Shown one piece after another: positions 1 through 48,106 of a stretch of 48,106 nt of DNA. The stretch spans positions 1-48,106 of IMG/VR virus record IMGVR_UViG_3300033147_000207, one strand, 5' to 3'. The notes beneath the pieces are model-generated. The model was not told the origin of the DNA. It was given only the letters and a program-made list of their open reading frames with translations, and ran no database searches. Source of the DNA: a virus. Numbering within the stretch: position 1 is the first letter of the stretch; every line of letters starts with the position of its first letter. Both the position numbers and the translations under genes were made by a program.

Positions 1-114
1 AGTTCGCCATTCGTGAGCGTTCGGCCAATTGCGATTTGGTACGTGGTTTTCGTGGTCGAGTTCTTCATTTGATTCTCCAGTTGCGCGTTGCGCGGTTCGT
101 GTGCGCTCGCACGA
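1..114. repeat. Terminal direct repeat, left copy
   Basis: Identical base for base to the last 114 bases of the window. This is either assembly overlap of a circular map or a short true terminal repeat. Bases 1..68 (minus strand) are the first codons of the gene that is complete at 47860..48060, so this left copy holds only a fragment of it. Confidence 0.97.
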
Positions 115-128
115 TATTGTGCGAGCGC
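103..128. repeat. Perfect 10-bp inverted repeat at the contig junction
   Basis: GCGCTCGCAC (103-112) and GTGCGAGCGC (119-128) are perfect inverted repeats around the 6-base loop GATATT. The contig end (base 114, equal to base 48106) falls inside the loop. The hairpin lies between the genes starting at 427 and at 68/48060, so it could be a terminator-like or processing structure, or an assembly break point. Confidence 0.7.
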
Positions 129-132
129 GTTG
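111..132. repeat. 22-bp direct repeat, copy 1
   Basis: This 22-bp block, beginning ACGATATTGTGCGAG, recurs exactly at 224-245. This copy is intergenic and overlaps the right arm of the 103-128 hairpin; the other copy is inside the 94-aa gene. The period is 113 bp. Confidence 0.9.
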
Positions 133-142
133 CGAGTCGTTT

Positions 143-427
143 TCAGTCGCGGGAGTCGAGCATCGTCAGTTCAAATTCGAGTTGCTTCTGGATCTCGGTG
201 AACGATCCCCCAACGCAGTCGCGACGATATTGTGCGAGCGCGTTGAGCATCGCGGTGCGAAAGTCGAGGGCGATTGTGAGCGCATTCGAGGGCTCGAAAT
301 TCTGGTCATCGTCGCGGGCATCATTCGTTTCGGAAACGCATTCTTCGATCAGGCACGTGAGCGAGTTCAAGTCATTGTGGGCATCGTCGAGAAGCGAATT
401 CGCTTGGGCGTCGGTTAATTTTCTCAT
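143..427 (-). CDS. Hypothetical acidic protein (94 aa), first early gene
   Basis: Not a family I recognise. The protein is short, acidic and probably mostly helical (it starts MRKLTDAQANSLLDDAHNDL), with two cysteines near the middle and no membrane segment. The open frame extends upstream to 487, but the ATG at 427 is preceded by AGGAG at good spacing, while the extra 20 codons would come from a simple GCGTT-type repeat, so 427 is preferred. It is the first gene read after the non-coding region 428..1138 and probably starts the early block. A role in early host interaction is only inference from position. Confidence 0.75.
   Translation of the reverse strand: MRKLTDAQANSLLDDAHNDLNSLTCLIEECVSETNDARDDDQNFEPSNALTIALDFRTAMLNALAQYRRDCVGGSFTEIQKQLEFELTMLDSRD
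224..245. repeat. 22-bp direct repeat, copy 2
   Basis: Exact second copy of bases 111-132, located within the coding sequence at 143..427. It lacks the left half of the inverted repeat that flanks copy 1. Confidence 0.9.
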
Positions 428-448
428 CGTGGCTCCTGTTTCGTTTCG

Positions 449-485
449 CGTTGCGTGTTTCGCGTTGCGTTGCGTTGCGTTGCTC
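449..485. repeat. Simple GCGTT/GCGTTTC repeat upstream of the first early gene
   Basis: The plus strand reads as short tandem units related to TTTCGCGTTGCGT and GCGTT. It lies just upstream of the ribosome site of the gene at 143..427. Function is unknown; it may simply be slippage-prone sequence in a leader. Confidence 0.7.
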
Positions 486-526
486 ATGTCTCTAACTTAC
501 ATCCATCGTTTGAATCGTGCAAATTA

Positions 527-543
527 GAGCGCAAATCGAGCGC
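527..543. repeat. Short copy of the intergenic repeat core
   Basis: GAGCGCAAATCGAGCGC occurs here and inside both 38-bp repeats at 771-787 and 885-901. A degraded relative, ATCGAGCGCAAAATGAG, lies near 631-647. Confidence 0.85.
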
Positions 544-610
544 GCGGAACTCGTTTATTTGCAACAGTTACGCGCTATTCCCATTTTTCTGGAATTTAGT
601 TTCAACGTTT

Positions 611-631
611 TTCGAGCGTTTTTCGCTCGAA
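611..631. repeat. 8-bp inverted repeat
   Basis: TTCGAGCG and CGCTCGAA flank a five-T loop (619-623). A similar CGAGCG word is also the core of the nearby direct repeats, so this may be a protein-binding site rather than a terminator. Confidence 0.7.
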
Positions 632-731
632 TCGAGCGCAAAATGAGTCGAAAAACGGGCAACTACGGCAACTAAAGGACTTAGGCGCGGCGGCAAAGCC
701 CCGAGCGGAAGTCTCGTGCCTGCCGCAGTTA

Positions 732-746
732 GAGCGATCCTCGCTC
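732..746. repeat. 6-bp inverted repeat
   Basis: GAGCGA and TCGCTC flank a 3-base loop just ahead of the first 38-bp direct repeat. It is short, and function is unknown. Confidence 0.55.
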
Positions 747-750
747 AGAG

Positions 751-788
751 CGCGTAGGAGCGTCGAGGTTGAGCGCAAATCGAGCGCA
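751..788. repeat. 38-bp direct repeat, copy 1
   Basis: Begins CGCGTAGGAGCGTCGAGG and ends AATCGAGCGCA. It matches 865-902 at 37 of 38 positions (A759 versus G873). The copies are 114 bp apart, compatible with iterons or operators. Confidence 0.92.
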
Positions 789-864
789 TAGAATCACGCG
801 AGCGGGGCTAGAATCGAGCGTAGGGGCGAGCTGGGGCGCCCGCTCGACGCGATTTCAAGGGAAC

Positions 865-902
865 CGCGTAGGGGCGTCGAGGTTGAGCGCAAATCGAGCG
901 CA
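865..902. repeat. 38-bp direct repeat, copy 2
   Basis: Second copy of the repeat at 751-788, with a single difference. It lies in the non-coding region between the late and early blocks. Confidence 0.92.
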
Positions 903-1059
903 CACGCTCGCATTCGCCCGTCAGGAAAAGCGCGTGGGGGCGCTCTGGGCCATATCGGAATCTGAGGTAAAAAACCGTGTTTTCGCCCAGATAATCGCGC
1001 GGCCCGCTTGACGGGAACTCACCCTGGGTGTAGCGCGTTTTGGGCTCACCCGACGCTCG

Positions 1060-1103
1060 AAAAAAACCGAACTCGGCCGATCACGCGGGGACGTTTCGGC
1101 CGA
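1060..1103 (-). terminator. Candidate rho-independent terminator of the late genes
   Basis: Read on the minus strand, TCGGCCGA (1103-1096) pairs with a second TCGGCCGA (1080-1073) across a 15-base loop. After six more bases there is a run of seven T (1066-1060). It lies 36 bp downstream of the last late gene, which ends at 1139. The spacer between stem and T-run makes it imperfect, but position and orientation fit. Confidence 0.55.
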
Positions 1104-1138
1104 TGGATCAGTTTCCAAACGGGCGCCGGGTAAGTTTT

Positions 1139-1297
1139 TCAGTTTCGGTTTTCAACTTTGGCCCGCCAGATCGCCAACAACTGCCAAACGCCCGCAATGG
1201 CCATGCCCGCCAAAGTTGTCGGGAGCCCGAGCTGCTTCACCACGAAAACAAAAGCCTGCGCAGCTTCCATCCATTCCGAAGCCGGGCATTCCATCAT
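1139..1297 (-). CDS. Small membrane protein (52 aa), last gene of the lysis region
   Basis: Not recognised as a family. The product begins MMECPASEWMEAAQAF and has a hydrophobic stretch at about residues 24-45 (core LAGMAIAGVWQLLAIW) followed by a short charged tail, so one membrane segment is likely. Its first ATG (1297) overlaps the stop of the upstream gene as ATGA, and a second in-frame ATG at 1294 gives TGATG; either suits the coupling used throughout this genome. It ends the membrane-protein run that follows the endolysin, so it could be a holin, antiholin or other small lysis helper. Confidence 0.7.
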   Translation of the reverse strand: MMECPASEWMEAAQAFVFVVKQLGLPTTLAGMAIAGVWQLLAIWRAKVENRN

Positions 1298-2121
1298 GGC
1301 CGCCAGCGGTCAATCCAAAACGAAACCAGGTACTCGACGCTCAGCGGGAATTCAGTCGAGCACGACCCGGTGTCGTAGTTGCAATCCGACGCGGTGGAAA
1401 AGTGATACCCAAGCAGGCCCGTGTGACCGATGCGGCCGCGACCACGGAAATGCGCGCCGAGCTTCAGCGCCGACGAGCTGCCGAGCGACACGCCGATCGC
1501 CGGCGCTACCGACCACACCCGTCGCTTGGCCCTGACCTTCAGAAACTCAGTCGCGTCCGCGTTGAAGTCGCCGACGCCGACGAAGTGCTCCTGGCCGCCG
1601 GTCACATTCCACAACTCAGCGCGACCAACCAGAACCGCGTTGCCCTCGTCAGTCTTCAGCTCGGCCGAGATCACCACCGCCTCGAGGGCGATCGGAACGG
1701 AAAGCAGCGCAACGGTTCGCTGATCGACCAACGGCTTACAAACCACGGTGAGGTTCACCACACCGTCGGGGCACGGGACAAGCAGCGGCTCGGCGCTCTC
1801 CTCGGCCTCCAGCTCGGCGATGCGGGCCTCGGCATCCCCAAGCAGGTCTTGCAGCGTGGTGTTGATTGGGTTGGTTCTAACGGTGGTCACGGCGGTGGGC
1901 GTTGTGTTCGGCGGCAGCGGCCCTACCTCGAGGTCATCAAGCAGCGTTCGCAGCTCAGCCGTCTTGGCGTCAGCAGCAACTATCTCGCCGCGAGCCGTCC
2001 TCAGTTCGGCGTCAGCCGTTCGGCGCTGCTCCGACACCTGGTCGTCGCGGTAAGCCTTCGCGGCCAGCACACCGGCAAGCAGCAGCACCAGGATCAGCGC
2101 CAGCCAATACCGGGTCTTCAT
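1294..2121 (-). CDS. Membrane-anchored periplasmic protein with coiled coil and beta-rich C-terminus (275 aa)
   Basis: The protein starts with a membrane anchor or signal at about residues 5-22 (MKTRYWLALILVLLLAGVLA). A helical, Glu/Ala/Arg-rich stretch follows (about 28-66), then a Pro/Thr linker and second helix. The C-terminal half (about 120-275) is rich in predicted beta strands with several Gly-aromatic turns and two cysteines near the end. Type II anchoring plus coiled coil recalls inner-membrane spanins, but at 275 residues it is much longer than Rz proteins and I see no partner lipoprotein beside it. It overlaps both neighbours by four bases and belongs to the lysis region by position. 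Confidence 0.8.
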   Translation of the reverse strand: MKTRYWLALILVLLLAGVLAAKAYRDDQVSEQRRTADAELRTARGEIVAADAKTAELRTLLDDLEVGPLPPNTTPTAVTTVRTNPINTTLQDLLGDAEARIAELEAEESAEPLLVPCPDGVVNLTVVCKPLVDQRTVALLSVPIALEAVVISAELKTDEGNAVLVGRAELWNVTGGQEHFVGVGDFNADATEFLKVRAKRRVWSVAPAIGVSLGSSSALKLGAHFRGRGRIGHTGLLGYHFSTASDCNYDTGSCSTEFPLSVEYLVSFWIDRWRP

Positions 2122-2351
2122 GACTGCGCCTGATTCTCAGGAGGCTTCGGCTTCCCGGCAGGAGGCTTCGGCTTCCCGGCCGACGAGCGCATGAACAAAG
2201 CGCCGCCTACGCCGAGCATCCCCACCCAGGCCGGCAAGAAGTCGGGCGCATAGCCGCCCTGAATCCCCATGCCGACAACAGCCAACAAGGCGCGAAGCGC
2301 CCCGATGAACCGGCCCTCGTCCATCAGCAAGCTCTTGAGGTAAGGGAACAT
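2118..2351 (-). CDS. Holin-like small membrane protein (77 aa)
   Basis: Two hydrophobic segments, at about residues 15-34 (IGALRALLAVVGMGIQGG) and 39-56 (LPAWVGMLGVGGALF), are followed by a basic, proline-rich tail with the unit AGKPKPP in tandem. Size, two-helix topology and charged C-terminal tail match typical holins, though no family could be confirmed by eye. The start ATG shares one base with the upstream stop (TGATG) and the stop overlaps the next start (ATGA). It is the best holin candidate in the cassette, but its membrane-protein neighbours compete for that role. Confidence 0.75.
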   Translation of the reverse strand: MFPYLKSLLMDEGRFIGALRALLAVVGMGIQGGYAPDFLPAWVGMLGVGGALFMRSSAGKPKPPAGKPKPPENQAQS

Positions 2352-2668
2352 CAGTGGCCTCGCTTTCGCTGAATCAGTTCGCGGTTGCTATGCGCGGCGT
2401 AAAGCTGCGCCAAACCGGCGAGCAACAGCAACGCAGGACGGATCGGCCCGCTGCCGCCGAGCCAAAACCACACCGCGACAAACACGCCGACCTTGAGAAC
2501 AACCATCGCTGTGCGCCAACCGCTTTGACCAGCGAGCCACTCCACAGCTTCGTTGCGCTCACCGAAACCGAAGCGCCGCAAGTCAACCAGCGCACGCTTC
2601 GTGGTGTAGAAATCCAGCGCCGCACCGATCCAGAACACGACCACAGCAACGATCAAGAAAGCAGTCAT
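2351..2668 (-). CDS. Three-helix membrane protein, DUF5658-like (105 aa)
   Basis: Hydrophobic segments occur at about residues 3-20, 53-70 and 76-90. Between the first two lies a conserved-looking segment, LDFYTTKRALVDLRRFGFGERNEA, resembling the D-x-x-T ... E-x-N signature of small DUF5658-type membrane proteins. The ATG at 2668 has GGAGG seven bases upstream. It sits between a coiled-coil membrane protein and the two-helix holin candidate. Role in lysis is inferred only from location; a second holin or antiholin is possible. Confidence 0.75.
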   Translation of the reverse strand: MTAFLIVAVVVFWIGAALDFYTTKRALVDLRRFGFGERNEAVEWLAGQSGWRTAMVVLKVGVFVAVWFWLGGSGPIRPALLLLAGLAQLYAAHSNRELIQRKRGH

Positions 2669-2671
2669 GGC

Positions 2672-2992
2672 TCAACCTCCGTTTTTGACTATCCACCAGA
2701 CGAGCAACGGAGCAAACAAGCTCCCGAAGAAACCGCTGCCAAGCGCCATCCGAACCTGCCACATACGCAGACCGTCCAGGCGTTGAGCGTTGTTGCTTGT
2801 CTCCAGCGCAGCAATTCGAACCAGCAAAGGCGGCTTACCGTTGCCGCGGAACTGCCGCAGCACCTCGGCCAGCTCCACGCGCAGCTCGGCCACTTCAATG
2901 CGGGCCGCCTGAAGATTGTTCGCATCGACGGATTGCTGTCTCATTGCTCCGAGCACTTCCCGAAGCAGTTCGGTGTCGGTGTTGGAAGGCAT
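2672..2992 (-). CDS. XhlA-like coiled-coil protein with C-terminal membrane anchor (106 aa)
   Basis: The N-terminal 75 residues form a probable coiled coil (MPSNTDTELLREVLGAMRQQ onward, with ELRVELAEVLRQF). They are followed by the basic segment LRMWQVRMALG and a C-terminal membrane helix (about 83-102, GFFGSLFAPLLVWWIV). This is the architecture of XhlA/hemolysin-type phage proteins that assist cell lysis. The open frame extends to 3205, but the ATG at 2992 overlaps the upstream stop by one base (TAATG), and the longer reading has an unlikely composition. The assignment is by architecture, not clear sequence identity. Confidence 0.75.
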   Translation of the reverse strand: MPSNTDTELLREVLGAMRQQSVDANNLQAARIEVAELRVELAEVLRQFRGNGKPPLLVRIAALETSNNAQRLDGLRMWQVRMALGSGFFGSLFAPLLVWWIVKNGG

Positions 2993-3189
2993 TATCCAGC
3001 ACCGCCCCGGTTCTCTGCTTCGAGGCGATCTATCAAGAGCTCCATGCGCTTGATTCGCACCTCGTGGGTCGGGTCTTCGTACCATGGGAAGTGCCCCGAT
3101 ACTGGCTTGTGCCACCAGACCAACACACCGAGAAAAATCACAGTGAGCAACGATGCAATCGTATCCACGATGAACCAGAACTCGAACAT
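2992..3189 (-). CDS. Small membrane protein with coiled-coil tail (65 aa)
   Basis: Starts MFEFWFIVDTIASLLTVIFLGVLV, giving a membrane segment over about residues 4-26. A cytoplasmic-type tail ends in a helical, charged stretch (VRIKRMELLIDRLEAENRGG). The ATG at 3189 has GGGAGG upstream and overlaps the endolysin stop (TGATG). Longer in-frame reading to 3285 overlaps the endolysin gene and is rejected. Probably part of the lysis set; no specific function can be assigned. Confidence 0.75.
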   Translation of the reverse strand: MFEFWFIVDTIASLLTVIFLGVLVWWHKPVSGHFPWYEDPTHEVRIKRMELLIDRLEAENRGGAG

Positions 3190-3533
3190 CAGGCCCTCCC
3201 GCCATGGGTCATGGAGTAATGGTTCCCGTCGCGGCGTTTGAACCTGCCGCCCCAACGGCACAGCTCGTGCTGCCGCTCCCACCATTCCCCGAGAACGCGA
3301 TGCGCCTCGGTCGAGGACAAGTACTTGCCGTCCTTGAACAGATTCAAGTCGATCGCCAATTTGCTGCGATGCAACGAATACAGAATGCCCGTGCCCGCAG
3401 CTACGTTCGCCTCGGCAGCCGCTTTGCTGCGCCAGGCCTCGCCCAACGTGATCTCGTAACCAAGCGTGGTGGCCCGCAGGATCAGTCGAGCCACGAGGTA
3501 AGCGAACAAGCTCTGCTTCTCACGCAAGGTCAT
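3189..3533 (-). CDS. Endolysin: M15-type peptidoglycan peptidase (114 aa)
   Basis: A compact single-domain zinc peptidase of the M15 (VanY / L-Ala-D-Glu endopeptidase) type, expected to cut the peptide of peptidoglycan for host lysis. Visible hallmarks are the zinc-ligand pattern S-L-H55-x6-D62 with LAIDLNLFKDGKYL, and the final histidine in RWGGRFKRRDGNH105YS. The length matches stand-alone phage M15 endolysins. A GTG at 3539 is in frame, but the ATG at 3533 has GGAG upstream and gives the usual ATGA overlap with the preceding gene. There is no signal peptide, so release should depend on a holin from the membrane proteins that follow. Confidence 0.92.
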   Translation of the reverse strand: MTLREKQSLFAYLVARLILRATTLGYEITLGEAWRSKAAAEANVAAGTGILYSLHRSKLAIDLNLFKDGKYLSSTEAHRVLGEWWERQHELCRWGGRFKRRDGNHYSMTHGGRA

Positions 3534-3937
3534 GGGCACAACTCCACAGGACAGGCCACAGCAACGCCGTGGGTCATAGCAACAGCACCGCTCTCGTACT
3601 CAGCCGTGAACTGGAAGTAAGTCACCGCGCCGAGGATCTGCGCGGACGGGAGCATCGGGTCCAAAGCCGTGTCGCTGTAACGATCCGTAACACCGAGATT
3701 CAGCCGTTGGCACACAGGCCAAACATTCGGGTCCCAACTCCACATCTCGTAGACAGCAACAATGCCGCCGTGAACAACGTGCTCAGGGGCGGGCGGACCC
3801 ATCGGGAGATCCCAACACCACGTATCGGCCGCCGGCGGGAAGCACGAGACAGGTGCGGCCGCCCGGGTTGCAATGGAATAGGCCAGCAGCAGCAGCAGGA
3901 ACACGCACACCACGCCGAGCTTCTCGTTTCGTGTCAT
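3530..3937 (-). CDS. Exported or membrane-anchored protein of unknown function (135 aa)
   Basis: After MTRNEK there is a strong hydrophobic segment (about 8-22, GVVCVFLLLLLAYS), then an alanine-rich stretch and an extracytoplasmic domain with six cysteines (first at APVSC, last at VELCP). This suggests a signal peptide or anchor and disulfides. The ATG at 3937 has GGGAGAGG upstream and overlaps the methyltransferase stop by four bases; the frame is open to 4009 without a better start. It lies just before the endolysin. I do not recognise the fold. Confidence 0.75.
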   Translation of the reverse strand: MTRNEKLGVVCVFLLLLLAYSIATRAAAPVSCFPPAADTWCWDLPMGPPAPEHVVHGGIVAVYEMWSWDPNVWPVCQRLNLGVTDRYSDTALDPMLPSAQILGAVTYFQFTAEYESGAVAMTHGVAVACPVELCP

Positions 3938-4551
3938 GTGACCCAACCTCTCCCGATCATACGAGCCTTCCCAGGTCGAACGGAGCCAAGCCCTTGCCTC
4001 GGCGCCCAACGGTCGAGCACGACCAGCTCCCGGCCCTCCTCCTGCATTACAACACGACTTCGGAACCCGCGAGGAGTTCTGTCGCCTACGTCGCGCTGAA
4101 GCAACAGCCGCGAACCGAGATTCGGGAGTAAAGCGCGCAAAATGTTACGAAAGGGCCGCCGACCCAGTAGCTCGTCCACATCGAGGCTAATCACATCGAA
4201 GGTGCGCCCCTGGTTTGCCAGCACCTCGAGGTAATTGTCGGCGTCGGCGTGAGTCACGACACGTTCGGCGTTCTCCTCGGAGTCCTCGAACAGCCCACCG
4301 CCGCGATGCAACCGCCAAAGCTCAATGATGTCGCTCGACCATTCCACCGTCTCGAGATGGGAAACCGCAACCGATCTTGCGAGGGCTCTACGAGTTACAC
4401 CGAAGCCCAAACCGATCTCGAGAACAGATCCGTGCGCCATGCTCCCGACAGCATGATTCAACCGGCGCCACCTCCGTCGAGCAACCACGTTGCCGCGATA
4501 GAACAAGTCCCTGTTGTTCGCTACTTCGGCGTCCCCGCGTCGATGGTTCAT
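3934..4551 (-). CDS. Class I SAM-dependent methyltransferase (205 aa)
   Basis: A Rossmann-fold methyltransferase. The glycine-rich SAM motif I is VLEIGLGFG (residues 43-51), and the acidic end of strand 2 is in HLETVEWSSD (E70). Motif-IV-like FDVISLDVDELLG (about 117-129) resembles spermidine-synthase-type enzymes more than DNA methyltransferases, with no NPPY or DPPY motif. The start ATG shares one base with the stop of the giant tail gene. The substrate is unknown; its place directly after the tail-tip gene suggests modification of a virion or host-surface component, which is inference only. Confidence 0.82.
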   Translation of the reverse strand: MNHRRGDAEVANNRDLFYRGNVVARRRWRRLNHAVGSMAHGSVLEIGLGFGVTRRALARSVAVSHLETVEWSSDIIELWRLHRGGGLFEDSEENAERVVTHADADNYLEVLANQGRTFDVISLDVDELLGRRPFRNILRALLPNLGSRLLLQRDVGDRTPRGFRSRVVMQEEGRELVVLDRWAPRQGLGSVRPGKARMIGRGWVT

Positions 4552-7500
4552 CAGTCGATCTCCACCGGAGTGATACTGAGAGCCTCGCGGCCGCCGGCAG
4601 GGAAGCTGCCGCTACCGCCACCACCCACCGCGGTCCCGTAATCCCCGGTTGTGCCGTCAGCAGGAGTCACGCCGATCGCTTCACCGGGGTGAGGCGTCCA
4701 AGTGTGAATGCCCTTGCCCTTGAAAACACCCACCTTGTCGCAAAAGACTTTGTTGGTCGAGTCGCACTCCACCCAGATCTCCAGCGCAGCAGCGGGAACC
4801 CCGGAGTCGATCTGAACCTCGCCGAGAGCGAAGCCGCGGTAGCTCCCCGAACCCAGAGGAATGCGATCGGCCGCAATAGTCAAGAGCGTCTGCGACCAAC
4901 CGCCGCCGCCGGAGACTTCGCGCAACACCACTCGCACCTCGCCGTCGGGGACAGCCGATTCGTAAGCGCACTTCAAGACCACGGAAACCCAACTGTCCGG
5001 GTCGAGGTGCTTTCGCGTGGCGTTGGTTATGGCAAGCGGGAACGTCGCCCACACCGAAGAAGTGGCCGGGCCTGTACCTGCCGTGAGAATGGCAAGGCTC
5101 GCTGCTACGCTGGCCGAACCGCCCGCACCACCGTTGAAATCCACCGTCCAGAAACTCGCCGGGTGATCGTTGTCGAAGTCGCCGTCCCAGACCAAGTTCA
5201 CCGGGTTGAAGTGCTGCGCCTCGTTCGGGTCCAAGTCCTCGGAGGAGTTCTTGTAGACAGTCACCGTCACCACGTTGGACTCGTTCATGAAGTTGTCGGC
5301 GCCGTCGAGGTTGGTGACCACATCCAAGCCACGCGGGACAGCTTTGAAGAACAGCTCGGTCTCCAGCAGCTCCTCGGCCACATCAACCGTCACCAGAGTC
5401 TTTGCGCCAGGCGCAACGCGGATAAGCAAGTTCTCCTCGGACGCACCGAAAATGGCGGTGGTGCCACAGTGAATCCCGATGGAGTCGTACATGCCCTTCA
5501 TTACCGCTGCGCCGGTCCACGGAGCTGCGCCTGCGCCAATAGTCACCTCGAGAGAAACCTTCCCGTTGGTCGACCAGGAGTTGGTGATCGTGATGGCCGG
5601 CACCAGTAAGGCCGGGCCGCTCTCGCCTGCACCGCCTTCGCCCACAGGGAAAGGGTGATCGGTGAATACGTCAATCTCCGGGGACCAACTGTCGAACCTC
5701 ATGTACAACCGTTCCGGCGAGCAGCGCAACGTCGTACTCAGATCCTCGTTCAACTCCGAAGAGGCCAGCCGACCGTAAATCAGCGAGTCAGCCGGGAGAG
5801 GCTTACCGGCGATGCGATCGCCGCGCTCAACCAACAGGCCCTCCAGCCCGGTGGTCACGCTGAAGCCGCGAGCGTGCTTCGCGTTGTCACTGTGGCCCCC
5901 AGAGAGCGCACCGAGATGAGCCCACTTCGCCAAAGCTACCCGACGAGCCTGCCACGATGTGTTCACGCCGATCGCCTTCATCGGCAGCTCGGACACGTAG
6001 TCGTTCCCACCGGCTTGCGCGTCGGTGAAGTCCACAATGCGCGTCGCGGGGCCGTTGTTCCCCTCTGCTGTGTACGTGATCCGAACCACGTTCGCCAACG
6101 ACTGCCGAGCCCGACGCCGATCCAACTTCAGTATGTGGTCGATCATCCCGCGGCCGTGCGTGGTCGTTGAGTCCGCCTCAACCTCGAACGTCTCTTCGGT
6201 GTCGAGCCGTTTCTTGATTCGGAGGCCCAATTTCCCGTTGCGATGGTAGAAGTAGCCGGGGAAGCAACTCATGACCGCATCCAGAGCTGCGGTCAAAGGG
6301 CCGCGCCGGTCAATCGCTACGTTGCAAGTCCAACGCGGAACCTTCTGCTGCAGCCGATCGCCGACGTTGGGTTCGTTCGCTGGAATCGGTACTCCGGGCG
6401 ACAAGGAGATCAGGTTGTTCACCGGGTCGATCTTGTTGACGTAGTTCGGCGGGATAGTCGAAGCACCGTTCACGAACAGCTCGTAAGCGCCCGGCTCGGC
6501 GATGAAAGAACCGTCGAAGGTCGCACCGGCCATGAAACCGTTGATGCTCTGAACAACCAACGTCGAAGCGAAAGGCGACACGAACTCAATCAGCGTGTCG
6601 GCGTCGTCGCCGAAAAGCAGCTCGTCGCACTGAGCCGCCGCGGTGATGAACGAGCCGTAGTCAATCATCTCGGGCGGGAAGCCCGCACCGTAACGCTGGT
6701 TCAACAGCAAGTCGAGTAAACACCACGACGGGTTGTTCGACCATGCGGGCGTGCTCGCAACTCCGTCCGAATCGTAGGTCGGGATCTTCAGCCCACGAAT
6801 TTGCGTCAACACTTGCGGCGCGGTGGACTCGTTGAAGTCCTCGAGCGGCGCGGACGATTCCGCGAACTCGGTATCGCTGACGAGAATCATATAGGCCATC
6901 CGCGAATAGGATGTCCCGGTGGCGCTGCGGAAGTCGCGCCCTTGCGTGGTGATTTCTTTCATCCCTGGGTGAATGAAGTTCCCGGTGAGCACCGCCTCGT
7001 CGGTCTGCCAATCCGATTCGGTGTAGATCGTGTCAACCCCGACCAAGCCGCGCCGGAACCAACCCTGAACCCCGTCGAAGTTCACGTTGGTGGACACAAC
7101 CAGGTCGCGCACACGGGCGCTGTAGACTCGATCAATCTCGCCCTCGCCGATGCAGTAGAACCAGCACGGCAAGTCGCCGGTAGGACCGGCCAACGTGGGC
7201 GTGACACCCTCAAGCCATACCTTCTCAACCGGCGGTGGGTACAGCCCGACAAACCCGTAGATCAACGGGATCGGCAGGAACTTGTAGACGTTCTCACGCT
7301 GAAACGCCTCTTCGTTCGAGATGGAGCCGAGCAGCGAACCGTACTGTGCATACGTCAAGAACTGATTCGGCCCGCCAGGATCGGAGATGAACGGGCCAAT
7401 GCCCAACAAGATCTCCAGAGCCGACTGCGGAATGGTTTGGCCTTGCTCGATGGTCTTCGCTACGCCCGCAGCGCCGCCGTAGCGGTGCAATTGCGTACGC

Positions 7501-10500
7501 CAATCGCAGTCACGCCGAGTGCGCCAGCAGTCGCCGTAGACAACCGAATCGCCGTCGTTCAACGTGATGGTTTCCACCGTAGAGAACTGTGTGCCGGAGA
7601 GAATCGAATTGATCGTAGCCGGGGCATACGAGAGGTTCGAACCGCCGATGATGGTGCGGCCCTCTTCCAGATCCGAAGTGTCGTCCACGGTGAACGTCGT
7701 GCCGGTACCGCCGCCGGCAACAGCGACGGTTGCGCTGGAAATGTAGCCGCACTCGGCTCCGCGAAACTTCCAGGAACACTCCGGCTTCAACGATCGGCGA
7801 GGTGCTTGCAGGTGAGTGCCTTTGTTGTACCCACGGCACTTGAACGTGGTCTTGATCGCATCGCCCGCCGGTGTGTCTACAACCACGCCGCGCATCTTGG
7901 CGAGCAGCCCTTGAGTCTCGCCTTTGTTTTCGTGGATCATCCAAGCGTGAGCTGAGTCGTAGTCCGGGTGCAGCTGCCCGCCACCGGCCCACAGTTGAAT
8001 GTCGTCAATGGATACGTCGGTGCCGGCCCAATCGGTCCCAAGCGTGGTGCGCGTCCACACAACCAAGTCGATGTCGTAAGTCCCGGCGCCGTCGCTCAAG
8101 AAGTGCAGCACACCAGCGCCCCAACCAGGGAGGTTGATACCGGACGAGCGACCGTTCTCAATCGAAACCCACCGCTCGGTTGCCGAGAACGTAGTGCAAT
8201 CGAAGTCCAGGTAAGTCCCCGCGGTGGAGATGCGAACCATCACCTGGTCGTCCACGCCAAGCCCGGCGAGTCGAGCAAACAACGTGTGCCACTCACCAGC
8301 GGCCAAAGTCACACCGGAAGCAACGCGGATGTAATGCTCCGGGTGAGTCACCGTGTTGTTGCCGCCACCGCTGTTCGTCCAACCGCTGCCACGACGCACA
8401 CGCAAAGCGCCGTCGCGCAAGCCCTCTTGCTCCCAGAATCGCGGGCCATCGCGGTCGATGTGATACGCGGTGTAGCTGCCGAACGTATCCAGCCGCGTTG
8501 TCTCCTTGTCGCGCACAGCGGTGGTGTTGTTGGCGAAAGGCCCGTCAATCTCGATGTCGTCCAAGTAAATAGCGAAGTTGCCGAGCCCGTCCACGCTGCG
8601 GAAGATAGGTCGGAACTCGTCGGTGTTGGTGATCGCGTCGGGAGTCTTGACCCAACCCTCGAACAACTGCCACGAGGTTGACGGGCTCAGCAAAGCGTAA
8701 GTCGTTACGCCGGTCTGCCAAGTCTCACCGTCCGAAGTCAAGAACTGCTGCGTCGCGGAGTTGTCGATGTCGATTCGCAGTTCCAAACCGTCGGTCTTCG
8801 CTATATCGGATTTGTACCAAAACGCTACCCGGTACCACTTTGCCGGTGCGACCAGCAAATTGTCCCGGTAGGCATTCAACGTGCTCGCGCCGGTGCGATC
8901 CAACTCCAAACCGCGCGCACCAGTTCGGGCCGCTGCTGCCTTCGCTTGAACCGTCCCGCCCGTCTCCGTGCGTTGCCAATCCGTCGGTGCGCCACCCTCC
9001 GAGTCCAGATCGAACTCGCCGTTGGTCATGATCGGCGAATGGTCGTGCGTGAACGGGCCATCTATCTCGAAGTCGTCCGCTTCGATCTCACCGTTGGTCG
9101 CCGATGCGTAGATGAACCGCACCGTGTAATTGTCCGGGTTGGCAGCGTGGTCGTACGGCACCTGGAACCACAGGATGTGCTGCACCCAAGAAGTGGTTAC
9201 GTCGTAAGTCGCGGCGTTCGTAGCCGAAGACGACCACGTACCATCGGTCTGAAGAAACTGATCCGTCTCGGCGTCGTTCTTCATCCGAATCGCAAACGCA
9301 GACGCAAGCGCGATGTCGCTGCGAATCCAAACCGTGATCTTGTACCAATAGCCGGCGCGCATCGCCATGGAGTCGGCGTTCTCTCGCCGTAGACTCAACT
9401 CGCCGCTGGTTGTGCGCGTGAACAGTGCGCCTGGCCCGGAGTTACGGCCCGCACCGTTGTCCTTCACGATGGTCCCGCCGGTGGTCACTATCGTGTCGAA
9501 CCCGTAAGGAACCCCGCCGGTCCAAGCATCGCCGAACGAACCGGCAGGCGCCCAGTTCTGCAAAGCCTGATCCGCAATGGGGCGACCGAGCAAGTTGTCG
9601 TTGTCGAAGTCGCAGAAGTCCGAGAGCAAGTTGCGGCTGCCATACGCGCCGTAACTCATCACGCGACCGTAGTACGAATCCTTCGAGCCGAACGAGGACT
9701 CCTCGATCCCAACTTGATCGGTGTACTCCTTGTCGGGGAGGTTCGCGTTGGCGTCCTGAGTCGTGTTCGTGGACGCCTGATCGTGGAACGGAGTGAACGC
9801 TCGAATCGGGTTGTCGAAGTCGTCGGCAACTATCGCCGAAGTCAAAGTCCACACCAGACTCAAATCGTTGCTTCGCAGCAAACGGTTGATCCCGGCCGCA
9901 GCGCCATCGGTGCTCTGTAGGTCGTGCGGGATCTTCATTTTGTCGAGACCGCTTCCGATCTCTTCCAGCTGATGCTCCCAAACGTGGAACGCTCCGTTCA
10001 CACCGGAGTCGTTGCGCACCGTGACAACCAAATCATTCGCCGTGCCCAGGCCCGAGTCGTACTGCACAGCAACCCAGATCCGGCGCCAGGCGTCGGTCAA
10101 CGGGTGAACCAACGTCACAGTCTGGAACACAGTCGGGACGGAATCGCGGATCTCGACCTTCATGGTCAGCGACTGCGGGTCGCTGCTCGAATACGCCCGC
10201 GCCCACACCGAGAACACGTACCACTGCGCGTGAGTGAACGAGCCGGTGGTGATCTGCGAATGGGAGTCCGTCGCTGTGTTTACGGTGCACTTGGTCGCGG
10301 TTGCACCGACAGCGGCGACGTTCTCAGGCTTCAGCGAGAGCTTTCCGTCGGGCAAACCGCCGCCGGCGTCGCCGCCGCAGAAAACCATCTCGCCGGGAGA
10401 GGGCGCAGCAATCAGCGGGAAAGGCCCCGCGGCCACATTCAGCGCACGAGTCGCTGTGCCTACGCGCTCGCCCCAACCGTACTCATCGCGGACGGGTCGG

Positions 10501-11336
10501 TTGCTCGCCTGTAACTGGTTGACCGTGCCGACCGAAGCGCCGTGCGTCACCTCAAGGCCGGTTGCGGCCGCGGCCAGCTCGAGCTGCGCGCCGGTCATCA
10601 GCAAACTGTCATCGTCCTCGTAGATCGAGACTTGGATCTCCGTGTCAGACGGCGACCCCGAGAAGGTCTTCGACATCTCAATCCGTGCCCAAGTTTGCCA
10701 CGGCGCCCAGATCCCAATGACGTTGACGCTCGAGGATTCGGAACCGTTGCCCAACCGAATCTGCAACTGAATGGTCTTGGTCTGCTTCCTGCGAATGTCC
10801 CAAGCATCATCCGGGTTGTTCGCGTAGTCTCGACCCACGTAAATGCTGAACGTCCACTCTTCCGACGCACGACTCCCGGCAAGCCCCGAAGTGGTTTGCG
10901 TTCGTGCGCGCTGAATGAACTTGCCGGTGCCGCCCGTGGAGCGTTGGCACGAGTCAGCGTATTGAGCCACATCGGTTTCGGTCGGCAAGTCCGTCGCTAC
11001 CACACCGAACAGGAAATCGGTGCCGGGATACTCACCCTCCTCCGAGGCAGTACGCAGCCGATCGAAAGACATTTCCGGCTCGCCGTTCTCTGCGAAGACC
11101 GGGCCGCGACGACGGGTCACACGACCGTTTATCGGGCCGCGCCACACGAACGTACTCTTCCCGAAGATCTCGGCGGGCGGAGTGCGAGCCTGATACGCCG
11201 AGATGCCACCGCCGGCTTGCACGAACTCGCTTACTTGACCAAGCCGGATGCCGCGGAAGGCGTACAACTCTTGCAACGCGCCCGCGGACTGACTAATCAG
11301 CTTGCGAAGGAAGCCGCGTGAAATGGCCTTGTTCAC
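4551..11336 (-). CDS. Giant tail-tip protein: L-like Fe-S domain plus J-like hub with jelly-roll modules (2261 aa)
   Basis: Residues about 130-1120 hold a series of jelly-roll, carbohydrate-binding-like modules with repeated signatures (W-Y-K/R-I/V-x-F/V-W-x-R/K-S, then D-D-I/F-E-I-D-G). About 1140-1285 resembles lambda gpL, including four cysteines C1187-x8-C1196 and C1270-x6-C1277 able to hold an Fe-S cluster. About 1300-2040 is J-like central hub sequence (GLKIPTYDSDG, then WSNNPSWCLLDLLLNQRYGAG). About 2070-2210 is another jelly-roll. The start is GTG 11336, overlapping the M-like gene (GTGA). In lambda, L and J are separate genes of about 230 and 1130 residues with K and I between; here they are fused and K/I are absent. 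It should form the tail tip and bind host surface glycans. Confidence 0.88.
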   Translation of the reverse strand: MNKAISRGFLRKLISQSAGALQELYAFRGIRLGQVSEFVQAGGGISAYQARTPPAEIFGKSTFVWRGPINGRVTRRRGPVFAENGEPEMSFDRLRTASEEGEYPGTDFLFGVVATDLPTETDVAQYADSCQRSTGGTGKFIQRARTQTTSGLAGSRASEEWTFSIYVGRDYANNPDDAWDIRRKQTKTIQLQIRLGNGSESSSVNVIGIWAPWQTWARIEMSKTFSGSPSDTEIQVSIYEDDDSLLMTGAQLELAAAATGLEVTHGASVGTVNQLQASNRPVRDEYGWGERVGTATRALNVAAGPFPLIAAPSPGEMVFCGGDAGGGLPDGKLSLKPENVAAVGATATKCTVNTATDSHSQITTGSFTHAQWYVFSVWARAYSSSDPQSLTMKVEIRDSVPTVFQTVTLVHPLTDAWRRIWVAVQYDSGLGTANDLVVTVRNDSGVNGAFHVWEHQLEEIGSGLDKMKIPHDLQSTDGAAAGINRLLRSNDLSLVWTLTSAIVADDFDNPIRAFTPFHDQASTNTTQDANANLPDKEYTDQVGIEESSFGSKDSYYGRVMSYGAYGSRNLLSDFCDFDNDNLLGRPIADQALQNWAPAGSFGDAWTGGVPYGFDTIVTTGGTIVKDNGAGRNSGPGALFTRTTSGELSLRRENADSMAMRAGYWYKITVWIRSDIALASAFAIRMKNDAETDQFLQTDGTWSSSATNAATYDVTTSWVQHILWFQVPYDHAANPDNYTVRFIYASATNGEIEADDFEIDGPFTHDHSPIMTNGEFDLDSEGGAPTDWQRTETGGTVQAKAAAARTGARGLELDRTGASTLNAYRDNLLVAPAKWYRVAFWYKSDIAKTDGLELRIDIDNSATQQFLTSDGETWQTGVTTYALLSPSTSWQLFEGWVKTPDAITNTDEFRPIFRSVDGLGNFAIYLDDIEIDGPFANNTTAVRDKETTRLDTFGSYTAYHIDRDGPRFWEQEGLRDGALRVRRGSGWTNSGGGNNTVTHPEHYIRVASGVTLAAGEWHTLFARLAGLGVDDQVMVRISTAGTYLDFDCTTFSATERWVSIENGRSSGINLPGWGAGVLHFLSDGAGTYDIDLVVWTRTTLGTDWAGTDVSIDDIQLWAGGGQLHPDYDSAHAWMIHENKGETQGLLAKMRGVVVDTPAGDAIKTTFKCRGYNKGTHLQAPRRSLKPECSWKFRGAECGYISSATVAVAGGGTGTTFTVDDTSDLEEGRTIIGGSNLSYAPATINSILSGTQFSTVETITLNDGDSVVYGDCWRTRRDCDWRTQLHRYGGAAGVAKTIEQGQTIPQSALEILLGIGPFISDPGGPNQFLTYAQYGSLLGSISNEEAFQRENVYKFLPIPLIYGFVGLYPPPVEKVWLEGVTPTLAGPTGDLPCWFYCIGEGEIDRVYSARVRDLVVSTNVNFDGVQGWFRRGLVGVDTIYTESDWQTDEAVLTGNFIHPGMKEITTQGRDFRSATGTSYSRMAYMILVSDTEFAESSAPLEDFNESTAPQVLTQIRGLKIPTYDSDGVASTPAWSNNPSWCLLDLLLNQRYGAGFPPEMIDYGSFITAAAQCDELLFGDDADTLIEFVSPFASTLVVQSINGFMAGATFDGSFIAEPGAYELFVNGASTIPPNYVNKIDPVNNLISLSPGVPIPANEPNVGDRLQQKVPRWTCNVAIDRRGPLTAALDAVMSCFPGYFYHRNGKLGLRIKKRLDTEETFEVEADSTTTHGRGMIDHILKLDRRRARQSLANVVRITYTAEGNNGPATRIVDFTDAQAGGNDYVSELPMKAIGVNTSWQARRVALAKWAHLGALSGGHSDNAKHARGFSVTTGLEGLLVERGDRIAGKPLPADSLIYGRLASSELNEDLSTTLRCSPERLYMRFDSWSPEIDVFTDHPFPVGEGGAGESGPALLVPAITITNSWSTNGKVSLEVTIGAGAAPWTGAAVMKGMYDSIGIHCGTTAIFGASEENLLIRVAPGAKTLVTVDVAEELLETELFFKAVPRGLDVVTNLDGADNFMNESNVVTVTVYKNSSEDLDPNEAQHFNPVNLVWDGDFDNDHPASFWTVDFNGGAGGSASVAASLAILTAGTGPATSSVWATFPLAITNATRKHLDPDSWVSVVLKCAYESAVPDGEVRVVLREVSGGGGWSQTLLTIAADRIPLGSGSYRGFALGEVQIDSGVPAAALEIWVECDSTNKVFCDKVGVFKGKGIHTWTPHPGEAIGVTPADGTTGDYGTAVGGGGSGSFPAGGREALSITPVEID

Positions 11337-11701
11337 TCGACGATCTCCTCGACGATGGTTGAAACCGTTCGCATGTTCTGGTTCGGGAACGAAGACGGCA
11401 GTTGGTCATCACGAAACGCCACGGGAATATCCAGCTCGCCGGTCTGTATGTTGTCCCAGTAGAACGGATTCTCGCTGGCCGTACGAGCGTCGTAGAAGGC
11501 CACGAATTCGTCCCACTCCACATCGGTCATAACCCAACTCAATCGCCACGCACGGAGCTTCGTGGTGCCCCACCGATGCGACTGTCGCCGACCGTCCCGG
11601 TACTTGAACACATCCACGCCGTGCTTGCGCTCGATCTCTTCCACAGGGAAGTTCAGCGGCGCGGTGATCTCGGTCGTGATATTGGGTGTGAGTTCGGCCA
11701 T
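11333..11701 (-). CDS. Minor tail protein, lambda gpM-like (122 aa)
   Basis: A tail-tip protein of the M/DUF2460 kind. The segment RWGTTKLRAWRLSWVMTDVE, then FVAFYDARTASENPFYWDN and the strand IPVAFRDDQL reproduce the typical pattern in which an aromatic-rich strand is followed by 'pF.w'. It lies between the tape measure gene and the L/J fusion, exactly where lambda has M. The ATG at 11701 has GGAGGGG upstream and overlaps the tape measure stop (TAATG). Confidence 0.85.
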   Translation of the reverse strand: MAELTPNITTEITAPLNFPVEEIERKHGVDVFKYRDGRRQSHRWGTTKLRAWRLSWVMTDVEWDEFVAFYDARTASENPFYWDNIQTGELDIPVAFRDDQLPSSFPNQNMRTVSTIVEEIVE

Positions 11702-14700
11702 TACCCCTCCGCAGCGTCGGCCATGGCTTCAGCTACCGATTGTCGCCACTCGTGCGTGGTCAGCTTCTCGCGGAAAGAATCAGCGTCCAGCGCCTCAAGA
11801 CGGTCGATGTAAACGTCGCCGCGACCGCGTGTGCTCGTAGTTAATCCGTTGTTGAAGGCGAAAGGCGTGTCCTCTGCCGCACGAGAAAGATTCGCCATGG
11901 CGAGGTCGGCCACAGCGTTGGTTCGATCCACGCTGGCCTGCAAGGCAATCAAAGTGGCCTCAACCACCACCTGGTTGTTGTCGGCAGCCTCCGCGACTAT
12001 CTCTTGCATTGCGGCCTGCGCCGAGCTGGAGTTGGAACCGTTTCGGAAACCATCGCCGAAGACGAACTGACCGTTGCCGCCGCTGCCTTGCTCGTTGCGC
12101 TGCCCGCCCTGGTCGCGGATCTGCTGCGAACCGCCTGCGCCAGCACCGCCGCCCGCTGATGCGCCAGCGGTCGCACCACCACCGCCCGAAACCAACTTCT
12201 TCGCTGACGCCACAGCCGCAACGCCGTTGGCGATCTGCAGCAGACCAGCAGCAACCAGCTTCATGTCGGGCGGCTGCTGCGCCAGGCCCTTAGCCATGTT
12301 CACACCACCATCCTTGATCGAGATGATGCCGGAGATCAGCAACGCTGCGGCCTGCACCTTGGCGATCCGTTTCATGTGCTTGTCCGTGTTGCTCGCCACC
12401 TGAGCCAACGCCTTCGCGGCGTTCAGCATCCCAGACCACGCCGCGGCCATACCCGAAGCTACATCCTCGGCCACACCGAGCGTACGCAGCATCGAAGCGG
12501 TCATCTGCGCTTCGTAGTCCAACTGGAACCCGATGATCTCGCCTTGCTTGTCGCGGATGATTCCCGAAATGTTGTCCAGGAACACGTTGAAGTCATCCGG
12601 GGGCTTGATGTTCCCGAGCCCGAGCGTCAGCGCCACGGAGATGGAATCCACGTAAGCGTCGATGTCGGCCATGGAATTCGCCAACGCCACCGAATCCTCG
12701 CTGACCAACCCCTCTGTTCCCCGAGAAATCGTGTCAGCGATCGCAGCGTGCAACCGCTTCTCCGCCTCGGTGTCGCCGCGCTCCACAGCCTGAGCCAATG
12801 CGTCGATGTAAACCGAAACCATCGCACCGGCCTGCGCCTCGTCCACATGCAACGAGTTCAAATCGCGGAACGTACTCATCGCCTCGGCGAAGGCCGCCAC
12901 CAGTCGCGGTTTCCCTTGCTGCGCCGCCATAGTCATACCGTCGAACATGGCCGTGACCCGAGCGGCCAACTCATCCGGCTCGAACGAAAGGTTCGCTTTC
13001 TGCTGCAACTGCGCGAAGGCGGTCTCAATAGCAAACAGCGTGTCGGGCGTGTTCGCCTCGGTAGCAATCTTGATCGCCGAGAACAGCCCGGAGACTTGCG
13101 CCGTCGCCTCATCCGGGTTGGGCAGCCCCAAGTCCTTCAGGAACTGCGCGTCCTTGTTCATCTCTACGCCGTCGAAGACAGTCGCAAGCCGCTCCTGAGC
13201 CTCCGCCAGCCGCTTGACCAGATCCTCCATCTCACTCGCATCGTCGGCGCTGACGTCGCGCAGAGCGGCCTTCAGGCGAATGATCTCTGTCTCCAGAGCA
13301 TCCACCACCGAGTTGCCGCTGGTGGTCGTCCCGGAGTCCTGGCGCAGCAAAGCAGCGGCGCTACGCAACGCGGTGACGTTTTCAAGCAACTTGTTCTGAA
13401 TCAAGCCGGGGCCGGGCAGCGCATCGGCCAAATTGATGAACGTCTCCATCGTCGTGGCAATCGAATCCACAGTCAGAGCGAGCTGAAGACGGAACAGAAT
13501 CATGGCGAGCTTGGCTTCGTTCAACTTCCTCTCGAGCGACTCGGCAAACATCGAGATAGGATCACCGCCGAGCGTCGTTTCGGTCATCGCGGCGTACATG
13601 GAGGCGAACGATCGGGCGATCTCCAGCACAGCAATACTGCTGTTCAACAGCGAAGTGCGTAGCCTTACGTTGTCTCGAACCCAAACCGTGGTCAGAGTGA
13701 GAACCGCAGTCAAACCGCCGGCGAGGCCGCGCAGCACAGGCATGAACGAAGTAGACAGTTCGATCCGTACACCCTCTGTAGCACTTTTCAGCAGCACCAA
13801 CTGGCCGTTGAGGTTGTCGAGGTTCTCGTTGGCGATGCGCTCGGTCAAACCGGCGACGTTCTTGGCCTCCACCTCGAAGGCCCGCAGCGCCTCTACGTTT
13901 TCGAACAGGATCGCCGCACCGACGCCAGCTCTGATGTCGAACAGCTTGAACATATCCGTGGCCTTGAACCCGGCATCGCGCAGCGCCTGGAAGGTCGAGG
14001 ACAACGCGCCGCCTTGCTTGGTCGCAACCAGCATCTTCTTGCCGACTTCACCAAGCCCCTTCGCGCCATCCTTCAACGGCCCGATCAGCAACGACATCAT
14101 GCGCCGGAACTGCGTACCGGAAAGCGTGCCGCGTATGCCACGGTTCGCCATCAAAGCCAACGCTCCGGAAGTCTCCTCGATGGAAACACCCGCGAGCGAT
14201 GCGCCGGTTGCGGCGAATTTCATCGACTCGCCCATGTCGCGCAACGTCTGGTTGGATCGGATCGTCGCCAAGGTCATCACATCGACCACGCGAGGCAGCT
14301 CGGACACCGGGAGCTTCATGCCACGTAGCGAATCCGCGGCGATCCCGGCCGCCTCGGCCATTTCGAGTTGACCCGCTGCCGCAAGATCCAACGTGGGCTT
14401 CAACGCGCCGAGAATCTCACCCGTGTTGAACCCGGCCTTCGCCAAGGTAAATTGCGTGTCCGCTACCTGTCGAGCGGTGAACACCGTAGTGGCGCCCAAC
14501 TGCTTCGCCGTTGCGGTCAGCAGTTTCATCTCGCCAGCGGATGCGCGTAGCACCGCACCGACGCGGCTCATGGTGGCCTCGAACTCACCACCGACGGAGA
14601 TCATTTCCTTGAACTGGGTGATGACTGCGCGAGCAAGACGCTTCACAATCATGAACGCGCCTGCTATGCCGGCACCGATGCCGAGAACGCTGAGCAGCGG

Positions 14701-14952
14701 ACCGAAAGCCTTCGCTACTTTCTTGATCCCACCGCCAAGACCGGCCATGCGCGTCTTGAATGTCGAAACGGATTTGGTGGCCTTGTCGACGCCGCGACTG
14801 GCCTTGCGGTATGCCTTGTCTACCCCGGCAGCGTTCTTGCGGGCCTTGCGCTCGCTCTTAGCACCCGCGGCGTCGAACGACCTCAAGCTGGCTACGCCGG
14901 TCGTGCGGTCCACGATCAGTTTGTATACCAGGCCCTCGACTTCGTTCGACAT
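11701..14952 (-). CDS. Tail tape measure protein (1083 aa)
   Basis: The longest mainly helical protein of the virion region. It contains a PhageMin_Tail-type core at about residues 115-335 (GGEFEATMSRVGAVLRASAGE, FTARQVADTQFTLAKAGF, then the SLAGVSIEETSGALALMANRGIRG region). An N-terminal Lys/Arg/Ala-rich helix and a hydrophobic patch near residues 60-85 (FGPLLSVLGIGAGIAGAFMIV) precede it. A Gly-rich segment (about 905-935) comes near the C-terminus. Tape measure length sets tail length; at the usual ~1.5 angstrom per residue it predicts a tail of about 160 nm (inference). It follows the G/T chaperone genes. Confidence 0.93.
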   Translation of the reverse strand: MSNEVEGLVYKLIVDRTTGVASLRSFDAAGAKSERKARKNAAGVDKAYRKASRGVDKATKSVSTFKTRMAGLGGGIKKVAKAFGPLLSVLGIGAGIAGAFMIVKRLARAVITQFKEMISVGGEFEATMSRVGAVLRASAGEMKLLTATAKQLGATTVFTARQVADTQFTLAKAGFNTGEILGALKPTLDLAAAGQLEMAEAAGIAADSLRGMKLPVSELPRVVDVMTLATIRSNQTLRDMGESMKFAATGASLAGVSIEETSGALALMANRGIRGTLSGTQFRRMMSLLIGPLKDGAKGLGEVGKKMLVATKQGGALSSTFQALRDAGFKATDMFKLFDIRAGVGAAILFENVEALRAFEVEAKNVAGLTERIANENLDNLNGQLVLLKSATEGVRIELSTSFMPVLRGLAGGLTAVLTLTTVWVRDNVRLRTSLLNSSIAVLEIARSFASMYAAMTETTLGGDPISMFAESLERKLNEAKLAMILFRLQLALTVDSIATTMETFINLADALPGPGLIQNKLLENVTALRSAAALLRQDSGTTTSGNSVVDALETEIIRLKAALRDVSADDASEMEDLVKRLAEAQERLATVFDGVEMNKDAQFLKDLGLPNPDEATAQVSGLFSAIKIATEANTPDTLFAIETAFAQLQQKANLSFEPDELAARVTAMFDGMTMAAQQGKPRLVAAFAEAMSTFRDLNSLHVDEAQAGAMVSVYIDALAQAVERGDTEAEKRLHAAIADTISRGTEGLVSEDSVALANSMADIDAYVDSISVALTLGLGNIKPPDDFNVFLDNISGIIRDKQGEIIGFQLDYEAQMTASMLRTLGVAEDVASGMAAAWSGMLNAAKALAQVASNTDKHMKRIAKVQAAALLISGIISIKDGGVNMAKGLAQQPPDMKLVAAGLLQIANGVAAVASAKKLVSGGGGATAGASAGGGAGAGGSQQIRDQGGQRNEQGSGGNGQFVFGDGFRNGSNSSSAQAAMQEIVAEAADNNQVVVEATLIALQASVDRTNAVADLAMANLSRAAEDTPFAFNNGLTTSTRGRGDVYIDRLEALDADSFREKLTTHEWRQSVAEAMADAAEG

Positions 14953-14955
14953 TTT

Positions 14956-15617
14956 CTATCGCCCTCTCTTCGCCGCCTTTCGACGGGCAGCGACTGCCGG
15001 TTTCACCACCATGCGATCGAACAACAGTCGCGCGTCGTCAACCAAGTCCAACCATTGCCCTCGGTCATACCCACCGAGCTGAAGTTGAATCATCATCGCG
15101 GGTAAGTTGAGTCCGACCGGCATGTCCCCGATGGTGTTGACTTGATCGCAAACCTCGCCGTAGAAATTGATCGCATCTTTCTGCTCCGAAGTTAACGCCG
15201 CCGCAGCGGCACGGTTTTGCGTTTTCAGCCAAACCGTGCCGTGCTCAATCAGACCTTGCTGACGGCGGCGCTTCCTTCCCCCACAAAGTTTTTCGCCTCG
15301 CTGGCTTTCTCGCTGACCCACGTGGCGAACTCCACGTTACGCAGCAACTCCAGCGCAGCCTTCTTCGAGAACGGGACCTCGGCATCGCCCTTGAACAGTC
15401 CCTCCCAACCGAGAATCACCTCGTTGGCAAGTTTGTCGTTCCAGCGCCCGATGTCCAGCTCGTCCTCGAACTGTGACTTGAACGGCCGACAAGCGCGACG
15501 GAGCTTGTCGATCTCCGGACCGCCTTTCGAGGCGATGCGGACCTTGAACCGGCCATCCGGGTCGCCCGGGAAGGGGAACAGCGCGTTCTCCTTGAGTGCG
15601 ATGTCGTTGAATTCCAT
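14956..15617 (-). CDS. Tail assembly chaperone G-T frameshift product (predicted)
   Basis: The downstream frame ending at 14956 lies exactly in the -1 phase relative to the G gene and overlaps it at 15249-15321. It has no ribosome site of its own; its first ATG (15321) has no SD. The likely slip site is GAAAAAC at 15294-15288, read GCG-AAA-AAC in frame 0; after slipping the reading continues KLCGGRKRRRQQGLIEHGTV. The extension of about 110 residues (helical, basic C-terminus AARRKAAKRGR) would be the T domain that binds the tape measure protein. The slip heptamer is not the optimal X-XXY-YYZ, so the site needs confirmation; the frame relation and position are strong. Confidence 0.7.
15249..15617 (-). 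CDS. Tail assembly chaperone, gpG-like (122 aa)
   Basis: Position between tail tube and tape measure genes, the length, and strands such as GRFKVRIASKGGPEIDKLRR identify a lambda G-type chaperone that coats the tape measure during tail assembly. The ATG at 15617 follows GGGGAAA at 6 bases; extension to 15752 would run into the tail tube gene and lacks a good start. Its 3' end overlaps an open frame in the -1 phase (14956..15321), consistent with a G-T frameshift pair. Confidence 0.85.
   Translation of the reverse strand: MEFNDIALKENALFPFPGDPDGRFKVRIASKGGPEIDKLRRACRPFKSQFEDELDIGRWNDKLANEVILGWEGLFKGDAEVPFSKKAALELLRNVEFATWVSEKASEAKNFVGEGSAAVSKV
15288..15294 (-). promoter_or_regulatory. Candidate -1 ribosomal frameshift site
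   Basis: GAAAAAC on the minus strand within the overlap of the chaperone gene and the T frame. Slipping back one base would join the two frames. GC-rich sequence follows immediately downstream. The first position is imperfect (G rather than A), so confidence is moderate. Confidence 0.5.
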
Positions 15618-15699
15618 AGTACGTTTCCCCGCGTGGCGTCCTGTGTGAAAACGGGACGGAGGCTCGGACGCGAAACAGCCTCCGCCCCGCGGCGTACGA

Positions 15700-16656
15700 T
15701 CAGGTGAAAACGAACTGAAGATCCTCGCCTTCGACGTCATCCGTCTCGGCAACCACTTCCAGCTCCTGGTTCAGAATCGTGATCAGATCACGTTCCCCGA
15801 ACGTCGGAGCCTTCGGAGCAACCTGCGCCGTTGCCGTGCAGATCAGCCCGGCGCCGGTGCCGACAGCCCAGGACAGATCCACGATGGCCTTCGCGCTGGC
15901 CTCGGTGAACCAATCCTTGTCGCCGATGTCTTCCAGCTCCGGGTCGATGCTGACCGTCGGTCGCGCATCCGTAACCAGAGCCGTCTCGAGGCCCGTCGTG
16001 TCGTTGGCGTTCTGCCGAACGATCACGTTGTTGCCCAGGTTCATGGTGAGGTTGGCGAACACCAGGTCGGCATCCCCGCCGTGCGCCAGGCCGACGCCCT
16101 TGAACGCAGGAGGAAGGATCGTATCGGCCGCCGGCGTAATCACCGCCAGAGCGAACGGAGCCTCCCACTTGCCCATGGCAGCGCATTCCATCTGAACCGG
16201 TTCGCCATCCACGCAAGTCACCACGATGTCCAGCATCCCGCCGGACAGCGAGTAGCATTGACCGTCCTTGTTGACGCCGATGGTGAACCGCTCGTAGCTG
16301 GCGATGGCCACGCGCTTGTACGTCACCGACGTGGACGCGACGATGGTCTCGCTGTACCCGGCAGCACGGAACAGAACACCGATGCCGGGCGCAACGCCCG
16401 CGGCCGAGCCGCCCTTCAGCAAGCACTTGAAGTTGATCGCGGCTTTCTGGATGGTGATGACACCGGGCCGCTTCTGCAACGTACCACCGACGGACGACCG
16501 TTCGAACTCGCCCCAGTCCGGGCTGAACTCGATGTCGTAAGCGTCAATGAGGATCTCGGCGCTCGTGGGCGGTGCACCGGTGTTGAACACGGCGGTTCCG
16601 GGCGTAGCCTCTACTTCGATGTAGAGCTGGCTCGCCATTTCACGATGAATCCCCAT
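15700..16656 (-). CDS. Major tail tube protein (318 aa)
   Basis: A beta-rich protein located immediately before the tail assembly chaperone, with features of siphophage tube proteins: MASQLYIEVEATPGTAVF near the start, IDAYDIEFSPDWGEFERSSVGGTLQKRPG, and a C-terminal APTFGERDLITILNQELEV. Gly/Ala-rich loops are frequent. The start at ATG 16656 has GGGGAG upstream and overlaps the previous stop (TGATG). Assignment rests on gene order and overall composition; the family resembles the 'phage tail tube protein' group rather than lambda V itself. Confidence 0.82.
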   Translation of the reverse strand: MGIHREMASQLYIEVEATPGTAVFNTGAPPTSAEILIDAYDIEFSPDWGEFERSSVGGTLQKRPGVITIQKAAINFKCLLKGGSAAGVAPGIGVLFRAAGYSETIVASTSVTYKRVAIASYERFTIGVNKDGQCYSLSGGMLDIVVTCVDGEPVQMECAAMGKWEAPFALAVITPAADTILPPAFKGVGLAHGGDADLVFANLTMNLGNNVIVRQNANDTTGLETALVTDARPTVSIDPELEDIGDKDWFTEASAKAIVDLSWAVGTGAGLICTATAQVAPKAPTFGERDLITILNQELEVVAETDDVEGEDLQFVFT

Positions 16657-16838
16657 CAGCTACTCCCCTCGCCCTTCGGCGATCGCGCCACGACCGGCGC
16701 CGGTTTGATGATCTTGTTTCGGGCCGCAAGCCGCTTGCTCGTGCGCTCGTGCGCTGCGAGAACCGCGGCCGCTTCGTCGCTCTCGACCGGCTTCCCGTTT
16801 CGAGTGACCTTGCCCGCCTTGGAAATCTCAATGCTCAT
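16656..16838 (-). CDS. Small basic protein in the neck/tail region (60 aa)
   Basis: Starts MSIEISKAGKVTRNGKPVES with AGGAG five bases upstream of ATG 16838. The rest is a helix-forming, lysine/arginine-rich segment (AHERTSKRLAARNKIIKPAP). It overlaps the upstream stop (ATGA) and the tail tube start (TGATG). No family recognised. It might be a small connector or tube accessory; longer reading to 17060 would overlap the upstream gene and is rejected. Confidence 0.7.
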   Translation of the reverse strand: MSIEISKAGKVTRNGKPVESDEAAAVLAAHERTSKRLAARNKIIKPAPVVARSPKGEGSS

Positions 16839-17365
16839 AAAGTCTCCTGTACCCGCGAAACGAAAGATACCACGACACGGCGCAACTCCCTGCCGGACGG
16901 ATCTTCGTCGGGGTCCACTTCGTAGCGAACAGGGCCAGCCGGTCGCGTGTGCAAAACAACCGAGGTGCCCAGCTCCAAGTTTTCGTACTTCATCAGAAGC
17001 ACGCGCACAAACGCCGCTCCAACTCGGTTCACGATCCGCATGTAGTCCTGATCGGACCAATCTGCATCGCGCAAGATTGTGCCCACTACGTCGTAAACCA
17101 CATCTGTCAAGAGCCGCCCGGCCGCGTATTGACGCGGAGCCTGGCCGCCGTCTACGGACATTCCGGTTGGTATCACCGCCACCAGAAGCCCATCCCCGCC
17201 TTCTTCCACGGGCTCGAAATAATCCACTACCGTCGGCGTCGGGACCGTCACATCAGCCCCCGACTCCGTGTTGATTAAACCAATCTCTGTCCCCAAGCGA
17301 GCCGTCAGCGTGGCAACCGCTGCCTCCTGAACACGCTCGAATGGACTGACCTGCGGGACGCTCAT
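16835..17365 (-). CDS. Probable tail terminator / neck protein (176 aa)
   Basis: Lies between the virion morphogenesis protein and the tail tube gene, the usual place of a tail terminator (lambda U-like). The sequence has an N-terminal helix (FERVQEAAVATLTARLG) and alternating strands (GLLVAVIPTGM, DVVYDVVGTILRDADW, a helix IVNRVGAAFVRVLLM, and LRRVVVSFVSRVQETL at the end). This alpha/beta pattern matches terminator-type proteins. No diagnostic motif is visible, so the call is positional. Start ATG 17365 overlaps the upstream stop (ATGA). Confidence 0.65.
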   Translation of the reverse strand: MSVPQVSPFERVQEAAVATLTARLGTEIGLINTESGADVTVPTPTVVDYFEPVEEGGDGLLVAVIPTGMSVDGGQAPRQYAAGRLLTDVVYDVVGTILRDADWSDQDYMRIVNRVGAAFVRVLLMKYENLELGTSVVLHTRPAGPVRYEVDPDEDPSGRELRRVVVSFVSRVQETL

Positions 17366-17904
17366 GTGATTCGCCGCCTTCTACGAGCAGTCTTCATACC
17401 CAGAACGCGCATGGCTCGCCGGAACCGAGGCACCAGCCACAGCCCAATCACGCGCTCGTACTCTTCCAGCTGCGCGTCGGTGTGCTGCAGCGGAGGCCGC
17501 TCCGGCATCACCGGGATGTTCCCCTCTTGGTGAATCTTAGCCAGCGGGTCGGAGGAGCCGAGGTACATATTCGGGCCAACCATCTCCGCGATGTGGTTGT
17601 GCTGCTCGCGCTCGATGAAGCTGCGCCGCAGATCGCCTTGATCCACCAGGATCTTCCGACCACGGAAGTTCTTTCGGCGCTTGTCCTGCGCCTTCTTCCT
17701 GCGAGCGTAGTCACGGGTCAACGGAGCCCACCGCAAACCGCCGCTGCGGCCCTCGGTCTTGAAGTGCTCCACCATGTTCTTCCGGAACTTGGTGTCCATC
17801 TTCGGCAGCAGCGAGCGTTTCATCTCGTCGTTGGTCGGCATGGTGGCTGCGATCAGCTCGGTGAGCGTCACCACCCGCTTGACTCTGCTGCGCCGCTTCG
17901 CCAT
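17362..17904 (-). CDS. Phage virion morphogenesis / tail completion protein (180 aa)
   Basis: Matches the 'phage virion morphogenesis' family (Mu G / P2 S-like). An N-terminal helix is followed by the characteristic block GLRWAPLTRDYARRKKAQDK, then GRKILVDQGDLRRSFIERE and a late helix ending in basic residues. Such proteins join head to tail. The start ATG 17904 has GAGGA upstream and shares a base with the previous stop (TAATG); the frame extends to 18339 only in sequence that overlaps the preceding gene. Confidence 0.82.
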   Translation of the reverse strand: MAKRRSRVKRVVTLTELIAATMPTNDEMKRSLLPKMDTKFRKNMVEHFKTEGRSGGLRWAPLTRDYARRKKAQDKRRKNFRGRKILVDQGDLRRSFIEREQHNHIAEMVGPNMYLGSSDPLAKIHQEGNIPVMPERPPLQHTDAQLEEYERVIGLWLVPRFRRAMRVLGMKTARRRRRIT

Positions 17905-18434
17905 TACAAATCGTCCTCGCCGGTCAGCGACACCAGGATGCCCGGCGCTTCCTTCCCGGCTTTCTCCGCGAACTCCTCGACCTCGCCCGTGCTGTACGCC
18001 GTGACTACCGTGGCCACAGCGTACAAAGCCTCGGCAGCAGCAAGCAGTTCGGCGGGTATGTCCTTGCCCGGCTCGCCAACCATGAGCTGCCGCCAACGCC
18101 GCTCGAGCTCCGTGATCTTGTCGGACGACTTTTGCGGCTTCACACCGCGAAAGTGATGCCGCACCTGGTCTATCGCAGCACCCACCGCGTTCGCTTCGGT
18201 CAACAACTGCCGGAACGCCAACCCGAAGTCGCTGGTGATGTCCACCGGGTTCGCGCCAATGTCCACAGTGATGGTCACGCCGTTGGTGTTCAGCTTCAGG
18301 CGAATCGCTGCGCCGCGGTTGCGGGCGAATACCTCGCACTGGGTCGTGGTCGGGGCGCTGGTTGCGCTGATCCCGATGCCCGAGTACGTGGTAATTTCGG
18401 TGTCGTCGCAGAAAGCATCGTCAAAAGCAGCCAT
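17904..18434 (-). CDS. Hypothetical head-tail region protein (176 aa)
   Basis: Not recognised. The N-terminal half is beta-rich (ITTYSGIGISATSAPTTT, RLKLNTNGVTITVDIG). The C-terminal half is helical and charged (FRQLLTEANAVGAAIDQV, then PAELLAAAEALYAVATVVTAYS). A TTG at 18437 is possible, but the ATG at 18434 has GGGGGA upstream and the usual TGATG overlap. Its place between the decoration-like protein and the completion protein suggests a neck component. Confidence 0.7.
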   Translation of the reverse strand: MAAFDDAFCDDTEITTYSGIGISATSAPTTTQCEVFARNRGAAIRLKLNTNGVTITVDIGANPVDITSDFGLAFRQLLTEANAVGAAIDQVRHHFRGVKPQKSSDKITELERRWRQLMVGEPGKDIPAELLAAAEALYAVATVVTAYSTGEVEEFAEKAGKEAPGILVSLTGEDDL

Positions 18435-19501
18435 CAAGTCCCCCGTTCGCGCAACAGCAGCGAGTCGACGCCGACATGGTACCGCGTTGTGGTCGCCGGC
18501 GGCGATCCGTCCTGGACGAAACGGATGCCCAGAGTTTGCGAGAGCTTCCCGTGACTGATCTCAGGGAACTCCACCGTTTGCCAGTAGTTGCCCGGCGATG
18601 CGCTCAATACCTGGGAAAACAGCACGTTCTCGCCCTCACCCGTGTTGACGTTGCGGTAAACCTCGACACGAAACAGCGAATCGGTGTGCGGCCGCACGTA
18701 GATCCGCAACCGGCCTTCGTAGGACGTACCGAGTACGGTTTGCGTTCTGGGCTTGAACAGCCGCAGCTCCGGGGCCTCGAGCACCGGCGTCGGCGTCAAC
18801 GTCACCTCGTCCACGTACCACGTTCCCTGACCAGGGCCGAAACCGCTCCCGGTCATGTCGGCGTGGAACTTCAGCGTAGTGAACGCTGCAGCCGATGCGG
18901 TTACCTGTGTCCACTCCCGAATCGGGATGTTCCCGGCGTCGAGCGTCAACACTGGAGCCGTGTCGCGGAAGATACGCAGGCGTGAAGCCCAACCGCTGTC
19001 GTTGTTGTCGCGCCAAACCCAAGCGGTCACCGTGTGGGTCGTAGCGGCGGCAACAACCTGCTCTGCAATCGGTTCGGCGTCATTTGGCCCGTTGGTCCGC
19101 GCTGGAAGGAAAAGCGACTGAGCGCCCGCGTATGGCTTCGTGGTCCGGATCTCGGCGCTGTCGAACAGCGACCAGGAGGTTCCCACCTCAAAACCGCCAT
19201 CGTTGACTATGGATTCAGCAACCGATCGGGCCAGCAAGGCCACGTGGCGCGCACTGGCGAGAGCAGACTTCGGCCACGCCGGTGAGTAAGCCGTGTCACC
19301 GTTCCATAGTTCGGTGATCGGCGGTGCGTCACCGTTGCGTACCAGTTCGAAGTTGGGATCAAGGTCGCTGGAGCCTGGATTGTTCCAGCCGTACATGGCC
19401 CACGGTGCTGACCCGGCCACACCGCGGTGGATCATGGACGGGTTCCGTAGCTTCGCCTCGTAGCGAGTACGATGCGCGGCCACTGAGGCCACGCGGGTCA
19501 T
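18434..19501 (-). CDS. Virion protein with two carbohydrate-binding-like modules (355 aa)
   Basis: After about 95 N-terminal residues, residues 100-240 form a jelly-roll resembling CBM4/9 or CBM-like modules: NDGGFEVGTSWSLFDSAEIR, HTVTAWVWRDNNDS, and at the end TWYVDEVTLTP. A second beta-rich module follows (about 250-350, GRLRIYVRPHTDSLFRVEVY, TLGIRFVQDG). The same pattern recurs in the giant tail protein. Location among head/neck genes suggests a capsid or collar decoration that binds surface glycans. Start ATG 19501 overlaps the upstream stop (TAATG). Confidence 0.72.
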   Translation of the reverse strand: MTRVASVAAHRTRYEAKLRNPSMIHRGVAGSAPWAMYGWNNPGSSDLDPNFELVRNGDAPPITELWNGDTAYSPAWPKSALASARHVALLARSVAESIVNDGGFEVGTSWSLFDSAEIRTTKPYAGAQSLFLPARTNGPNDAEPIAEQVVAAATTHTVTAWVWRDNNDSGWASRLRIFRDTAPVLTLDAGNIPIREWTQVTASAAAFTTLKFHADMTGSGFGPGQGTWYVDEVTLTPTPVLEAPELRLFKPRTQTVLGTSYEGRLRIYVRPHTDSLFRVEVYRNVNTGEGENVLFSQVLSASPGNYWQTVEFPEISHGKLSQTLGIRFVQDGSPPATTTRYHVGVDSLLLRERGT

Positions 19502-19896
19502 TACTCGCTGCTCTCGGGCGCGGTGGCGATGTCGATGAGAGCGTCAACGCAGTCGGTCTTGGTCCTGAAGTTCTCCGGGTCCAGGCCGTGCGCCAACAGC
19601 AAACCGTCCAGCTCGGCACGGTTCATCGTCCCGATCGCATCCGTGTCGATGCCGGGAAGTGCGTCACTTGCCGTGGATGCCGGTGAGCGCACAGGAGTCG
19701 GGCCGGGCACCTCGTCGGGGTCATGCTCGACCAATTCCTTGCAGTCGTAGAACCGTTTCCACAGCTCGTCGCCCACATCGTCGAGGTCGGCCTTCACGAT
19801 GTCGCCGGTCCTGAAGCCGCGGCCGGCGGGGTAGTTCACGGTCTTCTGGCCGAGGCGACACGGGCCATTCAACGTCAAGCGGTACAGCTTCTGCAT
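19501..19896 (-). CDS. Head-region protein with C-terminal helix-extension-helix motif (131 aa)
   Basis: The N-terminal half looks beta-rich (QKLYRLTLNGPCRLGQKTVN, FRTGDIVKADLDD). The final 40 residues, MNRAELDGLLLAHGLDPENF then TKTDCVDALIDIA, resemble a LEM/HeH or SAP-like helix-extension-helix motif that is common at the ends of phage head-tail joining proteins. It follows the major capsid gene after a strong stem-loop. AGGAG lies seven bases before ATG 19896. Confidence 0.72.
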   Translation of the reverse strand: MQKLYRLTLNGPCRLGQKTVNYPAGRGFRTGDIVKADLDDVGDELWKRFYDCKELVEHDPDEVPGPTPVRSPASTASDALPGIDTDAIGTMNRAELDGLLLAHGLDPENFRTKTDCVDALIDIATAPESSE

Positions 19897-19913
19897 CGGT
19901 GCTCCTGTGATAC

Positions 19914-19945
19914 GGCGGCTCGACCGTATTTCAGGTCGAGCCGCC
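19914..19945 (-). terminator. 12-bp stem-loop directly after the major capsid gene
   Basis: Perfect inverted repeat GGCGGCTCGACC (19914-19925) and GGTCGAGCCGCC (19934-19945) with an 8-base loop, between the capsid stop and the next ribosome site. No T-run follows, so it is more likely an attenuator or mRNA-stability element that keeps capsid message high relative to downstream genes than a full terminator. Confidence 0.7.
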
Positions 19946-19974
19946 CGCTGTTCAATGGCCCGCAGGGCCTACGA

Positions 19975-20955
19975 TCAGGTGTCCAGACCGGTCAGGAGAT
20001 ACGCGGCGTCGTTGTTGACGATCTTCTCATCGCAGTACATCGACGGCTCGATGATCTCGCCCTTGCGAGGATCGTCGCGCCAGGTCCGCGTTTCGAAACC
20101 ACCACCACGCGTGGTGAACGAGAGCGCGAAGCCCTTGTAAACCATCGACGGCGGAGGATTCCACGAAATGACCGCCTTGTCCGTGCCCCAGATCTCGGCG
20201 ATGGACTCGGTGATCCCTTCGCCAGCGGTGTTGAAGTACGAACCGGCGACCACGACCTTGCCGACCTGCCAGTACGCCGCGACCATCGCGGGCGTGATGT
20301 CGGATTGGTTCACCGTCTGAACGTACTTCACCCGATCCTGAATGTCGGTGTTCAGCGCGATCAGCTGCAACCAGTCGGTGTAGCCGATGGTTACGGTCAA
20401 CTCGTCGTCCGTCGCCATGCCGAGAGTTGCCTCGCGGATCGCCACACGCGCCGTGTTGATGTCGGTGATGGTCTTGGTTCCCGCTACGTCCCAGGCCGCA
20501 GCAGCCGCACCGGTGTTGGGCGTGGCATAGTTGCCCGCCGTCTGCACCAGAGCGCGAACGCGATGAGCCCGATCCTGCCGCAACGCCTCGACCAACTGCT
20601 CGGTGAGGTTGTTGCGCAGCATCAGAGCGGAGTCGGCGTTGTCCCGAATCCTGTCGAACAGGATCTGGTTCAGCGCATACTCCTCAACGCGGTAGTTGTC
20701 GGTCGAGATTCCGAACCCACGGAGCGCGGCAGCGGTGCCGTCTTCCGAGCGCAGCGATCGCAACCCGTCGGGCGCGGTGTCGCTGATCTCGCCGGAGATC
20801 CGCTGACGGTTGATCTTCCAGATCTTGTCCGTTTCGTTGGCGACGCGGAAGAACGGCGCCAACTCGTCGACCCATCCGAACGCCTGCGGTCGATAGTTGA
20901 CCGCGAGGTTCGTCAACGGGCGGTCGATACGAACGTCACTTCTGGTGGGAAGCAT
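19975..20955 (-). CDS. Major capsid protein (326 aa)
   Basis: A HK97-fold-type major capsid protein by size, gene order and sequence character: an N-terminal arm (RPLTNLAVNYRPQAFGWVDEL), the long helix segment with NYRVEEYALNQILFDRIRDNA, and a central domain with TDDELTVTIGYTDWLQLIALN. The end, GFALSFTTRGGGFETRTWRDD, is typical of E-like capsid proteins. It follows the decoration-like gene and protease/scaffold. AGGAGAG precedes ATG 20955 and a strong stem-loop follows the stop, both consistent with very high expression. Confidence 0.9.
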   Translation of the reverse strand: MLPTRSDVRIDRPLTNLAVNYRPQAFGWVDELAPFFRVANETDKIWKINRQRISGEISDTAPDGLRSLRSEDGTAAALRGFGISTDNYRVEEYALNQILFDRIRDNADSALMLRNNLTEQLVEALRQDRAHRVRALVQTAGNYATPNTGAAAAAWDVAGTKTITDINTARVAIREATLGMATDDELTVTIGYTDWLQLIALNTDIQDRVKYVQTVNQSDITPAMVAAYWQVGKVVVAGSYFNTAGEGITESIAEIWGTDKAVISWNPPPSMVYKGFALSFTTRGGGFETRTWRDDPRKGEIIEPSMYCDEKIVNNDAAYLLTGLDT

Positions 20956-20982
20956 CGTTTACTCTCCTGTTCCCCGTTGCGA

Positions 20983-21417
20983 TCAGAAGACCTGGGGTCG
21001 AAGCCAGATCGGGAAAGTTTCACCGTCGACAGCATCCATCAGAGCGATGCCAACCATCTCGGTCAGCGAAGCATCCGGGGGCAGGTTGTCGGTGGTGGAG
21101 GTCGCGCCGTGGTCGTGACCGTCGGTCGCAACGGTGAACTTGGCAACACGACCAGCGGTCGCGTCTGCCTTCAGCCGATCACCCTTCGTGATCGCTGCGC
21201 CGGCGATGGCTCGCGTGTAGCCTTGCGTCAAGACCGTGGCGGGCTCACCAGCGTTGGGGGCGTTCTGGAGAATCCCGATCACCGCATCCGTCTCGGCAGT
21301 CACCTGAGTGACCGTGCGCCCGGTGGCGTCAATGGTCATCAGCGAATACTGAGCTGCGGTGTAGTCGGCCGCGGCGGTGAATCCACCTCCGAGGTCCATG
21401 TTTTCCGAAGCACCCAT
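20983..21417 (-). CDS. Capsid decoration / DUF2190-like protein (144 aa)
   Basis: A small Gly/Ala/Thr-rich beta protein between scaffold and major capsid genes, the place of head decoration proteins such as lambda D. The sequence AVIGILQNAPNAGEPATVLT, then GAAITKGDRLKADATAGRVA and a final VGIALMDAV matches the repeating pattern of DUF2190-type capsid cement proteins. GGAGG is five bases before ATG 21417. Confidence 0.8.
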   Translation of the reverse strand: MGASENMDLGGGFTAAADYTAAQYSLMTIDATGRTVTQVTAETDAVIGILQNAPNAGEPATVLTQGYTRAIAGAAITKGDRLKADATAGRVAKFTVATDGHDHGATSTTDNLPPDASLTEMVGIALMDAVDGETFPIWLRPQVF

Positions 21418-21460
21418 GAGGGCCTCCTTTGTCAGTTACGTGAGTGAGAAGTTGCCGAGA

Positions 21461-22177
21461 TCAGTTGCCGCGCGGCAGGCTGATTCCCTGGCTTTCCAGG
21501 TACGCCTGGTACTCCTCGGGGTGATCGGTGCTGGCCTGAACGGTCGCCTGGTTGTAGGTCAGCGCGGTTCCGTCCTTCTTGGACAGCTCGATGGTTTCGT
21601 CGATCTTGACCAGGAAAGCGTCCTGCGCCAGCATCGCGTCGAGTTGCTCGTCGGTCGCGTCCGGGTGCTGCTTGCTGAGAGCCACCTTGGCGTCCGGCTT
21701 CGTCTGCGTGAGTTTGGTTCGCGGCGCACCGGCCTGAATGCGGCCGTTGGTGTTGACCACCTTCTTGCGGCTGTCGTTGCTCTCGAGCTTGGAGCAGTAC
21801 GTCCGCAAGCCCTCGGCGTCCTTGAACCAGCCGAGCTTCTGCAGCGCCGTCTGCGCGGCGTTGGAATCCTCGGCGTCGTAGCCCTCGACGTCGGCTTTCG
21901 CCAACGCGCCGCACTCGAGCGCCTGGTCGATGGCGGTGCGCGCCAACGCATTCTGCGCCGAGAGAGCCGTGTCGGCCATCTCGGTCTTGGCGACCTTCAA
22001 CGCGGCGGTTGCCTCGGTGGCTGCCGTGGTTGCCACGGTCGCGGCTTCCGTGGCAGCAGCGAGCGCCGCCTCGAACTCGGTCTTCTGCGCGTCCATCGCC
22101 ACCTGATGAGCGGCGTTGGTGTCGGCGAGTTTCTGCTGCAGTTCGATCAGCTGTTTCTGAAGTTCCTTGACGTCCAT
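21461..22177 (-). CDS. Scaffold protein from internal start (238 aa)
   Basis: The in-frame ATG at 22177 (MDVKELQKQLIELQ) follows AGGAG at 8 bases, inside the protease gene and exactly at the boundary between protease and coiled-coil domain. A nested scaffold translated from this start would be the abundant internal scaffold of the procapsid. It begins with a coiled coil, followed by an Ala-rich helix region and a helical C-terminus that would contact the capsid protein. Known precedent: lambda Nu3 and Mu Z. Confidence 0.72.
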   Translation of the reverse strand: MDVKELQKQLIELQQKLADTNAAHQVAMDAQKTEFEAALAAATEAATVATTAATEATAALKVAKTEMADTALSAQNALARTAIDQALECGALAKADVEGYDAEDSNAAQTALQKLGWFKDAEGLRTYCSKLESNDSRKKVVNTNGRIQAGAPRTKLTQTKPDAKVALSKQHPDATDEQLDAMLAQDAFLVKIDETIELSKKDGTALTYNQATVQASTDHPEEYQAYLESQGISLPRGN

Positions 22178-22795
22178 CGGGTCGTCTCCTGTCGGCACCA
22201 GTTGGTTGGTATTCCACTGTGTGCTGAGATGGTACCAGTTATTCGAACAGGCGATTTGCGTCGCCATCACCTCTGCGATCTTCGCTGCTGCAATCTGCAC
22301 CGGCAGGAAAGGATCGGGGGTGATGTCTACCCCGCCGAACACAGCGCCGATCTCAGCACCGTGTCGGTCTTTGCCTTCTTCGGCGAATACAATCGAGAGC
22401 CCGCGCACGCCCATGGTTCCGTCGGCAGTCAGCTCGGCCCATCCCGCTGGAGAGAACTCCAGATGAGCCATCAAGTCGATGCCGTTGCGCCAGATCTTCA
22501 GCACATGCAGCGCCGGTTTCACGATGGACTTGTCGCGGAGATCCTGGTCTTCCTTGGTAGTTGCGTGACCAAAGTAACCAGCCGCCGGCGCACCGCCCTC
22601 ACTCAACCAACGCGAGTAGTTCTGAACCATCTGGTCGCCCATTGCGGGCGTCAGGTCGAAATTTAGAGGCCCGTTTTTGAGGCCCGTGCCTTCGAGCCGC
22701 GCGATCGGCGTTTCGAGGATGATCGAACCGCCGTCGCCCTCACCCACCACATCGCAGAGGATCTCTTTCCCGCCGAACACCACGGTACGTTTCAT
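21461..22795 (-). CDS. Prohead protease with C-terminal scaffold domain (444 aa)
   Basis: Residues 1-200 resemble Mu gpI-type prohead proteases: LEGTGLKNGPLNFDLTPAM, GAPAAGYFGHATTKED, GIDLMAHLEFSPAGWAELT, then the GVRGLSIVFAEE strand. The second half, from about residue 207, is an Ala/Glu/Lys-rich coiled-coil scaffold (MDVKELQKQLIELQQKLADT onward). Start ATG 22795 overlaps the portal stop (ATGA). The frame extends upstream only inside the portal gene. A second, nested start gives the scaffold alone (see 21461..22177), as in the Mu I/Z and lambda C/Nu3 pairs. Catalytic residues cannot be fixed by eye. Confidence 0.8.
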   Translation of the reverse strand: MKRTVVFGGKEILCDVVGEGDGGSIILETPIARLEGTGLKNGPLNFDLTPAMGDQMVQNYSRWLSEGGAPAAGYFGHATTKEDQDLRDKSIVKPALHVLKIWRNGIDLMAHLEFSPAGWAELTADGTMGVRGLSIVFAEEGKDRHGAEIGAVFGGVDITPDPFLPVQIAAAKIAEVMATQIACSNNWYHLSTQWNTNQLVPTGDDPMDVKELQKQLIELQQKLADTNAAHQVAMDAQKTEFEAALAAATEAATVATTAATEATAALKVAKTEMADTALSAQNALARTAIDQALECGALAKADVEGYDAEDSNAAQTALQKLGWFKDAEGLRTYCSKLESNDSRKKVVNTNGRIQAGAPRTKLTQTKPDAKVALSKQHPDATDEQLDAMLAQDAFLVKIDETIELSKKDGTALTYNQATVQASTDHPEEYQAYLESQGISLPRGN

Positions 22796-25212
22796 GCGAC
22801 CACCACGTAGAAGCCCCGACACATCTCCGCGCCAGCGCAGCTCGCCGGGGGCATGTTTGCGAAATATTCCTCGGTGTTCACTTTGTACTTCGTTCCGTCC
22901 AGCACGGCGCACGGTCCGCAAGTCGCTTTATCCAATACCTCGGATCGTATCACGAACCGAATCGCATCGCGTCGCGCCTGGATTTCCGCGTTCCGTCCCC
23001 AGTTCATCGCAACGCTCGACAACTCGCGCCCTTGCGGCTTACGGGAACGCAGCGAAAGACCGTCCATGAAACCAACCAGCCCTTGCTCCATAGCTGCACC
23101 GGTTGCGCCTTGCTCGGCCAGCCGAATCAGTTCTGTGCTGAACTCCGTCACCATGGAATCGACCAATTTCCTGACATTCAGGCCGATTCGGAGTTCTGCG
23201 TTGCGAGTGCTGATGCGCCAAGCATCGGGGCCGGTGGGCGTTTTCATCTTGCCGAGCATCCGCTTGGCCTTGAACTGCCGCTCCAGCTCCTCACGAACTT
23301 GAACACGACCGAAGCGCATCGTGCCGCGAAAGATGGGTCGCAGTTTTCGCTGTAGGGCCGCTGCCGCCATGACCTGCGGGCCGTTCGCCTTCCCGATACG
23401 CGCTACGTTCCCGGTGTGAATGCGCCCACGCACCGCACGGTCGACCAGCTCGGCCGCTATGTCCAACTGACCTTGCACCAACGTCCGAGTCAACCGAGCT
23501 TCCCACCGCTCGAGCCCACGAACGATAGTCGCCAGGGCTACGAACCGCTGTTCAAATGGCGTCGGGTGCCGAAAAAACCCGGCAGGCCGACGACCTCCAG
23601 GCGTCGGTTCGATTACTTTCGTCCCATCAGGAAGTTGTGCGATCTGCTCGATGTCGGCCTGGAGATCCGCTGAATCGAAAAGGGCCAAGGTCATACCGTC
23701 GGGCACTTTCATGTTGGCCCGCGACAGTGCGCCGAGTAAGTACCGACGGATGGTTTGGGTCAACCGGGCCTGGTCTTCCGGTTTCGGCGGTGGGTCGGTG
23801 GGCGGCGGTTTGCCCGGGTCCGGTTGGTTCGGCGGGACGTCCGGAGGCAGCTCCGGCTCCAATTCGGCCTGTTCCGTGGCACGCTCCTCCATCAGCGTTT
23901 CCGGGTCCTCGGCCATCTCTTTCAGCCGTGCCGGGACTTTGTAACCGAGCCGTGCAACCACTTCCGCCTGCAAGGGCCAACGCACACGCGGGTCATCGTC
24001 CAACGCTTCCGGGTTGGACAGCAGCTCGATCATGGCAGGTACGGTTTCCCGGTGCTCTTGCGGGTTCACCCTCTCGCAGATCAGTCGCGGGTACGACTTC
24101 ACATTGGCGAAGTTGTTGTCCACGAATTCCTGAATCAGACTGGTCTGACCGGCGATCCCCTCGTTCTCGATCATGCAAACCCACTTCGCCAGGGCGTTCA
24201 GCGGCAGCATGGCGAAGGCCATCTGCACATCACCGAGGCCGCGTGAGCCCGACTTGGTGGTACCCATCTGCAGGAACTGGTTCTGCATCGCTGCGGCCAT
24301 GTCGAGGGTTTTCCGCTCGATCATCGGGGCAGCGTCCTTCGGTGTGCCGCCCGGGTCGATGAAGCCGACTTTGCTGTTCTCGCTGTGCAGCACGTACAGG
24401 TTCTCGGGGGCCTCGCCACGCATCAGGCGCAGCGCCTTCTCCATGTTCTCTCGCTCGTTCTTGACGCTGCCTTTCGCTGCCAACGTGCCGTACGGGATCA
24501 AGGCGCCACGGCGAACCGTGTCCATGGCTTCCATCCGCTCGGCGATGTCTTTCAACTTGAACGCACGCCACAGCGGCCTGATCTTGGACTTGCCTTCGAG
24601 ATTCATCCCGCGGATGTCCAACGTGTACAGCGCCAGGTCCTCCGCCGGCAGGAACTCCTCGGTGACGTACTTGCCGTCGGGCCTCAAGTAGCTTCGGGTG
24701 ATCCCTTTCCAGTCATCGTTGCCGTCGATGTCCCATTCGTCGATGGTTCGCGGGTGCAACCACACCAGCCGCTTGTACATCTGAAACGAACCGAGCGAGG
24801 TGTTCCGGAACTCCCGCTCGCGGTAGAACAGCGCAAAGCCGTACTCCAGTAGGCCATCGAGGATCTCACCGAGTCGCTGCTTCCAACTGGTTCCGGTCCA
24901 CGCATCGCGGTTCCCACCGATGCGGTACAGGTGAGTCTCGACCAGCCCGGCGATCTCCAGGTCGCGGGCATCTTCCGAAGCCGGTTCGACGCTCCACTCC
25001 GCTTCTTGCAGCGGCGTCTTGTAGAAGCCGAGGTGGCCCGCCACTTGCGGGTCTTTCACCATCCGCTCGATGGTTTTCATCCGCTTGGCGAATTGGAACT
25101 CGGGCAGGTATTCCTCGTCTAGCTGCCCGGAGTTGAACTGGGTCCCGCTCGCCACTTTGCCCGCGTGGATGAACGAGGTGGAGGGGCGTCGCACCGTGAT
25201 TCCGTCACCCAT
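22792..25212 (-). CDS. Portal protein fused to MuF-like head morphogenesis protein (806 aa)
   Basis: Residues 1-430 are a Mu gp29/DUF935-type portal (FQFAKRMKTIERMVKDPQVA, LDGLLEYGFALFYRERE, GMNLEGKSKIRPLWRAFKLKD, GSRGLGDVQMAFAMLPLNAL). A proline-rich linker follows at about 454-484. Residues about 485-806 are MuF/SPP1-gp7-like, ending in a motif with four cysteines (TCGPCAVLDGTKY, then SCAGAEMC). In Mu these are two separate genes. GGAG precedes ATG 25212. The portal ring should sit at the packaging vertex, with the MuF part carried inside the head. Confidence 0.85.
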   Translation of the reverse strand: MGDGITVRRPSTSFIHAGKVASGTQFNSGQLDEEYLPEFQFAKRMKTIERMVKDPQVAGHLGFYKTPLQEAEWSVEPASEDARDLEIAGLVETHLYRIGGNRDAWTGTSWKQRLGEILDGLLEYGFALFYREREFRNTSLGSFQMYKRLVWLHPRTIDEWDIDGNDDWKGITRSYLRPDGKYVTEEFLPAEDLALYTLDIRGMNLEGKSKIRPLWRAFKLKDIAERMEAMDTVRRGALIPYGTLAAKGSVKNERENMEKALRLMRGEAPENLYVLHSENSKVGFIDPGGTPKDAAPMIERKTLDMAAAMQNQFLQMGTTKSGSRGLGDVQMAFAMLPLNALAKWVCMIENEGIAGQTSLIQEFVDNNFANVKSYPRLICERVNPQEHRETVPAMIELLSNPEALDDDPRVRWPLQAEVVARLGYKVPARLKEMAEDPETLMEERATEQAELEPELPPDVPPNQPDPGKPPPTDPPPKPEDQARLTQTIRRYLLGALSRANMKVPDGMTLALFDSADLQADIEQIAQLPDGTKVIEPTPGGRRPAGFFRHPTPFEQRFVALATIVRGLERWEARLTRTLVQGQLDIAAELVDRAVRGRIHTGNVARIGKANGPQVMAAAALQRKLRPIFRGTMRFGRVQVREELERQFKAKRMLGKMKTPTGPDAWRISTRNAELRIGLNVRKLVDSMVTEFSTELIRLAEQGATGAAMEQGLVGFMDGLSLRSRKPQGRELSSVAMNWGRNAEIQARRDAIRFVIRSEVLDKATCGPCAVLDGTKYKVNTEEYFANMPPASCAGAEMCRGFYVVVA

Positions 25213-25438
25213 CGGAGATCTCCATGCCGCGCAGGCATTTCAGGCAGAACATCAGCGATTCAATGTCGCCTTCCCCGCCGCCCTTCACCGCTGAATGGGT
25301 GCAGGAGACCGGCGTCAACGCTGATTTCGCCCACATCTTCTCACACCCGGCGCAAAGTTGCGCCTCGCGCGTCTTGGGTCGCGTGACCGCAAGGCCGCTC
25401 GCAACAGTTCTCCAGGGCAGCAACCGGATCCAGTTCAT
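25205..25438 (-). CDS. Small zinc-ribbon-like protein (77 aa)
   Basis: Two CxxC knuckles (CAGC at about 29-32 and CLKC at about 65-68) with another cysteine and a histidine between them suggest a zinc ribbon. It lies between terminase and portal, overlapping both (ATGA with terminase, 8 bases with portal). AGGAG and GGAG lie upstream of ATG 25438. A role in packaging or in late gene control is possible but not shown. Confidence 0.7.
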   Translation of the reverse strand: MNWIRLLPWRTVASGLAVTRPKTREAQLCAGCEKMWAKSALTPVSCTHSAVKGGGEGDIESLMFCLKCLRGMEISDG

Positions 25439-26841
25439 AGCTCCATGCTCCTATAATTCTCGGCGGTGTCTTGGTCAGCATCACGGTCCACACCAGCGCG
25501 GATGATGTGCGTCTCGGAAAGCAGAATCGGGCGGTGGTGGTAGTCCAGCCAGTACGTGAACGCATCGGCGGCGTGAGTACGCAGGCTCTCGGGCGGGTTG
25601 TGGCTCTTGGCGATCTGCGGGCGCCCTTCCACCCAGTAGTTCTGCTCGAGGTCCTCGATCAGCTCCGGGCACCGCTCGTGGTTGATGACCACTTTGTAGC
25701 CGCGCGAACCGAAGTGATGGTTTGCTGTGTTCACACGGTCGCGCACCACCGGGTTGGCCGCGGGCATATTCAGCAGCACCGACTCGAACTTCCCGTCGCA
25801 CACATCCATCAGACCGCTGTAACAAGTCTCCCCGGTGTTCGCCGATCGGCTGTTGCCCGCTGCATCGCCGCAGACAATCACCTCTCCGGCGTGACGCGCA
25901 ACCTCACCACAGTCACGGCCATATCGCCTCACGAATTCCGACGCAGCCTTCTCCACATCCTCGTTGTACCCCAGTGCAATCTCATCGAAAGCAACCACGG
26001 CGTTCCCGTAGTCCTGAACCAGCACCCACCGCATAGCGTCAATGTTGAAGTCGCAAGTGAGATGGATCGGTAGCGCCGGGTCGTACTCAGCGCGGAGGTT
26101 CGGGTCCTCGGTGGTGTGAAGGGTGCGGGAGAACTTCTTGTAGCACCGCCCGGTGAACATCGGGACGAACATGGCATCGAGGTAGGCCGCGGCCTGGGAT
26201 TCGTCGTGCTGGTAATCCTTCGCCAGCTCGGTCGGGTAGAAAGCTATGTCGTTGTGCCACTCCGTTGCACGGATGGTTACGTGGGGCAGCTTCGGGCGGT
26301 TGAACAGGTGAGCGAACCAGGTGATGCCCTCCGGTGAGCCGGTTGCGAACCGCTGACGCACAGCAGCTCGTGGGTGCCGTGCACGACCACCGCCGAACTT
26401 CCATGCGTTGTAGTCCATCTTGCCCGGCTCATCGAAACCGACGTGGCTCATGTTCGGGCCTTTCAACCGTTCCGGGTGTTCCGCCGATCGCAGTAGCGTT
26501 CGCGCACCGTGAAATTGCGGTGGCCAGATGATGGTGGGTCGGGCGTTCCCGCTGAGAATTCTGATCGGTATACCCAGCTCGTCTCGTATGACTTCCTCGT
26601 ACGCCACGATGAGAACGTCCCGGACCAGACCGAAGGTCGGTTCGACCAGCATCGACGGGTAGGCCCGTCCGGTGTGCTGAATATTGTAGAGATGCAGCAG
26701 CATATCCTTGATGACCAGAGAGCGAGTCTTCCCGGTGCCCAGGGAGCCGACAACAGCAATGCGGGCATGGTCGTCGTAGTTCGTCCAGAACTCGAACTGA
26801 TGCGGGAGGCCCTCAATTTTTGGGCTGTGGCGGATGGTCAA
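25435..26841 (-). CDS. terL: Terminase large subunit (468 aa)
   Basis: DNA packaging motor. The ATPase domain has Walker A GSLGTGKT (32-39) and Walker B HVGFDE (D137, E138). The RNaseH-like nuclease domain has LTCDFNID (D264, D268), VIVCGDAAGN (D326) and the C-terminal HAADAFTYW motif. No ATG is available before residue 47, and TAG precedes the first codon, so translation probably starts at TTG 26841, with a GGGGGAA ribosome site. It overlaps the small subunit gene by 29 bases. Confidence 0.93.
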   Translation of the reverse strand: MTIRHSPKIEGLPHQFEFWTNYDDHARIAVVGSLGTGKTRSLVIKDMLLHLYNIQHTGRAYPSMLVEPTFGLVRDVLIVAYEEVIRDELGIPIRILSGNARPTIIWPPQFHGARTLLRSAEHPERLKGPNMSHVGFDEPGKMDYNAWKFGGGRARHPRAAVRQRFATGSPEGITWFAHLFNRPKLPHVTIRATEWHNDIAFYPTELAKDYQHDESQAAAYLDAMFVPMFTGRCYKKFSRTLHTTEDPNLRAEYDPALPIHLTCDFNIDAMRWVLVQDYGNAVVAFDEIALGYNEDVEKAASEFVRRYGRDCGEVARHAGEVIVCGDAAGNSRSANTGETCYSGLMDVCDGKFESVLLNMPAANPVVRDRVNTANHHFGSRGYKVVINHERCPELIEDLEQNYWVEGRPQIAKSHNPPESLRTHAADAFTYWLDYHHRPILLSETHIIRAGVDRDADQDTAENYRSMEL

Positions 26842-27364
26842 CTATCGTTCCCCCGCCGTTGCTCCCGTTACTCCCGTTACCGGCCGCGGCTCCGTTACCA
26901 TTGCCCTCAACTCCTTGTGGTTCCCCGTGTTTGTTGACGCCACGAATCAGCGACACGGTGATGCCGTCAATCAGTGAATCGCCCGCACCGATCGCTGCGG
27001 CCATATCGCCCTTCCACTCAGCGGGTCGCCGGTTGCACAACCAGAACTTCAGCGCGGGGACGTTGCCGGCCCGCACCATGTCGTACAGCCGTTTCTGGGC
27101 GTAGTCATCCGCGAAGGCCCGCGCCTCGTCAATCTGGTCCCGCAGCTTCAGAGCTCGTACGCACTTACGGCAAGTGGATGCACCGCATTCGCACAGCGGG
27201 TCGGGCGTCATGGCTTTGTACAGCGCTCGAGCGGTCAGCCCGTCCAGGTCGGTCTCCCGCGCCGCGTTGAAGCAGGCCAACTCCAGACCGGACCCAACTC
27301 GGATCGCCGTGCAGATCTTCTTGACCACCGGCGGGGTCAGTTTGTATCGACGCCTGCTAGACAC
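26813..27364 (-). CDS. terS: Terminase small subunit (183 aa)
   Basis: N-terminal helix-turn-helix-like region (KLTPPVVKKICTAIRVGSGLELACFNAA) for DNA recognition. A cysteine cluster CECGASTCRKC (57-67) may bind zinc. Then the typical small-subunit segment AQKRLYDMVRAGNVPALKFWLCNRRPAEWKGD, in helical oligomerising sequence. The C-terminus is Gly/Asn-rich and disordered. Starts at GTG 27364 with GAGGTGA upstream, overlapping the preceding gene by 8 bases. The long overlap with terL supports joint translation. Confidence 0.82.
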   Translation of the reverse strand: MSSRRRYKLTPPVVKKICTAIRVGSGLELACFNAARETDLDGLTARALYKAMTPDPLCECGASTCRKCVRALKLRDQIDEARAFADDYAQKRLYDMVRAGNVPALKFWLCNRRPAEWKGDMAAAIGAGDSLIDGITVSLIRGVNKHGEPQGVEGNGNGAAAGNGSNGSNGGGTIVDHPPQPKN

Positions 27365-27602
27365 AACTCACCTCATCCAGCCCAACCGCCTTCGGTCGCT
27401 TGGCTGTTTTCGGTTCACCGTCGTTGAGCAGCGCCTCGCGGGCAACGGTGATTTCGTTGTTGAGCCAGTCGATCATCCGATCCGGGTCGAGCATGGTTGC
27501 TTGACTACGAATCAGCTGCAGCGTTCGCAGCCGCACGTCGCAGTTGTGCGTGGCCCGTGGGGTCTTCGATCTGGCCTTTGTTTCCGACCGATCCTCGCCC
27601 AT
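27357..27602 (-). CDS. Hypothetical small protein upstream of terminase (81 aa)
   Basis: Basic N-terminus, then a probable helix (MLDPDRMIDWLNNEITVAREALLN) and a Lys-rich tail. GAGAGG precedes ATG 27602. Its first 98 bases overlap the end of the ABC-GNAT gene in another frame, which is unusual here but supported by the ribosome site and by the 8-base overlap with terS downstream. Not recognised. Confidence 0.6.
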   Translation of the reverse strand: MGEDRSETKARSKTPRATHNCDVRLRTLQLIRSQATMLDPDRMIDWLNNEITVAREALLNDGEPKTAKRPKAVGLDEVSCV

Positions 27603-28725
27603 GAATCAACCTCTCTGCCATGACCGAATCCATGGCTTCTCCAGTGTACTCGAACGTCGCGTTCGGCCTGGTGCCTTGCGCGGTGCGTCCGCCTTTTGCG
27701 TTCATCAAGGTGCTGCTCTTACCGCTCGGTCGGAACGATGCCGGTCGTTGCAGCATTTTCCACACAGCGGCCTTCATGTTCGCCCGGATCAGCGACGGGT
27801 GAGCTGGGTACGTGTGCAACCGGTAGCCCAACGCCTTGTACGCCGCGGCCAACGTGTCCTTCAGCACGAACGACAAACCAAGCCCTTGCCAATCCGGGAG
27901 CGTCACATGCCTGCTGATGCCTCGGATGTTACGCGCACCGACGGATGGATGCGGGCGATGCAGCACACCGCTGAAGGTCGCCAGGGTTCCGTTGCACCAG
28001 AGCCCGTAACATTGCGCCGTGCGGTTCAGCGCTGCGGTCAGATAATGAAATGGAGCGAACTGATCCCAGACGGCGTACGGAACTTTAGCAACGCTGATTT
28101 CGAGTTTTGGCCTTGGTTGAACCGCCCTCCAAGCGAATTCCATCGCCGGCAGTTGCAGCACCCAGTCGGGTTGCAACCAATCCATCACGTCGTAATGGCA
28201 AGTCACCGCGACGAACTGCTTATCGGTTTTGCGGATGTACTTCTGCACCGCATGGCTTCCGATCTGCGCCACTTGGCGGTCAACCACCGAGGTGAATTCG
28301 TCCACAACGATCGGGGCGTTGCCGCCAGCCAGAAGTCGCCGCGCAAGATCGGCTCGAAACCGTTCGCCCGTACTCAACACCGAATACGGTCGCATCCATG
28401 CCGGGATGGTATTGAACCCGACCGCTCGGCAGATGTCAGCGATCTCCGCCATGCTGTGCGCCTTCGGGAAGTCATCTACGACCGCGCCTGCGCCCCACTC
28501 CAGCGGTTCGAAGTCGCCCCACAGCTTCCGCATCACGGAAGACTTGCCGCCGCCTGACGGGCCAACCACGAGCCCGACGTTCCACTCCCGCGCCTCGATG
28601 GGGACCTCGCCTTTCCAACTGAGGCGACTGGCCTCGGCGGGGGGAACGTCGAACATGGCTTCCAACTGCCGCACTCGCCCGGTTCGGGAGAGCCGGCTCT
28701 CAACTACGAGATCAACGCTTGGCAT
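27505..28725 (-). CDS. ABC-type ATPase fused to GNAT acyltransferase domain, COG2401-like (406 aa)
   Basis: An ABC ATPase half has Walker A GPSGGGKSS (55-63), signature LSTGERFR (117-124), Walker B PIVVDEF (138-144) and H-loop H177. Residues about 205-325 are a GNAT-like domain, with the acetyl-CoA loop pattern RHVTLPDWQGLGLS (272-285) and an HYL element (227-229). No membrane segments occur, so it is not a transporter. This domain pair resembles COG2401 (ABC ATPase fused to a predicted acetyltransferase). It follows the ParB/Srx-like gene with a 22-base overlap. Acyl modification of DNA, protein or RNA is possible; the substrate is unknown. The start at ATG 28725 avoids a long low-quality N-terminal extension. 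Confidence 0.85.
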   Translation of the reverse strand: MPSVDLVVESRLSRTGRVRQLEAMFDVPPAEASRLSWKGEVPIEAREWNVGLVVGPSGGGKSSVMRKLWGDFEPLEWGAGAVVDDFPKAHSMAEIADICRAVGFNTIPAWMRPYSVLSTGERFRADLARRLLAGGNAPIVVDEFTSVVDRQVAQIGSHAVQKYIRKTDKQFVAVTCHYDVMDWLQPDWVLQLPAMEFAWRAVQPRPKLEISVAKVPYAVWDQFAPFHYLTAALNRTAQCYGLWCNGTLATFSGVLHRPHPSVGARNIRGISRHVTLPDWQGLGLSFVLKDTLAAAYKALGYRLHTYPAHPSLIRANMKAAVWKMLQRPASFRPSGKSSTLMNAKGGRTAQGTRPNATFEYTGEAMDSVMAERLIHGRGSVGNKGQIEDPTGHAQLRRAAANAAADS

Positions 28726-29285
28726 GAGAGGCCCTCCTCTTCGAACCGCTGCAGCAGCTCGACCTGGTGTTCCTCTCCCTTGCACTGGACGATGACCCGG
28801 TACTCCAGATCCAGCCCGACTTCCTGTTCGTTGTCCAGGCTGTCGGCCATATCGCCGACGATGCGGTCGATCTGGCCTGTGTCGAAGCCGGTCATGGTCG
28901 CGTCCAACCCGCTGTCGTCGCGGAGCTCCTGAAGAATGCCCTTGAGACGGTCTACGTCCCAATCGCCAGCCATCGCCGGGTTGTTCAGCGCGATATTCAG
29001 CGCCTTCTCCATCCCGGAGTCCAGGTCCACCCAGGTGACGGGCATCTTGTCCATGCCGTTCAGCTCGGCGGCCTTGACGCGCTGATGACCTCCGACGATC
29101 ACCGGTTCGTCGCTGTCGGCCCAACCCTTTTCTGCGCTGCGGCGATTCAGTACGACCGGGGCGACCATACCGAAGTCGTCCAGCGATCGGCGCAACCGTC
29201 CAAGCGCAGCGCTGCTGATTTTTCTCGGGTTGTAGTCAGCGAACCGAGTCAGCAGTTCGACGACCGTTAAGCTCTGTACTTTCAT
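28704..29285 (-). CDS. ParB/sulfiredoxin-fold protein (193 aa)
   Basis: N-terminal ParB/Srx-like domain: YNPRKIS (18-24), then VIVGGHQRVKAAELNG (62-77) with the GGHQR element, followed by a segment typical of ParB-like nucleases in phages (NIALNNPAMAGDWDVDRLK). No helix-turn-helix is visible, unlike the larger ParB at 33063..34757. GGAGG precedes ATG 29285. The parS-like palindrome lies about 50 bases upstream. Such stand-alone domains can be nucleotide-binding or nuclease enzymes; its partner is probably the overlapping ABC-GNAT gene. Confidence 0.85.
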   Translation of the reverse strand: MKVQSLTVVELLTRFADYNPRKISSAALGRLRRSLDDFGMVAPVVLNRRSAEKGWADSDEPVIVGGHQRVKAAELNGMDKMPVTWVDLDSGMEKALNIALNNPAMAGDWDVDRLKGILQELRDDSGLDATMTGFDTGQIDRIVGDMADSLDNEQEVGLDLEYRVIVQCKGEEHQVELLQRFEEEGLSCQALIS

Positions 29286-29331
29286 TCCGCCTCCGGTGAG
29301 GCTGTGGGGATGGTTCCATCCTACCGCACGG

Positions 29332-29351
29332 AATGTTCCACGTGGAACATT
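29332..29351. promoter_or_regulatory. parS-like centromere palindrome
   Basis: AATGTTCCACGTGGAACATT is a perfect 20-bp palindrome whose central 16 bases fit the bacterial chromosomal parS consensus (TGTTNCACGTGNAACA). It is in the gap upstream of the ParB/Srx-like gene. I found no second perfect copy; other CACGTG words in the window lack the flanking arms. Confidence 0.85.
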
Positions 29352-29411
29352 TGCAAACCGGGTGGCACGCCCTACGGTGAGGGATCGTGCCTTTCAGGGG
29401 CTTTTTTGGTT

Positions 29412-29858
29412 TTACGTCCCGGAGTGGGCGTATGGATTGGGAGGCGTGACTTCGGGAAACAGTTCGCACATTCCGGTTGCGCGTGGCTTGGTTGGATCAT
29501 CCGGTGTGGTGTCACCGAACTCCAGCACTTTGAATTCGATCCGTGTCACTTCGGTGCCGAACGGTTCGCATTTCTGGCTGTTTGCGAACCTTTGGATGAA
29601 TTCGGTCGCGGTTATATCGTCGAAACCTTCCCGGTGAACGTCGCATTGGGTGATGCTGCTCAGCGGTTCGATGGTGACTCCGAGGACTTCGATCACGCCC
29701 ATGACCACCGGTTTTTCCCCGAGTTTCAGTCCCATGGCCTTTTTCACGACCTTGAGTTGCTGTCCGGGTTCGAGGTTACGCCAACCGAGCCGTCTCGTGA
29801 CCGTTTTGTTACCGGCGAGGAACGACTGTTGCGTGAGGGCGAAGCTGATCATCCGCAT
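29412..29858 (-). CDS. ASCH/PUA-like domain protein (148 aa)
   Basis: The first half matches small phage ASCH-type proteins: MISFALTQQSFLAGNKTVTR then RLGWRNLEPGQQLKVVKKAM and GLKLGEKPVVMGVIEVL. A conserved-looking EGFDDITATEFIQRF follows, and the strand VTRIEFKVLEF closes the domain. ASCH domains bind RNA or modified nucleosides; the exact role here is unknown. Start ATG 29858 has a weak GAGGG upstream. It is the last gene before the parS-like gap. Confidence 0.75.
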   Translation of the reverse strand: MRMISFALTQQSFLAGNKTVTRRLGWRNLEPGQQLKVVKKAMGLKLGEKPVVMGVIEVLGVTIEPLSSITQCDVHREGFDDITATEFIQRFANSQKCEPFGTEVTRIEFKVLEFGDTTPDDPTKPRATGMCELFPEVTPPNPYAHSGT

Positions 29859-29877
29859 GCCCTCGATTGTATCAGAG

Positions 29878-30042
29878 TCAGGAGACAGCGTTACCCTCTG
29901 CGTACTCGTATGCGCTCAGGAGCATTCCGAGGTCCCATTCGTCTATTGCCCCGTTTGCTACGAACCACACCACGAGTAGGCGTGTCACTGGGTTCTGCGG
30001 GTCCAGCGTTCGGATTGTTGGTTGGTGGTAGGCGCGTTTCAT
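29878..30042 (-). CDS. Hypothetical small protein (54 aa)
   Basis: Starts MKRAYHQPTIRTLDPQNPVT; a hydrophobic stretch (TRLLVVWFVANGAI) is followed by an acidic C-terminus. The ATG at 30042, after GTGGGGATC, is preferred over 30072, which lies inside a stem-loop. Not recognised. Confidence 0.55.
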   Translation of the reverse strand: MKRAYHQPTIRTLDPQNPVTRLLVVWFVANGAIDEWDLGMLLSAYEYAEGNAVS

Positions 30043-30058
30043 TTCGATCCCCACGCTT

Positions 30059-30087
30059 GCGGGGCCGAGCATTGCACCCGGCCCCGC
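30059..30087. terminator. 9-bp GC-rich stem-loop
   Basis: GCGGGGCCG (30059-30067) and CGGCCCCGC (30079-30087) are perfect inverted repeats with an 11-base loop, 16 bp after the stop of the exported protein at 30104. There is no T-run on the minus side, so it may be an attenuator or mRNA end structure. Confidence 0.6.
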
Positions 30088-30103
30088 GTTTCGTTTCGCC
30101 GTT

Positions 30104-30370
30104 CTACAGTGGGCACGGGCCGTGTTGCGGGTCGCATTCGCCTCGGCTCTCGCATTCAGCTATGGCGAGGCCGAGTGCGACGGCCTGGTCGGCTGTTCCG
30201 CATCCGGTGTCGTACATATCGCACTGATCCTCGATCTGTTGCTGGCACGAGAAGGCGCATGCTGCGATGGTCGCGCCCTCCAGTGTGCAGGTGAGTGTCG
30301 GTCGCGCTTGCAACGCCACGATGGCGCCGAGCAAGACGAGTACGGCGAGGATTGTTACGAGCTTTCTCAT
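30104..30370 (-). CDS. Exported, disulfide-rich small protein (88 aa)
   Basis: A clear signal peptide (MRKLVTILAVLVLLGAIVAL) is followed by about 65 residues with eight cysteines (LTC, AAC, FSC, DQC, TGC, AEC, GEC, GPC), suggesting a secreted disulfide-bonded protein. Start ATG 30370 has GGAG upstream and overlaps the preceding stop (ATGA); the frame continues upstream only inside neighbouring genes. It is near another exported protein (30890..31315). A role in superinfection exclusion or the periplasm is possible but unproven. Confidence 0.75.
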   Translation of the reverse strand: MRKLVTILAVLVLLGAIVALQARPTLTCTLEGATIAACAFSCQQQIEDQCDMYDTGCGTADQAVALGLAIAECESRGECDPQHGPCPL

Positions 30371-30561
30371 CGGTCGCTCCTTTCTGCCGCGAGGTGCTGC
30401 TCTACGGCTTGGTTGAAGACTTGGATTGCTGCTGCGTATCGCTGATCGGTCACGTTCAACGCAGCGAGTCTGTGACACGCTCCCCAGATAGGGCACCCGT
30501 TGCAGTTCTGGGGGAATTTCCCAATGAACTCCTCGCATATGGGTTTGTGCGCCGGGTTCAT
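30367..30561 (-). CDS. Small zinc-finger-like protein with CEEF motif (64 aa)
   Basis: Starts MNPAHKPICEEFIGKFPQNC. The pattern C-x10-C-x2-C-x5-C-H (CEEF ... CNGCPIWGACH) suggests one metal site. A near-copy of the motif forms the end of the protein at 35047..35661. A longer reading from ATG 30672 would overlap the upstream gene; neither start has a strong ribosome site. The helix after the motif (AAAIQVFNQAVEQHLAAE) may mediate oligomerisation. Confidence 0.65.
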   Translation of the reverse strand: MNPAHKPICEEFIGKFPQNCNGCPIWGACHRLAALNVTDQRYAAAIQVFNQAVEQHLAAERSDR

Positions 30562-30575
30562 TGGTTGCGTTTCGG

Positions 30576-30893
30576 TCAAAACATCGTGCACGGTCGTGGG
30601 CGCGGACCTGTCCCGACCGATCGGCCATGGTCGCGGCCGCGCTTCCGTCCGTGCGTGACCAATTTGTACCATTTGGCCCTTGCGATCATGCGATGGCAGT
30701 CGAGGCAGCGTTCCCGCCCGCCTTCGAGGTGTTTCAGGCGCTTTTTCGACCGTGCGATCTTTTTCATGGTGACTGGGACCATGGCGCGAAACAATCGAGT
30801 GAAGAGGCCCGCTGATTTGCGCGGCGGCATGGATCGGTTATACCGCCGCGCCCGGTAACGGTTCTTCCGTCTCAGCTTTCTGTTGTAGCTCAT
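30576..30893 (-). CDS. Very basic small protein with CxxCH element (105 aa)
   Basis: Extremely Arg/Lys-rich (MSYNRKLRRKNRYRARRYNR onward), with RCLDCHRMIARAKWYKLVTH in the second half, which may bind zinc, and an RG-rich tail. Nucleic-acid binding is likely from charge. Start ATG 30893 overlaps the stop of the upstream lipoprotein gene (ATGA). No family recognised. Confidence 0.65.
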   Translation of the reverse strand: MSYNRKLRRKNRYRARRYNRSMPPRKSAGLFTRLFRAMVPVTMKKIARSKKRLKHLEGGRERCLDCHRMIARAKWYKLVTHGRKRGRDHGRSVGTGPRPRPCTMF

Positions 30894-31315
30894 GGCTTCG
30901 GAGTCACGCACTTCACTTGAACGCCTTGTCCGTTTGAACAGGTGCCGCTGCACCCGGTCGTACCACCGTTCAGAGCTATAGTCACCACGCGAGCTTCCTG
31001 GAACCCGGTATTCAACGCGGTGCAAGTGGCGCGCACCACCCGTTCACACGCTGCAATGTCGTCGCAGGCGTTGTCGGGGTGAAACACCATGCTCGGCATC
31101 GGGAAGGTAACGAGGTCCGCCACTCCCAACCAGACAGCATCGAGGCCCTCTTCCGTGGTGGTGTAATCCTCCACGGTGATCTCCAGCGCCTGGCCGAGTT
31201 CGGCTTTGGCTTTCAGGCCGGCGGGGTCCACGGTGACGGTCACCTCGGTGCCTTGCGCCATAGCCGCGCACCCAAGCAAGGCCGTCCCCATCAGGGCGAG
31301 TAGAGTTCGTTTCAT
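30890..31315 (-). CDS. Putative lipoprotein or exported protein (141 aa)
   Basis: Signal MKRTLLALMGTALLGCAA contains a lipobox-like LLGC (cysteine 16), so a lipoprotein is likely, though cleavage at the later AMA is also possible. The mature part is about 120 residues, with beta-rich sequence (TEVTVTVDPAGLKAKAEL) and seven cysteines, the last ones in TTGCSGTCSNGQGVQVKC. AAGGAG precedes ATG 31315. Phage lipoproteins often block superinfection or modify the surface; that is inference here. Confidence 0.75.
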   Translation of the reverse strand: MKRTLLALMGTALLGCAAMAQGTEVTVTVDPAGLKAKAELGQALEITVEDYTTTEEGLDAVWLGVADLVTFPMPSMVFHPDNACDDIAACERVVRATCTALNTGFQEARVVTIALNGGTTGCSGTCSNGQGVQVKCVTPKP

Positions 31316-31354
31316 CGGTCACTCCTTCCGTTGTGAGGGCTGTTGGCCCCCGTT

Positions 31355-32011
31355 TTAGAATTCTCTCAGATTCATACGGCGTTTCAAAGCCGGGTTCTTC
31401 CGCTCGAGCTGCTCGCGCAGTTCGGCTATGGTTTGGTTCGCTGTCGTCAAGGATGCGCTCACCGCCTCTGTGGTTGTTGTGGCTCGCTCGAGTTGGTTTC
31501 TCAACGCGGTGGCCCGTTTGGTTGCATCGTCGAATTTAATCTTCCACGCGGTCGCAATCCGTTGAGTCTGTGCGCTGGCTGTCGTTTTTGGCCCGCGGAG
31601 CCCGCGGAGCCTGTCGCGTTGCTCGCTTGTGAGTGCGGCTGAGTTGCGGTCGAACCGTTCCAGGTCGCGTAACTCCATCTCCACCACGTACCGGCGAGTT
31701 CGTGTGGCTGCGTTCTGTGAACTGGTCATGCTCATGTCGGCCAGCTCTTGACCTTTCAGGCCCTGGTCGTTCGCATCGGCGACGGCTTCCATCACGCCCT
31801 GGATCACCGCGGCCTGGCCGCCGTCGAGCATGAAGGCAGCCTCGGAGATGGTGAACACCAGTCTTCGGGTCGTGTCGCCGTTTGGGCCGCGCCGGTTCTC
31901 TTGGACAGTCCCGTTTTCCCGGTCTGCCTTTCGAGCGAGCCGTTTCGTGCGCGCCCTTTCCCTTTGCGCCAACTCTTGCGGGCTCATGGCATCGTCGCGG
32001 CGTAGCGTCAC
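31355..32011 (-). CDS. Hypothetical coiled-coil protein (218 aa)
   Basis: Arg/Lys-rich N-terminus (MSPQELAQRERARTKRLAR), a central Ala/Glu helical region, and a long coiled coil at about residues 150-210 (AWKIKFDDATKRATALRNQL, TTANQTIAELREQLERKN). Start chosen at GTG 32011, which gives the GTGA overlap with the RusA-like gene; the ATG at 31987 is an alternative, and neither has a good SD. Not recognised; a DNA-binding or structural helper role is possible. Confidence 0.7.
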   Translation of the reverse strand: MTLRRDDAMSPQELAQRERARTKRLARKADRENGTVQENRRGPNGDTTRRLVFTISEAAFMLDGGQAAVIQGVMEAVADANDQGLKGQELADMSMTSSQNAATRTRRYVVEMELRDLERFDRNSAALTSEQRDRLRGLRGPKTTASAQTQRIATAWKIKFDDATKRATALRNQLERATTTTEAVSASLTTANQTIAELREQLERKNPALKRRMNLREF

Positions 32012-32571
32012 AGCATCAGGATGGTGAAGTGGTACAGCACATGCTCGTATGCCGCGTCTTTGTCGTGAACGGTGGTGAGCTTCTGTAGTTTGAAACAACT
32101 GTCGTTGAAGACCAGATCGGCTGCTTCAAAACCGTCGCGGTGAGATTTCGTCCACGCAACCAGGTTGTCTTCGTCGCGGCGCCGATTGGTCTTGAACCGG
32201 AACTCCATACGGTAAAGCACCATCTTGGAGCGTGGGGCGTTGCCGCCTCCCGTGCGTTTGTGCATAGCGAACAGTCTCGCTTTGCATTGCGCCCATGCGA
32301 GTTGCCTCGCCTCCTGAAACAACCGATTGATCTTGTGAATGTTGTGCCGCTTGCCTGCGTTCGGGTGTAACTCCTTCGGCGGGAGCGCCACCGGAACACG
32401 GAGCTCGTGCGCGGTGACTCGCGTGAGGTGCCGCACATCCACCTCGATCAGTTCGTACCCTTGCGGGAGTAGTCGTACGGTGCGCAGCTCCGGCCCGGCG
32501 ATCCCCGTGACCACCGCGGTGAACTCTCGCCCGTTGGCGTGCTTCACGTACTCCCCGACATTGTGTTCCAT
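32008..32571 (-). CDS. RusA-like Holliday junction resolvase with N-terminal extension (187 aa)
   Basis: Residues about 115-187 show the RusA signature: NRRRDEDNLVAWTKSHRDGF (D133, D135) followed by ADLVFNDSCFKL (D157), corresponding in spacing to the catalytic aspartates of E. coli RusA (D70, D72, D91). About 100 residues precede the core, starting with a small beta-rich, KOW/SH3-like segment (VGEYVKHANGREFTAVVTG), which is longer than the ~120 aa typical of RusA. AAGGAG lies seven bases before ATG 32571. It should resolve branched DNA before packaging, beside the ERF and exonuclease genes. Confidence 0.8.
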   Translation of the reverse strand: MEHNVGEYVKHANGREFTAVVTGIAGPELRTVRLLPQGYELIEVDVRHLTRVTAHELRVPVALPPKELHPNAGKRHNIHKINRLFQEARQLAWAQCKARLFAMHKRTGGGNAPRSKMVLYRMEFRFKTNRRRDEDNLVAWTKSHRDGFEAADLVFNDSCFKLQKLTTVHDKDAAYEHVLYHFTILML

Positions 32572-32616
32572 GTGATCTCCTTTTCTGGTTTTGAAAACCC
32601 GAGGGTGCAGCAGCTT

Positions 32617-32688
32617 CTAAGCCGTTGCGCGCACCATGCCGATCAGTTCGCGCAATTCACAGCTGCTACTTTCGGTGCCCTCGGTCAC
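32617..32688 (-). other. Short open frame directly after an in-frame TAG (23 codons)
   Basis: GTG 32688 follows the stop TAG of the 42-aa gene without a gap and in the same frame. It encodes MTEGTESSSCELRELIGMVR plus three residues before TAG 32619. It could be a small coupled gene, or the second half of a 66-codon gene interrupted by an amber codon. Confidence 0.35.
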
Positions 32689-32817
32689 CTACCGACTGTA
32701 TGCGTCACTGGCGGCCCGGATCTTTGACGACAACTCGCATACGGTCGGCTCGTGGATTCTCGTGCGGTAGTGTGACGCACGGACGGTTCCACGCACCCAA
32801 GGAGCGTTGTTCGCCAT
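32689..32817 (-). CDS. Small hypothetical protein (42 aa)
   Basis: Starts MANNAPWVRGTVRASHYRTR with AAAGGCGG upstream of ATG 32817. The second half is a probable helix (CELSSKIRAASDAYSR). It ends at TAG, after which the frame stays open for 23 more codons. It fills an otherwise empty gap between the 76-aa gene and the RusA-like gene. Not recognised. Confidence 0.6.
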   Translation of the reverse strand: MANNAPWVRGTVRASHYRTRIHEPTVCELSSKIRAASDAYSR

Positions 32818-32835
32818 CAAGCCGCCTTTGACATT

Positions 32836-33066
32836 TTACCCATATCCTCGTTCATCTTCAGCGATATTCAGCAGGCGCAGGTACTCGTGGTCAACCTGCC
32901 ATCCCCGCTCGTGCCGTTGTGCGTAGCCATACCAGCACAGTCCCACCATGGACAGCCGCGCTACGGTTTCGCACTTGTCGATCAAGTAACTCAGCCGCTC
33001 CAGCGTGAAGTACTCCTCTTCGTTCGCGGTGAGGTAGTTCAGGATCTGCAGCGCCTCTTCTCTCAC
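32836..33066 (-). CDS. Small hypothetical protein downstream of ParB (76 aa)
   Basis: Helical and acidic (MREEALQILNYLTANEEEYF, LERLSYLIDKCETVARLSMV), with the rest rich in aromatic residues (GLCWYGYAQRHERGWQVDHEY). It starts at GTG 33066, overlapping the ParB stop (GTGA), so it is probably translated with it. A winged-helix-like fold is conceivable; no family recognised. Confidence 0.7.
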   Translation of the reverse strand: MREEALQILNYLTANEEEYFTLERLSYLIDKCETVARLSMVGLCWYGYAQRHERGWQVDHEYLRLLNIAEDERGYG

Positions 33067-34757
33067 TCCGGCTTCGATGCGGTTTTCTTCTTGCGCGGCT
33101 TGCGAGCCAGCTTCTTCTCGGCTTTCGCTGTCGCCTCTTGCGTGACAGCAGCTTTCGGGTCAACGCGCAACACATCGGCGAGCTTCTCGGCGCCCAGCTC
33201 CAGTTTGCTGGATGCGGTGCGCGTCAGTTCGCCTCTCGTGCTGAGTTCCACGAGGAAGCCCCACAGTTCGGCTTCGCTGAGCGTTTTCCGGTCGAGGTAG
33301 TCGTGCATCGGGGAGGCGTAGTCTTTGTGGTCCTGATCCCCGTACTTGTGGATCTTCGGTTCGAAACCACGGCGTTTCGCTACGTTCTTCCCTGTCTCGG
33401 CCCAGATGCGTTCGATCAGTTTGTGCCCGATGAAGCGCATCGTAGCGTGGCGCGTTGGCGCGGTCGTGACAGCGCCCTCGGCTTGGCTGTCGAGCACCTT
33501 GCCGATGGCATCGTCGATGCGCAGGTTGAGCTTGGCTTCGTCGCGTTGCGTTGCGGCGGGGCTCTTGCCGGTCTGGGTCGCTCCGGTGACTTTCTTCAGC
33601 CAAGGGTCTTTCCGAGCGCGGCAGAGCTTCATTGCGTCAGCAGCGGCAACCACGATCATCGGTTTGTTCGCTCGCGGGTCGCGGAAGATGTGGCGGGTGA
33701 GTTTCTTGGCGTCCTTGCCGAGAACGGTAGACCATTTGTGTTCCTTCGGGTGGTCTTTGCACGGTTGCGTGAGGCGGATCCACTTCGGTTTCAGCATCCC
33801 GTACGACATGAACTGTTTCTCGGTCTGATCGACGCCACCATCGAACACGGCGTAACCATCTTTCCCGGCGTAGGCTTCGACAGAGGCTGCCCATTCTGCG
33901 TCTTGCTTCACGCGGTAGCACTTCTTGTCGGTGCACAAGTTGTCGCCATCGCCCTTCGGGCCTTTCCCAAGCACGAACAGCATCGGCGCGTTCCCCGATC
34001 GCTTCGAGCAGTCGGTGCACGACCCAACGTCGGGCAGCAGCTCGGCGTTCTCGGGGTTGAACCCGGGATCGGCAAGGTTCAGGATGTGGCTCTCGAGCGC
34101 GTACTTCACCCGATCCTTCTGTTCGTCAATGCTGTCGCGTGGGTCGAATCCGTCGTCGAGGTGCTCGGCTATGGCAGCGTCGCGGGCTTTCGGGTCGCGG
34201 ATCTTCCCGAACATCAGCGCGGCGCTCACCGGGAAGTCGCCGGCGGCTACGAGCTTGCGTAGCTTCGCCGGGAACCGGGTCAACTCGGCTCGCTGGTAGA
34301 TGAACGACACCTTACGACCGAGCCGGTCGGCTACGGCCTTCAGCTTGGCGTCGTCGTCGGCGTCGATCAACTTGGCGAACGCTTCGGCTTCTTCCATGGA
34401 GTTGAGGTCAACACGTTGCAGGTTCTCGACCATTTGCAGCGTTTTGATTTCGTCCTTACTCGCACCAGGCGGCACGATCAGGACCGGGATCAGTCGCTTC
34501 GGATCGTTGAGCTGGCTCGCGGCGGCGTGTCGCCGGTTGCCGGCGATCACTACGACCGGACCCAGGTGGCCTTTGTCGTCGTAGTCGCCCATGACCAGAA
34601 GCGGTTGCAAGATGCCGTGCGTTTGGATGCTGTCGGCCAGCTCCTTCAGTTCGGCCTTGTCGTACTTCTTTCGTACGTTTTCGGGCGCTGCGACAATTGT
34701 GTCCAGCGTCACCCACGCGATCCCTTTCGGGTTCGCGGCTGAGACTTTCTCTCCCAC
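33063..34757 (-). CDS. parB: ParB/KorB-type partition or regulatory protein with zinc cluster (564 aa)
   Basis: The N-terminal ParB domain has VVVIAGNRRHAAASQL (68-83) and the box MVENLQRVDLNSMEEAEAF (109-127). A central helix-turn-helix region (about 137-183, LKAVADRLGRKVSFIYQRAE) matches KorB/Spo0J DNA-binding domains. Then CTDC and CTDKKC (C247, C250, C275, C280) form a probable zinc site. The C-terminal 250 residues are unassigned. AAGGAG precedes GTG 34757. No ParA-like ATPase exists in the window. Known ParBs bind parS and CTP; this one may bind the parS-like site at 29332-29351 or act as a silencer, replication or late regulator. Confidence 0.85.
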   Translation of the reverse strand: MGEKVSAANPKGIAWVTLDTIVAAPENVRKKYDKAELKELADSIQTHGILQPLLVMGDYDDKGHLGPVVVIAGNRRHAAASQLNDPKRLIPVLIVPPGASKDEIKTLQMVENLQRVDLNSMEEAEAFAKLIDADDDAKLKAVADRLGRKVSFIYQRAELTRFPAKLRKLVAAGDFPVSAALMFGKIRDPKARDAAIAEHLDDGFDPRDSIDEQKDRVKYALESHILNLADPGFNPENAELLPDVGSCTDCSKRSGNAPMLFVLGKGPKGDGDNLCTDKKCYRVKQDAEWAASVEAYAGKDGYAVFDGGVDQTEKQFMSYGMLKPKWIRLTQPCKDHPKEHKWSTVLGKDAKKLTRHIFRDPRANKPMIVVAAADAMKLCRARKDPWLKKVTGATQTGKSPAATQRDEAKLNLRIDDAIGKVLDSQAEGAVTTAPTRHATMRFIGHKLIERIWAETGKNVAKRRGFEPKIHKYGDQDHKDYASPMHDYLDRKTLSEAELWGFLVELSTRGELTRTASSKLELGAEKLADVLRVDPKAAVTQEATAKAEKKLARKPRKKKTASKPE

Positions 34758-34784
34758 GTGATCTCCTTTCCGCTTTCGCGGTTG

Positions 34785-34904
34785 TTACAGTGTCCAGATC
34801 CACCAGATGAGTTTCGCAGTCAAAACCACAATCAGAATCGCGCCGCAGGCTCCGACCACGTTGGCCAGGACTGTCCCGACTATTTCTCCGCTCGTTTTCC
34901 CCAT
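34785..34904 (-). CDS. Small single-span membrane protein (39 aa)
   Basis: MGKTSGEIVGTVLANVVGAC is followed by a hydrophobic segment (GAILIVVLTAKLIWWIW), giving one membrane helix. A textbook AGGAGG lies five bases upstream of ATG 34904. It sits between a structured intergenic segment and parB. Not recognised. Confidence 0.7.
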   Translation of the reverse strand: MGKTSGEIVGTVLANVVGACGAILIVVLTAKLIWWIWTL

Positions 34905-34926
34905 CAGTTCCTCCTGTGATAGAACA

Positions 34927-35038
34927 GGGGGCGACAACTCCCTCAACACCCGCCAGCCTCGGACCGGGCACGTTGAGAGGGAACCCGACTCGAAATTGAG
35001 CCGTGTCCGCCGTGTCCCCGTTACGGCAAGTCGCCCCC
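34927..35038 (-). ncRNA. Candidate structured RNA or leader with closing stem
   Basis: GGGGGCGAC (34927-34935) pairs with GTCGCCCCC (35030-35038), enclosing smaller hairpins: CTCAAC (34942-34947) with GTTGAG (34972-34977), CCCG with CGGG inside it, and a GACTC/GAG-type arm near 34987-35002. The whole forms a multi-branched element between the stop of the gene ending at 35047 and the ribosome site of the membrane protein at 34904. It might be a leader, an attenuator or a stand-alone RNA. Confidence 0.4.
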
Positions 35039-35046
35039 CATGGTTT

Positions 35047-35661
35047 TCATTTCTCGTGGCAGTCCAACCCGTGCTTGCACTTCTTGCAGCGTGGGCTGTG
35101 CCCAGATCTCACGAACTCCTCGCACGAGGGGTTGTGCTGCAACGCGGTGGAGAGCCCGTTGGTTCGGCGAGCTGAGTCCCAACAGCGACACGGCAACACT
35201 CGGCGTGTGCTGAGCCATCCAGCGTGAATCCAGACGGCTTGCGTCGATGAGTCGCCGACGCGCACGGTTCGCCGCTCGGCAGTCTTGATCGTGTGCCCCA
35301 GGTTGCGTAACTCGGAGAGCCTGCCGCTCACCCAGTTGTCGGCGATCGGTTGTCTGGGCGTACTCATTCGCATGGCCACTTGGTGACACGTTGCGCCACC
35401 GTTCTCGAAGCAGCGCAACGCGGCCAGCACTTTCATGTGCCGCTCGCCGATGTTCTTCATCACGCGGCGCGCACCCATGGCCTGATTCTCGTCGCACCCG
35501 GATCGCGCCGGTGGGTTGATCGCTTGCTGAATCAGTTTGTTTCGGATCTTCGGCTCGAGCCCGTCGAGGATGAACGCGATCAGCCTCGGTGTGTAGTGCG
35601 CTTCCAAGTGCCGCTCAACCACACCCGTAATCGCCGACGCATAATCTTCCTGTGTTTCCAT
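35047..35661 (-). CDS. Winged-helix-like protein with C-terminal zinc motif (204 aa)
   Basis: The middle (about 73-145) looks like a winged helix: ERHMKVLAALRCFENGGATCHQVA, then RMSTPRQPIADNWVSGRLSE, LRNLGHTIKTAERRTVRVG. The C-terminus carries C-x11-C-x2-C-x5-C-H (PSCEEFVRSGHSPRCKKCKHGLDCH), almost the same as the motif in the 64-aa protein at 30367..30561. AGGAG is a little far from ATG 35661 but present. A DNA-binding regulator or replication accessory is likely; the target is unknown. Confidence 0.7.
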   Translation of the reverse strand: METQEDYASAITGVVERHLEAHYTPRLIAFILDGLEPKIRNKLIQQAINPPARSGCDENQAMGARRVMKNIGERHMKVLAALRCFENGGATCHQVAMRMSTPRQPIADNWVSGRLSELRNLGHTIKTAERRTVRVGDSSTQAVWIHAGWLSTRRVLPCRCWDSARRTNGLSTALQHNPSCEEFVRSGHSPRCKKCKHGLDCHEK

Positions 35662-35688
35662 GTCCTGTGGCTCCTGTGGTTCTGAAGT

Positions 35689-35952
35689 TCAGCAGCGATC
35701 GCCCGTCGGGGGCAGAACGTGAGTCAGCAGCTTCACGGCCAGGTCGGCTGCCTCTTCCATGCCTTGCTCTGACGCAACCATGTGGCACAGTGCGGCGTAA
35801 CGCTTCGGGTCTACGACAACCATCACATCGCCGAAATCAGTCGTCGTTCCGCGCAGCACGGTCCACGCTACTCGCCGGGCCTTCGGTGAGTTGGCTCGCA
35901 TCAGCACTTGAATTGTTGCCTTGAGCGGATGCACCGATTGGTCTGAGTCCAT
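35689..35952 (-). CDS. Small hypothetical protein (87 aa)
   Basis: MDSDQSVHPLKATIQVLMRA, strands around GDVMVVVDPKRYAALC, then a helix (EEAADLAVKLLTHVLPP). A strong AGGAGG lies upstream of ATG 35952. It overlaps the 3' end of the 193-aa gene by 116 bases in the +1 frame, which is the longest gene overlap of the genome, yet the ribosome site and protein composition favour it being real. Not recognised. Confidence 0.6.
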   Translation of the reverse strand: MDSDQSVHPLKATIQVLMRANSPKARRVAWTVLRGTTTDFGDVMVVVDPKRYAALCHMVASEQGMEEAADLAVKLLTHVLPPTGDRC

Positions 35953-36418
35953 CGCTCCTCCTTTCCTGTTTTTTCTTCTTGTTCTTAGCTTCGGCGGCTC
36001 GCGCTCGGTTCATCACTTCGCGCTTGAGGTCGCCACGCATGACCGATTCGCCACGCTTGCAATCGTCGCACGGTACAGAAATCAAGGCGCCGTTGCTGGT
36101 GTCTGTCTCCACAACCAGGCCGAGGTCGTTGCAAGTCGCGCACACGGTTATGTCTGACGCTGAGTATTGATTCGGTCGTGCAGCCTCGAATGGCTGCTCG
36201 GTCGCCAACGCTACGATCATGCCGCACCAGTCAGGGTCGCTCGGCAGCCGTGGCGCGTGGACTTCTTCCTCGAGCGCCCGTTTGAGCCCGATGCGACCAG
36301 CGCGACGTAGCAGCGCCACAGTGGCCTTCCCGAAGGGGTCGCGCCCGGTGATCTTCTCGGAGGCTCGTCGCCGGCGCTTGATTTCAGCGACGGAAGGAAT
36401 AGCTTCGTCGTCGGTCAT
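35837..36418 (-). CDS. Zinc-ribbon protein with charged, disordered tail (193 aa)
   Basis: N-terminal basic helix (IPSVAEIKRRRRASEKITGR). Between about residues 92 and 122 a zinc ribbon is formed by VCATCNDLG and VPCDDCKRG. A very basic segment (AEAKNKKKKQERR) and a low-complexity tail follow. CGGAG precedes ATG 36418. It lies downstream of the replication initiator gene, so a replication-linked role (such as helper or primosome component) is possible. Not matched to a named family. Confidence 0.65.
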   Translation of the reverse strand: MTDDEAIPSVAEIKRRRRASEKITGRDPFGKATVALLRRAGRIGLKRALEEEVHAPRLPSDPDWCGMIVALATEQPFEAARPNQYSASDITVCATCNDLGLVVETDTSNGALISVPCDDCKRGESVMRGDLKREVMNRARAAEAKNKKKKQERRSDGLRPIGASAQGNNSSADASQLTEGPASSVDRAARNDD

Positions 36419-36443
36419 GTGAACTCCGGTGGTGAGTTGGATG

Positions 36444-36473
36444 GACCGAGCCGAACACGGCTTCGGCTCGGTC
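36444..36473. terminator. 12-bp stem-loop in the gap after the replication initiator gene
   Basis: GACCGAGCCGAA (36444-36455) and TTCGGCTCGGTC (36462-36473) are perfect inverted repeats with a 6-base loop. The stem lies between the initiator stop (36592) and the next gene (36418). No T-run follows the stem; a run of six T (on the minus strand near 36576) precedes it. Attenuation or mRNA processing is plausible. The rest of this 173-bp gap shows nothing clear. Confidence 0.6.
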
Positions 36474-36591
36474 TACCCAGTGCTGCTTTCCCGGTCAGGG
36501 TCAACCAACCAAAACAGCAGCAGTTGCTTTTCAGTGTTGAAGTTTGCCCAAGGCCCCCCTTTATCATGGAAAAAATCGAAGCGTGCCGTGG

Positions 36592-37401
36592 TTATTGTGC
36601 AGTTTTGTCGCGGAGCTCGACGGGGATGCCGTCAACGCCCATTTCGTCAATGTCGGTCAGGATCTTCCGCATCTCCTTCGCTGAATACGTGGGGGCCGAG
36701 GAGTGTGATTTCAGGAACTCGTCGGGAAGTTCGTCGGTGTATCGCTCGTTGGCGAGGTAGCGGTGCGGGTCTTGAAAGTCGGCGCACCATTCGTTGCGCG
36801 CGGCTTTCCATTTGCGATATTGCATCCATCGGTGCACAGCGGCAACGATCTGCGCTGTCTTCGGTTCTAAGTGCATTGAACGCCAAACCGTCTCGGTCTT
36901 TCCGCGGTATCGTCGCCGTCCGGTCTCTCGCCACACCTCCCAGAACAAAACAAAACCCGGCATTGTTTTTATCTGCTCTACTCTACTCTGCTCTACTCTA
37001 CTGGCTCTAGAGTCGTCTAGAGTCACTCTAGAGCTAGTCTCTAGAGCTAGGTCCGTACTATCGGGGAACAAGTCATCTCGTGGCGGCATCGACAGTGCAG
37101 TGCGGTCGGCGTCATGCAACCATCCCCCACGCACCAGGCGGTCCAGGTGCAGCAACGATGTGGACCCGATACGGCCCGCGATCCATTTTTCATCGTTGGG
37201 GATGCGGTTGCTGAGTTGCCCCGCCAGAAGCCAGAGTTTTACCAAGTGAATTTGGTCACTTTCCGGCAATTGGTTGAAAGCATAGTCGTTTAGCAGCGCA
37301 GCGTACAGCTTGATCCACAGCATCGGCTGTGAGCCCGATTTCTGGTAGTGTTGGAACTTCTTGAAGTTGGTTACGGCTAGTAGTTTGGGTCGGGGTTGCA
37401 T
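36592..37401 (-). CDS. Replication initiator-like protein (269 aa)
   Basis: The N-terminal winged-helix domain (about 8-110) has the pattern seen in phage replication initiator/DnaD-like proteins: TNFKKFQHYQKSGSQPMLWI then KLYAALLNDYAFNQLPESDQ, and SNRIPNDEKWIAGRIG. The C-terminal domain (about 145-235) has WEVWRETGRRRYRGKTETVW, typical of the 'phage replication protein' tail. Between them lies a linker (about 117-142) with the 5-residue unit SRVEQ in tandem; its DNA is a repeat array, as in lambda O. A promoter lies 20 bp upstream of ATG 37401. No polymerase or helicase gene accompanies it, so it should recruit host proteins. Confidence 0.75.
   Translation of the reverse strand: MQPRPKLLAVTNFKKFQHYQKSGSQPMLWIKLYAALLNDYAFNQLPESDQIHLVKLWLLAGQLSNRIPNDEKWIAGRIGSTSLLHLDRLVRGGWLHDADRTALSMPPRDDLFPDSTDLALETSSRVTLDDSRASRVEQSRVEQIKTMPGFVLFWEVWRETGRRRYRGKTETVWRSMHLEPKTAQIVAAVHRWMQYRKWKAARNEWCADFQDPHRYLANERYTDELPDEFLKSHSSAPTYSAKEMRKILTDIDEMGVDGIPVELRDKTAQ
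36975..37050. repeat. Iteron-like repeat array inside the replication initiator gene
   Basis: Two 15-bp direct copies of GCTCTACTCTACT plus two more bases (36975-37004) are followed by four TCTAGA-centred palindromes starting at 37006, 37016, 37027 and 37040. CTCTAGAGCTAG occurs twice with a 13-bp period (37026-37037, 37039-37050). Spacings of 10, 11 and 13 bp place successive sites on about the same helix face. Position in the linker of the initiator gene recalls the lambda origin inside gene O. Confidence 0.75.
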
Positions 37402-37421
37402 TCATCTCTCGATGTGAGTGT

Positions 37422-37450
37422 ATGGTAACACATTCGTTTGCAAAAGTCAA
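37422..37450 (-). promoter_or_regulatory. Sigma70-type promoter for the replication initiator
   Basis: Minus strand: -35 TTGACT (37450-37445), 17-bp spacer, -10 TACCAT (37427-37422). The initiator start codon at 37401 follows with a short leader and a GAGAGA ribosome site. The -35 box is one base from consensus; the -10 matches 4 of 6. Confidence 0.6.
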
Positions 37451-37490
37451 GAGCCCTTGCAGTTCCCAAGCGGAATGTTCCGGCGCTCGG

Positions 37491-38366
37491 CTAGAACTTG
37501 GTCGCGTCGATTTTCCTTGCAGGCATATCGGGAACCAAGTCATCGAGCCCATCGAACACGCCAGGAACAGTGACCAACTTCCCGCCACGGACGAACGGGC
37601 AAGTGGAGTAGAACCCACACCATTTCGGGCCACACCACCAGGCTCCATCGGGCGCTGGTGGGAAAACGCCGGCGTCAATACCGGCGATGGCGATTTTCAT
37701 TTTGTTGGCTATGCGGGCCTGATCGTCTTCGGTGTTCACCACAGCAAGCGGAACGTAAGTGGTTTTCTGTTGCTTCGGTGTGCAGACGAGGTAATCGAGC
37801 ACCTGTGTAGGCGATTCCTCTCCGGTCTGAACTCGGTAGCCCAGTGAGTACAGCGCGAGCTGTTCGCTTCGCTCGGCCTGATCGGCCGTCGGGCGCTTCG
37901 CACTGTTCTTGGTATCCCGGATCGTATGATCCGATTCAACGATGTCGGCGTAACCCACCACTTCACGGTCGATCCCAGGGACACGAAAGATCAGTTTCAC
38001 TTCCGTGGCCAGAGGCTCGAGCATCGGTGCAACGGTCCCGTGATGCAGCTCGGTGGACTTCAGCGCCCGGTTTTGTATGTTGCGCTTCGACGCAACGGTA
38101 CCGATCTGCTTCTCATCGTCGGACCACTTGTAGTCAGCTTTCAGTTCTTCCACCGAGGCGTCTCGGGTGCAATCCAGCACAGCGTCCAACGGCGCCAGCT
38201 CCTTGGTTTCGATCTTGGTGTTCAGGTCGAACTCTTGGCCTTTGTGCTGAGCGCGGCCAATCACTACGGAAGTCCCGTAAAGTTCCCGGTCGCCCATGAT
38301 GTATCGCCGGCGATACTTCTCGCCGCACTTCAGGTACATCATCAACTGGGTGTAGCTGAATCTCAT
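37491..38366 (-). CDS. Cas4/RecB-like PD-(D/E)XK nuclease with Fe-S cluster motif (291 aa)
   Basis: Motifs of the PD-(D/E)XK exonuclease family: QLMMYLKCGEKYRRRY (C14), GRAQHKGQ with H41, VVGYADIVES (D141), RDTKNS (D151-x-K153), and QLALYSLGY. Four cysteines arranged as C14 plus C245-x4-C250-x5-C256 match the Fe-S cluster layout of AddB/Cas4-type nucleases. ATG 38366 overlaps the previous stop and follows AAGGAG. With ERF annealing protein and RusA this gives a complete phage recombination set. Substrate polarity cannot be read from sequence. Confidence 0.85.
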   Translation of the reverse strand: MRFSYTQLMMYLKCGEKYRRRYIMGDRELYGTSVVIGRAQHKGQEFDLNTKIETKELAPLDAVLDCTRDASVEELKADYKWSDDEKQIGTVASKRNIQNRALKSTELHHGTVAPMLEPLATEVKLIFRVPGIDREVVGYADIVESDHTIRDTKNSAKRPTADQAERSEQLALYSLGYRVQTGEESPTQVLDYLVCTPKQQKTTYVPLAVVNTEDDQARIANKMKIAIAGIDAGVFPPAPDGAWWCGPKWCGFYSTCPFVRGGKLVTVPGVFDGLDDLVPDMPARKIDATKF

Positions 38367-38656
38367 TTCTTCGGATCTCCTTCGAGCCACGCTTCCACGC
38401 AACTCAGTGAACCCCAACACGATGCCGGGGCGTGGTTGTAAAGGTAAGCCACGAGAGCGGGTAAGCTCACGCAGTTTTGCGGGTCGGCTCGTTGGCAAGC
38501 GTCGGCCAGGTCGTTGCTCAGCACAGCCATCAAGAAGCTGCCGAGCGGCCTGCGGTTGCGCACGTACTCGTTCAGCGCGGTGATCATTTCACCGCGGGCA
38601 ACCATGTTGCGGTGGTGATAATCCTCATCGTCGGGAAGCAGTTCGTAGATGCTCAC
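38363..38656 (-). CDS. Hypothetical protein (97 aa)
   Basis: Begins MSIYELLPDDEDYHHRNMVA; a central helical part (MITALNEYVRNRRPLGSFLM) is followed by a C-terminus with three cysteines. GTG 38656 gives a GTGA overlap with the upstream stop and has GGAG nine bases upstream; the longer reading from 38671 is less good. Resembles small conserved phage proteins of unknown role; not otherwise recognised. Confidence 0.7.
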   Translation of the reverse strand: MSIYELLPDDEDYHHRNMVARGEMITALNEYVRNRRPLGSFLMAVLSNDLADACQRADPQNCVSLPALVAYLYNHAPASCWGSLSCVEAWLEGDPKK

Positions 38657-38922
38657 AGCAAAGCACTCCACTTCTCTCGAATCGTGGTCAGCGCGGGAAC
38701 AGCGGCGCTGCTCTCTTCCAACGCCATCTCCAACTCGTCGATGAGTTCCAGAACGGACTCGATGGTTTCGTCCATCCCGCGGTACGTTCGGGTCTTCTTG
38801 ATCGCGGCTCGCGCTTCGTCAATCATGGCGCGGGCTTCGTCGCGGTCGGCGGTCCTGTTGGCCAGCTCGTCTTCCATCTCGCCGAGCAGGCGCTCCGCCT
38901 CTTTCAGCGCATCGTTACTCAT
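38653..38922 (-). CDS. Small coiled-coil protein (89 aa)
   Basis: Almost wholly helical and highly charged (ALKEAERLLGEMEDELANRT, then RDEARAMIDEARAAIKKTRT, ESVLELIDELEMALEE). ATG 38922 overlaps the upstream stop (ATGA). Probably an oligomerising helper; no family recognised. Confidence 0.7.
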   Translation of the reverse strand: MSNDALKEAERLLGEMEDELANRTADRDEARAMIDEARAAIKKTRTYRGMDETIESVLELIDELEMALEESSAAVPALTTIREKWSALL

Positions 38923-39182
38923 GATTTTCTCATGAACAGGTGCCAAACGTAAGGCGCGGCGAGCCACGATCCCTGGTGAACGAGGTCCGGTGTAATGTCC
39001 CATCCGGTTTCGAGTACGACGAAGCGGTCGATCTCGGTTCGCCTTTCGGTTGGGTCTACGAGCGCCCAGAGGTAAGCGTAGGAGCCTTGCACGGCCACGT
39101 GCACGAACTGTGCGCCGACCGGCGTGCTCAAGCTGACCGAAGGTTCAGGCGAGAGCGGCCCGTATTTGTAGATTCGCTTCAT
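38919..39182 (-). CDS. DUF7352-like small phage protein (87 aa)
   Basis: MKRIYKYGPLSPEPSVSLST then GAQFVHVAVQGSYAYLWALV, and VLETGWDI with a late VWHLF, resembles a family of small phage proteins (DUF7352) with the pattern 'Y-K-Y ... P-x-G-A ... W-A ... T-G ... W-H-x-F'. ATG 39182 overlaps the stop of the HNH gene (ATGA). The function of the family is unknown. Confidence 0.72.
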   Translation of the reverse strand: MKRIYKYGPLSPEPSVSLSTPVGAQFVHVAVQGSYAYLWALVDPTERRTEIDRFVVLETGWDITPDLVHQGSWLAAPYVWHLFMRKS

Positions 39183-39670
39183 GGTTTTTTGTCTCCAAAG
39201 TTGGTGAAGCAGTTCGCTCCAAAGTGTTTGCGGGCCGCCGTGTCGTAAGCGATCGCCGCGTCAAGTTCTGTGCTGAAGGTCCCCAGGCTGAAGTTGCGGC
39301 CCAAGGCCCGAAGTCTCGCCCCCCATTTCTTGCCACGACGGTAGACGCCTCGGTACCGAGAGGTCTTGTTTGGCATGTTCATGACTGCGTTTTGCGCGTT
39401 GCGGCTCACCGTGGTCAGGCGCAAATTGCCGCGAGTGCAGTCCAGTTTGTTTCGGTTGGTGTGGTCAACGATCTGACCCTTGGTCGCGCCCATGATCTGC
39501 CGGTGCATGTACACCAGAACCTTGCGGCGCTTGCCAATAGGAAGCTCGGCTCGAGCCGCGTATATCCCGTTGCGGTGTTTCAACCCGCGCCAGGTGTACT
39601 TCCGCAGCTCGAGCCAATCGGCATCGTCGACCAGGACATAGCCACCGTTGCTGAGCGCGATCTTTTTCAT
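39179..39670 (-). CDS. HNH homing endonuclease with AP2 DNA-binding domain (163 aa)
   Basis: HNH core at about residues 55-95 (VYMHRQIMGATKGQIVDHTN, RNKLDCTRGNLRLTTVSRNA): H56, D69-H70 and N82. An AP2-type DNA-binding segment follows at 105-158 (SRYRGVYRRGKKWGARLRAL, GTFSTELDAAIAYDTAARKH). This combination is typical of free-standing phage homing endonucleases that spread into neighbouring loci. It sits in an otherwise coupled series (ATGA overlaps on both sides), so it is either an old resident or tolerated as part of the operon. Confidence 0.9.
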   Translation of the reverse strand: MKKIALSNGGYVLVDDADWLELRKYTWRGLKHRNGIYAARAELPIGKRRKVLVYMHRQIMGATKGQIVDHTNRNKLDCTRGNLRLTTVSRNAQNAVMNMPNKTSRYRGVYRRGKKWGARLRALGRNFSLGTFSTELDAAIAYDTAARKHFGANCFTNFGDKKP

Positions 39671-40209
39671 CCGTGCTTCAGCATCAAGTTGGCCAGCATC
39701 GTGGCCCACGGCGAGGCCGTGTAGCGAACGCCCCACGGGAGGTTGTCGAAGAAGGCCCACAGGAACATCGGCGGGTGAGGCCCCTCCCACTCTATACGCT
39801 GTGTTTCCCGGGCCTGCTTCGGTAAGTATCCCGTGGTCATATCCACGATCTCGTGCGAAGCAGGATTGGCGACCCAACAGTGCATCTCCGGCATGACACC
39901 GGAGTTAACCACACGGCGGAATTCGGTTGCCAACTCCCTCATCGAGCTGGCCCCCCGATCGCTGAAGACGTAGCTGAAGTGCGTGTTGCCCTCCCCGGCG
40001 AAGGTGCGCCGACGATACGGCCAACTCATGTCGCCGGCCTGAACCAGCCAAGTCTCGCCGGTCAAAGTCTTCAGTACGCTCGCTGTGCAACGGGCGTTGT
40101 AAAGGCACCGCTTGTGAGCGTCGTTCGGGTACTGCGTCTGCATTTCCTTCTCGACAGCGATGTAAACGGCCAGCTTCATCCGGTCACGCTCTTCGACGCG
40201 GGAAGCCAT
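39667..40209 (-). CDS. Hypothetical protein with papain-like Cys/His/Asp pattern (180 aa)
   Basis: Helical N-terminus, then KRCLYNARCTASVLKTLTGE (C35, C41 at the start of a helix), and a later segment MHCWVANPASHEIVDMTTGY with H110 and D123. A cysteine at a helix start plus H-x-W ... (I/V)-D is the arrangement of papain/transglutaminase-like enzymes, but other readings are possible. ATG 40209 overlaps the ERF stop (TGATG). Conserved between recombination genes; no family name can be assigned. Confidence 0.65.
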   Translation of the reverse strand: MASRVEERDRMKLAVYIAVEKEMQTQYPNDAHKRCLYNARCTASVLKTLTGETWLVQAGDMSWPYRRRTFAGEGNTHFSYVFSDRGASSMRELATEFRRVVNSGVMPEMHCWVANPASHEIVDMTTGYLPKQARETQRIEWEGPHPPMFLWAFFDNLPWGVRYTASPWATMLANLMLKHG

Positions 40210-41087
40210 CAGAGGAGATCGTTCGGGTCGTTCAGCAGGTCGCCTTGCTCGGTCGGCGGTTCTTCGACTTCCCCATCCTTCAGCGGGGGGCCGGCAGCGT
40301 CTTGGCGCTCAGGCTTGCCATCGTCGCCCAAGCCCAGCGCGGCATCGCCGAAAACGGAGTGGTCTTTCAGGTTGCGCCCGGCCATGTCGCACATCTTCAC
40401 CCCAACGGCGGAGATATTGCGGTACCCGGTGAAGCGTTCGGCTTCGGTCTTACCGGACGGGACGAACGTGGTGAGTTCCTTCAGCAAGTCGCGGGCAGCC
40501 GTCTCATCGCCTTCGACTCGACTCATGATCTCGTCCCACAGCTTGGTGCGTCTGTTGTCCACCGGCTTCGGTTTCGGCTTCTGCTTCGGCTTCGGTTTCG
40601 ATTTGGAGCGACGCGGATCGCCACCACCGCTCGGCATCTCGCGGCCCTGGGCGACGTTTCCATCATCGTCGTCATCGTCCAAAACCAAACCGATCATGGG
40701 CGCGTAGGTGTAACGCAGCCCATACGAGACTCCCGATCCGATGGACTGCGGCCCATCGTCGCGGCATCGCAGCGACAGCGAGCAAGAGCACCATTGGCAA
40801 GTCTCAACATGGATCAGCCTGGAAGTCACGGTGACGTTGTTGCCGTTGTTGCTCGGCGCTTGCATCAGCAGCAGGCCATGGTCGAGCAAGATGGCTCGGG
40901 AGGCTTTCACCATGCTCTTGAACGAGGTGAAGTTGCTGCCGAAGTGAGGGTTCTTCTTGTCCTTCGTTGCCACGGAGAACTGGGCTTGCGCTTCGGCCAA
41001 CGCTTTCACCAGGTCGCCGTGATCGTCCGAGAAGGCCAAGGTTTGAATCCGAATCGTGACCTCGGGTTTGTCGACTATCTGTTCCAA
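40209..41087 (-). CDS. erf: ERF-family single-strand annealing protein (292 aa)
   Basis: The ERF region spans about residues 26-140: LVKALAEAQAQFSVATKDKK, NPHFGSNFTSFKSMVKASRA, LLDHGLLLMQAPSNNG, then CRDDGPQSIGSGVSYGLRYT. It ends in an acidic run of aspartates (LVLDDDDDDGN). A Lys/Pro-rich linker (SKSKPKPKQKPKPK) and an acidic C-terminal half follow. A GTG at 41105 has no ribosome site, while TTG 41087 follows AAAGGA at 7 bases and is preferred. The protein anneals single strands; the exonuclease at 37491..38366 probably works with it. Confidence 0.88.
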   Translation of the reverse strand: MEQIVDKPEVTIRIQTLAFSDDHGDLVKALAEAQAQFSVATKDKKNPHFGSNFTSFKSMVKASRAILLDHGLLLMQAPSNNGNNVTVTSRLIHVETCQWCSCSLSLRCRDDGPQSIGSGVSYGLRYTYAPMIGLVLDDDDDDGNVAQGREMPSGGGDPRRSKSKPKPKQKPKPKPVDNRRTKLWDEIMSRVEGDETAARDLLKELTTFVPSGKTEAERFTGYRNISAVGVKMCDMAGRNLKDHSVFGDAALGLGDDGKPERQDAAGPPLKDGEVEEPPTEQGDLLNDPNDLL

Positions 41088-41203
41088 GTGAACATCCTTT
41101 CGCACCGAAGAAGCTGGTGCAGGAAAAAGGCGAGGCGTGTGCGGAATTCACCGCGGCACGCCCCGCAACGGTCGTAGTAGTGTCTCGGGGTTGCGTCGGT
41201 CAT
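41075..41203 (-). CDS. Small zinc-finger-like protein (42 aa)
   Basis: MTDATPRHYYDRCGACRGEF and the rest contain C-x2-C ... H ... C (CGAC, FLHQLLRC), a single-finger pattern. ATG 41203 overlaps the HTH gene stop (ATGA), and the 3' end overlaps the ERF start by 13 bases. Possibly a small DNA- or protein-binding partner of ERF; not recognised. Confidence 0.6.
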   Translation of the reverse strand: MTDATPRHYYDRCGACRGEFRTRLAFFLHQLLRCERMFTWNR

Positions 41204-41451
41204 GCCGATACGGCTTTCGGCGCTTTGCGTTCGGCCTGCCGTTCTTCGATCAGAGTCTTCAGCACCCGTTGGTACGAATCCCATTTCATCAGGTGCAGAT
41301 CGTCGGGCCGTTTGCGTTGCTCCCATCGCCACAAAGTCGAGTGGTCGATGCTGGCTCCCTTCCCTTCGCTCATCCGGGCGGCCATACTCATCAGAGTTAT
41401 GCCCCAGTGCTTGCGCCGCTTAATCAGCGCATCCAGTTGGTTTCGAGTCAC
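41200..41451 (-). CDS. Small helix-turn-helix regulator (83 aa)
   Basis: LDALIKRRKHWGITLMSMAA, RMSEGKGASIDHSTLWRWEQ resembles a Cro/XRE-type helix-turn-helix with the recognition helix around STLWRWEQ. The C-terminus is helical and basic. AAAGGAG precedes GTG 41451. It lies at the head of the recombination genes, so control of this block is likely. No partner repressor or integrase is present. Confidence 0.7.
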   Translation of the reverse strand: MTRNQLDALIKRRKHWGITLMSMAARMSEGKGASIDHSTLWRWEQRKRPDDLHLMKWDSYQRVLKTLIEERQAERKAPKAVSA

Positions 41452-41525
41452 GGTTTCTCCTTTTGGGTGTGTGTGGCGTTGCCGCCGCTCTCCCGGTTCC
41501 GTTTGTTCGTGAGTGAGTGAATGCT

Positions 41526-42428
41526 CTAGAAAGCCTCGGGGTCGATCTTGCGAACGGGGGCCGGCCCAACCATGCCGCCCATCGAGGTTTGGATCTCAGC
41601 GAACCCTTCGCGCACTTCGTCGCGCAACCCGTCGAAGGTTTCGTCCTTCAGCACGGACGGGTCGACGCCACGCAGCAACTGGCTGGCTTTGTCGAGCTGC
41701 TCGCGCAGTTGGGCATCGTCGGCGATGTCCCGCATACGGAACGTGTCGATGAACTCGACTATGTTGTCGATGTTCGACCCATAGAACCGTTTCCGTTTGC
41801 CATCATCGTCAGGCGTCAGCTTCTCCACGAGGTGATTCACCAGCTTGGCGAACCCGCCGCGCATCATCGCCATGCCTTGCTCGCGGGCCTCTTCGATGAG
41901 GTTCCCGACGCGCTCTTTTTCTCGCCGGAACAGTTGCGGCGCTGTCTCGAGGATTTCCTCGGGCGCAGCGAGGGAGAAGAACCGCCAGCTCAGCGAGAAC
42001 TCGGATTCGAGTTGCTCCGCCGACGGATAGTCTTCTTCGTTGAACTGCGGTCCCAGCTTGACGCGATCGGCTTCCCGGCGGTCGATGTACACAGCGCGCA
42101 GCGCAGCGACCATCTTGTAACGCTCGATGTCGGCGTTATTCAGGTAAGCGTCGATCTCTTCCGCAGCGGTCGGGTGGATGTGGTAGATCCCGGCCTTGAA
42201 CAGCGAAGGCACGGAGCGAGCGCGAATCCAACCCATCAGCTTGGAGTCGAACTTCCTGATCGCTTTGGTTTCTTCGCAGGCCAGCAGACGTTTGCCGAGG
42301 CGCAGCAGCTCTTTATCGGCGCCGGTGGTGATCTCGTTCAGATCGCCACGGCGCGAGCTACCGAGCCTCGACAGGCCAACGTGAAGCATCAGCATGCCCA
42401 CGCTGTCCTGTTGAGGTTCGATATTCAC
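41526..42428 (-). CDS. DUF3150-like protein, probable partner of the AAA+ ATPase (300 aa)
   Basis: Mostly helical (NEITTGADKELLRLGKRLLA, HIHPTAAEEIDAYLNNADIE, EEILETAPQLFRREKERVGN, NHLVEKLTPDDDGKRKRFYG). The arrangement resembles DUF3150 proteins, which in phages and plasmids accompany AAA+ ATPases of the MoxR/CobS class. Starts at GTG 42428, which overlaps the DUF2997-like stop (GTGA), AGGAG nine bases upstream. It is the last gene of the AAA+ module. Function unknown; the family match is moderately certain. Confidence 0.65.
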   Translation of the reverse strand: MNIEPQQDSVGMLMLHVGLSRLGSSRRGDLNEITTGADKELLRLGKRLLACEETKAIRKFDSKLMGWIRARSVPSLFKAGIYHIHPTAAEEIDAYLNNADIERYKMVAALRAVYIDRREADRVKLGPQFNEEDYPSAEQLESEFSLSWRFFSLAAPEEILETAPQLFRREKERVGNLIEEAREQGMAMMRGGFAKLVNHLVEKLTPDDDGKRKRFYGSNIDNIVEFIDTFRMRDIADDAQLREQLDKASQLLRGVDPSVLKDETFDGLRDEVREGFAEIQTSMGGMVGPAPVRKIDPEAF

Positions 42429-42631
42429 GACTGGGTTCTCCTGTGGGTGTGGCGCGCAACGCTGAATCGCTGCGGGCGTTTCTCAACTCGTAATTCCCCA
42501 CCAAGCAGCGCAGCGAATTCTTTCACCAGGCGCTCGGCGGTCGTGTGGTTCGCTCCGGAGATGCCGTCAATCTCCAGCTTCGCTGTCCCGTCTTCCAGGA
42601 TGGTCAGCGTCATCTTGTCGAACTGTTGCAT
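42425..42631 (-). CDS. DUF2997-like small protein (68 aa)
   Basis: MQQFDKMTLTILEDGTAKLE, IDGISGANHTTAERLVKEFA, ALLGGELRVEKRPQRF follows the pattern of DUF2997 (short strands with 'DG', 'GI/VSG', then 'L...LG'). That family is genetically linked with Ycf35/DUF1257 and Ycf46-like AAA+ ATPases. AGGAGG is 5 bases before ATG 42631, and the gene overlaps both neighbours. The classical cysteine after the glycine is replaced (GANHTT), so the match is to the pattern and context. Confidence 0.68.
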   Translation of the reverse strand: MQQFDKMTLTILEDGTAKLEIDGISGANHTTAERLVKEFAALLGGELRVEKRPQRFSVARHTHRRTQS

Positions 42632-42957
42632 CAGTACCTCCTGCGCGTTGCGACAAGGACGTTGCTGGCTTTCTCGGTGACGGTGAACCCGGCCTTCGCG
42701 GTGACGCGCTTGTACGCAGCAGCGGTGTAGGCGCGTTTCACGCCGTTGGTAATATCGGAACTGTCTAGCGAAGTCGTGCCGGTGTGCGTGAGCTTCCCGT
42801 TGGCGTACCCCAACGTCCCGCGGTTCGTGCTGCCGGCGTGCAGCGTCTTGGTGCCTTGCGTGACAACCCAACCATCGGCCTTCAGCGCGGTCGCCAGCAA
42901 GTCGAGGTCAGCTTTCATCAGCGAGACGGTTTGCGTTCGGCGTTCCCAACACGGCAT
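42631..42957 (-). CDS. Ycf35/DUF1257-like protein (108 aa)
   Basis: QTVSLMKADLDLLATALKAD, GWVVTQGTKTLHAGSTNRGT, LGYANGKLTHTG, then NGVKRAYTAAAYKRVTAKAG and FTVTEKASNVLVATRRRY at the end. This reproduces the Ycf35/DUF1257 layout: L..AL...G..V at the start, 'AY....A...GF.V' and a terminal RR(W/Y). ATG 42957 shares bases with the AAA+ stop (TGATG); a GTG three bases earlier is the alternative. The family is of unknown biochemical function and is known from plastids, cyanobacteria and phages. Confidence 0.72.
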   Translation of the reverse strand: MPCWERRTQTVSLMKADLDLLATALKADGWVVTQGTKTLHAGSTNRGTLGYANGKLTHTGTTSLDSSDITNGVKRAYTAAAYKRVTAKAGFTVTEKASNVLVATRRRY

Positions 42958-44516
42958 CACACCACCAGCTTTCGTTTCGAGGGCTCGTCGGCGCTCATCG
43001 TGGTCTTGTAAGCGTCGTAGTAGCCGCCGGTGGAGGCGTCGAGGAAGTTCCCAGAGGCGAGCCCACGGAGCTCGGCAAGGTCTTCGGCGCCCGATTTGCA
43101 GATCGGCACGATGTAACGTCGGGCTTCATCCACGGGAATGCCCAGGCGCTTCGCGGTGCGGCACACGTTGCGAATCTCAGCACCGGTCCATCCTTCGGAC
43201 CACGCCAGAGCGTCGATGGTATCGCTACGGCTCACGTCGTAGATGCCGCCAAACAGTTCCCAGATCGCGTTGCGCTCGGGGATCGTCGGAAGATCGAAGT
43301 ACCAGATGCCAGCGGTGAAACGGCGTTTCAGTTCGGGCGGCAACGCGCGAAGTTTGTTGCACGTAGCCATCACGAACACGCGGCCGTTCCCGATGCGGTC
43401 GATGGTTTCGAGCGCAAGGCGAATCCGTCGCTCGGACTCACCCACCAGGGAACCTTTCAGAGAGCCCATATCGAGCCGAAGATACGGCGCGGTGTGCAGA
43501 CCGGCTATGGTCTTGCTGACAAGCGTTTTGCCGGTCCCGGGAGGGCCAGCGGAGATCAGCCCGTCCCAACTACGCTCTTCCATGGTTTGCAGCACCTGGC
43601 CGATCTGATCTTGCGTGACACCGGAGGAGTCGCCGGCAGAGTCACCAGCACCAGAACCGGCCAACGCCTTGTCAATCTCGTCGATGTGCAGCACGGCCTG
43701 TGGTCGCTCATCGTTCCCATCGCGGAACAGCCCATCGAAGAACTCCATCAGCGAACCCAGGCCACGGATCGAGTCGCGCTCGGTCTTGCGGAATTCCATC
43801 TGGAGACCGGGAACAGCGTTGATCGCTTCTGTCTTGCGGTCCCACAGCGACTGGAGGTTGATCGCAAGGTGCGGCGCTTCGTCGCCAGCCTTGCGCTCGA
43901 CACGCGACAGCGACAGCACGGTCTGCTGTTCGGCGTTGAACGAGGACAGCCCACGCAACGCGCCCACGATCTGATCGCGGGACTGATCGGTCATCTCGGT
44001 GATCTCGGCGCCGTTGCGCTTCACATCGTCCAGAACCACATCCACGACCAGCGCCAGCTCGGCGTCGTTCGGAAGCGGGTGGCGTAGCTGGATGATGTCC
44101 TGCAGCAACTCGGCGGGCGGGTCCAGGCTCGGACCCATCAGAACCATCGTGGAGCCACGCGCCTTGAACGTGTCGCGCATGTTCCCAAGGGCGGTGGCGA
44201 CTCGCATGTCGTCCACCAGTCGGTGAGCGTTGAACATGAAAACCAACCCGCTCTCCGGGAACTTGGTGTTCAGCAGCTCGAGCGCCAACACGGGGTCGGT
44301 TGCCTCGGCAGGGGTAACGTTTCCCAACAGCGCGGTCAGTTGCTCCTGGGACTTCGCATCGACGGCTCGGAAGCCTTGCACGATGTCCCATCGCAGCACA
44401 CAGCCGCCGTTAATCTCGCGCAGCAACCGGAAAGTCTCCGGCTGGTTGTCCGTTGCGACCGACACCAGCGGGGTGCCGACGCGGCGAACAGCGGTGAATT
44501 CACTCATCAGGTCCAT
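42957..44516 (-). CDS. AAA+ ATPase with permuted Walker order, Ycf46-like (519 aa)
   Basis: N-terminal Ycf46-like region (about 1-240, TPLVSVATDNQPETFRLLRE, IQLRHPLPNDAELALVVDVV). Walker B-like VLHIDEIDKAL (DEID 279-282) with its following helix (GVTQDQIGQVLQTMEERS) then comes BEFORE Walker A GPPGTGKT (324-331). After it LRLDMGSLKGSLVGESERRI, sensor 1 MATCN (N387) and PELKRRF follow directly. In ordinary AAA+ proteins Walker A comes first. The missing slot between RIRLALETIDRIG and GRVFVMATCN is exactly where the displaced piece normally sits. GAGGAG precedes ATG 44516. ATPase, probably a protein remodeler working with the three overlapping partner genes. Confidence 0.9.
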   Translation of the reverse strand: MDLMSEFTAVRRVGTPLVSVATDNQPETFRLLREINGGCVLRWDIVQGFRAVDAKSQEQLTALLGNVTPAEATDPVLALELLNTKFPESGLVFMFNAHRLVDDMRVATALGNMRDTFKARGSTMVLMGPSLDPPAELLQDIIQLRHPLPNDAELALVVDVVLDDVKRNGAEITEMTDQSRDQIVGALRGLSSFNAEQQTVLSLSRVERKAGDEAPHLAINLQSLWDRKTEAINAVPGLQMEFRKTERDSIRGLGSLMEFFDGLFRDGNDERPQAVLHIDEIDKALAGSGAGDSAGDSSGVTQDQIGQVLQTMEERSWDGLISAGPPGTGKTLVSKTIAGLHTAPYLRLDMGSLKGSLVGESERRIRLALETIDRIGNGRVFVMATCNKLRALPPELKRRFTAGIWYFDLPTIPERNAIWELFGGIYDVSRSDTIDALAWSEGWTGAEIRNVCRTAKRLGIPVDEARRYIVPICKSGAEDLAELRGLASGNFLDASTGGYYDAYKTTMSADEPSKRKLVV

Positions 44517-44628
44517 TTGGACTCCTCTTGGTTATGGCAGCAAGCGCCCACCTGGCCGTGAACGGCAAGACGGCGGCAGCTGCAAGTACAGCTTCAACAG
44601 CGGTCAGTTCGTGGTGCGAGCGAGTCAT
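44500..44628 (-). CDS. Small protein with hydrophobic helix (42 aa)
   Basis: MTRSHHELTAVEAVLAAAAV, LPFTARWALAAITKRSPNGP plus DE. The ATG at 44628 overlaps the upstream stop (TGATG), and its end contains the ribosome site and start of the AAA+ gene. An amphipathic or membrane-embedding helix is likely. Not recognised. Confidence 0.6.
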   Translation of the reverse strand: MTRSHHELTAVEAVLAAAAVLPFTARWALAAITKRSPNGPDE

Positions 44629-44816
44629 CAGTCGCCGTTCCAGTGGGTACAGCCGATGCGCTCGCAGTTCTCATCGTGTTTGTCTTCCGGCCCGTGGTTG
44701 TCGGAGAACTGCCGGTTCTCCAGAGCGTTGGCGATCCGCTCGAGCGCCTTGGCGATCTTCGGCAGCGTGACTTCGAATAGGCGTTGGCCCGTTCGGGTTT
44801 CATGTAGTTGCGGCAC
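44628..44816 (-). CDS. Hypothetical protein (62 aa)
   Basis: MPQLHETRTGQRLFEVTLPK and IAKALERIANALENRQFSDN, then an acidic part with two cysteines. GTG 44816 has GGGAG seven bases upstream and overlaps the upstream gene by 17 bases. Start at 44903 would run further into the neighbour and lacks a site. Not recognised. Confidence 0.65.
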   Translation of the reverse strand: MPQLHETRTGQRLFEVTLPKIAKALERIANALENRQFSDNHGPEDKHDENCERIGCTHWNGD

Positions 44817-45345
44817 GGTTCTTCTCCCATTGTTTAACGGCGGCAGCGCCCAAATCCGTGTCCCACAATCGGGCGACGGAGAGATGCAAGTCGTCGGGCT
44901 CAAACAGTTTCGGTTGCTTCGTAGTGCATAGCGCCAAGCGCCCTTCGATCGGTTTCATCCCGGTGTGGTGCAAAGCGCAACGGTCTTTCTCCAGAAAGAC
45001 GCACTTCGCGTGGTACCAATCGTGTCTGTAAGGGTTAAACTCGATAAGCGAGTCCAAGCCTCCCATCAGGTCGCGGCGCTCACCGTCAATCTTCAATTTG
45101 GCTTCAGCGGAAACGGTCGGGCACAAAACAGGAACGCTGTCCCAGTTGTCTTCGCTGAACCCACCGAACCACCAGGCCATTTGCAACCGATCGGTGTGAC
45201 CAGCTTGCATCAGCGCCAATGCCTCGACTGGTGAAGGCCAGCACGGTGCGCGGTTGCACATCGCAACGCAACGGGCACAGGCGCATTCTCTCGCCTTCCC
45301 CCCGATTCGTAGCAGCGTTTCGCGCGCAGCAGCCAAAGTGGTCAC
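44800..45345 (-). CDS. Conserved Cys-rich phage protein (181 aa)
   Basis: MTTLAAARETLLRI leads to CACARCVAMCNRAPCWPSPV with four closely spaced cysteines, then EALALMQAG, LCPTVSAEAKLKIDG, KCVFLEKDRCALHHTGMKPI, GRLALC near the end. The layout (Cys knuckles, '..EA..LM.AG', 'C.FL....C.LH..GMKP..GR') matches a recurring but unnamed phage family, probably zinc- or Fe-S-binding. Starts at GTG 45345 (GTGA overlap). Function unknown. Confidence 0.75.
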   Translation of the reverse strand: MTTLAAARETLLRIGGKARECACARCVAMCNRAPCWPSPVEALALMQAGHTDRLQMAWWFGGFSEDNWDSVPVLCPTVSAEAKLKIDGERRDLMGGLDSLIEFNPYRHDWYHAKCVFLEKDRCALHHTGMKPIEGRLALCTTKQPKLFEPDDLHLSVARLWDTDLGAAAVKQWEKNRAATT

Positions 45346-45572
45346 GCGCACAGCCCGGCGTCCCGATCCCGGTCTTCCCGGATCGAGGCGATCTCATCGA
45401 GCATGCACTTCTCGCAGACTTTGTTCAGTTCGATCAAGCCGGCGTCACAACTTTCCGGGCAAGCGGAGCGAGCGCCCTCGGCGCCATCCACTTCCGGGTC
45501 GCCGTCGGTAATGAAACCGTCGCCGTCGCAGTCGTAACAGATTTCCGGGTCGCACCAGTCGCAAGTACCCAT
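45342..45572 (-). CDS. Small zinc-knuckle protein (76 aa)
   Basis: MGTCDWCDPEICYDCDGDGF has three cysteine pairs reminiscent of DnaJ-type zinc knuckles; later CPESCDAG and VCEKC add two more pairs. AGGAG lies upstream of ATG 45572. It is the first full gene after the promoter at 45735-45763, behind the minigene and hairpin leader. A zinc-dependent adaptor is plausible; no family name. Confidence 0.75.
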   Translation of the reverse strand: MGTCDWCDPEICYDCDGDGFITDGDPEVDGAEGARSACPESCDAGLIELNKVCEKCMLDEIASIREDRDRDAGLCA

Positions 45573-45624
45573 CGTGAGCTCCTGAAGGAAAAAGTAACTG
45601 CCCCGAAACGGAAGCAATTTTCGG

Positions 45625-45673
45625 TGAGCAGACGCTGCATCGCACGGGTTAAATGGAAGGCAGCGTCTGCTCA
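45625..45673. promoter_or_regulatory. 14-bp inverted repeat in the leader
   Basis: TGAGCAGACGCTGC (45625-45638) and GCAGCGTCTGCTCA (45660-45673) are perfect inverted repeats with a 21-base loop. On the minus-strand transcript the stem lies between the minigene and the gene starting at 45572. No T-run follows, so it is more likely an operator, an RNase III or attenuation structure than a terminator. Confidence 0.75.
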
Positions 45674-45684
45674 GCGAAACGTGC

Positions 45685-45693
45685 TTACTTCAT
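45685..45693 (-). other. Two-codon minigene ATG-AAG-TAA
   Basis: On the minus strand a GAGGAG Shine-Dalgarno (45705-45700) is followed by ATG AAG TAA, about 35 bases downstream of the promoter's -10 box. Such minigenes are known in lambda (bar sites), where they sequester peptidyl-tRNA. Here it could limit or couple translation of the leader. Confidence 0.55.
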
Positions 45694-45734
45694 CGGCGTC
45701 TCCTCGTGTTGTCGTAAGTCTCGATCTATTGTGT

Positions 45735-45763
45735 ATAGTATCAGACTTGTTTGCGTTTGTCAA
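45735..45763 (-). promoter_or_regulatory. Strong sigma70-type promoter
   Basis: Minus strand: -35 TTGACA (45763-45758, perfect), 17-bp spacer, -10 TACTAT (45740-45735). Transcription would start near 45728 and run through the minigene, hairpin and into 45572..45342 and the AAA+ module. Confidence 0.8.
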
Positions 45764-45806
45764 GTGCACTTGCACGATTGTGGCAGCGTTTGCCAGGACC
45801 GGTTTC

Positions 45807-45947
45807 TCAGCAACCGGACAGCAAATGCTCAAGCACCCAGGCCATCCAGCTCGGCTCAGTCCCGGTGAAGGCGGCGAGCTTCAGCAGCAGCTCGAGCAGC
45901 AGCGCAAAGATCGGGCACCACACGGCGCGGTTAATCGGGAGACTCAT
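45807..45947 (-). CDS. Small membrane protein (46 aa)
   Basis: MSLPINRAVWCPIFALLLEL then LLKLAAF gives a hydrophobic helix (about 8-27), with a C-terminal helix ending in cysteine. AAAGGA precedes ATG 45947. It is upstream of the promoter at 45735-45763, at the end of the preceding early block. Not recognised. Confidence 0.65.
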   Translation of the reverse strand: MSLPINRAVWCPIFALLLELLLKLAAFTGTEPSWMAWVLEHLLSGC

Positions 45948-46018
45948 CTCGGTTTCCTTTCTTCGGGGGATAGTGGGAAAGTCGGCCGGCAACGCCCCGA
46001 TCGCTGCGGCCTGGTGGT

Positions 46019-46046
46019 GGCGGCAACGGGTTCCCCCGTCACCGCC
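46019..46046. repeat. Early-gap 11-bp repeat (copy 1) within a hairpin
   Basis: GGCGGCAACGG (46019-46029) is identical to copies at 46492, 46812, 47205 and 47831. Here it forms half of a hairpin: GGCGG with CCGCC (46042-46046) and ACGGG with CCCGT (46035-46039), loop TTCC. Confidence 0.8.
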
Positions 46047-46055
46047 GGTGGTGAA

Positions 46056-46307
46056 TCAAATCAAGGACACGTTGGTAACGTGAAACACTTTCATTTCCCC
46101 GGTCGGCTCGGCCCCACGAAGGGAGTTCCCTCGCGTGTCAACGGTGTCGGCCCAGATCTCCAAGACGACCCAGGTTTCCCCGCGGCGCTGGAACACATCC
46201 ACGAGCACAGCATAGGTCCCGGAGGCGTTGACGCGGCAGTTCGGTTCTTCGAGCCAGTCGCCTTCGCGGCGTTGAAGGTCCCCTTTCGGGATGTCGGTGG
46301 CAGTCAT
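46056..46307 (-). CDS. Hypothetical early protein (83 aa)
   Basis: MTATDIPKGDLQRREGDWLE, RVNASGTYAVLVDVFQRRGE, WVVLEIWADTVDTRG then MKVFHVTNVSLI: a compact beta-rich protein. ATG 46307 has GGAG seven bases upstream and overlaps the preceding short frame (ATGA). Not recognised. Confidence 0.7.
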   Translation of the reverse strand: MTATDIPKGDLQRREGDWLEEPNCRVNASGTYAVLVDVFQRRGETWVVLEIWADTVDTRGNSLRGAEPTGEMKVFHVTNVSLI

Positions 46308-46378
46308 TTCAGATCTCCATGGACCCAATCGCGGATCAGGTCGGGAAGGGAAAGAAGGAACAGAAGTAGATTTCTCAC
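46304..46378 (-). CDS. Possible 24-aa hydrophobic peptide
   Basis: GTG 46378 encodes MRNLLLFLLSLPDLIRDWVH plus GDLK, ending in TGA that overlaps the next start (ATGA). It starts two bases after the upstream stop. No good ribosome site is present, so coupling would be needed. Tentative. Confidence 0.4.
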   Translation of the reverse strand: MRNLLLFLLSLPDLIRDWVHGDLK

Positions 46379-46380
46379 GG

Positions 46381-46479
46381 TCAGCCCCGGATCACATAAC
46401 GGATGTCGTCTCGCCAGAACTCAGGTTGCCATTGCAGTATTCGCATCTCGAAAAGGATGTAGCGAAGTCGGTTCAACAT
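46381..46479 (-). CDS. Small hypothetical early protein (32 aa)
   Basis: MLNRLRYILFEMRILQWQPE then FWRDDIRYVIRG, helical and basic. The ATG at 46479 has GGGAG five bases upstream, in turn preceded by the 11-bp early-gap repeat (46492-46502). This shared leader supports a real gene. Confidence 0.6.
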   Translation of the reverse strand: MLNRLRYILFEMRILQWQPEFWRDDIRYVIRG

Positions 46480-46491
46480 GGCGGCTCCCAC

Positions 46492-46502
46492 GGCGGCAAC
46501 GG
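46492..46502. repeat. Early-gap 11-bp repeat (copy 2)
   Basis: GGCGGCAACGG, just upstream of the ribosome site of the 32-aa gene; read on the minus strand it is CCGTTGCCGCC. Confidence 0.85.
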
Positions 46503-46531
46503 CTCGATCGCCGATGCCGCCGGTGCGGAAG

Positions 46532-46795
46532 TTACATCAGGAAGTTCTCGTCCATCGCGTCCAGCTCGGAGAGGAACGCGGCGACGGGCGTTTTCGTGGC
46601 GACAACGCACAGGCGAATGTCGGCGCCCTTCAGCGCGTGGTTCAGCAGCAGCGTCTGGTAGTAACGCACGGCTTTGTTCTTGGACAGCGGCGGCATCATC
46701 AGGTCGAGACGGGACCAATTCCGTTTGTCGGATCGGATCGGCCCGGTCGGGTCGGGGTAGCACGGTGCGTAGAGTCGAACACGGCGCGGTTGCAT
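46532..46795 (-). CDS. Hypothetical early protein (87 aa)
   Basis: MQPRRVRLYAPCYPDPTGPI, then RNWSRLDLMMPPLSKNKAVR and YYQTLLLNHALKGADIRLCV, VATKTPVAAFLSELDAMDEN. Mixed alpha/beta with no clear motif. AGGAG seven bases before ATG 46795, with the 11-bp repeat (46812-46822) in front; the leader is nearly the same as for the gene at 47191. Not recognised. Confidence 0.7.
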   Translation of the reverse strand: MQPRRVRLYAPCYPDPTGPIRSDKRNWSRLDLMMPPLSKNKAVRYYQTLLLNHALKGADIRLCVVATKTPVAAFLSELDAMDENFLM

Positions 46796-46811
46796 CGGTG
46801 GCTCCTGCGGA

Positions 46812-46827
46812 GGCGGCAACGGCCGCC
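46812..46827. repeat. Early-gap 11-bp repeat (copy 3) forming a small hairpin
   Basis: GGCGGCAACGG at 46812-46822; GGCGGC (46812-46817) also pairs with GCCGCC (46822-46827) across the loop AACG. Confidence 0.8.
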
Positions 46828-46840
46828 CCCGGTTCGGTCG

Positions 46841-47191
46841 TTAGTTGTGGTTGGAATCTTCCAGCGGGATCGCGTTGCCGATCTTGCATCCGGCTTGCAA
46901 GGCGCGGATCTGGTTGCGGGCTTCGCACAGGTGCGTTCGGATTTCCTGAAGGCGGCATTGCAGTTGCGAGGCGATCAGGCCATGGCGGAGCGCGGCGGTG
47001 TCAGCGCGGCTGTCGGAGGAGTCGTCGACGGGAACATCCAACGCGGCTACGAAGTCGAACAGATCTTCACTCAACGATCCAATCGGGAGGCCAGCGGTGC
47101 GCGGCAAGTTGCGCGAAAGGTTCGTGTCGGCATTCTCGATCTGGGTCAGGGCTCGGTCGAGCGTCTGGTTGGAGAAGGTGAAATATCTCAT
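46841..47191 (-). CDS. Hypothetical early protein (116 aa)
   Basis: MRYFTFSNQTLDRALTQIEN, ADTNLSRNLPRTAGLPIGSL, SEDLFDFVAALDVPVDDSSD, followed by long helices (LIASQLQCRLQEIRTHLCEA, RNQIRALQAGCKI). Mostly alpha-helical. AGGAG precedes ATG 47191, with the 11-bp repeat at 47205-47215 just upstream. Upstream extension to 47458 overlaps the next gene in low-quality sequence and is rejected. Not recognised. Confidence 0.7.
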   Translation of the reverse strand: MRYFTFSNQTLDRALTQIENADTNLSRNLPRTAGLPIGSLSEDLFDFVAALDVPVDDSSDSRADTAALRHGLIASQLQCRLQEIRTHLCEARNQIRALQAGCKIGNAIPLEDSNHN

Positions 47192-47204
47192 CGGTGGCTC
47201 CTGC

Positions 47205-47215
47205 GGCGGCAACGG
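47205..47215. repeat. Early-gap 11-bp repeat (copy 4)
   Basis: GGCGGCAACGG, directly upstream of AGGAGCC and the start of the gene at 47191. On the minus strand the leader reads CCGTTGCCGCC, then GCAGGAGCCACCGATG. Confidence 0.85.
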
Positions 47216-47236
47216 CCCGGCGCGGCTTGGTCGGTT

Positions 47237-47262
47237 GGGGGCGCTCGGAAGTGAGCGCCCCC
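47237..47262. terminator. 10-bp GC-rich stem-loop after the 161-aa gene
   Basis: GGGGGCGCTC (47237-47246) and GAGCGCCCCC (47253-47262) with a 6-base loop, between the stop at 47274 and the next start at 47191. No T-run on the minus side; probable mRNA end or attenuation structure. Confidence 0.65.
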
Positions 47263-47273
47263 GGTTCGGTCGG

Positions 47274-47759
47274 TTACGCGGCGAACGGCAGCAGGATCTC
47301 GTAGGTGTAGATTCCGGACGGGCGCTGGGCTTGCAGGACGAGGAGCTGGACGGTGATCTGGTTTTTGGCGACTCCCAGTTTGCGCTCGGTGACGGCGATG
47401 CGGATGGCATCGCGCTTTTTGAGGTTCTTCTGGAACGTCTTGAAGATCTGGTTTCCATTCCCGATCAGGAGCGCGTTGCGGGTGGCGGCGTTCGGCATTT
47501 TGAGGTTGCCGGGCGTGGAGACGGGAACGTCTCGGTGAGCGGCGACGGCGGCGAACGGATCGTTTTCGCGGCGGCTCTTGGTCTTGTGGCAGCGCAGGAT
47601 CTCGGCTTCGGGGACGGTGATCTGGTCGCAGGTTTTGAGGGCGCGCAGGTCAACGTCGGTGAGTTGGGTGAATCCGGTTCGGATCTTGTCGGGCGTGAGC
47701 GTTCGGCGCTCGCGCTTCTCTTCGGCGGTCTTCGGGGTCTTGGGGGTACGTTTCGACAT
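47274..47759 (-). CDS. Hypothetical early protein (161 aa)
   Basis: The Lys/Arg-rich start MSKRTPKTPKTAEEKRERRT is followed by a globular part (FTQLTDVDLRALKTCDQITV, HRDVPVSTPGNLKMPN, IGNGNQIFKTFQKNLKKRDA) and a beta-rich end (AKNQITVQLLVLQAQR, GIYTYEILLPFAA). The basic N-terminus suggests nucleic-acid contact. GGAG lies six bases before ATG 47759; further in-frame sequence to 47912 includes poor composition. Not recognised. Confidence 0.7.
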   Translation of the reverse strand: MSKRTPKTPKTAEEKRERRTLTPDKIRTGFTQLTDVDLRALKTCDQITVPEAEILRCHKTKSRRENDPFAAVAAHRDVPVSTPGNLKMPNAATRNALLIGNGNQIFKTFQKNLKKRDAIRIAVTERKLGVAKNQITVQLLVLQAQRPSGIYTYEILLPFAA

Positions 47760-47830
47760 TTGGGACTCCAATGCGCTCTCGCGCGGTTTGTGAATCACGT
47801 TCGTGCGATTCGTGGAGCGTTCGATTCGTC

Positions 47831-47841
47831 GGCGGCAACGG
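47831..47841. repeat. Early-gap 11-bp repeat (copy 5)
   Basis: GGCGGCAACGG in the gap between the genes at 47860..48060 and 47274..47759, here 72 bp from the downstream start codon rather than adjacent. Confidence 0.8.
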
Positions 47842-47859
47842 ATTGAACGCTCAGGCGAA

Positions 47860-48060
47860 TTACGCGAAGCGGGCAACGAGGCGGATCGAGTGGGGCGAGC
47901 AGCACAATTCACGGGCGAGTCGACGGGCGCGGCGCGCGGCCTGTTTTAGCGAGCGGTGAATTCGGGGCGTCGGGTCGTGTCGCTTCTCGGAAAGTTCGCC
48001 ATTCGTGAGCGTTCGGCCAATTGCGATTTGGTACGTGGTTTTCGTGGTCGAGTTCTTCAT
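47860..48060 (-). CDS. Small basic early protein (66 aa)
   Basis: MKNSTTKTTYQIAIGRTLTN, GELSEKRHDPTPRIHRSLKQ, AARRARRLARELCCSPHSIR, then a short tail. Highly basic helix (residues about 37-50). GGAG six bases before ATG 48060. The first 68 bases of the window repeat its 5' part. Nucleic-acid binding is likely from charge; not recognised. Confidence 0.7.
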   Translation of the reverse strand: MKNSTTKTTYQIAIGRTLTNGELSEKRHDPTPRIHRSLKQAARRARRLARELCCSPHSIRLVARFA

Positions 48061-48106
48061 TTGATTCTCCAGTTGCGCGTTGCGCGGTTCGTGTGCGCTC
48101 GCACGA
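47993..48106. repeat. Terminal direct repeat, right copy
   Basis: Exact copy of 1..114. The unique genome length is therefore 47992 bases, and the gene at 47860..48060 continues upstream into bases 69 onward of the left end. Confidence 0.97.

What the first reader, a model, noticed from the sequence alone, without database searches (positions are those of the whole stretch)
36972..37050. Iteron-like array embedded in the replication initiator gene
Two 15-bp CTCTA-type repeats and four TCTAGA-centred palindromes spaced 10, 11 and 13 bp apart occur in the linker between the winged-helix and C-terminal domains. The array encodes the tandem peptide SRVEQ and lies in the same relative place as the lambda origin inside gene O. 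Helical phasing suggests cooperative binding by the initiator.
Basis: partly seen in the sequence, partly recalled or inferred. Interest (0 to 1): 0.72.

Follow-up and report, generated by a model that had tools for sequence, protein, structure and literature searches.

The report
Phage replication origin inside initiator gene
A phage gene for a replication-starting protein carries, in the stretch coding for its floppy linker, a two-part DNA repeat that distant relatives share in the same place and that most likely is the phage's replication origin, laid out as in phage lambda but made of different repeat units.

Summary
In the reverse-strand gene 36592-37401 (269 aa), four TCTAGA palindromes (10, 11 and 13 bp apart) and a purine tract of AGAGY pentamers (two 15-bp repeats) fill 36972-37050. 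The record has one other TCTAGA. Synonymous recoding of the peptide never reproduced the array (0 of 200,000), and it is the most repetitive 79-nt stretch of the record.

It is two adjoining modules. Of 36 non-redundant relatives, 33 carry DNA repeats beyond what their peptide demands, mostly mid-gene: iterons with an 11-bp period (GCTAGC, GATATC or other cores), then a YAGAG-type purine tract. A search for five AGAGY pentamers found the tract in 15 initiator-like genes, mostly of other families; in 10, significant phage-specific repeats precede it. A permuted pentamer hit no initiator.

Best reading: an initiator-encoded origin of the lambda O / SPP1 oriL kind; the protein binds the palindromes and strands open at the purine tract and the AT-rich stretch beside it. 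Binding and replication are inferred. Embedded origins are known; 11-bp iterons plus a purine tract shared by unrelated initiators look like an undescribed variant. A repeat-rich intergenic region (437-900) remains a rival or second origin.

The parts
36592..37401 (-). Replication-initiator-like gene, 269 aa: N-terminal domain about aa 1-104, disordered linker about 105-145, helical C-terminal domain about 146-235
   Evidence: ORF, translation, phrog_26426, AlphaFold2 model with pLDDT 39-49 in the linker and above 90 in most of both domains
37005..37046 (-). Iteron-like module: four TCTAGA-centred palindromes (three of them CTCTAGAG) spaced 10, 11 and 13 bp
   Evidence: family-wide iterons with 11-bp period at the same place
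36972..37002 (-). Purine tract: about six AGAGY pentamers on the coding strand, encoding SRVEQSRVEQ
   Evidence: same tract in unrelated initiator genes
36941..37000 (.). AT-rich stretch next to and overlapping the purine tract (40% GC in a 60% GC record; among the four most AT-rich 60-nt spots)
   Evidence: candidate strand-opening element, inferred
437..900 (.). Rival or second origin candidate: intergenic, TTGCG pentamer run 443-483, most AT-rich 60-mer of the record at 553, five AATCGAGCG copies found nowhere else

Best explanation
The array is the phage's replication origin, embedded in the linker-coding part of its own initiator gene. The N-terminal domain of the protein binds the helically phased TCTAGA palindromes (iterons) and builds a nucleoprotein complex. 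The complex opens the strands at the adjoining purine-rich AGAGY tract and AT-rich stretch. The C-terminal domain, on the flexible linker, brings in helicase or its loader. Shown here: the array, its DNA-level nature, its place in a disordered linker, and the same two-part layout in relatives and in other initiators. Inferred: binding, strand opening, helicase recruitment and origin activity.
For: Array cannot come from the peptide alone (0 of 200,000 recodings) and is the most repetitive spot of the record. In 36 non-redundant genes of the family, 33 carry DNA repeats beyond codon-shuffled versions of themselves (p <= 0.045; 31 of 34 without the window and L118, which were picked for their repeats), median position 0.49 of the gene. 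Just 5' of the purine tract the sequence repeats with lag 11 (z 8-9.5) and 22 (z 5-6), not at 10 or 12. 11 bp is not a multiple of 3, so these are not peptide repeats. Repeated 6-bp palindromes in 16 of 34 linkers, 4.1 expected. The AGAGY x5 tract lies mid-linker in 15 initiator-like genes, 10 of them with significant repeats just upstream (p <= 0.02); five AGAGY genes that are not initiators lack such repeats. All ten of these proteins scanned match PHROG replication families. Permuted pentamer AAGGY x5: 25 stretches, none in an initiator linker. Relatives are followed by DnaB or lambda P genes. Lambda has iterons and then an AT-rich, purine-leaning strand at the same place and in the same order (PMC7466680); SPP1 oriL lies inside initiator gene 38 (PMC6316719).
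Against: No binding or replication data. Window spacing (10, 11, 13) is less regular than the 11-bp period of relatives, and the window protein is divergent (end branch 1.4). AT-richness beside the tract is not a family trait: mean GC downstream 0.47 against 0.45 for whole genes. No helicase or loader gene was recognised among the window proteins scanned. GC skew shows no turn here. The intergenic region 437-900 is also repeat- and AT-rich. Relatives share ancestry, so their repeats are not independent events.
Confidence: 0.75

Rival explanations
1. The repeats are by-products: a disordered, charged linker tolerates slippage, so simple repeats accumulate with no role at the DNA level.
For: The linker is disordered; many relatives have low-complexity peptides there such as ETETET or DRDIDRDKD. 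AGAGC runs also occur in non-coding DNA of bacterial genomes and in unrelated phage genes, so the motif can arise by slippage.
Against: 11-bp iterons are out of frame and encode different residues each time. Slippage gives contiguous short units, not palindromes 10-13 bp apart in two frames. AGAGY tracts in non-initiator genes lack upstream iterons and the control pentamer avoids initiators. Rare AGA codons are concentrated here.
Confidence: 0.12
2. The array is an operator or autoregulatory site at which the initiator or another phage protein represses or times transcription, not the origin.
For: Palindromic sites one helical turn apart also suit a repressor; initiator and binding site share a gene.
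Against: It lies in the middle of a coding region in the window and in relatives, not at a promoter; it is paired with a purine tract in the order seen in lambda.
Confidence: 0.06
3. The origin of this phage is the intergenic region 437-900, and the gene array is a secondary or decayed site; or the phage has two origins, as SPP1 has oriL and oriR.
For: Second most repetitive spot of the record (score 44 against 48); most AT-rich 60-mer at 553; five AATCGAGCG copies at 534, 630, 778, 812 and 892 and nowhere else. SPP1 has two origins about 13 kb apart (PMC6316719).
Against: Its repeats share nothing with the gene array; repeats in a long intergenic region equally suit operators or a partition site (the record has a ParB-like gene); it was not compared with relatives.
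Confidence: 0.15
4. The shared purine tract is a recombination joint that lets phages swap N- and C-terminal domains of initiators.
For: Relatives with similar N-terminal domains carry different C-terminal parts after the linker; the same AGAGY tract occurs in initiators with unrelated N-terminal domains.
Against: Does not explain the iterons, their 11-bp period or their change between clades; not exclusive of an origin role.
Confidence: 0.1

Closest known systems
Phage lambda origin in gene O (lambdoid O-type origin)
   Same: Origin inside the initiator gene, iterons at 0.39-0.48 of its length; four iterons followed in the coding direction by an AT-rich strand-opening region whose coding strand is purine-leaning (0.69 purine, 0.24 GC) (PMC7466680)
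   Different: Lambda iterons are 18 bp, spaced 20-24 bp; here hexamer palindromes 10-13 bp apart, 11 bp in most relatives. Lambda has an A-rich tract, here AGAGY/GAGACA-type purine repeats. No Pfam match of the window protein to Phage_rep_O
Bacillus phage SPP1 oriL in gene 38
   Same: Direct repeats bound by the initiator, inside the initiator gene, next to an AT-rich unwinding element; a second origin exists elsewhere (PMC6316719)
   Different: Unit and spacing were not compared here; no sequence relation tested
phrog_26426 replication proteins (Vibrio phage phiV208 gp43 and IMG/VR relatives)
   Same: Same N-terminal domain, linker and embedded two-part array
   Different: Iteron core GCTAGC or GATATC in most relatives, TCTAGA in the window; N-terminal identity at most 47%

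Membership tests
Origin embedded in a phage initiator gene (lambda O / SPP1 oriL kind) | Array of repeats inside the initiator gene, between DNA-binding and C-terminal domains | tested here: met
   Array at 0.43-0.53 of the gene, in the disordered linker aa 105-145
Origin embedded in a phage initiator gene (lambda O / SPP1 oriL kind) | Repeats exist at the DNA level, not as a peptide repeat | tested here: met
   Two reading frames; 0 of 200,000 synonymous recodings; lag 11 and 22 in relatives
Origin embedded in a phage initiator gene (lambda O / SPP1 oriL kind) | Adjacent AT-rich unwinding element | tested here: inconclusive
   AT-rich 60 nt at 36941 (40% GC, among the four most AT-rich spots), but not AT-rich across relatives
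Origin embedded in a phage initiator gene (lambda O / SPP1 oriL kind) | Initiator binds the repeats and replication starts there | not testable with these tools
   Needs footprinting, a plasmid assay and marker frequency
Lambda O protein family (Pfam PF04492) | Sequence match to Phage_rep_O | tested here: not met
   No Pfam family at E <= 0.1 for the window protein; only 2 of 36 aligned members match each of two PHROGs named O-like
phrog_26426 replication proteins | Profile match of the N-terminal region | tested here: met
   E 1.2e-4 over residues 11-66; all 36 aligned members match
Winged-helix DNA-binding domain | Fold match to winged-helix structures | tested here: inconclusive
   Confident N-terminal model; Foldseek against PDB found nothing significant; VIA-align Z 4.9, rmsd 3.0 over 64 residues to part of methionine aminopeptidase 2, whose insert domain is winged-helix-like from my own knowledge
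Initiator/helicase-loader replication module | Neighbouring helicase or loader gene | tested here: inconclusive
   Relatives are followed by DnaB or lambda P genes; none recognised among ten window proteins scanned with Pfam; not all window ORFs were scanned

The most novel reading that the evidence does not exclude
The YAGAG-type purine tract is a transferable second half of embedded phage origins, used by initiators with unrelated DNA-binding domains and different iterons, because a common partner (strand-opening mechanics, host primase, or helicase loading on one strand) reads it. Phage origins of this kind would then be bipartite in general: a private address plus a shared opening or priming tract.
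Probability: 0.3. Interest if true: 0.72.

Novelty: new variant of a known kind. Interest (0 to 1): 0.55.

Why it matters
If right, origins of many uncharacterised tailed phages can be read from sequence: find the initiator gene, then look in its linker for iterons with an 11-bp period followed by an AGAG-type purine tract. That predicts which DNA each initiator binds, gives ready plasmid replicons and makes the role of the purine tract directly testable. It also explains why so many phage initiators carry odd repeats such as SRVEQ or ETETET in their linkers: the DNA is under selection, not the peptide.

Tried and rejected
Close relatives: no DNA match in the phage collection, and protein-pattern searches with the window protein alone found none in viral or genome contigs or plasmids; an alignment query was needed. 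CTCTAGAG x3 in viral contigs found 12 stretches, none seen in an initiator linker, so this palindrome is not a shared signal. A codon-degenerate search for SRVEQSRVEQ found only two contigs, both Lin1244-type initiators using AGA, GTA, GAG and CAG codons: too few for a codon statistic. Solved structures by sequence: nothing meaningful. Foldseek against PDB: nothing significant. Lin1244-family relatives through L089 returned only itself; Phage_rep_O matched in 4 of 274 genomes, not pursued. Primase start sites: the strand opposite AGAGY carries CTG or CTA every 5 nt, which recalls DnaG start trinucleotides (from memory); no test was devised, left as an idea. GC skew: uninformative. In genome contigs most AGAGC runs are non-coding, so the motif alone is not diagnostic. 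Papers on iterons in phage initiators turned up lambda, Stx and SPP1 cases but no 11-bp or AGAG-type description in the held library; subscription reviews, such as Weigel and Seitz 2006, could not be read.

Full report
What was checked. The window is a complete IMG/VR record of 48,106 bp, a tailed phage with portal, terminase and tape-measure genes. The gene at 36592-37401 on the minus strand encodes 269 aa.

More than chance. TCTAGA occurs five times in the record, four of them within 40 bp; CTCTAGAG occurs three times, all here. Recoding the same 28-residue peptide 200,000 times with the phage's own codon usage never reached the observed counts of TCTAGA, CTCTAGAG, TAGAG or AGAGY; even with uniform codons at most one recoding in 200,000 did. 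The palindromes lie in two reading frames. The 79-nt window scores highest of the whole record for repeated 6-mers (48), against a maximum of 18 in 20 simulated genomes; the next spot is 437 (score 44).

Two modules. On the coding strand the order is: four palindromes (37046 down to 37005), then a pentamer tract AGAGT-AGAGC-AGAGT-AGAGT-AGAGC (37002 down to 36972), then an AT-rich stretch. In the tract T is replaced by C exactly at the two positions where T would create TAG. This is what a DNA pentamer under a coding constraint looks like.

Protein context. The protein matches phrog_26426 'replication protein' weakly (E 1.2e-4, residues 11-66), but every one of 36 aligned members matches that family. 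The AlphaFold2 model has two confident domains joined by a disordered segment of about residues 105-145, which is what the array encodes. Solved-structure matches are weak; BFVD matches include Gp04 putative replication protein of Iodobacter phage PhiPLPE. In relatives the next gene is often DnaB-like or lambda P. No such neighbour was recognised among the window proteins scanned.

Relatives. An alignment query whose only DNA pattern was the N-terminal motif [KT]N[WF]x[KDQ]FQH returned 80 loci, chosen without regard to repeats. With the window, Vibrio phage phiV208, one spring-water phage and one locus from the AGAGY search (L118, selected for its tract) added, they collapse to 36 non-redundant genes. 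In 33 of 36 (31 of 34 without the window and L118) the strongest local DNA repeat exceeds codon-shuffled versions of the same gene (p <= 0.045); the median position is 0.49 of the gene, and 86% lie between 0.38 and 0.66. The linker region is enriched for CTAGC/GCTAG, TAGAG and CAGAG beyond shuffles.

The 11-bp period. In the 75 nt before the purine tract, self-match at lag 11 is 0.38 against 0.31 in shuffles (z 9.5; z 8.3 without the window), and at lag 22 z is 5.4-6.1, with nothing at 10 or 12. Other segments of the genes are near zero except one about 150-225 nt upstream (z 4.5), where GCTAGC copies also occur, so a second smaller cluster may exist in the N-terminal coding region. Cores differ by clade: GCTAGC in both halves of the tree, GATATC in a single group of six, TCTAGA in the window (class labels set by a simple motif rule). 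Clustering by descent is expected and does not by itself prove binding.

Other initiators. An exact 22-nt search with the window's tract hit four viral contigs, each in the mid-part of a different initiator-like gene. The wider search for five AGAGY pentamers gave 101 viral stretches. Among the non-redundant ORFs of at least 140 aa that carry it, 15 besides L118 are initiator-like by sequence or by layout; most belong to other families, though L148 and L172 also match phrog_26426, and some are related to each other (L110 and L113; L103 and L120). For 10 of the 15 the upstream 5-mer repeat score has p <= 0.02 against codon shuffles. The ten scanned against PHROGs all match replication initiation, primosomal or helicase-loader families; L008 and L089 are Lin1244_N and L114 is DUF1376. 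Five AGAGY genes of other kinds (methyltransferase- and PAPS-reductase-like) show no upstream repeats (p 0.15 to 0.91); a sixth, L149, has a simple CAGC-type repeat. The permuted pentamer AAGGY gave 25 stretches, none in an initiator linker. Because this set was selected for AGAGY, it shows that iterons accompany the tract, not how often initiators have the tract.

Mechanism. Lambda's origin lies in the middle of gene O: iterons bound by O, flanked by an AT-rich region needed for unwinding, and O proteins also interact with A-rich single strands (PMC7466680). [quoted passage not shown] The window array has the same place and order. I infer that the initiator binds the palindromes and opens the DNA at the purine/AT stretch, and that the C-terminal domain recruits helicase functions. 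What the purine tract adds is unknown; in relatives it is not AT-rich.

Rivals. Slippage in a tolerant linker may create pentamer runs but not out-of-frame iterons with an 11-bp period. An operator is possible but oddly placed. The intergenic region 437-900 has its own repeats and the most AT-rich 60-mer, and stays a serious rival or second origin. The purine tract may also serve as a recombination joint between swapped domains.

Verdict. Observation confirmed; interpretation partly supported and extended. The protein is not a member of the lambda O family by sequence, but the array most likely works like a lambda-type embedded origin. The novel elements are the iterons with an 11-bp period and the purine tract shared with unrelated initiators; I found no description of either in the papers searched, which is not proof that none exists.

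Noticed in passing
window 437-900: Long intergenic region with a TTGCG pentamer run, the most AT-rich 60-mer of the record and five AATCGAGCG copies (534, 630, 778, 812, 892) found nowhere else in the record; possible second origin, operator set or partition site.
   Followed up: partly
L200, L203, L222, L225 and many other genome-contig loci: Long (AGAGC)n runs in non-coding or short-ORF DNA of gut Firmicutes and other bacterial contigs, up to 65 units in Lactococcus chungangensis (L225); origin and role unknown.
   Followed up: no
L125, L137, L159, L169: (AGAGC)n runs inside otherwise conserved methyltransferase- and PAPS-reductase-like genes of phages, adding SRAEQ repeats.
   Followed up: no
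L011:1220-2278: The initiator relative carries what looks like an HNH endonuclease domain inserted between its N-terminal domain and the repeat-bearing linker (by eye from the sequence).
   Followed up: no
L089:8257-9132 (- strand): The 22-bp iterons of this Lin1244-type initiator contain TTATCCAC, which resembles a DnaA box.
   Followed up: no
relatives of the window gene, about 150-225 nt upstream of the purine tract: A second, weaker cluster with 11-bp period (GCTAGC copies) in the N-terminal coding region (lag-11 z 4.5).
   Followed up: partly
window 36438-36479: 18-bp inverted repeat with 6-nt loop (89% complementary) just downstream of the initiator gene, terminator-like.
   Followed up: no

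Follow-up and report, generated by a model that had tools for sequence, protein, structure and literature searches.

A phage family of Ycf46/Vps4-type AAA+ ATPases in which the Walker B block precedes Walker A

The window analyzed here, the whole 48,106-nucleotide stretch at positions 1 to 48,106 of IMG/VR virus record IMGVR_UViG_3300033147_000207, encodes a Ycf46/Vps4-type AAA+ ATPase in whose core the Walker B block lies ahead of the P-loop. The permutation itself is near certain. We assign a probability of roughly 0.8 to the best explanation, namely that the protein belongs to the Ycf46/Vps4/p97 kind of AAA+ ATPase, is active, and owes its core order to a single rearrangement in a phage lineage. 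In our reading, the core order is a0-b3-a3-b1-a1-b2-a2-b4-b5 (a, helix; b, strand), and the protein serves tailed phages as an active AAA+ remodelling machine of two domains. Few enzymes have been studied as intensively as AAA+ motors, whose motif definitions and profiles take it for granted that Walker A is followed by Walker B and then by sensor 1. A large natural clade that departs from this arrangement offers a natural test of which connections of the chain are important for ATP hydrolysis and inter-subunit signalling.

The gene is an uninterrupted open reading frame of 519 aa on the minus strand (42957 to 44516). The Walker B motif hhhhDE is present as VLHIDE (residues 275 to 280), the start of VLHIDEIDK (275 to 283), and lies ahead of the Walker A motif GxxxxGK[ST], present as GPPGTGKT (324 to 331; 43524 to 43547, minus strand). 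The sensor-1 Asn, N387 of ATCN (43356 to 43358, minus strand), and the arginine-finger pair R398 R399 (43320 to 43325, minus strand) of RRF (398 to 400) follow, giving the order Walker B, Walker A, sensor 1 instead of the usual Walker A, Walker B, sensor 1. The transposed block, residues 273 to 315 (43572 to 43700, minus strand), comprises b3 with the Walker B residues DEID (279 to 282) and helix a3 (300 to 314); its edges were taken from the match to a canonical profile and its secondary structure from an AlphaFold model. By the same profile match, the emptied canonical site of the block lies between residues 376 and 377 (43388 to 43389, minus strand). Residues 1 to 235 (43812 to 44516, minus strand) form a P-loop-less, AAA+-like N-terminal domain that was aligned to p97/Cdc48 D1. 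The Pfam AAA_lid_3 match of the window protein was below the cut-off.

The block exchange was resolved with a reference profile built from 156 related proteins, all of canonical order with Walker A first. The native protein matched this profile in pieces, with residues 2 to 260 on model positions 52 to 294, 274 to 316 on 374 to 414 (Walker B), 319 to 376 on 315 to 372 (Walker A), and 379 to 496 on 416 to 545; the best piece scored 88 bits and the whole protein 242. When the block 273 to 315 was shifted in silico to after residue 376, for scoring only, a single unbroken match to model positions 52 to 545 was obtained at 294.5 bits. Random block moves (3000) gave a median of 70 and a maximum of 264; the moves that reached 264 amounted to this exchange performed from the opposite side. 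The repair raised the total score by about 30 to 40 bits and made the match continuous in 13 of the 13 members tested. The sole unaccounted profile stretch was one of about 20 positions in the a0-to-b1 interval. Since one continuous match resulted after repair, the change is an exchange of the adjacent blocks [b1-a1-b2-a2] and [b3-a3]. Thus, the rearrangement is an internal swap of two adjoining blocks and not an end-to-end circular permutation.

Homology to the Ycf46 family was found for all blocks, including the N-terminal domain. The match to the Ycf46 profile phrog_8638 (4.7e-38) was not collinear and fell into four pieces out of sequence, and that to Pfam AAA (9.7e-16) fell into two stretches; rearranged blocks would be expected to split both matches in this way. 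Profile annotation can miss or split rearranged proteins such as these. The pieces out of sequence, together with the homologues described below, confirmed the initial annotation that the Walker B block stands ahead of the P-loop, and the slot that it had described as empty between the P-loop part and sensor 1 was indeed vacated after residue 376. Its residue numbering (DEID 279 to 282, P-loop 324 to 331, N387, RRF 398 to 400) agreed with ours, and the catalytic elements that it had listed (Walker A, DEID, sensor-1 N387, and the RRF arginines) are all present. The connectivity b3-a3-b1-a1-b2-a2-b4 that it had proposed holds in the canonical-profile match and in the AlphaFold models of the window protein and of a second permuted protein, L007. 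A second Walker B, sought after the P-loop, was absent between the P-loop and sensor 1 of the window protein.

At first the order was known from a single metagenomic contig, as would be expected of an assembly chimera, a frameshift or a chance motif. This explanation was refuted by same-order proteins in other records and is now scarcely credible. The collection of same-order homologues, suggested at the outset, yielded at least 58 proteins beyond that of the window, including one from an isolate phage genome. In total, at least 59 proteins with the Walker B-first order were found, at least 50 of them distinct below 90% identity, on 57 viral contigs (window included), in the isolate Tunturiibacter phage Tunturi_3, and on at least one Myxococcales MAG contig. 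The Tunturi_3 protein (PP885686) aligned end to end with that of the window at 31% identity. A single-sequence scan of viral contigs found no close relative; an alignment-based scan of viral contigs found ten more permuted proteins, and a relaxed two-motif DNA pattern found 46 more, every one homologous by profile. The scan of genome contigs gave at least one permuted protein among the matches listed, that on the Myxococcales MAG contig, and a strict pattern applied to 379 Myxococcota genomes found a permuted copy only in this MAG. In the first set, the spacing from Walker B to Walker A ranged from +41 to +47 residues, compared with -56/-57 in canonical proteins. An intermediate carrying two Walker B blocks was not seen among the proteins collected. 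The Walker B-first order defines a whole clade, not a lone protein.

Across 50 distinct members, D279, E280, G324, G327, K330 and R399 were 100% conserved and N387 was 98% conserved. For the 46 later proteins, the search pattern itself included the Walker B, A286-G287 and the P-loop, whose conservation in that set is therefore partly a product of selection; R399, N387, G359 and others lay outside the pattern. These residues bear on the view that the protein is a degenerate AAA+ scaffold that hydrolyses no ATP and could tolerate the rearrangement because catalysis had been lost. In keeping with this view, the N-terminal domain no longer has a P-loop of its own and the P-loops of some members are altered, but the Lys of Walker A, both acidic residues of Walker B (Asp and Glu) and the arginine finger are invariant and the sensor-1 Asn is nearly so, which makes a dead scaffold improbable. 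ATPase activity of the permuted protein is likely, judging from these residues. The final Gly of the Walker A motif was substituted in otherwise intact members, as in GVPGVSKS of Tunturi_3 (L001, 6001 to 7596) and GPPGAAKS of L011 and L014. Members with such loosened P-loops need not all be fast ATPases.

Structure prediction with AlphaFold, using 12 permuted sequences as input and no templates, gave a model of the window protein with a pLDDT of 81.3 and a pTM of 0.74; for the AAA+ domain of L007, the values were 86.3 and 0.83. In the window model, the strand 274 to 278 (pLDDT 91 to 92) leads into the helix 300 to 314 and directly on to b1 at 318 to 323, with a low-confidence loop at 287 to 297. 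Both models place the Walker B on a strand of the sheet, immediately ahead of a3-b1. Residues 235 to 490 of the window model were superposed on Vps4 (4d82) with a Z of 16.2 (2.6 A, 206 residues), and the L007 domain model on p97 D2 with a Z of 16.3 (2.8 to 2.9 A, 202 residues); the aligner is order-dependent, and the roughly 202 to 206 superposed residues come close to the full number lying outside the moved block. If b2 and b4 lie where they do canonically, no strand other than b3 remains for the gap separating them, which b3 would therefore fill. Model residues 1 to 491 aligned to p97/Cdc48 D1+D2 over 415 residues (Z 17.6), so the N-terminal half would be an AAA+-like domain without a P-loop. 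The AAA+ fold with its lid is a prediction, and AlphaFold may lean on memorised AAA+ folds.

The models also bear on whether the b3-a3 unit acts in trans, with ring subunits lending the block to a neighbour and the altered order serving as an inter-subunit hinge. The block now stands behind helix a0 and the N-terminal domain, and the low-confidence loop 287 to 297 could permit movement. However, the loop from a3 to b1 has only about 3 residues (helix 300 to 314, strand 318 to 323), and both monomer models put the strand in its own sheet. A domain swap of this kind is unlikely.

Trees were built from the N-terminal domain and everything after b4, the segments that the exchange had left in place. 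The permuted proteins formed one clade with a support of 100, both in the mixture-model tree (13 of 13) and under a faster model with more rows (42 of 42). As this single clade was recovered without the rearranged part, one event suffices, and the permutation likely arose by one ancient event. The putative sister group differed between the trees, being the canonical L109, L017 and L018 by the mixture model on the collinear segments, and L003 and L044 by the faster model with more rows, the latter with a long-branch warning. L109, a Bacteroidota MAG locus, encodes a canonical ATPase, and among its neighbours are proteins closely homologous to the partners. Thus, the block exchange probably took place within an existing operon.

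On the favored explanation of an active, once-rearranged ATPase, the b3-a3 unit with the Walker B would have traded places once with the normally preceding b1-a1-b2-a2. As a b-a unit both begins and finishes on one edge of the sheet, the exchange would need only new short loops; the spatial sheet order 5-1-4-3-2 and the ATP site would stay intact. Proteins of the Vps4/p97 type assemble into rings, which pull on other proteins or remodel them. Since the AAA+-like N-terminal domain without a P-loop and the C-terminal lid appear to be kept, the permuted ATPase probably forms p97/Vps4-like rings. The conserved catalytic residues and the fixed partner suggest that it uses ATP to remodel a phage protein complex, probably acting with the DUF3150-like and DUF2997-like operon proteins and, in other members, with Ycf35-like ones as well. 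In canonical AAA+ rings, the covalent a3-b4 link is thought to carry inter-subunit signals. We consider it fairly probable that a natural b-a exchange gave rise to a successful, active AAA+ family in which a3-b1 replaces a3-b4, with strand order and link dispensable. If true, neither would be necessary for a working AAA+ motor.

The permuted protein resembles Ycf46-type ATPases (phrog_8638; phage, plasmid, bacterial and plastid) in its two-domain layout, the sequence of every block, all catalytic motifs, and its DUF1257/Ycf35 and DUF2997 neighbours. It differs from them in that Walker A comes first in 156 of 156 canonical reference relatives and in lacking the roughly 20 profile positions of the a0-to-b1 interval. 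With Vps4, spastin and p97/Cdc48 D2 it shares the predicted fold (Z about 16 to 17), the RRF arginines, the AAA lid and a GES motif after the pore-loop region, whereas the core-strand connectivity is different and the identity is just about 20%. The nearest precedent, which is different in kind, is that of the circularly permuted GTPases (YjeQ/RsgA and YlqF/RbgA), in which a P-loop NTPase has likewise been permuted naturally and has kept its active site. In those proteins, the entire G domain is cyclically permuted to G4-G5-G1-G2-G3 (PMC6912228) and Walker A still comes before Walker B, whereas here blocks are exchanged within the domain, the termini are unmoved and Walker B comes first. No description of a permuted AAA+ protein or of a Walker B-before-Walker A order was found in the open-access full-text literature searched, in agreement with the initial annotation, which knew of no described family with this order.

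Other genes of the window encode tape measure, portal, terminase, ParB, exonuclease and ERF proteins. Three genes with overlapping ends, of 109, 68 and 300 aa, come next after the ATPase gene on the minus strand. The 109-aa frame (42631 to 42960) overlaps the ATPase stop and sits where related loci have a DUF1257/Ycf35-like gene; its operon position fits DUF1257/Ycf35, but the profile comparison gave a probability of 2.6%, which is not significant. A recognisable DUF1257/Ycf35 protein is encoded at the permuted locus L096 (5.5e-7). The 68-aa protein (42425 to 42631) is DUF2997-like (profile probability 81%, E 1.2e-5), and the homologous L096 gene matches Pfam DUF2997 at 3e-15.

The 300-aa DUF3150-like protein (41526 to 42428) is the universal neighbour of the permuted ATPase. 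Homologues lie near the ATPase at 13 of the 13 first loci (upstream in L016 and L096) and at 30 of the 46 later loci, these 30 being every later locus whose downstream sequence exceeds 2.6 kb. The partner shows weak profile similarity to Pfam DUF3150 (PF11348), with sub-threshold matches in 5 of 13 records (E 0.001 to, for one record, 5e-7), but stays below the curated cut-off in every record (0 of 13 above it, none exceeding 24.9 bits). The Tunturi_3 partner (L001, 9696 to 10655) is labelled "HNH endonuclease"; Pfam finds no HNH domain in it, and the label is probably a misannotation.

Related neighbours also accompany canonical Ycf46 ATPases, whether from Verrucomicrobia, phages or IncA/C-type plasmids. 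Synechocystis has duf2997, ycf35 and fed7 in a cluster (PMC4284462). Through the permuted clade, tailed phages are connected with this poorly understood Ycf46-Ycf35-DUF2997 module, which plastids, cyanobacteria and IncA/C-type plasmids share. A general recombination context was rejected: with ERF in 3 of 13 records and PDDEXK in 4 of 13, the ERF and exonuclease genes beside the window operon reflect no general rule. Identity with the anti-phage protein IetA was likewise rejected, as its models match only through the common AAA+ domain, far below the cut-off.

Further observations were made at these loci. A family of 80 to 120 aa adjoins the permuted ATPase at 8 of the 13 first loci, its members including L096 8609 to 8845 (no Pfam match), L008 9316 to 9573 and L014 8163 to 8414. 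The conjugative IncA/C-type plasmid NZ_CP042536 (L177, 7296 to 10992) encodes a canonical Ycf46-type ATPase with Ycf35-like, DUF2997 and membrane proteins, together with a homologue (8.5e-7) of an 85-aa family from permuted phage loci. The ParB-like protein of the window (33063 to 34757, 564 aa; Pfam ParB_N, 2.6e-11) is encoded in a tailed phage. Acidobacterial Ycf46-type ATPases occur in tandem (L097, 3195 to 5546; L098, 2505 to 4814), and in the L097 pair the second ATPase has at its N-terminus a stretch resembling a protein kinase domain.
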